DNA of 39,615 bases from assembly GCA_947476215.1 (NCBI GenBank), contig CANJQI010000031.1, positions 1 through 39,615 on the forward strand, read 5' to 3'. This DNA comes from Betaproteobacteria bacterium (GTDB lineage: Bacteria; Pseudomonadota; Gammaproteobacteria; Burkholderiales; SG8-41). The position numbers were made by a program, and so were the translations under genes. Of this stretch, positions 1 to 39,615 are shown in pieces. The notes beneath the pieces are model-generated. The model was not told the DNA's origin and ran no database searches. It worked only from the letters and a program-made list of their open reading frames with translations. How positions within the stretch are numbered: position 1 is the stretch's first letter; each line of letters starts with the position of its first letter.

Positions 1-327
1 CGCCGGGACGATGATCTTCTTGGTTATTACCGCGGCCGAGGGAAGAGCGAGGGCAAGATTCTTGATGCCAGAACCCATGCGCTTCCAGCCACGCTTCAGG
101 CTGTCGCTGACGGCATCCAAATTCATGATGTTGCCGTCTACCACTGCGTCGCGAGGTAAGGGTTCAATCGTGTAGCGCTCTACTCGATACAGGTTTTTGC
201 CTGTTTCGGCGATTTCCACCATCTTTACGGACGAGGAACTGATGTCGCAGCCGATGAGCGCGGGCGACTTCGGCTTGAACAGTCGCTCGAGAGCGTCTAA
301 GTTGAAATTCAACTTTCCCTTAAGCAT
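1..327 (-). CDS. pilM: Type IV pilus assembly protein PilM, N-terminal part (cut by window edge)
   Basis: The minus strand reads open from an ATG at 327 to the window edge, giving 109 residues. The N-terminus carries the PilM/FtsA-like actin-fold start: 'SPALIGCDISSSSVKMVEI' is the first phosphate-binding strand and loop, and 'ALALPSAAVITKKI' follows near residue 90. PilM is a cytoplasmic ATP-binding protein that binds the PilN N-terminus and links the type IV pilus inner-membrane platform (PilN/PilO) to the motor. pilM lies divergent from mrcA, as in many beta- and gammaproteobacteria; pilNOPQ would be expected beyond the left edge. There is no good Shine-Dalgarno sequence before this ATG, so the exact start is uncertain. 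The identity is secure although two thirds of the gene are missing. Confidence 0.88.
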   Translation of the reverse strand, partial: MLKGKLNFNLDALERLFKPKSPALIGCDISSSSVKMVEIAETGKNLYRVERYTIEPLPRDAVVDGNIMNLDAVSDSLKRGWKRMGSGIKNLALALPSAAVITKKIIVPA

Positions 328-363
328 GGGCTGGTTACGGCCAGTTTAGATAATTTACATTAA

Positions 364-392
364 ATACTAGCAACAACTATCGACTGTGTAAA
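364..392 (-). promoter_or_regulatory. Probable sigma70-type promoter of pilM
   Basis: Reading the minus strand, TTTACA (387-392, one mismatch to TTGACA) is followed by 17 bases and TAGTAT (364-369, four of six matches to TATAAT). The predicted start is near 357, about 30 bases before the pilM ATG. Inferred from sequence only. Confidence 0.5.
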
Positions 393-429
393 GTATTTCC
401 GCGCAATTCCTTTTGCCAACGCGCCAGAC

Positions 430-435
430 TATAAT
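430..435 (+). promoter_or_regulatory. Possible -10 box of the mrcA promoter
   Basis: A perfect TATAAT sits in the 233-base divergent gap (328-560) between pilM and mrcA. No good -35 hexamer lies 16-18 bases upstream (TTCCTT at 407-412 is the best). It would give a leader of roughly 120 bases. The rest of this gap is AT-rich and shows no gene. Confidence 0.3.
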
Positions 436-560
436 GCCCAGACACGCAATATAGCTTAAATATAAAATTGATACTTGGCTATGGCATACAGCACGTTTGT
501 AAGGCCTATCTTTAAACCGTTGTTTTTTTGCAACATATTCCGCTAAGTCTCGACTAGCCG

Positions 561-2891
561 ATGAGTTCCCGTGTCTGGGTGTTTTCGGCCATACTGGTCG
601 CCGCGACAGCCGTCGCCGCAGCATTAGTCCTTGTTTTTGCAGCAGTTATTGTCTATCCGGCACTGCCTCCCCTGGATGAACTTATCGACTACAAGCCCAA
701 GGTGCCGCTACGCATCTATAGCGCGGAAGGTCAACTTATCGGTGAGTTTGGCGAGGAGCGGCGCGCCATCGTCAAGATCGAGGCCGTACCAAAAATCATG
801 CGAGACGCAATTCTTGCCGCGGAGGATGACCGGTTTTATCACCATGGAGGCGTAGATTATCTCGGCGTGCTGCGAGCTGCGTTGTCGAATGTGGTTTCCG
901 GCGGCGCGCGACAGGGGGCGAGCACGATTACCATGCAGGTCGCGCGAAATTTCTTCCTGTCCCGGGAAAAGACCATCACGCGCAAGTTCAACGAGATACT
1001 GCTTGCATTCAAGATCGAACACAGCCTTAGCAAGGACCAGATACTCGAACTCTATGTGAATCATATCTATCTTGGTCAGCGCGCATATGGCTTTGCCGCC
1101 GCATCCCAAATTTATTTCGGCAAAACCCTGGACCAGCTGAATGTCGCCGAAGCGGCGATGCTGGCGGGCTTGCCGAAAGCGCCGTCCCTGTTCAATCCCG
1201 TCGTGAACCCGAAGCGGGCAAAACTGCGTCAGCAGTACGTAATGCGGCGCATGCGCGAGCTTGGATACATCAGCGACGAACAGTGGCAGGGTGCCGACAA
1301 ACAGCAACTGTCGGTGAAGAGATACGTCAACGAATACGCAGTCAAAGCGGATTATTTCGCCGAAATGGTGCGGCAGGTTGTCTATGACCGATTTCAGGAA
1401 GACACATACACGCGTGGCATCCGGGTATACACCACCCTGTCCGTCCTGCATCAGGACGCGGCGTATCAGGCGGTGCGCAAGGGCATCATGGAATATGACC
1501 AGAGACATGGCTATCGAGGCCCCGAGAGCTACGTCGAACTTGGCGCACAACCCACCGAGGAAGATTTTGAGGACGCGCTGCAGGATGAATCTGACAGTGA
1601 CGATATTTTTCCCGCGCTGGTACTAGATGCCAGCGTAAGGGCAGTCAAGATCTACCGCAAAGGTGGCGAGACCTTGGAAATCAGCGGCGACGGACTCCGG
1701 TTTGCGCAAAGAATGCTGGGTGACAAGGCGCCCGCCAACCAGCGCCTGCGGCGAGGCGCAGTCATCCGTGTCGTCAAATCCGAGAAAGGCCAGTGGCAGA
1801 TTACCCAACTACCGCAAGTCGAAGCAGCTATCACCGCCATGAATCCGGTGGATGGCGCGATACGTGCGCTGGTCGGCGGTTTTGACTTTAATCGCAATAA
1901 ATACAATCATGTAACCCAGGCACTCCGCCAACCCGGGTCGAGCTTCAAACCGTTTATTTATTCTGCGGCACTTGAAAAAGGATTTACCGCCGCGACGGTA
2001 ATTAACGATGCGCCTCTGGTATTTGATGCCAGCCAGACCGGCTCCCAGTCGTGGGAGCCCAAGAACTTTGACGGCAAGTTTGAAGGGCCGATGCGCATGC
2101 GCACGGCGCTAATCAAGTCGAAAAATCTGGTTTCAGTGCGGATATTGCAGGCAATCACGCCGCAATATGCGCAAGACTATGTAGCGCGATTTGGCTTCGA
2201 CCCCAAGTATCATCCGCCGTACCTCACGATGGCGCTAGGCGCGGGTAATGTTACGCCTATGCAGATGGTGAGCGCCTATTCGGTATTCGCGAACGGGGGG
2301 TTTCGTGTAACCCCCTATTTCATTACGCGCATCGAAGATGCCAAAGGCAAAGTCGTGGTTCAGGCGCGAGCCGAACGCGCCGGCGAAAATGCCGAACCGA
2401 TCATAGATCCGCGCAATGCGTTCATCATGACCAGCATCATGCAGGACGTTGTCAGGATGGGCACCGCGGCGCGTGCCATGAAACTCGGACGCAACGATCT
2501 TGGCGGCAAGACCGGCACAACCAACGATTTTATTGATGCCTGGTTTTGCGGATTTGGCACCGGAGTGGTCGCGGTGGCATGGATGGGATTCGACAACCCG
2601 CATACCCTCGGCCACAACGAAACTGGATCGCAAGCCGCTTTGCCGATGTGGATGGCATATATGGAAAAAGCGATGAAAGGTGTTGAAGAATTGCCGCGTA
2701 ATATGCCGGAGGGAGTCGTACAGGCAAGGATCAACTCGGTCACCGGTCTGCGCGACACCGAAGGCAAGGGTATCGTTGAATACTTTTATCAGGAATCTCT
2801 GCCGGATGAACGCGACAGCGAATCGGCACCGCCGGGCGCGACGCCAGGTACGACGAAATCGCCGGAGGACGTCAAGAGCCAGCTTTTCTGA
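561..2891 (+). CDS. mrcA: Penicillin-binding protein 1A (bifunctional transglycosylase/transpeptidase)
   Basis: This 776-residue class A PBP polymerises lipid II into glycan strands and cross-links the stem peptides in the periplasm. A single N-terminal membrane anchor spans about residues 6-32. The GT51 domain has the catalytic Glu88 in 'EDDRFYHHGG', then 'GASTITMQVARNFFL' and 'EILLAFKIE'. The transpeptidase domain shows all three signature motifs: SxxK at Ser460-Lys463 in 'PGSSFKPF', SxN at 520-522 (SKN), and KTGTT at 650-654. An OB-like insert of about residues 250-430 between the two domains fits PBP1A rather than PBP1B or PBP1C. The length is slightly shorter than the E. coli protein (about 850). 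An unnamed gene follows 14 bases downstream and probably shares the transcript. The symbol ponA is also used. Confidence 0.95.
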   Translation: MSSRVWVFSAILVAATAVAAALVLVFAAVIVYPALPPLDELIDYKPKVPLRIYSAEGQLIGEFGEERRAIVKIEAVPKIMRDAILAAEDDRFYHHGGVDYLGVLRAALSNVVSGGARQGASTITMQVARNFFLSREKTITRKFNEILLAFKIEHSLSKDQILELYVNHIYLGQRAYGFAAASQIYFGKTLDQLNVAEAAMLAGLPKAPSLFNPVVNPKRAKLRQQYVMRRMRELGYISDEQWQGADKQQLSVKRYVNEYAVKADYFAEMVRQVVYDRFQEDTYTRGIRVYTTLSVLHQDAAYQAVRKGIMEYDQRHGYRGPESYVELGAQPTEEDFEDALQDESDSDDIFPALVLDASVRAVKIYRKGGETLEISGDGLRFAQRMLGDKAPANQRLRRGAVIRVVKSEKGQWQITQLPQVEAAITAMNPVDGAIRALVGGFDFNRNKYNHVTQALRQPGSSFKPFIYSAALEKGFTAATVINDAPLVFDASQTGSQSWEPKNFDGKFEGPMRMRTALIKSKNLVSVRILQAITPQYAQDYVARFGFDPKYHPPYLTMALGAGNVTPMQMVSAYSVFANGGFRVTPYFITRIEDAKGKVVVQARAERAGENAEPIIDPRNAFIMTSIMQDVVRMGTAARAMKLGRNDLGGKTGTTNDFIDAWFCGFGTGVVAVAWMGFDNPHTLGHNETGSQAALPMWMAYMEKAMKGVEELPRNMPEGVVQARINSVTGLRDTEGKGIVEYFYQESLPDERDSESAPPGATPGTTKSPEDVKSQLF

Positions 2892-2905
2892 TCCTAGAGC
2901 CGGCC

Positions 2906-4646
<1,741 letters not shown>

Positions 4647-4649
4647 TTA

Positions 4650-5294
4650 TTAGGGCTTCGCCCCCGGTTTATTCCCCTTTACCGGGGGCTTTTTATTGTC
4701 ATCGTGGTCCAGCCAATTCCGGATTATTTCGGCGGCTTCGGGAATACCGGTCTTCTTGGGACTGGAAAAAAGCTGAACGCTACAGTTTCCATAGTTTGCG
4801 CGCAGGACATGGTCCACGCGACGCAACGTTTCATCCGCCTGCCTGCGTGTAAGCTTGTCCGCCTTGCTGAGTAGTATGTGTATCGGCGTGCCGGTCGGTT
4901 TCACCCACGCAAAAAGTTCTTCGTCCAATACCGTCATTGGACGCCGTGCGTCCATGATCAGGATGATGCCGCGCAGGGACGGCCTGGACTGTATATAGCT
5001 GCCGATCAGTTCATTCCAGTGCGCGCGAGCTGCGGCCGGCACTGCCGCATAGCCATATCCGGGCAAATCGACCAGATACTGTTCGGTGCCTACGCGAAAG
5101 AAGTTGATATGTTGCGTGCGACCGGGCGTTTTGCTGACAAACGCCATCCGCTTACGCTGCGCGAGTGCGTTAATTGCGCTTGACTTACCGGCGTTGGAAC
5201 GCCCGACAAACGCAACTTCCGCGCCGCAAGGCGGTGGTAGATTGCATGTCGCGGCCACCGTGGTTACGAATTCGATGTTCTTAAGTGTCGCCAT
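4650..5294 (-). CDS. engB: Ribosome-biogenesis GTPase EngB (YihA/YsxC)
   Basis: The 214-residue TrmE-Era-EngA-EngB-type GTPase acts in large-subunit ribosome assembly. G motifs are in order: G1 GRSNAGKS at 31-38, G2 around the Thr residues of 'KTPGRTQ' (55-61), G3 DLPGYG at 76-81, G4 SKAD at 143-146 (usually TKAD), and G5 'SSPKKTG' at about 177. The C-terminus is a short basic tail ending 'KGNKPGAKP', longer than the core fold needs. It lies upstream of hemB on the same strand, 138 bases away, and diverges from the cytochrome c4 gene. No clear Shine-Dalgarno sequence precedes the ATG. The symbol yihA is also used. Confidence 0.95.
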   Translation of the reverse strand: MATLKNIEFVTTVAATCNLPPPCGAEVAFVGRSNAGKSSAINALAQRKRMAFVSKTPGRTQHINFFRVGTEQYLVDLPGYGYAAVPAAARAHWNELIGSYIQSRPSLRGIILIMDARRPMTVLDEELFAWVKPTGTPIHILLSKADKLTRRQADETLRRVDHVLRANYGNCSVQLFSSPKKTGIPEAAEIIRNWLDHDDNKKPPVKGNKPGAKP

Positions 5295-5376
5295 GAAATG
5301 GGTAATCTAGCCTAGGAAGGGTGTTTTCGATAGAATACGGCGTTTTCTCAGGGTTGAAATGCCGCAAGGAGATTGC

Positions 5377-6000
5377 ATGAGGGTTTTTACAGCATTATTG
5401 GTTGTCGCGTGCGCAGGTTCCGCTATGCTTACCCATGCTGCGGATCCGGCGGATAAAGCTGATCCGGCAAAAGCGCAGCAGATCATTACCAGCGTGTGTG
5501 CCGCTTGCCATGCCGCTGATGGCAATAGCGCGAGTCCGGCAAATCCCGTGCTCGCAGGTCAGCATGCTGATTACATCGCCAAACAGCTCGCCAACTTCAA
5601 GTCTGGCGAGCGCAAGAATCCGGTCATGTTGGGGATGGCGACCGCATTGTCGCCGGCGGATATGAAAAACCTCGGCGCTTACTTTGAAGGGCAGAAACCC
5701 AAAGCGCGTGCCGCCAAGAATCCGGATCTGGTCAAGATGGGCCAGCAGATTTACCGGGGTGGGGTGGCGGCCAAGGGTATCGCTGCATGCGCTTCGTGTC
5801 ATGGTCCCAATGGTGCCGGTATTCCTGCCCAATACCCGCGTCTCGCTGGGCAATACGCAGAGTACACGTCCGCGCAACTGCAGGCGTTTCGCGCCGGTGA
5901 GCGGAGCAACGATCCGAACAAGATGATGAGCATGACCGCTGTCAAGATGTCGGACCAGGAAATCAAGGCCGTCGCGGAATACATTATGGGATTGCGTTAG
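5377..6000 (+). CDS. Dihaem cytochrome c4
   Basis: The 207-residue exported protein has two fused cytochrome c domains. A signal peptide covers about residues 1-21 (cleavage after 'LTHA'). Haem-attachment motifs are CAACH at 41-45 and CASCH at 138-142, each followed by a Met-containing region ('NPVMLGMA' near 84; 'NKMMSMTAVKM' near 190) supplying the distal ligand. Cytochrome c4 carries electrons in the periplasm between the bc1 complex or quinol dehydrogenases and terminal oxidases. An earlier in-frame ATG exists at 5359, but AAGGAG at 5366-5371, five bases before the ATG at 5377, fixes the start and gives a normal signal peptide. A terminator hairpin follows directly. Divergence from engB is common in betaproteobacteria. 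Confidence 0.92.
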   Translation: MRVFTALLVVACAGSAMLTHAADPADKADPAKAQQIITSVCAACHAADGNSASPANPVLAGQHADYIAKQLANFKSGERKNPVMLGMATALSPADMKNLGAYFEGQKPKARAAKNPDLVKMGQQIYRGGVAAKGIAACASCHGPNGAGIPAQYPRLAGQYAEYTSAQLQAFRAGERSNDPNKMMSMTAVKMSDQEIKAVAEYIMGLR

Positions 6001-6012
6001 TCCGCACTTGGA

Positions 6013-6039
6013 ACAGGGCGCCGCCGCCCTGTTTTTATT
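6013..6039 (+). terminator. Rho-independent terminator of the cytochrome c4 gene
   Basis: An eight-base-pair stem (6013-6020 with 6025-6032, loop CCGC) is followed by a T-rich run (TTTTATT). It lies 12 bases after the cytochrome stop and reaches the hemL stop codon arriving from the other strand. Confidence 0.8.
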
Positions 6040-7351
6040 GAGCTGGCGCAATGCGCGATCCCGACGCCGTTGCAAAATACGCGCGCGCCGCGGCGATCGT
6101 CGCTTCAATTTCCCCGACGCCATGAGCTGCTGATACAAACCCCGCTTCAAAGGCCGACGGCGCGTAATAGATACCCGTATCCAGCATGGCATGGAAAAAA
6201 CGATTGAATTCGGCAGCGTCGCATTGCATGACTTCGGCGTAGGAGGTCGGTGGTGTCTCCCGAAAATAAATCCCGAACATGCCACCGACAGACTGCGCCG
6301 AGAAAATAGTATTGTGCTCGCGTGCAACGCGGGTAAGGCCCACAACCAGGGCTCGCGTGCTGGCCGTGAGACGGTCGTAAAATCCCGGCACTGCAATTTC
6401 CTGTAGTGTTGCCAGTCCTGCTGCAACCGCAATTGGGTTACCCGACAGCGTGCCTGCCTGATAGACGGGGCCCACCGGCGCCAGCATTTGCATGACGTCA
6501 CGCCTGCCGCCAAATGCGCCTAGCGGCATGCCGCCACCGATCACTTTCCCGAGCGTTATAAGATCCGCCGTAATGCCGTACAAACCCTGGGCGCCCCTGG
6601 GTCCGACGCGGAAACCGGTCATCACCTCATCAAAAATGAGCAACGCACCGTGGCGCGTGCATAGTGCTCGCAACGTATCGAGGAACTTGTCTGCCGGCAG
6701 CACGACATTCATGTTTCCCGCGACAGGTTCGACAATGACGCACGCAATCGTGTCTCCTTGGCGCGCGAACAACGTTTCGAGCGTCTCCACATTGTTGTAT
6801 TCAAGCACCAAGGTGTGCGCGGCGGTTTCAGCGGTAACACCCGCGGAACTCGGATTGCCGAATGTCAACGCGCCCGATCCGGCTTTGACCAGCAGGGCGT
6901 CAGCGTGACCGTGGTAACAGCCTTCGAACTTCACGATATCGGAGCGTCCGGTAAATCCGCGCGCAAGGCGGATTGCACTCATGGTGGCTTCGGTTCCCGA
7001 ACTCACCAGTCGTACCTGTTCCATGCCCGGCACGCTGCGGCACAGAAATTCAGCAAGTTCGCCTTCGGCTGCGGTCGGCGCACCGAAGCTCAATCCGCGG
7101 GTGGCGGCCTGTTGCACGGCCTCGACCACTGCAGGATGGGCGTGACCCAGGATCAAGGGTCCCCATGATCCCACATAGTCGATATAGGCTTTGTCATCCA
7201 CATCCCACACCCTGGGCCCGATGCCACGCGAAAAAAACCGCGGTGTGCCACCGACGGCGCGAAACGCGCGTACCGGTGAATTGACGCCGCCGGGAATAAC
7301 CATTTGCGCCGCGGCGTACAATTCTTCATTGCGTGTCGAGGTCTCGGTCAT
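6035..7351 (-). CDS. hemL: Glutamate-1-semialdehyde 2,1-aminomutase
   Basis: This PLP enzyme moves the amino group of glutamate-1-semialdehyde to give 5-aminolevulinate, the last step of the C5 route that feeds HemB. The 438 residues match the family. Visible motifs are '[20 protein letters not shown]' (118-136), 'YHGHADALL' (146-154), '[11 protein letters not shown]' with the cofactor-binding Asp241, and Lys269 in '[10 protein letters not shown]', which forms the PLP Schiff base. The start overlaps the thiE stop by four bases (ATGA), so the order thiD-thiE-hemL is one translationally coupled operon. The gene converges on cytochrome c4 across a hairpin. Confidence 0.96.
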
Positions 7352-7980
7352 TGGTGCTTTGCGGGAAACAACTTGCAGAATACGCGCGCTGCGGTTTCGA
7401 CATCTGGCGCGGCAAACAATGCGGATATTACTGCAACTGCATCAACGCCGGCGCTGATCAGTTCGGGTGCATTGGCGTGTGTGATGCCGCCTATCGCGAC
7501 GACAGGCACATCAACCTGCGCACCAGCTTCGCGCAGCAGGGAGAGCGGTGCACGCACGGCGCCCGGTTTGACCGCCGATAAGAAGAAACTGCCAAAGGCA
7601 ACATAGTCCGCGCCTTGCGCTGCCGCATCGCGCGCGCGCTGCAGGGTGTCGTAACACGAAGCACCGATGATCTTGTTGGGACCCAGCCGGGCTCGTGCCG
7701 TCGTTACACCGGCGTCATCGGCGCCTACATGCACGCCGTCCGCGTCAATTTCGCACGCCAGTTCGACGTGGTCATTGATGATCAGTGCCGTGCCATATTC
7801 GTGGCACAGCGAACGTAACGCTGTTGCCTGCTCGAGTCGCAGGGCATCATCCGCAATCTTGTTGCGGTATTGAACGACGCGGGCACCGCCCGCCAGCGCA
7901 GCGCGCGTGAGTTTGAGCAACAGCGCGGTGTCGCCCAAATCCGGCGTCACCGCATACAGGCCGCTAACCGTCTTTTTCAT
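7348..7980 (-). CDS. thiE: Thiamine-phosphate synthase
   Basis: ThiE joins HMP diphosphate (made by ThiD) to the thiazole phosphate to give thiamine phosphate. The roughly 210-residue TIM barrel shows '[11 protein letters not shown]', '[10 protein letters not shown]', '[10 protein letters not shown]', '[11 protein letters not shown]', '[18 protein letters not shown]' and '[12 protein letters not shown]', all hallmark segments with diphosphate- and metal-binding residues. The frame can also start at 7992; I prefer the ATG at 7980, which gives '[14 protein letters not shown]', the usual spacing to the first strand. Either start overlaps the end of thiD (by 17 or 29 bases), and the stop overlaps hemL. 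The catalytic core is intact. Confidence 0.93.
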
Positions 7981-8806
7981 TCGCAGGCGCATCCTCGCGC
8001 GCCCAGAACAGGCGGTCGGGTATGTATTGGCCCATGCCGGGTCGAAAAGCCGCCTTAAGCGTCTGCCACGTATATTCCTGTGCGTCCTTCACCGCTTCAC
8101 TGACGCTGAGCCCGTTGGCTATGGTTGCCGCAATCGCCGAAGCCAGCGTGCATCCCGAGCCGTGATAAGTACCCGGCAAACGTTCCCAGCTGTCACTCCG
8201 TATCACGCCATCTTGGCCGTACAAGGTATTGATGACCTGTGGCGTATTTTCGTGCGTACCCGTAATCAATACGTATTCGCAGCCGGTGGCGAGGAGGCGG
8301 CGCGCGCATTCCGCGAGGTCTATGTCGTCCTCGCCTTCTTCCTGAACCAGCCGGCGCGCTTCCACGCTGTTAGGCGTGATGATGGTGGACTGGGGGATAA
8401 GCAGTTCGCGCAACGCGACTATCATTTCGTCGGTCGCCAGGTCATCGCCACGACCGGATGCCAGCACCGGGTCGAGTATCAGCGGGACTTCCGGATAATC
8501 GGATATAACCTCCGCGATAGCGGCGATATTCTCGGCACTCCCGAGCACGCCGATCTTGAATGCGGAAACCGGCATATCCTCAAGCACGCATCGCGCTTGG
8601 TCCGCCACCCACTCCGCATCAAGCGCCATGATATCTTCGACGCCCATGGTGTCCTGTATGGTGGCGGCCGTGACCACCGACACCGGATGACATCCCATGC
8701 TTGCGAGCGTCATCACATCCGCCTGCAGGCCCGCGCCGCCGCTCGGATCCGTCGCGGCGAAGGCGAGCACTATCGGCGGAGCTGGGAATTGTTCTGGATT
8801 ACCCAT
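7964..8806 (-). CDS. thiD: Hydroxymethylpyrimidine/phosphomethylpyrimidine kinase
   Basis: ThiD phosphorylates HMP twice to give the diphosphate used by ThiE. The 280-residue ribokinase-fold protein has 'AATDPSGGAGLQAD' (substrate site, 17-30), 'LDPVLASGRG' (111-120), 'TPNSVEA' (144-150) and the anion-hole motif 'HGSGCTLASAIAA' with Cys219. The family is usually near 270 residues. First gene of the thiD-thiE-hemL operon, it diverges from rubredoxin across a 76-base gap containing a perfect palindrome. No TPP-riboswitch-like sequence is visible in that gap, which is too short for one. Confidence 0.95.
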   Translation of the reverse strand: MGNPEQFPAPPIVLAFAATDPSGGAGLQADVMTLASMGCHPVSVVTAATIQDTMGVEDIMALDAEWVADQARCVLEDMPVSAFKIGVLGSAENIAAIAEVISDYPEVPLILDPVLASGRGDDLATDEMIVALRELLIPQSTIITPNSVEARRLVQEEGEDDIDLAECARRLLATGCEYVLITGTHENTPQVINTLYGQDGVIRSDSWERLPGTYHGSGCTLASAIAATIANGLSVSEAVKDAQEYTWQTLKAAFRPGMGQYIPDRLFWAREDAPANEKDG

Positions 8807-8845
8807 AGTCCGTGGTGGGAAGGCTGTTTAGTGGCGGGCGGTATT

Positions 8846-8864
8846 GCTAAAATCGCATTTTAGC
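8846..8864. promoter_or_regulatory. Perfect 19-base palindrome between thiD and rubredoxin
   Basis: Two eight-base arms, GCTAAAAT and ATTTTAGC, flank CGC. The site lies midway in the thiD/rubredoxin divergent gap, and each arm contains a TAAAAT that could act as a -10 box in its own direction. It could be an operator for a dimeric regulator, or a small hairpin. Function is inferred from position and symmetry alone. Confidence 0.45.
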
Positions 8865-8882
8865 TTAGATTGCGGGGTATAC

Positions 8883-9071
8883 ATGGCAAACACAGGCGCC
8901 GGTGGCTATAAGACTTACATGTGCTTGATCTGCGGATTCACGTATGACGAGTCGGCCGGCATCCCCGATGAAGGCATCGCGGCGGGCACGCGCTGGGACG
9001 ATGTGCCCATCAATTGGGTATGCCCCGAGTGTGGTGCGCGCAAGGAGGATTTCGAGATAGTGCAAGTGTGA
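8883..9071 (+). CDS. rubA: Rubredoxin
   Basis: A 62-residue electron carrier with one Fe(SCys)4 centre. The ligands are Cys14/Cys17 in 'YMCLICGFTYDE' and Cys47/Cys50 in 'WVCPECGARKEDFE', and the core 'GIAAGTRWDDVPINWVCP' is canonical. An N-terminal extension of about nine residues ('ANTGAGGYK') precedes the usual start. An upstream in-frame start at 8844 is less likely because it falls within the palindrome region; GCGGGG lies a few bases before the ATG at 8883. Rubredoxin next to thiD/hemL recurs in betaproteobacteria; the electron partner is not evident here. Confidence 0.93.
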   Translation: MANTGAGGYKTYMCLICGFTYDESAGIPDEGIAAGTRWDDVPINWVCPECGARKEDFEIVQV

Positions 9072-9087
9072 CCAATCGGAGGATGAT

Positions 9088-9206
9088 ATGAGACTTTTAA
9101 ATTCACACGCGCGGTCGGTCCGATGAAACACGGCACCACGGTCATTGCATTTGTCGAGGACACGGGCGGATATGAAACCGAATTCATACAGAAAAAACGT
9201 TCATGA
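9088..9206 (+). other. Two tiny overlapping reading frames after rubredoxin (12 and 27 codons)
   Basis: A perfect GGAGG (9078-9082), five bases before the ATG at 9088, opens a 12-codon frame ending at 9126. Its stop overlaps (ATGA) a second ATG at 9123 that opens a 27-codon frame ending at 9206, which overlaps the ksgA stop from the other strand. I recognise neither peptide ('[15 protein letters not shown]' in the second). They may be a small coupled gene pair, a leader peptide, or the relic of a longer gene broken by a frameshift. Evidence is limited to the ribosome-binding site and spacing. Confidence 0.25.
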
Positions 9207-9974
9207 ATCGCGATTCACAATGTGGTTGGCGATCGCGACATAGTGTTCCACGCCCAGGTTCTGCGCACGCATCTCCGGGGCTATCGACAGCTTGTCAAAA
9301 TCACGTTCCGATACATACTCCCTGAGCGAATTGCGCAATGTCTTGCGTCGCTGTGAAAAGGCGGCGGCAACCACCCGCGCGAATGCGTCCTCATCGTTTG
9401 CGATGTGGGGCATGGGGCGCAACGGAATCAGGCGTGCCACGGCAGACTCTACCGCGGGGGCGGGGTTGAACGCCGTCGCCGGCACGTCAATAAGTTTCTC
9501 CACGGAGAACCGGTACTGCAACATGACGGACAGCCGGCTGTAGTTGCTGTCGGACGGCGCGGCGGTCATGCGCGCGACCACTTCTTTTTGCAGCATTACA
9601 TGGATATCGCGTATCTGATCGCAGAACTGCGCAACATGAAAGAGTACTGGTGTTGAGATGTGATAGGGCAGATTTCCTATGACGCGCAGATCGTTTCCCA
9701 ACGACGAAAAATCGAATTTCAGCACATCGCTGACGTGCAACTTGAGCCGCGCGCCAAACTCCTTTTCCAATAGAGCCGCCAGGTCACGGTCGACTTCAAT
9801 CGCATGCACATGCTCCGTCGCCATCAGCAACGGCCGGGTCAACGCGCCCAAGCCGGGCCCGATTTCGACGATATGCTCGTCTTGCCGCGGGCGCAGCGCC
9901 GCGACGATAGCGGCGATCATCGCGGCGTCGACCAGAAAGTTCTGACTGAATCGCCTGCGCGGCCGGTGATTCAT
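9201..9974 (-). CDS. ksgA: 16S rRNA dimethyladenosine transferase (A1518/A1519)
   Basis: The enzyme makes four SAM-dependent methylations on two adjacent adenines near the 3' end of 16S rRNA, a late check on small-subunit assembly. The 257-residue Rossmann methyltransferase shows '[11 protein letters not shown]' (7-16), the SAM loop '[14 protein letters not shown]' (36-49), the acidic 'AIEVDRDL' (58-65) and the catalytic motif NLPYHIS (101-107). The C-terminal helical domain includes '[12 protein letters not shown]'. It is the last gene of lptD-surA-pdxA-ksgA, 28 bases after pdxA. The symbol rsmA is also used. apaG/apaH, which follow in enterobacteria, are absent. Confidence 0.96.
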
Positions 9975-10002
9975 GGCAAATCAGGAGCAGTTTCCGCGCG
10001 CA

Positions 10003-10983
10003 TCAGGCGCGGCCGCGCGCCAGCGCCGCAGCCAGGCTGATGGCCGCGCGCAGGCTGCCGGCATCCGCCTTGCCGGTGCCGGCAAGGCCTAGCGCGGTTC
10101 CGTGGTCAACCGATGTGCGGATGATAGGCAAACCGAGCGTCACATTGACGCCGCTGCCAAAGCTTGCATATTTGAGTACCGGCAGTCCCTGGTCGTGATA
10201 CATCGTCAACACGCAATCGCAGTCGCGCAATTGCTCGGGATTGAAGAGCGTATCCGCGGGTGTGGGGCCTGATAAGCGCATGCCTTCGCCGCGCAGTTGT
10301 TCCAGCAGCGGAATCATGATGTCGATTTCCTCGCGTCCCAGGTGCCCGGACTCGCCGGCGTGGGGATTCAGGCCAGCCACGGCGATACGAGGATGCGCGA
10401 TGCCGAAGCGCGTTTTCAAGTCGTGCTGCAGCACGCGCAGCGTCTTCTCGAGACTGTCGCGGGTAATATGCCGCGCAATATCTTTCACCGCCATATGAGT
10501 GGTTGCGAGCGCCACGCGCAGTCCGCCGCCGATCAGCATCATTACGACGTGGGGTGTCGCGGTGCGTTCGGCGAGAAATTCGGTGTGCCCGGTAAACGGA
10601 ATACCGGCATCGTTGATTACGCCCTTGTGCACGGGTGCGGTTGCCATTGCGCCGAATAGACCGCTGCCGCAACCGTCCGCCGCCGTTTCCAGCGTATGCA
10701 GTACATAGGCGGCATTGCCGGGGTCCAGTCTACCTGCGCTGACCGGCACGGCGAGCGGTACATGAACGACGGGCAGCATACCTGGTTCGAAGGGTGGCTT
10801 ATGGGAAGGATCGAACGGGAGTGCGCGCCACGGCAGCCCCAACAGATGCGCGCGCTGCGCGAGCATGTCACGATCCGCGATCAGTACCAAAAATTCGTCT
10901 TGCGGCTCCTGCGCAAGTGCAATGCATAAATCGGGACCTATGCCGGCGGGTTCGCCCGGCGTGACGGCGATCACCGGTGTCAT
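10003..10983 (-). CDS. pdxA: 4-hydroxythreonine-4-phosphate dehydrogenase
   Basis: PdxA oxidises 4-phosphohydroxy-L-threonine with NAD(P)+ in the DXP-independent branch of pyridoxal phosphate synthesis. The predicted 326 residues match the family (about 330). Motifs are 'TPGEPAGIGPDL' near the start, 'FTGHTEFLAERT', 'GLNPHAGESGHLG' and 'TMYHDQGLPVLKY', which carry the metal-binding histidines and substrate contacts. The frame remains open upstream to 11136, but that part overlaps surA and is low-complexity. The ATG at 10983 begins 'MTPVIAVTPGEPAG' like other family members; an ATG at 11010 is the alternative. No strong Shine-Dalgarno sequence is seen, and three hairpins lie between surA and this start. 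Confidence 0.93.
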   Translation of the reverse strand: MTPVIAVTPGEPAGIGPDLCIALAQEPQDEFLVLIADRDMLAQRAHLLGLPWRALPFDPSHKPPFEPGMLPVVHVPLAVPVSAGRLDPGNAAYVLHTLETAADGCGSGLFGAMATAPVHKGVINDAGIPFTGHTEFLAERTATPHVVMMLIGGGLRVALATTHMAVKDIARHITRDSLEKTLRVLQHDLKTRFGIAHPRIAVAGLNPHAGESGHLGREEIDIMIPLLEQLRGEGMRLSGPTPADTLFNPEQLRDCDCVLTMYHDQGLPVLKYASFGSGVNVTLGLPIIRTSVDHGTALGLAGTGKADAGSLRAAISLAAALARGRA

Positions 10984-11040
10984 AGGATATGGGGGGGCTG
11001 CGGTGGGCATTTTCGTTGCTGATTGCTTCGGGTATGAGGG

Positions 11041-11090
11041 GGGGCAGACAGCCCCACGTTTCGTGGGCGACGGCGCGCACACGTGCGCCG
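11041..11090 (-). promoter_or_regulatory. Hairpin cluster between surA and pdxA
   Basis: Three inverted repeats lie just after the surA stop. One pairs 11071-11076 with 11085-11090. A second pairs CCCACG 11053-11058 with CGTGGG 11062-11067. A third pairs GGGGC 11041-11045 with GCCCC 11051-11055. The second and third share bases 11053-11055, so both cannot form at once. None is followed by a U run. They could tune mRNA stability or translation of pdxA; this is inference. Confidence 0.35.
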
Positions 11091-11095
11091 CGAGA

Positions 11096-12418
11096 TTACC
11101 GCTCTTCGAGGCGATACTCCACAAACGCTTTGTCACGCAGTTGCCGCACCCATTCCTGATACGCTTCGTCGGATTTTTGCGCGCGCAGCGCCTGGCGTGC
11201 CTGCAAGCGTTGTTGTTGGCCAGACATATCCTGGCTACGACGTTCCTGGACCTGTATCAGGTGCCACCCGAACGGGGAACGCACGGGTTCGCTGATCTGC
11301 ATGGGTTTCAGGGCGTCCATCGCTTTTTCAAACTCCGGCACGGTATCGCCTGGCGTCAGCCAGCCCAGTTCCCCGCCGCGCGAGGCACTGGAGTCCTCGG
11401 ACTGCAAACGCGCGAGTTCCGCAAAATCCGCATTGTTGTCGAGGCGTTCCTTGAGTTTGATCATGCGCTCCTTGGCTTCGTTTTCAGATACCAGTTCGCT
11501 GGTCTTGATTAGAATATGCCGTGCTCGTGTCTGGGACACGATCATCGGTGCATTTAGGCCTCGCCGGTCGTTGACGCGCACGAGATGAAAGCCATTGGAG
11601 CTGCGCAGTACGCCGCTGGTTTCGCCCGCTTTAAGGGTTTTCACGGCCTCTGCAAAAATGGTCGGCAGTTGTACGAGTTCGCGCCAACCCATGGCGCCAC
11701 CCTGCACGGCGTCGGGCGCATCGGAGAAACTGGCTGCAATCTGGCGAAAATCGGCACCACCGCGAATTTGCGCCAGCGCCTGTTCGGCACGTGCGCGACG
11801 CTGTTGAAGCTGTTCCGGGCTTGCCTGTTCCGGAACCCGGACGAGTATATGGGCGATATTGTATTCATCGCCTTTTCCTTCCTGGCCCTGCAGCGTACTG
11901 AGCAGGTTATCGATTTCGCTTTCCGTGATCGTGGTCTTGCTGTCAACTTCACGCTCGCGCAGCCGCGCAAGCGTGATTTCATCGCGCACATCGTTACGAA
12001 ACGAGGCGAAGTTTATTCCATCCTTTTCCAGCGTTTGTCGCAGTACGGCGGTCGATATTTTGTTGCTTTCCGCAATGCGGATGATAGCCGCATCGAGCGC
12101 GGCATCGTCGATGCGCACGCCGTTTTCCTTGGCGAACTGGAGTTGCACCCGGGAGTAGACCATGCGCTCAAGCACCTGTTTTTCAAGCACTTCTCGTGCC
12201 GGCGGGGGTGTGCCCTGCTGACGCAGCTGCGTCAGAACCACATCCACTTTCTCATTCAGATCGCGGCGCGTGATGACTTCGTCGTTGACGATGGTGACTA
12301 TCCGGTCCAGGAGCAGGATGCGGTTGGCGGGTTTTTGCGCGATTGCGTGAGGCATGACGCAAAGCGCGACTAGCGCGAGGCTTACCATGGCAACCGTAGG
12401 TGCGAAGAAGATTTTCAT
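11096..12418 (-). CDS. surA: Periplasmic chaperone and peptidyl-prolyl isomerase SurA
   Basis: SurA escorts unfolded outer-membrane proteins, LptD among them, to the Bam complex. The 440-residue protein has a signal peptide (about 1-27, ending 'PHAIA'), an N-terminal chaperone domain starting 'LLDRIVTIVNDEVITRRDL', two parvulin domains ('YNIAHILVRVPE' with 'GGAMGWR'; 'TRARHILIKTSE' with 'RGGELGWLTPGD') and a short C-terminal helix. The frame can start at a GTG at 12460 inside lptD; the ATG at 12418 gives a normal signal peptide and sits 19 bases past the lptD stop. Its position directly after its main client lptD is the classical arrangement. Confidence 0.95.
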   Translation of the reverse strand: MKIFFAPTVAMVSLALVALCVMPHAIAQKPANRILLLDRIVTIVNDEVITRRDLNEKVDVVLTQLRQQGTPPPAREVLEKQVLERMVYSRVQLQFAKENGVRIDDAALDAAIIRIAESNKISTAVLRQTLEKDGINFASFRNDVRDEITLARLREREVDSKTTITESEIDNLLSTLQGQEGKGDEYNIAHILVRVPEQASPEQLQQRRARAEQALAQIRGGADFRQIAASFSDAPDAVQGGAMGWRELVQLPTIFAEAVKTLKAGETSGVLRSSNGFHLVRVNDRRGLNAPMIVSQTRARHILIKTSELVSENEAKERMIKLKERLDNNADFAELARLQSEDSSASRGGELGWLTPGDTVPEFEKAMDALKPMQISEPVRSPFGWHLIQVQERRSQDMSGQQQRLQARQALRAQKSDEAYQEWVRQLRDKAFVEYRLEER

Positions 12419-12437
12419 TTTGTCAGGTGAACTAAAA

Positions 12438-14777
12438 CTAACGATCCGGAAAGAAATCACCGGGGCGCGTGGATTGCAGATCTTGACGATAGTAACCGGA
12501 AATGTTTCGACGCAACAGATCCAGCGGATTAGAGCCGATTTTTGAAACTCCGTTCAGTTCCAGTTGCATGAATATTGAACTGACCTGGTTTTGGGTTGCG
12601 GTCGAGAAACGATGTGCCACAACCCGGAAAGCCCAACATGCACCATCGTACTCCAGACCGGCGATTCCCTCGACCAGCTTGCTATCCTGAATTGAATAGT
12701 TCCAGCGCGCGATTCCGCTCAGACGTCGGGTCAGCGGCCATTGTGACGACAGATCAATTTGACGCAGGGTGTTGTTAACCGAGGACACCGTTGCGGTGGG
12801 GCTAACGGACAACGGCGCGGGAGTGAGCAGGGCGCCATTGGTGTAGCGGTAATTGATGTTGATGACTTTGCCGCGCTCCGGCTGATAGTGGGTGCCCAGA
12901 TTGAGTCTTTGCGTTTGCGACAGATCGGTCGTGTATTGCCAGCCCGCGTCCGCCGTCCAGTGTGGGGCCACCGTTCCGCTCAGTACCGCCAGCAGATCGG
13001 AGTTCGAACTGTTACGCGCGGTTACGCCCGGCAATGTCACTTCCTGCGACTTAAAGTAAAAGCGCTGCCCCAGTCCCACGCGCAGCCGTTCTATACCGCT
13101 GTCCTGATGCAGCAGCCGCGAGGTAACGCCCAGCGTGATCTGGTTCGCGTCATTGATGCGGTCGTTGCCGCTGAACTGATTCTCCGAAGATAGCGTGGCA
13201 AAATTAATGTCCTGCAGGGAGCTATCGAAGTTGGGTATCAGGTTCTGCTGCCGGGTCGGGATATATACGTAATATAACTTTGGTTCCAGGGTTTGCAGCA
13301 GGTTCTGCCCGTAGAACCGGGCATTGCGCTCGAAAACCAGTCCGCTGTCGGTGGAGAGTATGGGCGTCACACGACTCTGATGACGCTGGGTAAGCGCCGT
13401 ACTGTCGAGGCTGTAATATGAAATATGCGCGCCTATCTTGGGCGTCATATATGCATATGCGTTTTGCAGCGGCGCGCTGAGCGCGGGGTAGGCCACGGCG
13501 CGTCTGCCGTTGGTCAAGCTAGGGTGCGTAAAATTGACCACGCTGCTGCTGAATTCAAAATCCGTGAAACCGAGGTTTTGTTTGGCGGCGCTCAAGGTAA
13601 GCATGCTGCGGTTGTATGGCGGCGTCAGCGGATTCAGTGGGTCGGTTTGCAACGTTTGCCAGCGTTGAACGAGCGCCGCAGCGCCCCAGGTTCCGCCATT
13701 CCACCACGAACCGCCCTTGGCCAAACTCCCTTCGCGGGGCAGCACTGACTGCGAAGTCGCCGCAACTTGAGTAGACAGATCGGTAAAGTAATTATCGTCG
13801 GAGACCTTCTGGACATTTAGGTTGCCGACCCATCCGCCATTCCATGCTTGGCGATGATTTAAAGTAAATGCAAAACGGTTTTCGTCATTTCTGACACGAT
13901 CGCCGGGCAATGCTTCAAAGCGCATCACTCCGGATGACGTCGGTTCCAGATAGCGGAACTCGTTGTTCACCATCAGGCCGCGTTTTTGCAGTATGCGCGG
14001 CGTTATGGTCGCATCGCGATTGGGCGCAAGATTCCAGTAGTAGGGAATCGAAAACTCCGCGCCCGAATTGCCGGTCGTCCCGAAGGTGGGTGACAGAAAC
14101 CCCGATTTACGTTGACGATCGAGCGAGAACGTCAGATACGGGGCGTAAAGTATGGTGTTGCCGAGGAAAATAATGCTCGCATTACGCGCGGTGCCCAGCT
14201 GCCGCTCCTTATCGATCTCGAATTCACTGGAGCGTACGAACCAGTCATCGTTTCCGACTTCGCACGATGTATAGCTGCCGCCAAGTATTCTGTATTTGTT
14301 TTCGCCTTCAATGACGATGCGCTCGCCGTCGCCTCGACCGCGCGTGCCGCTGACTTGCACCTGGTATCGTGGCTTCTCGATCGCGCCGCGTTCGGACTCG
14401 AGGTTCATGCGCAGGCCCGATCCTTCAAGCACATCGCCGCGTTGTTCAATGCGCACTGCACCTTGAGCGGTAATCTCGTTGTCGGGCGTGTCGTATCGCA
14501 GCCAATCCGCAAATATCGCCTGTCCACGACGGCGTAGGCGAACCGACCCTTCAGCCTCGAGTTCCTTGTCTTGATGACCCTGTATGGTGTCGGCATCGAT
14601 AAAAGCCGGCACCTTGTCTTTATAGCCCGGGACGACATGTATCAACGTCGGTTGCAGTTTGAGACGGACACCCCCGTCGCCGGGTTTGAGGCCGAGAGGG
14701 TTGTCATCAGCGGCGCCGGCACTGACACAGGTGCAGGACACAAGCAACGCAATGAGCTTAATCCGGTAAGGGGTCAT
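12438..14777 (-). CDS. lptD: LPS-assembly outer-membrane protein LptD
   Basis: LptD is the outer-membrane beta-barrel that, plugged by LptE, inserts lipopolysaccharide into the outer leaflet. The predicted 779 residues comprise a signal peptide (about 1-22, ending 'CVSAGA'), an N-terminal OstA/LptA-like beta-jellyroll (about 45-200) and a C-terminal barrel. The motif 'SYTSCEVGNDDWFVRSSEFE', with Cys, and a late 'DGACWAFRVVAHRF' fit the conserved cysteines that form LptD disulphides. The frame extends to 14867, but the ATG at 14777 gives the signal peptide, while the upstream part overlaps amgK on the other strand. It is the first gene of the lptD-surA-pdxA-ksgA operon. Confidence 0.95.
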   Translation of the reverse strand: MTPYRIKLIALLVSCTCVSAGAADDNPLGLKPGDGGVRLKLQPTLIHVVPGYKDKVPAFIDADTIQGHQDKELEAEGSVRLRRRGQAIFADWLRYDTPDNEITAQGAVRIEQRGDVLEGSGLRMNLESERGAIEKPRYQVQVSGTRGRGDGERIVIEGENKYRILGGSYTSCEVGNDDWFVRSSEFEIDKERQLGTARNASIIFLGNTILYAPYLTFSLDRQRKSGFLSPTFGTTGNSGAEFSIPYYWNLAPNRDATITPRILQKRGLMVNNEFRYLEPTSSGVMRFEALPGDRVRNDENRFAFTLNHRQAWNGGWVGNLNVQKVSDDNYFTDLSTQVAATSQSVLPREGSLAKGGSWWNGGTWGAAALVQRWQTLQTDPLNPLTPPYNRSMLTLSAAKQNLGFTDFEFSSSVVNFTHPSLTNGRRAVAYPALSAPLQNAYAYMTPKIGAHISYYSLDSTALTQRHQSRVTPILSTDSGLVFERNARFYGQNLLQTLEPKLYYVYIPTRQQNLIPNFDSSLQDINFATLSSENQFSGNDRINDANQITLGVTSRLLHQDSGIERLRVGLGQRFYFKSQEVTLPGVTARNSSNSDLLAVLSGTVAPHWTADAGWQYTTDLSQTQRLNLGTHYQPERGKVININYRYTNGALLTPAPLSVSPTATVSSVNNTLRQIDLSSQWPLTRRLSGIARWNYSIQDSKLVEGIAGLEYDGACWAFRVVAHRFSTATQNQVSSIFMQLELNGVSKIGSNPLDLLRRNISGYYRQDLQSTRPGDFFPDR

Positions 14778-14831
14778 TTTCAGTACAGTTAGGGTAGAGT
14801 GATAAAATCGCACAAATTTCGAAATTAGGCA

Positions 14832-15830
14832 ATGCATCACTTGGATCGCAAGCAGCAGCTTCAGCATTGGATTGAAGACCGGTTAAACTTGACGGCGCTT
14901 AATCTTGAACCGGCATCCGCGGATGCCAGCTTCCGGCGTTATTTTCGGGTGCAGGCAAACGGCCGGTCGCTGATTGCGATGGATGCCCCGCCGGACCATG
15001 AGGATTGCCGTCCTTTCGTGCATGTTGCGAATCTGATGGCGCAAGCGGGCGTGCATGTACCCGAGGTCATCGAGCAGGACATCGAACGCGGATTCCTGCT
15101 GCTCACCGATCTCGGTAACGTGAGTTTTTTGCAGGCGCTCGATGAGCAAAGCGCAGGGCGCTTGTTTGGTGACGCACTCGATGCGCTGCTGCGTTGGCAG
15201 CTCGCCAGCCGACCCGACGTACTGCCCGTTTATGATGCGGCCTTACTGAGGCGGGAGCTCCTCCTTTTCCCGGAATGGTACGTGCAACGTCATCGTGGTG
15301 TAACGCTGACCGATGTTCAGCGTCAGGAACTGTTGACGTTGTTTGATCTGATTATCCGCAACAACCTTAGTCAACCGTCGGTCTATGTACATCGCGACTA
15401 CATGCCGCGTAACCTGATGGTATGCGATCCCAATCCCGGGGTGCTCGACTTCCAGGACGCCGTGTACGGGCCGATCACGTATGACGTCGCATCCCTGTTC
15501 AAGGATGCGTTTGTGAGTTGGGAGGAGGAACGCATACTGGACTGGACGGCGCGTTATTGGGAGAAGGCCAAACGCGCGAACCTGCCAGTTAATGCCGATT
15601 TCGGCACGTTTTACCGCGATTTCGAGTGGATGGGCCTGCAGCGGCATCTGAAAGTCTTGGGAATATTCGCACGCCTCAACTATCGGGACGGAAAAAGCGG
15701 CTACCTCAAAGATACGCCCCGGTTTGTTGGTTATGTGCGTGCGGTCGCAGGCCGCTATGCCGGATTAAAGCCTCTGCGGACCTTGCTCGATCAAATCGAA
15801 GGCCTATCATCGGCGGCGAGCACTCAGTGA
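14832..15830 (+). CDS. amgK: N-acetylmuramate/N-acetylglucosamine 1-kinase AmgK
   Basis: AmgK phosphorylates MurNAc (and GlcNAc) at C1, the first step of a cell-wall recycling route that bypasses de novo UDP-MurNAc synthesis. The 332-residue protein has an aminoglycoside-phosphotransferase fold: 'SFRRYFRV' N-lobe strand, catalytic 'VHRDYMPRN' with Asp189 and Asn194, and the metal-binding 'LDFQDAVYGP' with Asp206. The assignment rests on these motifs plus position: divergent from lptD and immediately upstream of murU, the order described for Pseudomonas putida. A generic phosphotransferase would be the fallback name. Confidence 0.87.
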   Translation: MHHLDRKQQLQHWIEDRLNLTALNLEPASADASFRRYFRVQANGRSLIAMDAPPDHEDCRPFVHVANLMAQAGVHVPEVIEQDIERGFLLLTDLGNVSFLQALDEQSAGRLFGDALDALLRWQLASRPDVLPVYDAALLRRELLLFPEWYVQRHRGVTLTDVQRQELLTLFDLIIRNNLSQPSVYVHRDYMPRNLMVCDPNPGVLDFQDAVYGPITYDVASLFKDAFVSWEEERILDWTARYWEKAKRANLPVNADFGTFYRDFEWMGLQRHLKVLGIFARLNYRDGKSGYLKDTPRFVGYVRAVAGRYAGLKPLRTLLDQIEGLSSAASTQ

Positions 15831-15894
15831 TGCCTATCATGCGCAGCTCTGCATGCAGCGGAAAAATTGTGACCGCCACTTTCGGCAGCTTGAA

Positions 15895-16575
15895 GTGCAG
15901 GCGATAATACTAGCCGCGGGGCGCGGCGAGCGCATGCGACCGCTTACCGATACGACACCCAAGGCATTGCTTGAAGCCGGCGGCAAACCGCTGATTGCAT
16001 GGCACGTCGAAAAACTTGCCGCAGCCGGGTTCAGGCGTATCGTCGTAAATCTCGCTCACCTCGGGGCGCAGATTGAGGCTAGTCTCGGCACGGGCTCGCA
16101 ATTTGGCGTGGAAATCGCTTATTCACGCGAATCCCGGGCGTTGGAGACGGCCGGCGGCATCACTTATGCGTTGCCGTTGATAAGCGACTCCACCTTTGCG
16201 GTCGTCAACGCCGATGTATTTTGCGATTACGATTACCTCGCTTTAGCGCGCACAGTCAGGCGGCTGGCCGAGCCGGGATTTATCGCGCATCTCGTCCTGG
16301 TCGACAACCGTGATCATCATCCAGACGGAGATTTTGCACTGAGTGACGGGCGCGTGATGCTGCAGGGTGCGCGTCTGACCTTCAGCGGCATAGGTGCGTA
16401 CCGCGGCGAAATGTTCGACAATGTCGCGCGTGGCTCCGTCGCACCGCTCGCACCGCTGCTACGCGGACAGATCGAGTTGAACCGTGTCAGTGGCGAACAC
16501 TATCAAGGTCGTTGGCGCGATATCGGAACAGCGCAGCGGTTGATCGATCTTAACCGCGAACTTACGGCATCTTGA
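15895..16575 (+). CDS. murU: N-acetylmuramate alpha-1-phosphate uridylyltransferase MurU
   Basis: MurU converts MurNAc-1-phosphate and UTP to UDP-MurNAc, completing the recycling step begun by AmgK. The roughly 226-residue nucleotidyltransferase has the signature 'AIILAAGRGERMRPLTD' at its N-terminus, 'TPKALLEAGGKPLI', the metal-binding 'VVNADVFCDYD', and 'YQGRWRDIGTAQRL' at the C-terminus. I chose the GTG at 15895, which starts two residues before the conserved strand as in relatives; an ATG at 15853 would add 14 residues with no family resemblance. No good Shine-Dalgarno sequence precedes either. It lies 64 bases after amgK. Confidence 0.88.
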   Translation: MQAIILAAGRGERMRPLTDTTPKALLEAGGKPLIAWHVEKLAAAGFRRIVVNLAHLGAQIEASLGTGSQFGVEIAYSRESRALETAGGITYALPLISDSTFAVVNADVFCDYDYLALARTVRRLAEPGFIAHLVLVDNRDHHPDGDFALSDGRVMLQGARLTFSGIGAYRGEMFDNVARGSVAPLAPLLRGQIELNRVSGEHYQGRWRDIGTAQRLIDLNRELTAS

Positions 16576-16602
16576 TTTTCCTTTTTCATTCGAGCTTATA
16601 AT
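16572..16602 (+). promoter_or_regulatory. Promoter of pepP, predicted to give a leaderless mRNA
   Basis: A perfect TATAAT (16597-16602) is preceded, 19 bases upstream, by TTGATT (16572-16577). The predicted start site, about seven bases downstream, coincides with the pepP ATG at 16609, and no Shine-Dalgarno sequence is present. The long spacer weakens the call. Confidence 0.4.
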
Positions 16603-16608
16603 TTGTTC

Positions 16609-17937
16609 ATGCCCAACCCCGACGACACCATTGACGTGCCGGCCGACTACGCGCAGCGGCGCAGCCGGTTGGCGCAAACCATACAGCAAGGTGTGGTCGT
16701 GCTGCCGACCGCGCCCGAGCAGATACGTAATCGCGACGCGCACTACGCCTACCGCTATGACAGCTATTTTTATTACCTGACCGGATTCGCGGAACCGGAA
16801 GCAGTGCTGGTCATCATCGCCGGCGCAACGCCGCGACATATTCTTTTTTGTCGCGAACGCGACGCCGAGCGCGAGACGTGGGAGGGTTTTCGCCATGGCA
16901 CGGAGCTGGCACGGGGAAAATTTGGTTTTGACGAAACCCATGCAATATCGGAACTGGACGAGGTAATGCCGAAGCTGCTGGCGGATCAACCGCAGCTTTA
17001 TTGTCACCTGGGATCGGACAGCCATTGGGACACGCGCGTACTGGGCTGGCTCAATGCCGTGCGCGCGCAGGCGCGTGCCGGGGTAGCCGCGCCGGCGATC
17101 ATGCACGATTTACATCCGCCCATTGATGAAATGCGTCTGATCAAAGACACACATGAACTGGCCATCATGCGGCGCGCGGCACGGATTTCGACGGGGGCGC
17201 ATAAACGCGCCATGCGCATGACAAGCCCGGGCGGCACCGAATACGAAATCGAAGCCGAACTGTTGCATGAGTTTCGCCGCTATGGGGCGCAGGCGCCGGC
17301 TTATACGCCCATCGTCGCCGGCGGCGCCAACGCCTGCGTGCTGCACTACGTTCAAAACAACGCGCCGTTACGCGACGGAGAGTTGCTGCTGATAGACGCC
17401 GGCTGCGAACTGGACGGATATGCGTCGGACATCACCCGCACGTTTCCGGTCAGTGGTGCGTTTGCGCCGGCCCAGCGCGACGTCTATCAAATGGTACTTG
17501 CGGCGCAGACCGCGGCCATTGCGGTGGTGCGCCCGGGCGTGACGTGGAATGTGCCGCACGACACCGCGGTTCGCGTGCTGGCGCAGGGACTGGTAGATCT
17601 GGGTTTGTGTCAGGGCAGTGTGGACAAGGTAATCGAAACCGGAGATTACAAGCAGTTCTACATGCATAGAACCGGCCACTGGCTGGGGCTCGATGTGCAT
17701 GATGCCGGAGATTACAAGCGTGCCAACCAGTGGCGCGCGCTCGAACCAGGGATGGTGCTGACCGTGGAGCCGGGGTGTTATATCCGTCCCGGAGCCGGCG
17801 TTCCGCGGCATTTGGAAAACATCGGTATTCGCATTGAAGATGACGTGCTGGTTACCATGGACGGCAACGAAGTTCTGACGCTGGCCGCACCCCGTTCCGT
17901 TGCCGATATTGAAGCGGTCATGCGTAGCCGTGAATGA
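16609..17937 (+). CDS. pepP: Xaa-Pro aminopeptidase (PepP)
   Basis: This M24B metallopeptidase removes an N-terminal residue that precedes proline. The 442-residue protein has an N-terminal creatinase-like domain ('YAYRYDSYFYYLTGF', about 46-60) and a C-terminal pita-bread domain with the full dimanganese ligand set: Asp263 ('LLIDAG'), Asp274 ('YASDITRTF'), His357 ('HRTGHWLGLDVHD'), Glu387 ('VEPGCYI') and Glu410 ('IRIEDDV'). The ATG at 16609 is used; the TTG two codons upstream is possible. The gene overlaps ubiH by eight bases, the familiar pepP-ubiH pairing of proteobacteria. Confidence 0.95.
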   Translation: MPNPDDTIDVPADYAQRRSRLAQTIQQGVVVLPTAPEQIRNRDAHYAYRYDSYFYYLTGFAEPEAVLVIIAGATPRHILFCRERDAERETWEGFRHGTELARGKFGFDETHAISELDEVMPKLLADQPQLYCHLGSDSHWDTRVLGWLNAVRAQARAGVAAPAIMHDLHPPIDEMRLIKDTHELAIMRRAARISTGAHKRAMRMTSPGGTEYEIEAELLHEFRRYGAQAPAYTPIVAGGANACVLHYVQNNAPLRDGELLLIDAGCELDGYASDITRTFPVSGAFAPAQRDVYQMVLAAQTAAIAVVRPGVTWNVPHDTAVRVLAQGLVDLGLCQGSVDKVIETGDYKQFYMHRTGHWLGLDVHDAGDYKRANQWRALEPGMVLTVEPGCYIRPGAGVPRHLENIGIRIEDDVLVTMDGNEVLTLAAPRSVADIEAVMRSRE

Positions 17938-19081
17938 AATATTCGACATTGTCATCGCCGGCGGTGGCCCGGTAGGTTCTGCACTGGCGCTGGGCCTGCG
18001 CGACAGCGGTCGAAAAATTGCGTTGCTTGAGGCGCGCGCCGGCAACACCGCGGGAGTCGATGACGGCCGCACGATTGCGCTCTCGCAAGGCAGCCGCCTG
18101 ATCCTCGACAGGCTCGGTGTGTGGCCCGCGCTAGCCACGGCGGCAACGCCCATACATCACATCACCGTTTCCCAGCGCCGCGCATTCGGCCGCGTTAACC
18201 TGGACGCGGCCGATTCCGGCGTGTCCGCCTTGGGTTACGTGGTGCGCTATGCGGTGCTGCAACGTACGCTTGCGGCGGCGCTCGTCGACAGCGGCGTGCG
18301 CGTGATGGAGGGCCACACGGCGCAAGAGGTCGGCACCGATGCGCGCGGCGCAAGCGCCATCACCGCGACGGGAGAGCGACTGGCGGCACAATTGATCGTG
18401 GTTGCCGATGGTGGAACGCAACTCAAGATGACAGCCGTAAAAACGCGTGACTATCATCAATCGGCCCTGGTCTGTGATATCACGAGCGAGCACGTACACC
18501 AAAATCGGGCCTATGAACGATTTACCCCGGAAGGCCCGCTTGCGCTGCTGCCGTTCGCGGCTGGCTGGTCGCTGGTGTGGACGATGCAACCGCAGCATGC
18601 ACAAGCGCTTGCGGCGGTGGGCGACAAGGAATTTTGCGCGCGGCTACAGGATGAATTCGGCGCGTCGCTCGGTGTCTTTAGCGCGCCAGGCCGGCGCGAT
18701 GTTTTCCCGCTTGCACTCAAATACGCAACCTGCCCGGTTGCGGTGCGAACGTTATTAATAGGCAATGCCGCACAAACACTGCATCCGGTGGCTGGCCAGG
18801 GATTCAATCTGGGATTGCGCGATGCGTGGGAACTCATACGTACCGTCGTGAACCATGCCGGGGAGGACATCGGCGACAACGCGGTGCTAAATTCATATTT
18901 CTCACAACGACGTTTTGATCGAATCGCCACCATTTTGTTCACTGATTCACTGATCCATTTGTTTCGCAAAAACATCCCGCTGCTTGGTGGCGTGCGCAGC
19001 GCAGCGCTGGGTGCACTGGAAGTCCTGCCAGGCGCGAAGAATTTTCTTGCGCGCCGCATGATGTTCGGCGCGCGCGGTTGA
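17930..19081 (+). CDS. ubiH: Ubiquinone biosynthesis flavin monooxygenase, UbiH family
   Basis: The 383-residue FAD-dependent aromatic hydroxylase acts in ubiquinone ring modification. It shows the N-terminal dinucleotide-binding 'DIVIAGGGPVGSALALGL', then 'DDGRTIALSQGS', and the second FAD motif 'LIGNAAQTLHPVAGQGFNLGLRDAWEL', whose 'GNAAQTLHP' form is typical of UbiH rather than UbiF or UbiI. A GTG at 17930 is taken as start because it begins 'NEIFDIVIAGGG' directly and overlaps the pepP stop by eight bases. A TTG at 17900 would add ten unlikely residues. The exact ring position hydroxylated cannot be told from sequence. Confidence 0.9.
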   Translation: MNEIFDIVIAGGGPVGSALALGLRDSGRKIALLEARAGNTAGVDDGRTIALSQGSRLILDRLGVWPALATAATPIHHITVSQRRAFGRVNLDAADSGVSALGYVVRYAVLQRTLAAALVDSGVRVMEGHTAQEVGTDARGASAITATGERLAAQLIVVADGGTQLKMTAVKTRDYHQSALVCDITSEHVHQNRAYERFTPEGPLALLPFAAGWSLVWTMQPQHAQALAAVGDKEFCARLQDEFGASLGVFSAPGRRDVFPLALKYATCPVAVRTLLIGNAAQTLHPVAGQGFNLGLRDAWELIRTVVNHAGEDIGDNAVLNSYFSQRRFDRIATILFTDSLIHLFRKNIPLLGGVRSAALGALEVLPGAKNFLARRMMFGARG

Positions 19082-19130
19082 GTGTCGTAATTATTTACAA
19101 GCGTCGCTTTTCTTGGCACTGCGACGAGAT

Positions 19131-19136
19131 TACAAT
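19131..19136 (+). promoter_or_regulatory. Possible -10 box of the dusB-fis promoter
   Basis: TACAAT (five of six matches) lies about 48 bases before the dusB ATG and is followed by a GC-rich stretch (GACGCCC), the kind of discriminator seen at stringently controlled promoters such as E. coli dusB-fis. No convincing -35 is found at 16-18 bases. Confidence 0.3.
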
Positions 19137-19183
19137 GACGCCCTTTCTCCGAATTTCCCGTTTCGATCCCAGGTTAATCAAAG

Positions 19184-20191
19184 ATGCGCGTCGGTCCCTA
19201 TCAACTCAAGAACAATTTGGTCGTGGCGCCCATGGCGGGCGTGACTGACCGGCCGTTCCGCCAGTTGTGCAAGCGCATGGGTGCAGGCATGGCGGTATCG
19301 GAAATGGTGGCAAGCAACTCGTTGTTGTGGGGTTCCGAAAAAACGCGACGACGCGCCAATCATGAAGGTGAAGTCGATCCGATATCCGTGCAGATCGCGG
19401 GTGCCGATCCGGCGATGATGGCGGAAGCGGCGCGTTATAACGTCGATCAGGGCGCGCAGATCATCGATATCAACATGGGATGCCCAGCCAAGAAGGTGTG
19501 TAACGTCATGGCGGGTTCGGCGCTGCTGCAGAACGAACCGCTGGTAAAACGCATCATCGATGCCGTGGTGCATGCGGTGCAGGTGCCGGTGACGCTCAAG
19601 ATACGCACCGGGTGGGACCGAAGCAACCGAAATGCGGTAAGCGTGGCACGACTCGCTGAGGACGCCGGCATACAGTTGCTGGCGATACACGGACGCACGC
19701 GCGCATGCGCGTACACCGGGGACGCCGAATACGACACCATAGCCGCCGTCAAGTGCGCGGTGAATATTCCCGTGATCGCCAACGGCGACATCACGACGCC
19801 TGAAAAAGCGCGTTACGTGCTTGAATACACGCGAGCCGATGCCGTGATGATAGGCCGCGCCGCGCAGGGTCGTCCGTGGATCTTCCGTGAAATAGAGCAT
19901 TTTCTGCACACCGGGACGCATCTGCCAGCGCCTGAAGTCGGGGAAATACACCGGGTACTGATTGCCCATCTGCATGAGCTCTACGCGTTTTACGGTGAAC
20001 GCACCGGTGTGCGCGTGGCGCGCAAGCATATCTCGTGGTACACCAAAGGGCTGGCCTGCTCGGCGACGTTTCGGCACGCCATGAACCAGTTGCAGACCTG
20101 CGCCGAACAACTGACTGCGGTCAATGAATTTTTTGGGGACCTGGCGGGCCGCGGGGAGCGGCTTGCCTATGTTGAGGATATGGCGGCATGA
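19184..20191 (+). CDS. dusB: tRNA-dihydrouridine synthase B
   Basis: DusB reduces specific uridines in tRNA to dihydrouridine with FMN and NADPH. The 335-residue protein starts 'YQLKNNLVVAPMAGVTDRPF', has the active-site Cys100 in 'DINMGCPAKKVC', the FMN/tRNA motifs 'IHGRTRACAYTG' and 'VIANGDITTPEKA', and 'MIGRAAQGRPWIF'. A small helical C-terminal RNA-binding domain follows. It overlaps the start of fis by four bases. The dusB-fis operon is one of the most stable gene pairs in gamma- and betaproteobacteria. Confidence 0.96.
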   Translation: MRVGPYQLKNNLVVAPMAGVTDRPFRQLCKRMGAGMAVSEMVASNSLLWGSEKTRRRANHEGEVDPISVQIAGADPAMMAEAARYNVDQGAQIIDINMGCPAKKVCNVMAGSALLQNEPLVKRIIDAVVHAVQVPVTLKIRTGWDRSNRNAVSVARLAEDAGIQLLAIHGRTRACAYTGDAEYDTIAAVKCAVNIPVIANGDITTPEKARYVLEYTRADAVMIGRAAQGRPWIFREIEHFLHTGTHLPAPEVGEIHRVLIAHLHELYAFYGERTGVRVARKHISWYTKGLACSATFRHAMNQLQTCAEQLTAVNEFFGDLAGRGERLAYVEDMAA

Positions 20192-20430
20192 TGATGAATG
20201 AAAACGAGATGGCACGCTGTGTCCGCAAAGCCATTGATGGATACTTCAAGGATCTCGATGGTGAAAAGGCGCGCGGCGTATACGACATGGTTATCAACTG
20301 CGTTGAAAAACCGTTGCTGGAATCGGTACTGCTTAAACTGGAAGGCAATCAGTCCCATGCCGCGCAGGTTCTGGGCATCAACCGCAATACACTGCGCAAG
20401 AAAATGAAGGCCCATGGGATTAAAGGGTAA
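20188..20430 (+). CDS. fis: Nucleoid-associated regulator Fis
   Basis: Fis is a small dimeric DNA-bending protein controlling rRNA, tRNA and growth-phase genes. The 80-residue version has a short N-terminal arm, the central helices 'GVYDMVINCVEKPLLESVLLKL' region (about 31-52) and the C-terminal helix-turn-helix 'NQSHAAQVLGINRNTLRKKM' (about 55-74), nearly identical to other proteobacterial Fis. E. coli Fis has 98 residues; the shorter N-terminus is usual in betaproteobacteria. Three consecutive ATG codons (20188, 20191, 20194-region) make the exact start uncertain by one to three residues. It is coupled to dusB by overlap, with purH 104 bases downstream. Confidence 0.95.
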   Translation: MMMNENEMARCVRKAIDGYFKDLDGEKARGVYDMVINCVEKPLLESVLLKLEGNQSHAAQVLGINRNTLRKKMKAHGIKG

Positions 20431-20534
20431 AGAGTAAGTAGTGATTAGTAATTGGTGATGGACAGAGAACGCTGCGAAATTTTGCGCCTGCCACTTACCG
20501 CTTTCATCGCACGAATCATCGCAGGCCAAATATC

Positions 20535-22109
20535 ATGACTGTCATAAAAACCGCGCTGATCAGCGTATCCGACAAAACCGGCCTGATTGAGTTCGCGCGC
20601 AGCCTTGCCGGCTACGGCGTAACCCTGTTGTCGACCGGTGGCACGGCGAAGCTGCTGGCCGATAACAGCATCAAGGTCACGGAAGTTTCCGACCACACCG
20701 GATTCCCGGAAATGCTGGACGGCCGCGTCAAGACTTTGCATCCCAAAATTCACGGCGGCATACTTGCGCGGCGCGATGTGCCGGCGCATGTGAGCGCCAT
20801 CAACACCGCGGGCATTTCGCCGATAGATCTGGTGGTCGTCAATCTTTATCCGTTCAGCCAGACCATAGCGCGCCCCGACTGCACATTCGAGGAAGCCATC
20901 GAGAATATCGATATCGGCGGTCCGGCCATGGTGCGCAGCGCCGCCAAGAATCATGCGCATGTTGCGGTCGTCACCGATCCGGCCGACTATGCCGTGGTCA
21001 TTCGGGAAATGCAGACGGCGAACGGAGCGATAGGCGCGCCCATGCGTTTCAAGTTTGCGCAGAAAGCGTTCTCGCATACCGCCGCCTATGACGGCGCGAT
21101 CAGCAATTACCTCACCTCGCTCGATACCAGCGGCGCACGCACTGCCTTTCCGCGCCGCCTCAATCTCGGTTTCGAGTTGGCGCAGAAGATGCGATATGGG
21201 GAAAACCCGCACCAGAACGCCGCGTTCTACCGCGATCTGCAGCCGGCTCCAGGCGGCCTTGCGCACTATACGCAGTTGCAGGGCAAGGAACTGTCCTATA
21301 ACAACATCGGCGATGCCGATGCCGCATGGGAATGCGTGCGGTCATTTGAGGAATTCGACAACAAGGCGGCTTGCGTGATAGTCAAGCACGCGAACCCCTG
21401 CGGCGTGGCGATAGCAGCTACCGCGCTGGAAGCGTACCGCCTCGCGTTCGCAACCGATCCCACCTCGGCATTCGGCGGCATCATAGCCTTCAATCGCGAG
21501 CTGGACGCCGCGACCGCGCAAGCCGTTTCAACGCAGTTTGTGGAAGTCCTGATCGCGCCCAAGGTATCGGACGAGGCGCGCGCGCTGCTGGCGAAAAAAG
21601 AGAATGTGCGCGTGCTGGAAATTCCGTTGCTGCCCGGGACGAATGACTACGATTACAAACGCGTCGGCGGTGGATTGCTGGTGCAGACACCGGACAGTTT
21701 CAACGTCAGTGCTGGCGAGCTAAAAGTGGTAACCAAGGTGCAGCCCACGCCTCAGCAGCAGCAGGACCTCTTGTTCGCGTGGCGTGTCGCCAAGTTCGTC
21801 AAGTCCAATGCCATCGTGTTTGCCGGTGGCGGACAGACGCTGGGCGTGGGCGCGGGCCAGATGAGTCGTGTCGATTCCGCGCGCATCGCCGCCATCAAGG
21901 CCACCAACGCCAATCTGACCCTGAAGGGGGCGGTGGTCGCGTCGGACGCATTTTTCCCGTTTCGTGACGGACTCGATGTGGTCGCTGAAGCCGGCGCGAT
22001 AGCCGTGATTCAGCCCGGCGGCAGCATGCGCGACGCCGAGGTGATAGCCGCCGCGGACGAACGTGGTATTGCCATGGTATTCACCGGGCACCGCCATTTC
22101 CGCCATTGA
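20535..22109 (+). CDS. purH: Bifunctional AICAR transformylase/IMP cyclohydrolase
   Basis: PurH catalyses the last two steps of IMP synthesis: formylation of AICAR by 10-formyl-THF, then ring closure. The 524-residue protein has the N-terminal MGS-like IMP cyclohydrolase domain ('[15 protein letters not shown]', '[10 protein letters not shown]', '[17 protein letters not shown]') and the AICAR transformylase domain with '[14 protein letters not shown]', '[12 protein letters not shown]' and catalytic Lys284-His285 in 'VKHANPCG'. The C-terminus '[14 protein letters not shown]' is canonical. It lies in the fis-purH-purD-hemF string; the 104 bases before it show no gene. Confidence 0.97.
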
Positions 22110-22179
22110 TATTTTCGTGCTGGGTGATGATCGTGACGAATACAAGCTGCGCATCGTAATCAGAAAGTCAATTTAAATC

Positions 22180-23484
22180 ATGAAGTTAATGGTTATCGGC
22201 GGTGGTGGCCGCGAACACGCGCTGGCATGGAAACTCGCACAGTCACCGCGCGTCTCCAAGGTGTTTGTAGCGCCGGGCAATGCCGGTACCGCGCTTGAAG
22301 ACGGCCTGACCAATGTCGAAATCAGCGATCACGCCCAGCTCATCGCATTTGCGCAACACGAGCAGATCGCTCTGACGGTCGTCGGGCCTGAAGTGCCGCT
22401 TGCCGCAGGCATAGTCGACGCTTTCAGGGCTGCCATGCTGCGCATATTCGGACCGACGCAGCGCGCCGCCCAGCTTGAAAGCTCCAAGGATTTCGCCAAG
22501 GCATTCATGATGCGGCACCGGATACCGACCGCGGCCTATCGCACGTTTACCGATGCGCGGGAGGCCCACCAGTACCTGGACGCGCGCAGTGCGCCCATTG
22601 TCATCAAGGCCGATGGGCTGGCGGCCGGCAAGGGCGTGGTCGTTGCAGCCGACATGGCGCAGGCGCATGCCGCAGTGGACATGATGCTGATCGACAATCG
22701 CATGGGCGCGGCTGGCGCGCGCGTCGTGATCGAGAATTTTCTCGACGGCGAGGAAGCCAGTTTCATCGTCATGGTCGACGGCAAACACGCGCTGCCGCTC
22801 GCCACCAGTCAGGACCACAAGCGCCTCAGGGACGGCGACGCGGGGCCGAATACCGGCGGCATGGGCGCCTACTCGCCTGCGCCCGTGGTAACGCCAGGCA
22901 TACACGCCACAATCATGCGCGATGTGATCATGCCGACGGTGGCCGGCATGGAACAGGAAGGCATGCCGTTCACCGGTTTCCTGTATGCCGGCCTGATGAT
23001 CAGCAACAGCGGCGAAGTTAATGTCGTTGAATTCAACTGCCGCATGGGGGACCCTGAAACACAACCCATCATGTTGCGCCTCAAGAGCGACTTGCCGGAA
23101 CTGCTGGAACACGCGCTCGACGGCACGCTGGACAAGGTTGAAGTGGATTGGGATACGCGCGCGGCGCTGAGCGTGGTGCTGGCCGCACACGGCTACCCGG
23201 ATACCCCGCGCAAGGGCGACGTCATCAGCGGACTGCCCTCGACCGCATCAGGGGAAAGCAGCGACTACCATGTCTTCCATTCCGGTACTGCAATGAACGG
23301 CGAACAGGTGATCGCCACCGGCGGCCGCGTACTGTGCGTCACGGCGCTCGGACACAGCGTCAAGATCGCGCAGCAGCGTGCCTATGAAATCGCCGCACGG
23401 ATACAATTTGACGGCATGCAGATGCGGCGCGATATCGGGCATCGCGCGATACCGGTTCGCACGCGCGCAGGCTCCTCTCACTAA
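22180..23484 (+). CDS. purD: Phosphoribosylamine-glycine ligase (GAR synthetase)
   Basis: PurD ligates glycine to phosphoribosylamine with ATP, the second step of purine synthesis. The 434-residue ATP-grasp enzyme begins 'MKLMVIGGGGREHALAWKL' and contains 'FGPTQRAAQLESSKDFAK', 'IVIKADGLAAGKGVVVA' (ATP loop), 'QDHKRLRDGDAGPNTGGMGA' and 'VEFNCRMGDPETQP' (metal site). The C-terminal end beyond 'AYEIAARIQFDGMQMRRDIG' is normal. It lies 70 bases after purH. The first 60 bases after its stop contain a bulged hairpin and then a GC-rich repeat. Confidence 0.97.
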   Translation: MKLMVIGGGGREHALAWKLAQSPRVSKVFVAPGNAGTALEDGLTNVEISDHAQLIAFAQHEQIALTVVGPEVPLAAGIVDAFRAAMLRIFGPTQRAAQLESSKDFAKAFMMRHRIPTAAYRTFTDAREAHQYLDARSAPIVIKADGLAAGKGVVVAADMAQAHAAVDMMLIDNRMGAAGARVVIENFLDGEEASFIVMVDGKHALPLATSQDHKRLRDGDAGPNTGGMGAYSPAPVVTPGIHATIMRDVIMPTVAGMEQEGMPFTGFLYAGLMISNSGEVNVVEFNCRMGDPETQPIMLRLKSDLPELLEHALDGTLDKVEVDWDTRAALSVVLAAHGYPDTPRKGDVISGLPSTASGESSDYHVFHSGTAMNGEQVIATGGRVLCVTALGHSVKIAQQRAYEIAARIQFDGMQMRRDIGHRAIPVRTRAGSSH

Positions 23485-23486
23485 GC

Positions 23487-23560
23487 CTTCCCCGCCCTAC
23501 CCGGTGGAGAAGGGCTTTCTTCCCTCTCCCGCGGGGAGAGGGATCGAGGGTGAGGGCGCG
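23487..23560 (+). repeat. GC-rich intergenic repeat with hairpin between purD and hemF
   Basis: CCCTCTCCC (23522-23530) pairs with GGGAGAGGG (23534-23542) over a three-base loop and is followed by 'GAGGGTGAGGGCGC'. A related copy (gagggagagg...ggtgagggcgc) recurs at about 24872-24900. This resembles a dispersed palindromic element common between proteobacterial genes. An imperfect AAGCC(TTC)/GAAGGGCTT hairpin just upstream (23483-23518), followed by TTCTT, may terminate purD. Confidence 0.55.
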
Positions 23561-23586
23561 ACATTAAGACTTATCGTCCCGCACTT

Positions 23587-24507
23587 ATGGACATTACGGC
23601 AGTCAAGAATTACCTCACCAACCTGCAGGACCGCATCGTTGCGAGCCTCGCCGTGATCGACGGCAACCCTTTTTTTCACGACCGTTGGCAGCGTCCCGAA
23701 GGTGGCGGCGGTCAGAGTTGCGTAATCGAGGAAGGTAATGTATTCGAGCGCGGCGGCGTCAATTTCTCGCACGTGATGGGCACGACACTTCCGCCGTCCG
23801 CGACGGCAGCCCGCCCGGAGCTCGCCGGTCGCGGCTGGGAAGCAATGGGTGTTTCGCTGGTACTGCACCCGCGCAATCCATATATTCCCACCGTACACAT
23901 GAACGTGCGCTTTTTCGTCGCTCATCCCGGCAGCGGCCAAGACTCCAAGGAGCCGATCTGGTGGTTCGGCGGCGGCATGGATTTAACGCCGTATTACGGT
24001 TACGCGGAAGATGCCGCGCACTTTCACCGCAGCTGCCGCAACGCGCTCGATCCCTTCGGCGCCGATTATTTCTCACGCTACAAAAAGTGGTGCGACGAAT
24101 ATTTTTACCTGAAGCACCGCAAGGAACCGCGCGGCATAGGAGGCATTTTTTTTGATGACCTCAATACGCCGGAGTTTGAGACGTGTTTTGGGCTGCAGCA
24201 AAGCGTGGGCGATCATTTCCTGCCCGCGTATGCGCCTATCGTTGAGCGCCGCAAGGACGTGCCGTACGGCGAACGCGAGCGCGACTGGCAGGCCTACCGC
24301 CGCGGGCGCTACGTCGAATTCAATCTCGTCTACGACCGCGGCACGCTGTTTGGACTCCAGTCGGGAGGGCGCACCGAGGCCATACTCATGTCGCTGCCAC
24401 CGATCGTGAAATGGCGCTACGACTGGAAACCTGCGCCGGGGAGCGCGGAAGCCAGGCTGTATACCGAGTTTTTGATCGGGAAGGACTGGTTGGAAGAACA
24501 GGGTTAA
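23587..24507 (+). CDS. hemF: Oxygen-dependent coproporphyrinogen III oxidase
   Basis: HemF uses O2 to decarboxylate two propionates of coproporphyrinogen III, giving protoporphyrinogen IX. The 306-residue protein matches the family, with '[20 protein letters not shown]', 'GVNFSHVMG', '[10 protein letters not shown]', '[14 protein letters not shown]', '[15 protein letters not shown]' and '[20 protein letters not shown]', covering the dimer interface and substrate-binding residues. With hemB and hemL it is the third haem gene in the window. The O2-dependent form implies at least microaerobic life. No clear Shine-Dalgarno sequence precedes the ATG. Confidence 0.97.
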
Positions 24508-24684
24508 GCTGGCGGTGCCTGAAGGCACGGTCAGTATTACCGTTGGGAGCGGTCAAAGTCAGTGCTATATAAGGGCATATGCAACTATCTATCCATGCGA
24601 AATTCTATATGCCAGTATATGGTTTCTGTATCTTTGACGTGTCAACCAATTAAAAGTATGCCGCTTGAACACGCACTCCTTCAG

Positions 24685-24835
24685 GTAGGTTGGGCTGACG
24701 AAGGAAGCCCAACATCACAGCCGGGGAAAAACGACAAATACGATATCGGTGTGTCAAACGCAACAGAAGTAACGTAGTCGTTTATCTTCTGATTCCGCCA
24801 AGATTTGTTGGGCTTCCTATGTCAGCCCAACCTAC
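24685..24835. repeat. REP-like inverted doublet downstream of hemF
   Basis: A 30-base arm at 24685-24714 (starting GTAGGTTGGGCTGACG) is repeated in inverted form at 24806-24835 with only two mismatches; 91 bases separate them. Each arm is itself a hairpin (GTTGGGCT/AGCCCAAC). The shape matches REP/BIME elements mobilised by RAYT transposases, but no transposase gene is present. The element fills part of a 432-base gap (24508-24939) with no convincing gene. A small GTGCCT/AGGCAC hairpin at about 24515-24528 lies just after hemF. Confidence 0.75.
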
Positions 24836-24848
24836 GAGTGGATGTTTG

Positions 24849-24905
24849 AAGATGTGTAGATACGCATGCTCCGAGGGAGAGGAACCGAAGGTGAGGGCGC
24901 AGTGT
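24849..24905 (+). repeat. Composite repeat flank shared with the lgt/sapC gap
   Basis: Bases 24849-24875 match the reverse complement of 38291-38317 at 24 of 27 positions. In both places this motif lies just outside the GTAGG end of a REP-like doublet. Here it runs on into a GGGAGAGG...GGTGAGGGCGC module related to the repeat after purD. Confidence 0.6.
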
Positions 24906-24939
24906 CGCTAATTTTGCAATACTCAATAATTATGAATGT

Positions 24940-25224
24940 ATGACGATAGTTCGTTACGGGGTATCGGAAGCAATAGTATCTCCGGCCGCCGGAGTGACTG
25001 GTTTCCTGCTGAAGCGTGCGGATGGATCGTTCTTCTTTCGCGTCTATGGTTCGAACGGTGATTTCACCGACTACGACATCCGGCACGATGATCTTGAAGT
25101 GACCATCTCTCCAGATGCGTTCGCATCGTTTTACCAGATCGGTGACCGGCTGCTCCTTGATCACAGCCCCGAAGTCCTCGGTTTGGAGATTGGCACTGAT
25201 GAACGGCTGAAGGAGCGGTCGTGA
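24940..25224 (+). CDS. Hypothetical protein, first gene of a DUF4160/DUF2442 cassette
   Basis: The 94-residue soluble protein looks mainly beta: 'GFLLKRADGSFFFRVYG', 'FTDYDIRHDDLEVTISPDAF', then 'DHSPEVLGLEIG'. I cannot name its family. It has no signal peptide or membrane segment. Its stop overlaps the GTG start of the DUF4160 gene by four bases, so the two are translationally coupled, and the pattern suggests a small functional module. It lies directly after repeat elements, consistent with an acquired block. Confidence 0.65.
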   Translation: MTIVRYGVSEAIVSPAAGVTGFLLKRADGSFFFRVYGSNGDFTDYDIRHDDLEVTISPDAFASFYQIGDRLLLDHSPEVLGLEIGTDERLKERS

Positions 25225-25460
25225 GCCCCACCATCTTCCGTGAGGACGGATTTCGTTTCTTTTTCTTCTCACGCGAGGAATTGCGGTTACATGTGCATGT
25301 CTATTGCTCCGATGGAGAGGCGAAGTTTTGGCTTGAACCCCACATCGAACTGGCGCAGAATTACGGTTTGAACGATCGCCAGATTCGGGCGGCTGAAACG
25401 CTGATTCGGAAACATGAAAATGATATCCGCAATGCCTGGCGCAAGCACTTTGGAGGTTGA
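25221..25460 (+). CDS. DUF4160 family protein
   Basis: The 79-residue protein carries the DUF4160 pattern: 'TIFREDGFRFFFFS', 'HVHVYCSDGEAKFWLEP', 'LNDRQIRAAETLIRKHENDI'. Such proteins are often found beside DUF2442 proteins, as here, and have been suggested to be toxin-antitoxin-like; no activity is established by sequence. The GTG start at 25221 is fixed by AAGGAG (25210-25215) five bases upstream and by the four-base overlap with the preceding gene. The 3' end overlaps the next gene by 47 bases. Confidence 0.8.
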   Translation: MSPTIFREDGFRFFFFSREELRLHVHVYCSDGEAKFWLEPHIELAQNYGLNDRQIRAAETLIRKHENDIRNAWRKHFGG

Positions 25461-25689
25461 AGTTACGAACGTCTCACCCCACGGCTTCTGGCTTATGCTG
25501 GAAGCCGATGAACTTTTTGTGCCTTTTTCGGAGTTTCCCTGGTTCAAGGACGCACCGATCGCAAAACTCACGAACGTCCAACGCCCACATCCGCATCATC
25601 TGTACTGGCCCGACCTTGATGTCGATTTGGCCATCGAATCTATCCGTCACCCAGAAGCGTTTCCGTTGGTGGCGCATTCCCACACGTAA
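25414..25689 (+). CDS. DUF2442 family protein
   Basis: The 91-residue protein has the DUF2442 pattern: 'VTNVSPHGFWLMLEADELFVPFSEFPWF' region (about 17-44), a middle helix, and 'HHLYWPDLDVDLAIESIRHPE', the characteristic end. The start is uncertain: ATGs at 25414, 25420 and 25432 all lie inside the DUF4160 gene. The overlap (29-47 bases) indicates coupled translation. Together with DUF4160 it forms a predicted toxin-antitoxin-like pair, the role of each being unknown. The gene ends 26 bases before the stop of the convergent kinase gene. Confidence 0.78.
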   Translation: MKMISAMPGASTLEVEVTNVSPHGFWLMLEADELFVPFSEFPWFKDAPIAKLTNVQRPHPHHLYWPDLDVDLAIESIRHPEAFPLVAHSHT

Positions 25690-25715
25690 GCCCGAGTAAT
25701 GGCAAGTCGCAGTTC

Positions 25716-27617
25716 TTAGCCCTGCCCAAACCACTTGCCGCGCAGCGATTTGATGCCATCGAGTATGCGACGCCCGACTGACGACTCGCGAACCTGCTCG
25801 GACCGTTGCACGCGGTGCGCATCCACGAGTATCGGCGCCTGCTTGTAGGTCAGGTAGCGTTGCAGCGCGGCGTGGACGTGCCCCTTCAGCAGGCGCACGC
25901 TCACCGGTTTGTTGAGAAAGCGGAAAATCTGCGCCTGATTGATGAGGTCGATGACCTGTTCGGAATCCGACGCCGTGGTGACGACGATGGTCAGGATCTG
26001 CGGGTTTTCCTGCTTCAAAAGCTTCAGCATTGCGGTCAGCTGATCGTGTCCGGCTTCAATGTCGGTGATCACCACCGCAATCTCTTGCTTTTGCATGACG
26101 GCCAGCGCGGTGTCGGTGTCGGGCGCGAACACTACCGGACATAGATCGCCTACCAGCTCGCGTGCGACGCGGAATATTTCTTCGTCGCGGTCGATGACCA
26201 GAACACCAGCGTCCATTTTTTGCGGCAGTTCAACCGCCGCGGATTTCGCATCGGCGAGTTCGAGGGCGATGGTGACGGCCTCGGCGACTATGGTTTGCAG
26301 TTCAGCGTTGTCCCACGGCTTGCTGATAAAACGGTAGACCTCACCGTCGTTGATCGAGCCGACGATCGCGGCAAGATCCGAGTAACCGGTCAGCAGTATG
26401 CGCACGCTGCGCGGCGAGATTTCGCGCGACTGGCGCAGCAATTCCACGCCCACCATCGCCGGCATGCGCTGATCGCTGATGATCACGTGCATCTGATATT
26501 TGCGCAGAAATTCGAGCGCCTTGTTGCCATCCGTGGTGGCAAATACATGATAACGGCTGCGAAACAACGACTTCAGCGCGGTCAGTATGCGTTCTTCGTC
26601 GTCGATGACCAGCAGGCGCGCCTTCTTGACGCTGGTATCGAGGCTGATGGCGCTATCCCCCCCAATGGGCGGAAGCGTTTCTCCTGCCGCGTTGGTGGGG
26701 GCGGGACCCGCATTCAGCAGACGCGCGGCGCTGAGCAGGGCAGCGCTGTCGGGAGCGGGCGCCGACACTTTCACGTCGGCAAGATCGGAATTAAGGGATA
26801 CCTCTATCGCTTCGCGAAACGCGTCGGCGAATTCGCGTGCGCTCTGAAAGCGGTCTTGCGGCTGCTTGGCGAGCGCTTTGTTCAGCACCCGGTTCATCAG
26901 CGGTGAAAGTTTGGGATTGATCAGGGACGCGTTCGGCGGCTGCTCGTTCAGGATCTGCTGCATCACGGCAGCGGAGTTTCCGTTGAACGGCTTGCGGCCG
27001 GTCAGCAACTCATAGGCAATAATGCCGACGGCAAACAGGTCGGCCAATGCGGTGACCGCGGTGCCGAGAAACTGTTCAGGCGACATATAGTGCGGCGTGC
27101 CGAGCACGTCGCCGACCTGCGTCAGATCGGAGGTGGAAATACGCGCAATGCCAAAGTCGCTGATCTTGAGGCCGCCGTCGCTGTTGATCAGAATATTGGA
27201 AGGCTTTATGTCCCGATGCACGACGCCTTCCGCGTGGGCGTGGCCTATGCCGTCCAGCAACTGGCGGATAATCTCGCCGGCATCCCTGATATCGTATTGC
27301 CCTTCCTGCGCCCAGTGTTGCGCCAATGTTTTGCCGCTGACCAGTTCCATCACGATATAGGCGATCTCGTCGTCCTCGCCGTAGTCGTAAATCTGTACGA
27401 TGCGCGGATGCATGAGGCGGCCGACGGCCTGGGCTTCATGCCGAAATCGGCTCATCACGTGTTGCAATTCGCTATCGCCGAGTGAAGACTTGGTGATGGC
27501 CTTGATGGCGACGCTGCGCGAAATGGCCGGGTCGAAAGCCTTATAGACGACACCCATGCCGCCCTTGCCGAGCACGCCCTGGATTTCGTACTTGCCGATT
27601 TTTTCGGGTTGCGTCAT
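25716..27617 (-). CDS. Ser/Thr protein kinase fused to two receiver domains
   Basis: This 633-residue cytoplasmic hybrid has an N-terminal Hanks-type kinase (about 9-272): Gly loop GKGGMG 17-22, ATP Lys39, Glu61, catalytic HRDIKPSN with Asp136, DFG 154-156, and 'GTPHYMSPEQ'. All key residues are present. A linker (about 275-330) leads to receiver domain 1 (about 333-455) with Asp339/Asp340, phosphoacceptor Asp382, Thr410 and Lys433. Receiver domain 2 (about 470-595) has Asp519 and Lys570, but 'IDRDEE' puts Arg477 where the second acidic residue is expected. No DNA-binding or membrane segment is seen. It starts four bases after a histidine kinase gene, its probable phosphodonor. The output is inferred to be kinase activity controlled by receiver phosphorylation. 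Confidence 0.92.
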   Translation of the reverse strand: MTQPEKIGKYEIQGVLGKGGMGVVYKAFDPAISRSVAIKAITKSSLGDSELQHVMSRFRHEAQAVGRLMHPRIVQIYDYGEDDEIAYIVMELVSGKTLAQHWAQEGQYDIRDAGEIIRQLLDGIGHAHAEGVVHRDIKPSNILINSDGGLKISDFGIARISTSDLTQVGDVLGTPHYMSPEQFLGTAVTALADLFAVGIIAYELLTGRKPFNGNSAAVMQQILNEQPPNASLINPKLSPLMNRVLNKALAKQPQDRFQSAREFADAFREAIEVSLNSDLADVKVSAPAPDSAALLSAARLLNAGPAPTNAAGETLPPIGGDSAISLDTSVKKARLLVIDDEERILTALKSLFRSRYHVFATTDGNKALEFLRKYQMHVIISDQRMPAMVGVELLRQSREISPRSVRILLTGYSDLAAIVGSINDGEVYRFISKPWDNAELQTIVAEAVTIALELADAKSAAVELPQKMDAGVLVIDRDEEIFRVARELVGDLCPVVFAPDTDTALAVMQKQEIAVVITDIEAGHDQLTAMLKLLKQENPQILTIVVTTASDSEQVIDLINQAQIFRFLNKPVSVRLLKGHVHAALQRYLTYKQAPILVDAHRVQRSEQVRESSVGRRILDGIKSLRGKWFGQG

Positions 27618-27621
27618 GCCA

Positions 27622-29382
27622 TCACGCGATAATTTGTGCTTCCGCGGGCGGTTTGGCCGGCAGCCACACGGTGAAGCGCGTGCCCTTGCCGGGTTGAGAC
27701 TCGACGCTGATGCGTCCGCCGTGCTGCTCGACTATCTTGAAGGATATTGAAAGCCCGAGGCCGGTGCCCTTGCCGATTTCCTTGGTGCTGAAAAACGGGT
27801 CGAAGATTTTGGGCAGCACGTCGGGCGCTATGCCTTTGCCGCTGTCAGCGACATCGACAGCTATGCCATTGCCTTCCTTGCGTGTGGCAAGGGAAATCGT
27901 GCCTACCCCTCCCTCCATGGCCTGAACCGCGTTGGTTATCAGATTAAGAAATACCTGATTGACCTGGGATGGCGAACAGATAACCGCGGGAATTTCCCCG
28001 AACTGCTTTTTGACGGTTACCCCTTTCAACAAATGCTTGGCCAGCAGCAGCGTGCTGTTCAATCCTTCGTTAAGATTGAAGCTTGTGACCTTGCTGCGGT
28101 CGAGGCGGCTGAAATCCTTCAGATTGCCGACGATTTCCGCCATCTGTCCCGTGCCGAACAGGCCATCCTTGACCAGACCGCCAAGTTCCGCAACGACTTT
28201 TTGCTGCTTCAACTGTCCAATTTTCGAGGATACCAGCGCGAACTGACGCGACAACTGCGCTGGATCCGCGCTGCCGCCTGCCTGCAGCAAGGCCAGCAAC
28301 TGTTCGGTGTCGGAAATGACCGTTTCGATGGCGGGCAGTTTGTCGGCAACCGCGCCGAGGCTGTTCTTGACGTAGGCGAGCGGCGTATTGATCTCATGTG
28401 CGACGCCCGCCACCATCTGGCCCAGCGACGACATTTTCTCTGACTGGATAAGCTGGGCTTCGGATTCCTTGAGGTGCTTCAGCGCTTCGGACAGTTCGCG
28501 GGTGCGTTCCTGCACGCGCAGTTCCAGGCTTTCGTTGGCGGCTTTCAGGCGCGCACCGAGGTAGGCAAGCAGTATCAACAGTGCGCCGGCATAGTAAATC
28601 AGATAGACACGGAAACGCTCCTTGTCCTGCAGTGTCGCCTCAAGCTCGCGGTTGAACGAAAATGTGAGAGTATCCAATCGCGGTCCCGAAGACATGTAAG
28701 CAAGCTTGTTATAGAGCGCTTGTTCGGCAGGGCCGTGCTTTAGCAGCAGCTCGCCCGCATTGTGTGTCTGTTCGGCCTTGACACGCAGATTGTCGGGCAG
28801 GTTAGCCGCCGCGGTCTGCAGGTCATTCAAGGTGGAAATCAATGCGTTCTGCCGTGTTTCGGTGACCAACCAATAATACTGTTGTGCAATCCCAGGCAAA
28901 CCGTTGGTGACCGTATCCAGCGGCACGGAACGTTGCTTGAGTTCCGCCGTCTGAGTGCGCAATTCCGCAGTATTGCGCAACAGGCCATCGAGTCCGGCAC
29001 TGGTGCTGGCATTTGCGGATCTGAACTTTTCGAACAGATCGGCTTTCTCGCGCACGGCCTTGGCCAATTCAGGCAACGCCGCCGCGAGCGACGGACTGGC
29101 GGTGCGTTGTGCTGCCTCGGTCAGACTCTGCAGCGCCTTGTTTGCCGCCGCGGCGCGGTCGCTGTCTTGTCTCTTGTTGGCGACCGATTCGAGCCGCAGG
29201 CGCAGCATTTCGACATCCCAGCGATTGTCGATCTCCTTGAGTTCGCGTAAAAAGCCCATGATTTCATTTTGTTCTCGTAAATCAACAGCTTGCGTCTTAT
29301 TGTAGAGATAGACCAGCGCCGCAACCATGGCCAGCGCCGCGATCGCGAACAAGCCATTTTGCAATGCATCGGATTTTTTCAT
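27622..29382 (-). CDS. Membrane sensor histidine kinase
   Basis: The 586-residue kinase has two membrane segments (about 10-27 and 258-277) enclosing a helical periplasmic sensor of roughly 230 residues. A coiled coil (about 278-315) links to the HisKA domain with His329 in 'VAGVAHEINTPLAYVKN' and an ATPase domain with N box 'NLITNAVQAM' (Asn484), G1 DSGKG (513-517), the F box 'FDPFFSTKE' and G2 GTGLGLS (539-545). All catalytic motifs are intact. The start overlaps the livF stop (ATGA), and the Ser/Thr kinase-receiver gene follows after four bases. Ligand is unknown; context suggests the Liv transporter or its substrate. There is no receiver or HPt of its own. Confidence 0.93.
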   Translation of the reverse strand: MKKSDALQNGLFAIAALAMVAALVYLYNKTQAVDLREQNEIMGFLRELKEIDNRWDVEMLRLRLESVANKRQDSDRAAAANKALQSLTEAAQRTASPSLAAALPELAKAVREKADLFEKFRSANASTSAGLDGLLRNTAELRTQTAELKQRSVPLDTVTNGLPGIAQQYYWLVTETRQNALISTLNDLQTAAANLPDNLRVKAEQTHNAGELLLKHGPAEQALYNKLAYMSSGPRLDTLTFSFNRELEATLQDKERFRVYLIYYAGALLILLAYLGARLKAANESLELRVQERTRELSEALKHLKESEAQLIQSEKMSSLGQMVAGVAHEINTPLAYVKNSLGAVADKLPAIETVISDTEQLLALLQAGGSADPAQLSRQFALVSSKIGQLKQQKVVAELGGLVKDGLFGTGQMAEIVGNLKDFSRLDRSKVTSFNLNEGLNSTLLLAKHLLKGVTVKKQFGEIPAVICSPSQVNQVFLNLITNAVQAMEGGVGTISLATRKEGNGIAVDVADSGKGIAPDVLPKIFDPFFSTKEIGKGTGLGLSISFKIVEQHGGRISVESQPGKGTRFTVWLPAKPPAEAQIIA

Positions 29383-30089
29383 GCGTGGTCACCCAGGTAC
29401 GCTTTTCTGACCGCCGGATCAGCCAGCAGCGCGGCAGAGTTGTCGTGCGTAACAATTGCTCCACTTTCCATCACGTAGCCCCTGTGACACATTTCAAGCG
29501 CCAGTTTTGCGTTTTGCTCTACCAGCAGTATTGTCACACCGTCCGCCGCGATGGTGCGTATTGTGTCGAAAATTTTTCGCACCATCAGGGGAGCAAGGCC
29601 CATGCTGGGCTCGTCGAGCAATAACAGGCGCGGCTTGCTCATCATGGCGCGCGCAATCGCCAGCATCTGCTGTTCGCCGCCGGACAGCGTGCCGCCGGTT
29701 TGACGGCGCCGTTCCGCAAGGCGTGGAAACAGCGCATAGACGCCATCGCGGTCGGTGCGCACGGCGGCTGAGTCAGGGCGTCGGTAAGCACCCATATTGA
29801 TGTTTTCCTCGACTGTCAGGCGCGAAAATATGCCGCGGCCTTCCGGCACCAGCGCGATGCCCAGCGTTATGCGCTGATGCACCGGCACCGTGATCAAGTC
29901 GACCCCATCGTAACGGATGCTGCCTTCGGTGGGGCGCAGAAGTCCGATCAATGCCTTGAGCGTAGTTGTCTTGCCCGCGCCGTTGGCGCCTATCAAAGCG
30001 ACCATTTCCCCGGCACGGACCGCGAAGTCTATGCCCTTGACCGCGTTGATGCCGCCGAACGATACGCACAAGCCGCTGACCTCAAGCAA
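29379..30089 (-). CDS. livF: Branched-chain amino acid-type ABC transporter ATPase LivF
   Basis: The 236-residue ATPase powers a HAAT-family importer together with LivG. It has Walker A 'GANGAGKTT', signature 'LSGGEQQMLAIARA', Walker B 'LLLDEPSMGLAP' and a switch His region ('ILLVEQN' is typical of LivF). A TTG start at 30089 is chosen: GGAGG lies five bases upstream, it overlaps livG by eight bases, and the length equals that of E. coli LivF. The frame is open to 30158, but an ATG start upstream would overlap livG by over 40 bases. The 3' end overlaps the histidine kinase start. Confidence 0.93.
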   Translation of the reverse strand: MLEVSGLCVSFGGINAVKGIDFAVRAGEMVALIGANGAGKTTTLKALIGLLRPTEGSIRYDGVDLITVPVHQRITLGIALVPEGRGIFSRLTVEENINMGAYRRPDSAAVRTDRDGVYALFPRLAERRRQTGGTLSGGEQQMLAIARAMMSKPRLLLLDEPSMGLAPLMVRKIFDTIRTIAADGVTILLVEQNAKLALEMCHRGYVMESGAIVTHDNSAALLADPAVRKAYLGDHA

Positions 30090-30849
30090 GCTCGCCTCCG
30101 AGATAGGCTTCAATGACGGCGGCATCGCTGCGTACCAAGGCAGGCGTGCCCTCGGCAATTTTTCTGCCGTAATCGAGCACCAGGATGCGGTCGCACAGCC
30201 CCATCACCAGCTTCATGTCGTGCTCGATCAACAGAATCGTGGTCCCGTCGCCCTGTATGCGCTCAAGCAGCGTGCGCAGCGTTGCCGTTTCGGTCGCGTT
30301 CATGCCGGCAACCGGTTCATCGAGCGCCAGCAGCTTGGGCTCGGTGGCGAGCGCGCGGGCGATTTCGAGCCTGCGCTGGTCGCCGTACGACAGGTTGTGT
30401 GCGACCTCGTTGCCGCGCGCGGCGAGCCCGACGTAATCGAGCAACGCCCATGCGCGCGCGTGGATGGCAGCTTCTTCCGCGCGCGTGGCGGCGCTGCGCA
30501 GGATCGCGCCAAAAATACCGGCGCGCGTGCGCACGTGACGGCCGACCATGACGTTTTCCAGTGCACTCATATTGGCAAACAGCCGGATGTTCTGAAACGT
30601 GCGTGCAATACCCGCCGCGGCAACCTGGTGCGGGGCCTTGACATTGAGTGGTTTGCCATCAAACCTGAAGCTGCCGCTGTCGGCGCGGTAAACACCGGTC
30701 AACAGGTTGAAGAATGTCGTTTTGCCTGCGCCATTGGGACCGATCAGGCCGTATATCTCGCCGCGCGCTATGGTAAAGGAAACGCCAGATAGCGCCTCAA
30801 TGCCACCGAAGCGTTTGCCGACCGCCAGAACTTCGAGCAACGCGCTCAT
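30082..30849 (-). CDS. livG: Branched-chain amino acid-type ABC transporter ATPase LivG
   Basis: The 255-residue ATPase (the E. coli length) has Walker A 'GPNGAGKTTFFNLLTG', 'NLSYGDQRRLEIARALA', Walker B 'LLALDEPVAGMN' and the extended C-terminal helical part with 'LIEHDMKLVMGLCDRILVLDYG' typical of LivG. The ATG at 30849 overlaps the livM stop by four bases (ATGA). It pairs with LivF at the cytoplasmic face of LivH-LivM. The frame runs to 30888, but that extension would lie within livM. Confidence 0.93.
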   Translation of the reverse strand: MSALLEVLAVGKRFGGIEALSGVSFTIARGEIYGLIGPNGAGKTTFFNLLTGVYRADSGSFRFDGKPLNVKAPHQVAAAGIARTFQNIRLFANMSALENVMVGRHVRTRAGIFGAILRSAATRAEEAAIHARAWALLDYVGLAARGNEVAHNLSYGDQRRLEIARALATEPKLLALDEPVAGMNATETATLRTLLERIQGDGTTILLIEHDMKLVMGLCDRILVLDYGRKIAEGTPALVRSDAAVIEAYLGGELA

Positions 30850-31910
30850 TCGTCGGTCAATTCCCGCTTGCGTACTTTGGATGGCCACAGTCCGGCCGGG
30901 CGAAACAGCATCATCAGCATCAGCGCAAGCCCGAATAGCAGCATGCGTATGACTTCAGGTTCGATGATCAGGTGCCCAAACAAATAGCGCTGCATGGGAT
31001 CCACCGTATGGCGTAGTAGCTCCGGAACAAAGGACAGCAACAACGCGCCCACGATCACGCCCCAGATATTGCCCATGCCACCCAGCACCACCATGGATAA
31101 CACCATGACGGATTCAACCAGAACGAAGCTCTCCGGGCTGATGAAACCCTGAATGGCCGCAAACATGCCGCCAGCTATACCGCCGAACGACGCCCCCATC
31201 CCGAACGCCAGCAACTTGACGTGTGTGGTGTTGATGCCCATCGCTTGCGCCGCGACCTCGTCTTCGCGTATAGCCTGCCAGGCGCGCCCTATGCGCGAAT
31301 TTTCGAGCCGCAGGTTCACCACGATTGCAACGAGCAGCACCAGTAGCAACAGGTAATAGTATTTGATCGGCCCACTGAAATTGAGACCCAATATCACTTC
31401 GCTCTGGCTGAAACTGAAATCGCCGATGCGCATGGGATCGATGCGCGAGATACCCTGCGGCCCGTTCGTAATGTTTACCGGTTGCGACAGATTGTTGAAA
31501 AAAATGCGCACAATTTCGCCAAAACCCAGCGTAACGATCGCAAGGTAGTCGCCGCGCAGTTTCAATGTCGGCGCCCCGAGCAGGACACCGAACACGCATG
31601 CGGCGAGTGCACCGATCGGCAGGATGATCCAGAACGGCAGATGCAGGTTGAATTGCGGGGAGGCCAGCAGCGCATAGGCATATGCACCGACACCATAAAA
31701 AGCAATGTAGCCGAGATCCAGCAGGCCGGCGAAACCGACCACGATGTTCAGGCCCAGCGCCAGCAATGCAAACAGTATTGCCAGGTTGGTAACGCGCACC
31801 CAGGTAGTGCCGGCGGTGGCAAGCACGAACGGCAGAGCGATCAGCGCGCACGCAATCAGCGCCAGGCCTGCCCAGCGTAGCGCCGGGTATGTTTTAAGTT
31901 TATCGGCCAT
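30846..31910 (-). CDS. livM: Branched-chain amino acid-type ABC transporter permease LivM
   Basis: The 354-residue inner-membrane permease has around nine hydrophobic segments and the family core 'LGLNIVVGFAGLLDLGYIAFYGVGAYAYALL', followed by 'LRGDYLAIVTLGFGEIVRIF' and the ATPase-contact loop 'RAWQAIREDEVAAQAMGIN' (EAA-like). It ends with a basic tail 'RPAGLWPSKVRKREL'. The ATG at 31910 lies 13 bases after livH; the frame extends to 31985 inside livH. It forms the channel with LivH. Confidence 0.93.
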   Translation of the reverse strand: MADKLKTYPALRWAGLALIACALIALPFVLATAGTTWVRVTNLAILFALLALGLNIVVGFAGLLDLGYIAFYGVGAYAYALLASPQFNLHLPFWIILPIGALAACVFGVLLGAPTLKLRGDYLAIVTLGFGEIVRIFFNNLSQPVNITNGPQGISRIDPMRIGDFSFSQSEVILGLNFSGPIKYYYLLLLVLLVAIVVNLRLENSRIGRAWQAIREDEVAAQAMGINTTHVKLLAFGMGASFGGIAGGMFAAIQGFISPESFVLVESVMVLSMVVLGGMGNIWGVIVGALLLSFVPELLRHTVDPMQRYLFGHLIIEPEVIRMLLFGLALMLMMLFRPAGLWPSKVRKRELTDE

Positions 31911-31923
31911 TATCGGGACCAGA

Positions 31924-32850
31924 TTATGCGCGTTCGCCGATGCGCTCGCCGAGCAACCCCGAGGGCCTGAATACCAGCACCGCAATCAGTACCATAAAAG
32001 CGAACACGTCCTGATAGTTGCTGCCGAAAACATTGTTGGTGAGGTCGCCCATGTAACCGGCGGCTAGTGCTTCAACGACGCCCAGCAGCATGCCGCCCAG
32101 CATGGCGCCGGCAAGATTGCCTATGCCGCCCAGCACCGCGGCGCAAAATGCTTTCAGGCCCAGCAGTGAGCCCATCGTGTAGTGGGCGATGCCGTAGTAA
32201 GTGCCGACCATTACGCCGGCGACCGCCGCTAGGGCCGCGCCTATCATGAAAGTCGCGGCGATAACGTGATTCACGTTGACACCCATCAGGCCGGCAATCG
32301 GCGCGTTCTGGGACGTGGCGCGCATGGCAACACCTAATTTTGTACGATAGACGATGGCCGTCAAGGCTATCATCAGTACCACGGAAGTCATGATGATCGC
32401 GATTTGTATCAGTGTAATGGTCGCGCCTGCGACCGGAAAAACCATGTTCGGAATGATCTGCGGAAACGCCAGCGGATTGCGACTCCAGATCATCATCGCG
32501 ACCTGCTGCAGCACGATGGATGCGCCGATAGCGGTGATCAACGGCGCCAGACGTGGTGCTTTGCGCAATGGCCGGTAAGCAAACAGTTCCAGCGCATAGC
32601 CGATGGCAGTGCATGCTGGAATCGCTGCCGCGGTACCGATCAGCACGATCAAGAGCGGAGGCAGTGGGGTGTTCGCTGCCAGCCAGCCTATCACCGTGAA
32701 AGCGACCATCGCACCCACCATGACGATCTCGCCATGCGCGAAGTTGATCAATTGGATAATACCGTAGACCATCGTATAACCCAGCGCCACGATGGCGTAG
32801 ACGCTGCCCAGCGTGAGTCCGTTGATGATCTGCTGCAGAAAAATGTCCAT
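31924..32850 (-). CDS. livH: Branched-chain amino acid-type ABC transporter permease LivH
   Basis: The 308-residue permease has about eight membrane segments and the LivH hallmark 'GLTLGSVYAIVALGYTMVYGI', 'QLINFAHGEIVMVGAM' and the cytoplasmic loop 'RATSQNAPIAGLMGVNVN'. The ATG at 32850 is preferred to a GTG at 32862 that lies in the preceding hairpin. The gene is separated from livJ by a 16-base-pair stem-loop, which probably lowers permease expression relative to the binding protein. Confidence 0.93.
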   Translation of the reverse strand: MDIFLQQIINGLTLGSVYAIVALGYTMVYGIIQLINFAHGEIVMVGAMVAFTVIGWLAANTPLPPLLIVLIGTAAAIPACTAIGYALELFAYRPLRKAPRLAPLITAIGASIVLQQVAMMIWSRNPLAFPQIIPNMVFPVAGATITLIQIAIIMTSVVLMIALTAIVYRTKLGVAMRATSQNAPIAGLMGVNVNHVIAATFMIGAALAAVAGVMVGTYYGIAHYTMGSLLGLKAFCAAVLGGIGNLAGAMLGGMLLGVVEALAAGYMGDLTNNVFGSNYQDVFAFMVLIAVLVFRPSGLLGERIGERA

Positions 32851-32860
32851 GCTGTCAGCC

Positions 32861-32896
32861 ACAACAAAACGGCACCCGCAGGTGCCGTTTTGTTGT
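32861..32896 (-). terminator. Stem-loop between livJ and livH (partial terminator)
   Basis: A perfect 16-base-pair inverted repeat (32861-32876 with 32881-32896) has a four-base loop and a GC-rich upper stem, with T-rich ends (TTTTGTTGT) on either strand. Between a binding-protein gene and its permease gene such a structure typically attenuates read-through and stabilises the upstream mRNA. Confidence 0.75.
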
Positions 32897-32916
32897 AATG
32901 GGCGTGAGCCCGGCCA

Positions 32917-34152
32917 CTATTTATTCTCCGTTGTAGCGGGCGTTGGTGCCGCCGATTTTATGAAATCCTCGAATTTTGTTGACGCCCCGTTCTTGATAAT
33001 CGCCAGCGGCGCGATCTTGCCGCCTTTCATGATGAAGATCGTGATTTCGGCGTTCTTGCGATCGCCCTTGTCGTCGAATTCGATGACGCCCGTTGCGCCC
33101 TTGTGGTTGGTTTTCACGAGTTCGGGCAGATATTTCGCGGGTTCCGCCGAATTGGCTTTTTGCATAGCCGCGATCAGCAGATTGGTGCTGTCATAGGTAA
33201 ACGGCGCATACTGAATAGGGTCAGACTTGAATCTGGCCTTGAAGTCGCTGAGAAACTTCGGATTGGCCGCTTCCACCGGGATGCCCGCCTGCGAGCACAC
33301 AAATCCTTCGGCGGCATCACCGGCAAGATCTTTCATGGTATTCGTGCATGCGCCGTCGCCGAATGCGAAGACCACCTTGATGCCGAGTTCGCGTGCTTGT
33401 TTGAGCAGCGGACCAGCGGTCGCGTCCATGCCACCGTAAAACACGGCGTCGGGCATCTTGCCCTTGATCTTGGTCAGGATCGCTTTCCAGTCGCGCGTGT
33501 CCTTGCTGCCTTTTTCGCGCGGCAGCACCTTGATGCCGGCCGCCGTCAGTGTTTTTTCCACTTCATTGCCGAGGCCTTCGCCATAGGCGGTGGCATCATC
33601 GATCACGGCAGCCAGTTTGGGTTTGTATTCGGATGCAAGATAGGTGGCAATCGCGGGACCTTGCTGATCGTCTCGACCGACGACACGAAATACCGACTTC
33701 AGGCCCTGTTCGGTGAGTTTGGGATTGGTCGACGTTCCGGTCACCATCGGAATGCCGGCTTGCGCGTACACGGTCGAAGCGGGAATCGACACACCGGAAT
33801 TGAGATGGCCGATGACGCCGGCGACTTTGGCATCAATGAATTTCTGCGCGATGATGGGGCCGCGATCCGGCTTTTCTTCGTCATCCTCTGCGAGCATTTC
33901 GAACTTGACTTTCTTGCCGTCGATGGTGACGCCCCTGGCATTGGCTTCCTCTATCGCCAACCGGGTACCGTTCTCGTTGTCTTTGCCCAGATGCGCGATG
34001 CCGCCGGTGAGCGGTGCGGCGTGGCCTATCTTGACGATGAGTTCGAGGGGTGCGGGTGCAGCTTTTGGAGCAGGTGGAGGTTCGTTTTTGCCGCAACTTG
34101 CGACCGCCAAACCAATCAGGGCGCTTAGCGCGAGCAACCGGCGATTGTTCAT
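32917..34152 (-). CDS. livJ: Branched-chain amino acid-type substrate-binding lipoprotein
   Basis: The 411-residue periplasmic binding protein (type I fold, HAAT family) delivers ligand to LivHMGF. It is a predicted lipoprotein: hydrophobic stretch then lipobox 'LAVASC' with Cys20, followed by a Pro/Ala-rich tether. The binding fold contains 'IGHAAPLTGGIAHLGKDNENG', 'GVIGHLNSGVSIPASTVYAQAG' and 'FRVVGRDDQQGPAIATYL'. Soluble LivJ proteins of E. coli lack a lipid anchor, so this one is tethered. The ATG at 34152 has GGGGAT four bases upstream; an extension to 34218 would run into the promoter. Substrate cannot be fixed: amino acids, amides or urea are all known for this family. Confidence 0.92.
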   Translation of the reverse strand: MNNRRLLALSALIGLAVASCGKNEPPPAPKAAPAPLELIVKIGHAAPLTGGIAHLGKDNENGTRLAIEEANARGVTIDGKKVKFEMLAEDDEEKPDRGPIIAQKFIDAKVAGVIGHLNSGVSIPASTVYAQAGIPMVTGTSTNPKLTEQGLKSVFRVVGRDDQQGPAIATYLASEYKPKLAAVIDDATAYGEGLGNEVEKTLTAAGIKVLPREKGSKDTRDWKAILTKIKGKMPDAVFYGGMDATAGPLLKQARELGIKVVFAFGDGACTNTMKDLAGDAAEGFVCSQAGIPVEAANPKFLSDFKARFKSDPIQYAPFTYDSTNLLIAAMQKANSAEPAKYLPELVKTNHKGATGVIEFDDKGDRKNAEITIFIMKGGKIAPLAIIKNGASTKFEDFIKSAAPTPATTENK

Positions 34153-34175
34153 GGTATCCCCGTAAACTGTTGTAG

Positions 34176-34185
34176 TGTCATGACA
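34176..34185. promoter_or_regulatory. Palindrome at the liv operon start site
   Basis: TGTCATGACA is a perfect ten-base palindrome covering the predicted +1 of the liv promoter (about 34183). The position suits a repressor site, but the binding protein is unknown. Confidence 0.35.
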
Positions 34186-34189
34186 ATTG

Positions 34190-34218
34190 ATTATCCGTAG
34201 GCACCCACGGGTTGTCAA
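34190..34218 (-). promoter_or_regulatory. Sigma70-type promoter of the liv/kinase operon
   Basis: On the minus strand TTGACA (34213-34218, perfect) is followed by 17 bases and GATAAT (34190-34195, five of six). The predicted start near 34183 leaves a 30-base leader with GGGGAT before the livJ ATG at 34152. It is the best promoter in the window. Confidence 0.75.
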
Positions 34219-34228
34219 TTTTGATGTG

Positions 34229-34261
34229 ACAAAACAAAAGGGCGCAGCATCTGCCGCGCCC
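34229..34261 (-). terminator. Rho-independent terminator of the small cytochrome c gene
   Basis: On the minus strand GGGCGC (34256-34261) pairs with GCGCCC (34240-34245), extendable to nine pairs with one G-U, and is followed by TTTTGTTTTGT. It insulates the cytochrome gene from the liv promoter a few bases further on. Confidence 0.8.
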
Positions 34262-34280
34262 CTGCTAACCTCAAGCTTGC

Positions 34281-34592
34281 TTACTTGGCTTTTGCCATCA
34301 TCAAATCAACCACCGCTATTATGTCCGCATCCGACAATTTGGAGTTGCCGCCCTTGGCGACCATGGCGGTGCCCGGTTTACCGCTGATGGAAATCTTGTA
34401 GAGCGCTTCCTTGCCCTGTTTGATACGTGGCGCCCACGCAACTTTGTCGCCCAATTTGGGGGCGCCGGCGACGCCGGCATCGTGACATACGCCACAAGTG
34501 CCCTTGTAAGTTTCTTCGGCGGTAGCCGCCAACGTGCTACCGGCAGCGACCATACCCGCGATGCTGAGCAACCCGATGCAAAACGACTTCAT
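34281..34592 (-). CDS. Small monohaem cytochrome c (c5-like)
   Basis: The 103-residue exported cytochrome has a signal peptide (about 1-23, ending 'STLAA'), the haem site CGVCH (33-37) in 'YKGTCGVCHDAGVAGAPKLGD', and a likely axial Met in 'GKPGTAMVAKGG'. The pattern fits the class I c5 family ('C..CH..G..GAP..GD', then 'W..R...G...L'). It carries electrons in the periplasm to an oxidase or other partner. The ATG at 34592 has a very good AAAGGAGT five bases upstream; the open frame to 34730 is ignored. Monocistronic, with its own terminator. Confidence 0.92.
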   Translation of the reverse strand: MKSFCIGLLSIAGMVAAGSTLAATAEETYKGTCGVCHDAGVAGAPKLGDKVAWAPRIKQGKEALYKISISGKPGTAMVAKGGNSKLSDADIIAVVDLMMAKAK

Positions 34593-34774
34593 GTATGACT
34601 CCTTTGTCCGTGCAGATGAAAACCGCCGGCATAATAGCAAATTCGCCTTGATTGCGCTGCGGATTTTGTTGAAAACCAAACCAGGTTCTTGACACTTGCA
34701 GTACACGGCAGATATGTAACGCGTGGACAAGCTTGGGCGTTGACCGCAATCGCGAGAGGAAGGTATTGCGAGAA

Positions 34775-35761
34775 TTAATGCGCGGTCGTGGACCGTGATC
34801 GCAGAAATTCCACGCGGTCCATCGACCGCGCCACCACTTCCCGCACCGCCTTATTGCGCCAGATCTGCAGGGTTATTTCGACGCCCTCGGTGCCGCTGGC
34901 CCACAGCACACGATAGAACTCCGACTGGCTGCCTATGGCCTGCCCACCGACAGCAAGTATGACATCGCCTTTTTGCAGGCCGCCCTGGGCGGCGGGCGCA
35001 TCCTTTAACACCTGAGTCACTAGTACGTGGCCGCGTACCTCCTCCGTATAGACACCCAGCCACGGTCTTGCGGCGCCGCTGCGCCGACCGTTGGCTTTCA
35101 GATCCGCAAGTATGGGCAGCAGCAAGTCGACAGGGACGAACATATTGCCCGGGAACGCCGCGCCGGTTTCCACGACGTCACCCACCCACAGCGAGCCTAT
35201 GCCGATCAGATGCCCATCGGAATTAATCAGCGCCGCACCGCTATGGTGGTCGCGCGCGGGAGCGGTGAAAATGGCGTTATCGAGCGCGTACTCCCACCAG
35301 CCCGTGAATGGCCGCCTTGCGACGATGCTGGCATTTGACAGGCCGCCCGCGGCGGGATGCGTGGCAATCACGGCGTTATTCAGTTCATAGGTTGAAGCTG
35401 CGTCACCGAACTCGAGCGGTTGGCTGTCGAGTGTTTGCGTGGTTCGCACCAGCCCAAAGCCGGTGGCGTGGTCAAAACCGGTGAGATTCGCCGGCAGCAC
35501 GCGGCCATCACTAGTCATCACGAGTATGGATTCCGCTTCGTGCAGCAGGTAGCCTATCGTCAGTATGAGGCCGGTGTCGTCGATTATGACCCCGGTTCCT
35601 TCGCGTTCGGCGCCCAGCGTTTCAGCCGTGCGAGCACTGCGCGGCACCCGTATCCCAAGTTTGACGATAGCAGACGCCACATCGCGCTCAACAACGACGG
35701 TGGTTGGTGGCAGATTTGCCGCACGCCACGCGGCCCATGCTGCGGTCACCAGTGAGGGCAT
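34775..35761 (-). CDS. HtrA/DegP-like trypsin-fold protein with PDZ domain, probably inactive
   Basis: The 328-residue protein has a trypsin-like domain (about 25-215) and one PDZ domain (about 232-305, 'LGVYTEEVRGHVLVTQVLKD' and 'LQKGDVILAVGGQ'). HtrA landmarks are recognisable but altered: 'GTGVIIDDTGLILTIGYLL' (55-73) lacks the catalytic His expected near 70, 'FDHATGFGLV' has Gly101 where the catalytic Asp should be, while Ser174 survives in 'HHSGAALINSDG' (normally GNSGGPL). It is therefore probably not a protease but a PDZ-bearing binding protein. The N-terminus has no clear signal peptide, so location is uncertain. It starts 12 bases after ilvD in the same frame. Confidence 0.85.
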   Translation of the reverse strand: MPSLVTAAWAAWRAANLPPTTVVVERDVASAIVKLGIRVPRSARTAETLGAEREGTGVIIDDTGLILTIGYLLHEAESILVMTSDGRVLPANLTGFDHATGFGLVRTTQTLDSQPLEFGDAASTYELNNAVIATHPAAGGLSNASIVARRPFTGWWEYALDNAIFTAPARDHHSGAALINSDGHLIGIGSLWVGDVVETGAAFPGNMFVPVDLLLPILADLKANGRRSGAARPWLGVYTEEVRGHVLVTQVLKDAPAAQGGLQKGDVILAVGGQAIGSQSEFYRVLWASGTEGVEITLQIWRNKAVREVVARSMDRVEFLRSRSTTAH

Positions 35762-35773
35762 GTGAGCGGCGAC

Positions 35774-37447
35774 TCAGTCCGTTACCGCGCCTTTGCTGGC
35801 GGTGGATACGAGTTTGATGTACTTGGCGAGCACGCCACGCGTATAACGCGGTTTGGGTTGCTTCCAAAGTTTCCGGCGGCGCGCCAGTTCAGAGACGGAA
35901 ATATTAAGCTGAATCAAAAGTTTATGCGCATCTATGGTAATCGAATCACCTTCCTTGACCAGCGCAATCGGCCCGCCGACATAGGCCTCGGGCGCAACGT
36001 GACCGACGACCATGCCCCAGGTTCCACCGGAAAAACGTCCGTCGGTAATGAGGCCTACAGACTCGCCCAATCCCTGACCGATTAATGCTGAAGTGGGCGC
36101 TAACATTTCCTGCATGCCGGGACCGCCTTGCGGGCCTTCATAACGTATCACCAGCACATCACCCGCTTTGATCTTGCGCGCGAGGATCGCTTCCATCGCC
36201 TGGGGTTCGGAGTTGAATACGCGCGCCGGCCCGGTAATTTTCGGGGACTTGAGACCAGTGATTTTGGCAACGCATCCTTCGGGTGACAGATTACCCTTGA
36301 GGATAGCCAAATGGCCTTGCGCGTACATGGGCTTGTCCCAAGGCCGGATCACATCCTGATTCGCGCGCGGCACGGCAGGCACCGCCGATAATTCCTGTTT
36401 CATGGTGCGGCCGGTAATGGTTATGCAGTCGCCGTGCAGCAGACCGTGCGCCAGCAGCATCTTGAGCACTTGCGGCACGCCGCCCGCGCGATGCAAATCA
36501 ACCGCCACATAACGGCCGGAAGGCTTGAGATCGCAAAGGACCGGCACTCTACGGCGCACGCGTTCAAAATCATCGATGGTCCACTTGATGCCTGCGGCGT
36601 GAGCAATGGCCAGATAATGCAGTACCGCATTGGTGGAACCACCGGTCGCCATGATCAGACTCACCGCGTTCTCGATAGACTTGCGGGTAATGATGTCGCG
36701 CGGCTTGATATTGAGTTTGATGGCGTTGACCAGCACTTTAGCCGACGCCGCGGCGGAATCCGCTTTTTCGGCGTCCGGCGAGGCCATCTGCGATGAACCG
36801 AGCAAACTCATGCCCAGCGCCTCGAACGAAGACGACATCGTGTTCGCGGTAAACATGCCGCCGCAAGCGCCCACGCTCGGGCAGGCATTTTTCTCGATGC
36901 CGACAAAATCTGCTTTCTTCATCTTGCCGGCGTTGAACGCGCCCACCGCTTCGAACACGCTGACGACGGTCAGATCCTGGCCTTTCCATTTCCCCGGTTT
37001 GATGGTGCCCGCATAGACATAGATGCCGGGCACGTTCATGCGCGCCATGGCGATCATGCCGCCGGGCATATTTTTGTCGCATCCGCCGCACACCAGCACG
37101 CCATCCATGGCCTGGCCGTTGACCGATGTCTCTATGGCATCGGCGATGACCTCGCGCGACACCAGCGAGTATTTCATCGCTTCGGTGCCCATGCCTATGC
37201 CGTCGGTGATGGTGGGCACGCCGAACACCTGCGGCATGGCGCCGGCTTGGTGTAGCACCTCAATCGCGCGGTCGACCAGCGGTTGTATGCCTGCGTTGCA
37301 CGGATTCATCGTCGAGTGTCCGTTTGCGACACCGACGATGGGTTTTTCGAAATCCCGGTCGCCGAATCCGACCGCGCGCAACATCGCACGATTCGGCGCG
37401 CGTGCCACGCCACCGGTTATCAGAGAGCTGCGCTTGTTCAGTGCCAT
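35774..37447 (-). CDS. ilvD: Dihydroxy-acid dehydratase
   Basis: IlvD dehydrates 2,3-dihydroxy-isovalerate and the methylvalerate homologue to the keto acids of valine, leucine and isoleucine synthesis. The 557-residue protein is the shorter type of this family and has Fe-S ligands Cys50 ('NPCNAG'), Cys123 ('[11 protein letters not shown]') and Cys195 ('[16 protein letters not shown]'), a set known from [2Fe-2S] members. A late 'GRFSGG...GHVAPEA' motif is present. ATG at 37447 with AAGG six bases upstream is used. An HtrA-like gene follows within 12 bases. It diverges from lgt. Confidence 0.96.
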
Positions 37448-37507
37448 GATCAACCTTAACTGTGCCTATAATCGGCAATTCTAACTCAAAGGTCGCAGCA
37501 GTCACCG

Positions 37508-38302
37508 ATGCTGATACATCCGCAATTTGATCCCATCGCGATTCAGCTCGGTCCGCTGGCGGTGCGCTGGTACGGCTTGATGTACCTGGTCGGATTCGCG
37601 CTGGTATGGATCGTGGGACGTTACGCTATAAAGACGCGCGCAACCGCACCATGGACCGTTCAGCAGTTCGAAGACGCATTGTTTTACGGCATTCTGGGCG
37701 TGATCGTCGGCGGACGATTCGGTTACGTGCTGTTCTACAAGTTCGGCGATTTCGTACACGAACCGTGGCGTATTTTTTTCGTCTGGGAAGGCGGCATGTC
37801 GTTCCACGGCGGTTTTCTGGGCGTCATCATTGCGTTGTGGCTATATGCGCGCAAACACCGGCAGCGCTGGCTCACGGTCACGGACTTCATCGCGCCGCTG
37901 GTGCCGCTGGGATTGGCGGCGGGGCGGCTCGGCAATTTCATCAATGCGGAACTGTGGGGACGCGCCGCCAGCGTGCCGTGGGCGATGATATTTCCAACCG
38001 TGGATCGTGTGCCGCGCCATCCCTCGCAACTTTATGAATTCGCGCTGGAAGGAATCTTGCTGTTTGTACTGTTGTGGCGAATTTCGGCAGCACCGCGCCC
38101 GCGCGGCGCTGTCTCGGCGTGGTTCCTGATTGGATATGGCGTGTTGCGGTTTGCCGTCGAATTCACGCGCGAACCTGACAACTACCTCGGGTTGCTGGCT
38201 TTAGGTCTGTCGATGGGACAGTGGCTGTCGCTGCCCATGGTGATCGCGGGCGTGGCGATGTTGCGCTGGGCGCGGGCATCATCCCTATCGCTCCGAGCAT
38301 AG
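37508..38302 (+). CDS. lgt: Prolipoprotein diacylglyceryl transferase
   Basis: Lgt moves diacylglycerol from phosphatidylglycerol to the lipobox Cys of prolipoproteins, such as the LivJ encoded nearby. The 264-residue inner-membrane enzyme has seven hydrophobic segments and the signatures '[14 protein letters not shown]' (His100) and '[14 protein letters not shown]' (Arg140, Asn143, Asn146), then '[10 protein letters not shown]'. A TATAAT at 37467-37472 lies upstream but has no good -35. The last codons ('SLSLRA' and stop) coincide with the edge of a repeat element, so the natural C-terminus may have been replaced. Confidence 0.96.
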
Positions 38303-38414
38303 GTATCTACACATCTTTGCCCCTGTAGGATGGGTTGAGGCACGAAACCCATCAGCCGCAGCACTGCGCTACAGGGGCTGATTGATGGGTGTTGCTGCGC
38401 TCGACCCATCCTAC
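38291..38414. repeat. REP-like inverted doublet between convergent lgt and sapC
   Basis: An arm at 38325-38354 (GTAGGATGGGTTGAGG...) is repeated in inverted form at 38383-38414, imperfectly. Each arm forms its own hairpin (GATGGGT/ACCCATC). The flank 38291-38317 matches the reverse complement of 24849-24875 at 24 of 27 positions. Architecture and GTAGGnTGGGnTGA ends are shared with the doublet after hemF, so the two belong to one family. The hairpins may also stop transcription of both convergent genes. Confidence 0.75.
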
Positions 38415-38442
38415 GCCGTGACTGTTGCGATTTCCAGGGATA

Positions 38443-39207
38443 CTAATTGAGTTTCTTGGCGCTGTCCGTTGCCTTGCCAGATTCAGCGCGCCGATTTAGC
38501 AATTGCTGGAAATTATCCAGCGACAACAGATGCGCGTATATTCTTCCCAGCACGCCCTGTCGCACGAGGTCTTTCAGCACAGCGGCGTCCAGCTCGGCGA
38601 GCTTCGCTTCGGCAACGCGGTACATACCGGTCAACTGCAGCGGATCGCCCTGGCTGGGCGTCGCCTGCATGGTAAATGGTTCGAGTAGCTGGTGTTGCAC
38701 CAGCAGTTTGCACATTTCTTCGGTGCGCGCCAAATCCGCTTCATATTCGAATAACAGCTTCTGGCGTTGTTCCCACGTCGGCAGTGCATTGCCACTGTCA
38801 TCAAACAGTTGTTCGCCCTTGTCGTTGATCGCCTTTTTCTCCACGCATGCAACGCGTTCCGGCGCTTCCTTGCCATCGACCGTGACGCGCGTCATGCAGA
38901 ACGGATAGCGCCGCACATAAGCCGGCACATAGACACCGGGCGCCCAGGTATTCTCGGGCGTCAGGTACAGGTTCTGCTGCGCCGCGAGTCCCAGGACCAG
39001 CATGGGCATGAAGCTTTTGCCTTCATCGGAGGTAATGAATACCAGCGCGTAATGGTGGCTTGCAATCGGGAACTCGGTATAGCTCACCGGTATTGGATTC
39101 ATATTGCGGAATACGACAGGCAGCGTCGGCCCCGTTGGTAGCAGGACCCGGTGCGTCTTGGTCAGCGCGATGATTTCCTGAAAACCGTAGGGGGGATTGA
39201 TCTGCAT
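38443..39207 (-). CDS. SapC family protein
   Basis: The 254-residue protein begins 'MQINPPYGFQEIIALTKTHRVLLP' region-wise like SapC proteins and contains the family core 'VSYTEFPIASHHYALVF', 'FMPMLVLGLAAQQNLYL', 'WAPGVYVPAYVRRYPF' and, towards the end, 'LTGMYRVAEAKLAELD'. SapC is named from the S-layer locus of Campylobacter, but its function in proteobacteria is unclear; no signal peptide is seen. The ATG at 39207 is chosen over an extension to 39285, because a TATAAT lies in that stretch. It is a single gene, convergent with lgt. Confidence 0.85.
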   Translation of the reverse strand: MQINPPYGFQEIIALTKTHRVLLPTGPTLPVVFRNMNPIPVSYTEFPIASHHYALVFITSDEGKSFMPMLVLGLAAQQNLYLTPENTWAPGVYVPAYVRRYPFCMTRVTVDGKEAPERVACVEKKAINDKGEQLFDDSGNALPTWEQRQKLLFEYEADLARTEEMCKLLVQHQLLEPFTMQATPSQGDPLQLTGMYRVAEAKLAELDAAVLKDLVRQGVLGRIYAHLLSLDNFQQLLNRRAESGKATDSAKKLN

Positions 39208-39238
39208 TATGAATATTCCAATGCGGTGGAAAGCGCGA

Positions 39239-39244
39239 ATTATA
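39239..39244 (-). promoter_or_regulatory. Possible -10 box of the sapC-family gene
   Basis: On the minus strand this reads TATAAT, 32 bases before the ATG at 39207. The -35 region is weak (CTTGCT, 16 bases upstream). Confidence 0.35.
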
Positions 39245-39274
39245 ACGCCGGCTTGAACAGAGCAAGCTGGCGTA

Positions 39275-39304
39275 TTACGCACCACAGTAATTTGCTGCTA
39301 AAAT
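39275..39304 (+). promoter_or_regulatory. Likely promoter of tRNA-Ala
   Basis: TAAAAT (39299-39304) lies 13 bases before the mature tRNA and is followed by a GC-rich discriminator (GCGTCC), as at growth-rate-controlled stable-RNA promoters. The -35 (TTACGC, 39275-39280, 18-base spacer) is poor. Confidence 0.4.
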
Positions 39305-39317
39305 GCGTCCTCGTCAT

Positions 39318-39393
<76 letters not shown>

Positions 39394-39399
39394 CTTTTC

Positions 39400-39434
39400 A
39401 AAGCCAACTGCTCTCGGTTGGCTTTGTCATTTCT
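39400..39434 (+). terminator. Hairpin downstream of tRNA-Ala, probable terminator
   Basis: AAAGCCAAC (39400-39408) pairs with GTTGGCTTT (39417-39425) over an eight-base loop. The following bases (GTCATTTCT) are only moderately T-rich. Its position seven bases after CCA suits termination of the tRNA transcript. Confidence 0.6.
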
Positions 39435-39470
39435 GGCTTTCCCCCGCGCCAAGCGGGGCGTGGGCCAAAT

Positions 39471-39591
39471 CTGCGTGTGCCACCTCGTCCGTGGCATGCC
39501 GAAATCCTCCCCGTTTCTGCCTCATTTCGATTCCATTTCGCTCTCTGTTCTCAAATAAAAGTGCAGAACGTCTCTCAGTTGGCACACGCAG
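39471..39591. repeat. Short inverted and direct repeats past tRNA-Ala
   Basis: CTGCGTGTGCCA (39471-39482) recurs inverted at 39580-39591. GCAGAACG occurs twice in direct order (39563-39570 and 39588-39595), 25 bases apart. A small CCCCGC/GCGGGG hairpin is at 39432-39448. No gene is recognised in 39394-39615. Such clustered repeats beside a tRNA 3' end could belong to an integration site, but this is speculative. Confidence 0.3.
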
Positions 39592-39615
39592 AACGCCTTT
39601 GCTGTCGGGCACTTA

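What the first reader, a model, noticed from the sequence alone, without database searches (positions are those of the whole stretch)
25716..34152. Liv-type transporter operon that continues into a histidine kinase and a Ser/Thr kinase-receiver hybrid
livJ-livH-livM-livG-livF, the histidine kinase and the kinase-REC-REC gene form one minus-strand run. livM/livG and livF/histidine kinase overlap by four bases, livG/livF by eight, and the histidine kinase and hybrid are four bases apart. Only one good promoter is seen, before livJ. HAAT transporters are well known, but I know of none described with this signalling pair. The inference is that the sensor's periplasmic domain reads substrate or transporter state, phosphorylates the receivers, and thereby gates Ser/Thr phosphorylation, so that import is reported as protein phosphorylation.
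Basis: partly seen in the sequence, partly recalled or inferred. Interest (0 to 1): 0.75.

Follow-up and report, generated by a model that had tools for sequence, protein, structure and literature searches.

The report
Transporter-linked relay switching a protein kinase
In many little-studied bacteria, the genes for an amino-acid importer sit beside a membrane sensor and a switchable protein kinase; the pairing is real and recurs widely, but whether the sensor actually reads the importer is untested.

Summary
The gene run is real as described: livJHMGF, a DAHL-domain histidine kinase (HK) and a Ser/Thr kinase-REC-REC hybrid, minus strand 25716-34152. Two corrections: the second REC is a pseudo-receiver, and a terminator-like hairpin, present in 44 of 46 spacers compared, separates livJ from livH. 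The HK-hybrid pair is an autonomous module: the HK lies directly upstream of 114 of 114 distinct hybrids. Linkage to liv is widespread but optional: 66 linked, 39 not, 9 undetermined, over five families of the order. Two results favour a functional tie. In the window's lineage the liv genes have another history than the hybrid, yet the layout persists. In five genomes the locus has lost kinase core and hybrid, but an intact membrane-bound DAHL protein, under purifying selection, remains directly behind livF. Against it: the pair also persists unlinked, once (G050) without any close Liv permease found. Best reading: a His-Asp relay switching a Ser/Thr kinase, its DAHL sensor recruited to a Liv-type transporter in part of the Betaproteobacteria. 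New variant of a known kind.

The parts
32917..34152 (-). livJ, HAAT substrate-binding protein; N-terminus ends in a lipobox-like LAVASC (motif recalled)
   Evidence: Peripla_BP_6 E 7e-56; best PDB sequence relatives 3ip5/3ipc, then the E. coli Leu and Leu/Ile/Val binding proteins
34190..34218 (-). sigma-70-like promoter before livJ
   Evidence: 11 of 12 matches, spacer 17; consensus match only
32861..32896 (-). terminator-like hairpin between livJ and livH (16-bp stem, 4-nt loop)
   Evidence: z -5.3; a stem of at least 8 bp in 44 of 46 distinct spacers, window included, against 0.95 on average (largest 4) in 40 shuffles
31924..32850 (-). livH permease (ATG start; a GTG at 32862 would lie inside the hairpin)
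   Evidence: BPD_transp_2
30846..31910 (-). livM permease
   Evidence: BPD_transp_2
30082..30849 (-). livG ATPase
   Evidence: ABC_tran
29379..30089 (-). livF ATPase (TTG start, 8 bp overlap with livG)
   Evidence: ABC_tran; sequence
27622..29382 (-). sensor histidine kinase: TM 6-24, DAHL 33-258, TM 259-277, HisKA with H329, HATPase
   Evidence: H329 in 38 of 38 aligned
28609..29286 (-). periplasmic DAHL domain of the HK
   Evidence: PF19443, 73.9 bits against cut-off 38
25716..27617 (-). hybrid: Ser/Thr kinase + REC1 + pseudo-REC2
   Evidence: AlphaFold mean pLDDT 81.6
26844..27590 (-). Hanks-type Ser/Thr kinase domain; K39, E61, H134 and D136, N141, DFG 154-156 intact
   Evidence: 39 of 39 aligned
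26286..26612 (-). REC1, full active site D339 D340 D382 T410 K433
   Evidence: 39 of 39 aligned
25863..26204 (-). REC2, pseudo-receiver: D519, T547, K570 mostly kept, second acid lost (R477)
   Evidence: acidic at 477 in 4 of 39; pseudo-receiver criterion in PMC12632262 (passage)
23587..24507 (+). hemF, convergent neighbour that marks the same chromosomal site in many relatives (name given from recall; not searched in a family library)

Best explanation
The HK and hybrid form a two-component relay whose output is Ser/Thr phosphorylation. The DAHL domain, an all-helical periplasmic domain between two membrane helices, controls autophosphorylation at H329. The phosphate goes to D382 of REC1, and this switches the kinase domain on the same chain. 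REC2 is a non-phosphorylated pseudo-receiver, probably for dimerisation or docking. In the window's family and at least four other families of the order this portable module is attached to a Liv/HAAT importer, with the DAHL domain as the contact: it senses ligand-loaded LivJ or the transporter's working state. Where kinase core and hybrid were lost, the DAHL protein can stay behind as a membrane companion of the transporter. Shown here: gene order, its conservation, intact active sites, pseudo-REC2, different histories of liv and hybrid genes, stand-alone DAHL proteins under purifying selection. Inferred: phosphotransfer, direction of kinase control, contact of DAHL with the transporter, ligand and kinase substrates.
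For: The HK directly precedes the hybrid (same strand, within 400 bp) in 114 of 114 distinct hybrids of at least 560 aa; the loci had been found with hybrid sequence alone. Kinase and REC1 active sites are invariant in 39 of 39 aligned hybrids, H329 in 38 of 38 HKs. livF-HK-hybrid recurs in 40 of 42 family loci, and liv-linked hybrids occur in families f6, f13, f23 and f31. In the liv tree the window's subgroup falls with f6/f23, while two congeners (L027, L032) fall with most of the family; holding the nine same-genus rows together is rejected (p-AU 2.5e-47). In the hybrid tree, grouping with f6/f23 is rejected (8e-8), and so is one clade with the rest of the family (3.5e-6). DAHL-only ORFs of 343-364 aa follow livF in 5 family genomes: two membrane helices each, DAHL over cut-off, no HisKA or HATPase, open frame overlapping the livF end, dN/dS 0.22-0.42 within genera.
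Against: 39 of 114 distinct hybrids are not liv-linked; their pairs sit beside unrelated genes, among them glyA-nrdR-ribD-ribE, rpe or carA (names judged by eye from protein starts). G050 (92% complete) keeps the pair but its best LivM match is 34% identical. A LivM at E 1e-100 or better is in 53 of 57 hybrid genomes but also in 224 of 342 others (my cross-count), so co-occurrence is weak evidence. 12 of 79 liv operons in the liv tree have sequence past livF but no HK or hybrid. SBP genes beside sensor kinases are not always functionally linked (PMC11113362, abstract). In L138 (f13) an opposite-strand gene lies between livF and the HK. A shared chromosomal site could be partly inherited neighbourhood. 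The clades tested were chosen after seeing the trees.
Confidence: 0.5

Rival explanations
1. The HK-hybrid pair is an autonomous relay for a general envelope or metabolic signal, such as a small ligand bound directly by DAHL. It lies beside liv only because the locus (liv, HK-hybrid, hemF) was inherited together or is handy for co-expression.
For: 39 of 114 hybrids unlinked, in several contexts; G050 has the pair without a close Liv permease; g9 loci, G046, G020 and G040 have liv without the pair; DAHL is less conserved than the kinase core (mean 35% against 67% identity to the window, 37 HKs).
Against: Order kept although liv genes and hybrid have different histories; intact kinase-free DAHL proteins kept right behind livF in five genomes of two genera.
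Confidence: 0.35
2. Control runs the other way: the hybrid kinase, driven by an unrelated signal, phosphorylates Liv subunits or their regulators to set amino-acid uptake.
For: Same gene neighbourhood; the transporter would be a natural target.
Against: It does not explain why DAHL without kinase core or hybrid stays beside livF.
Confidence: 0.12
3. REC2 is a second functional receiver and the hybrid uses two phosphorylated Asp, as the first reader implied by 'receivers'.
For: D519 in 38 of 39, T547 in 37, K570 in 36.
Against: The position of the directly metal-binding second acid is non-acidic or a gap in 35 of 39; about 80% of pseudo-receivers are non-acidic there (PMC12632262, passage).
Confidence: 0.08

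Closest known systems
Liv/HAAT high-affinity branched-chain amino acid importer of E. coli
   Same: five subunits, families Peripla_BP_6, BPD_transp_2, ABC_tran
   Different: no subunit reaches the NCBIfam cut-offs (for example LivH 236 of 379 bits), so the substrate is open; signalling genes attached
P. aeruginosa PA3346 with its kinase PA2824 (REC + Ser/Thr phosphatase; passage in PMC12189002)
   Same: a HK phosphorylates a REC that controls a Ser/Thr-acting enzyme on the same chain
   Different: output is a phosphatase, not a kinase; no transporter named in the passage
HstK of cyanobacteria (reference title seen; the rest recalled)
   Same: joins His and Ser/Thr kinase signalling
   Different: both kinases in one chain, not HK plus REC-kinase hybrid
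SBP-sensing kinases such as TorS/TorT, and flux-sensing BceS/BceAB (recalled)
   Same: sensor kinase tied to a binding protein or transporter
   Different: output is transcription; the DAHL profile finds no TorS among PDB sequences (best 4k0d, E 0.049)
Response regulators of the NosR type (NF053512, named c-di-GMP phosphodiesterase by NCBIfam)
   Same: REC1 matches model positions 1-116
   Different: below cut-off (204 of 400 bits); Ser/Thr kinase as the other domain

Membership tests
HAAT/Liv transporter | SBP, two BPD_transp_2 permeases and two ABC ATPases together | tested here: met
   these families all over Pfam cut-offs
HAAT/Liv transporter | identity with E. coli LivHMGF by NCBIfam cut-offs | tested here: not met
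   LivH 236/379, LivM 303/366, LivG 278/362, LivF 265/441 bits
Sensor histidine kinase | HisKA with phospho-His plus HATPase | tested here: met
   H329 in 38 of 38
Response regulator | REC with DD, D, T, K | tested here: met
   REC1, 39 of 39
Response regulator, second receiver | same quintet in REC2 | tested here: not met
   acid at 477 in 4 of 39
Hanks-type Ser/Thr kinase | catalytic Lys, alpha-C Glu, HRD, Asn, DFG | tested here: met
   39 of 39, except HRD Arg 37 of 39
TorS/TorT-like SBP-sensing kinase | sensor domain homologous to TorS | tested here: inconclusive
   no TorS among PDB sequence hits of the DAHL profile; the 50 Foldseek rows shown were kinase-core structures apart from one WalK-YycH model
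TorS/TorT-like SBP-sensing kinase | binding protein contacts the sensor domain | not testable with these tools
   single-chain prediction only
Transporter flux-sensing kinase (BceS type) | kinase activity depends on transporter turnover | not testable with these tools
   needs an experiment
HstK | Ser/Thr and His kinase in one chain | tested here: not met
   separate genes

The most novel reading that the evidence does not exclude
DAHL is an accessory membrane subunit of a Liv-type importer that physically reads loaded LivJ or the transport cycle. In its full form it feeds a His-Asp relay that switches a Ser/Thr kinase, so nutrient import is reported as protein phosphorylation. In stripped lineages it remains alone with the transporter.
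Probability: 0.3. Interest if true: 0.8.

Novelty: new variant of a known kind. Interest (0 to 1): 0.6.

Why it matters
Bacterial two-component systems mostly end in transcription or cyclic-di-GMP, and the signals of most bacterial Ser/Thr kinases are unknown (general knowledge). Here a conserved gene pair predicts a direct His-Asp to Ser/Thr switch with an obvious partner to test, in a betaproteobacterial group seen here mainly as metagenome bins. The kinase-free DAHL proteins behind livF give a simple way to ask whether a sensor domain can be a transporter component.

Tried and rejected
Rejected: both receivers equal; a full hybrid outside the order in the class sample (13 of 369 genomes matched at 1e-50; only the window's own match covers model positions 2-221, the other 12 genomes' matches start at position 52 or later in ORFs of 304-394 aa; up to 8 candidates scored per genome, so this is not exhaustive); co-occurrence with LivM as strong support, since the transporter is common anyway.

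Led nowhere: a DAHL literature search gave 0 papers; the 50 Foldseek rows shown for the HK model were kinase-core structures apart from one WalK-YycH model aligned over 503 columns, so DAHL's fold relatives stay open; Galperin's two response-regulator reviews are not held; the PDB search with the DAHL profile gave nothing below E 0.04. Papers: I saw listings (two gave none), one abstract with outline (PMC11113362), and passages of PMC12632262, PMC9239204, PMC1262709, PMC12471899, PMC12189002 and PMC6213207; no whole text.

Counts and dropped rows: a first count gave 111 distinct hybrids, 64 linked, 38 not, 9 undetermined, but its filter wrongly left out hybrids whose alignment ran past the natural stop. 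The recount gives 114, 66, 39 and 9; the trees were built on the 111. Left out of the recount: contig-cut hybrids (L033 = L128, L035 = L144, L065), a 422-aa kinase ORF in L085/L157, and L160 (G156), a 45% match in a broken frame with no HK nearby, a possible exception to the rule that the HK adjoins. In f13 two tandem hybrids per locus count separately. 'Undetermined' means less than 3 kb seen upstream. The 57 of 399 order genomes is my reading of the printed rows: 55 genomes with a match starting at position 1-2, plus G218 and G284, whose fetched loci hold HK and hybrid; weaker rows were not printed and up to 7 candidates per genome were scored. 53 of 57 is my comparison; G214, G218, G431 and G455 lack the LivM match.
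Full report
WHAT IS THERE. The minus-strand run is as reported: livJ 32917-34152, livH 31924-32850, livM 30846-31910, livG 30082-30849, livF 29379-30089, HK 27622-29382, hybrid 25716-27617, with the stated overlaps. Pfam gives Peripla_BP_6, two BPD_transp_2, two ABC_tran, DAHL-HisKA-HATPase, and Pkinase with two Response_reg stretches. The best promoter-like site, 11 of 12, is before livJ; the number of sites found is near chance (5 against 4.0). A perfect stem of at least 8 bp is in 44 of 46 distinct livJ-livH spacers, window included, against 0.95 on average in 40 dinucleotide shuffles (largest 4); 38 of 46 hold the core CGGCACC and GGTGCCG. The two without it are L149 and L156, both f13. 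My inference is a device for making more binding protein than membrane parts, so 'one promoter, one operon' needs RT-PCR.

THE SIGNALLING PAIR. In 39 aligned hybrids the Ser/Thr kinase residues K39, E61, H134, D136, N141 and DFG, and the REC1 residues D339, D340, D382, T410 and K433, are invariant. REC2 keeps D519 (38), T547 (37) and K570 (36) but has an acid at position 477 in only 4. That position corresponds, by my alignment to REC1, to DD2, the direct metal ligand, non-acidic in about 80% of pseudo-receivers (PMC12632262, passage). H329 is invariant in 38 HKs. The HK model shows an all-helical sensor region, and the window HK has two membrane helices by hydropathy.

HOW FAR THE LINKAGE GOES. 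A query over the kinase-REC junction finds the hybrid in 43 of 74 genomes of the window's family (my count of matches at E 1e-13 or better, window included). In the 42 other loci the HK lies upstream of the hybrid in all; livF lies upstream of the HK in 40, one (G005) being cut by a contig end and one (G050) lacking liv there. hemF is the convergent neighbour in most of these loci. In a sample of 399 genomes of the order I count 57 with the hybrid. Fetched loci show liv linkage in families f1, f6, f13 (with two tandem HK-hybrid pairs), f23 and f31 (there hemF lies upstream of livJ), and no linkage in the fetched loci of f3, f11, f19, f24, f25, f30, f37, f40 and f48. Of six titled Gallionella, Sideroxydans or Sideroxyarcus, L086 and L098 are unlinked; L082, L083, L094 and L095 show no livF but end too close upstream to tell; the two titled Gallionellaceae, L084 and L090, are unlinked. 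Over everything, 114 distinct hybrids: 66 linked, 39 unlinked with at least 3 kb seen upstream, 9 undetermined; the HK is directly upstream in 114 of 114. One weak, broken hybrid-like match, L160, has no HK nearby and was left out. In the class sample no full hybrid appeared outside the order.

TWO TESTS OF WHETHER LINKAGE MEANS SOMETHING. First, histories. The hybrid tree (111 rows) puts the window in a 36-row clade (20 unlinked, 8 linked, 8 undetermined), apart from the other genera of its family and from f6/f23. The liv tree (LivH+M+G, 79 rows) puts the window's subgroup of seven rows in a 20-row clade with f6 and f23, and two congeners, L027 and L032, on the other side with most of the family; seven further family rows (L037, L040, L049, L059, L062, L064, L173) lie on the window's side with f13, so liv genes moved more than once. 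Forcing the nine same-genus rows together is rejected (p-AU 2.5e-47); forcing the hybrids into one clade with f6/f23, or with the rest of the family, is rejected (8e-8 and 3.5e-6). So transporter genes and signalling genes seem to have been exchanged separately, yet the same order at the same site is found. The groups were named after seeing the trees, so the p-values are optimistic, and these are quick trees; the likelihood differences are large (343, 161 and 173). L027's own hybrid is not in the tree; it is 72% identical to the window's. Second, decay. Family genomes without the hybrid mostly keep liv. In some (G046, G020, G040) livF is followed directly by hemF. In five (G019, G021; G047, G048, G049) an open frame of 343-364 aa overlaps the livF end: membrane helix, DAHL, membrane helix, short tail. 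Its start codon is not fixed. Pfam finds DAHL above cut-off in all five and no HisKA or HATPase in any. dN/dS is 0.22, 0.31 and 0.38 among G047, G048 and G049, and 0.42 for G019-G021 (Nei-Gojobori, dS high in the wider pairs). A kinase-free sensor kept beside livF in two genera is hard to explain unless DAHL does something for or with the transporter, or with another partner in the same membrane.

AGAINST. The pair lives without liv neighbours in 39 of 114 cases, next to varied genes. Of 25 genomes with an unlinked pair that I tested, 23 have a LivM of 63-84% identity elsewhere, G218 has one of 50%, and G050 only 34%. As a LivM at E 1e-100 or better is also in 224 of 342 hybrid-free genomes of the order, this co-occurrence says little. 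In L138 (f13) a gene on the other strand lies between livF and the HK. The literature warns that SBP genes beside sensor kinases can be unrelated in function (PMC11113362, abstract).

MECHANISM AND STANDING. I take the pair as a His-Asp relay with Ser/Thr kinase output (about 0.8) and think it somewhat more likely than not that DAHL reads the Liv system where linked; together about 0.5. The recount did not change these odds. Nearest in logic is the P. aeruginosa regulator PA3346, a REC that controls a Ser/Thr phosphatase (PMC12189002, passage). In the listings of searches (two returned nothing) I saw no description of a HK plus REC-kinase hybrid attached to a HAAT transporter; they cover only open-licence papers and I read few of the papers listed.

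Noticed in passing
32861-32896: Terminator-like hairpin between livJ and livH; stem in 44 of 46 distinct spacers, with changed but still pairing stems (AAGGGCACC/GGTGCCCTT) in f6.
   Followed up: yes
34093-34152: LivJ starts with a lipoprotein-like signal (LAVASC), unlike the soluble E. coli LivJ (both recalled).
   Followed up: no
L133, L134, L135, L136, L138, L149: Family f13 has two tandem HK-hybrid pairs behind liv (L201, L200 and L156 are the same contigs as L133, L135 and L136).
   Followed up: partly
L157 (G142, same contig as L085): A second, 422-aa kinase ORF lies just before the HK-hybrid pair.
   Followed up: no
L160 (G156): A 45%-identical hybrid-like stretch in a broken frame, without an HK beside it.
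   Followed up: no
24832-25571: Small genes between the hybrid and hemF; on the plus strand they resemble DUF4160/DUF2442 pairs (recalled, not searched).
   Followed up: no
L069, L074, L085, L097, L102, L118, L122: Metagenome bins titled Chitinophaga, Bordetella parapertussis or Lysobacter carry this locus; the titles look like misassignments.
   Followed up: no
G052:C22, G022:C6, G047:C544: Other, much larger ORFs (875-1276 aa) with strong DAHL matches in the family, not part of this locus.
   Followed up: no
L150, L184, L190 (f23): Two livJ-like genes in tandem before livH.
   Followed up: no
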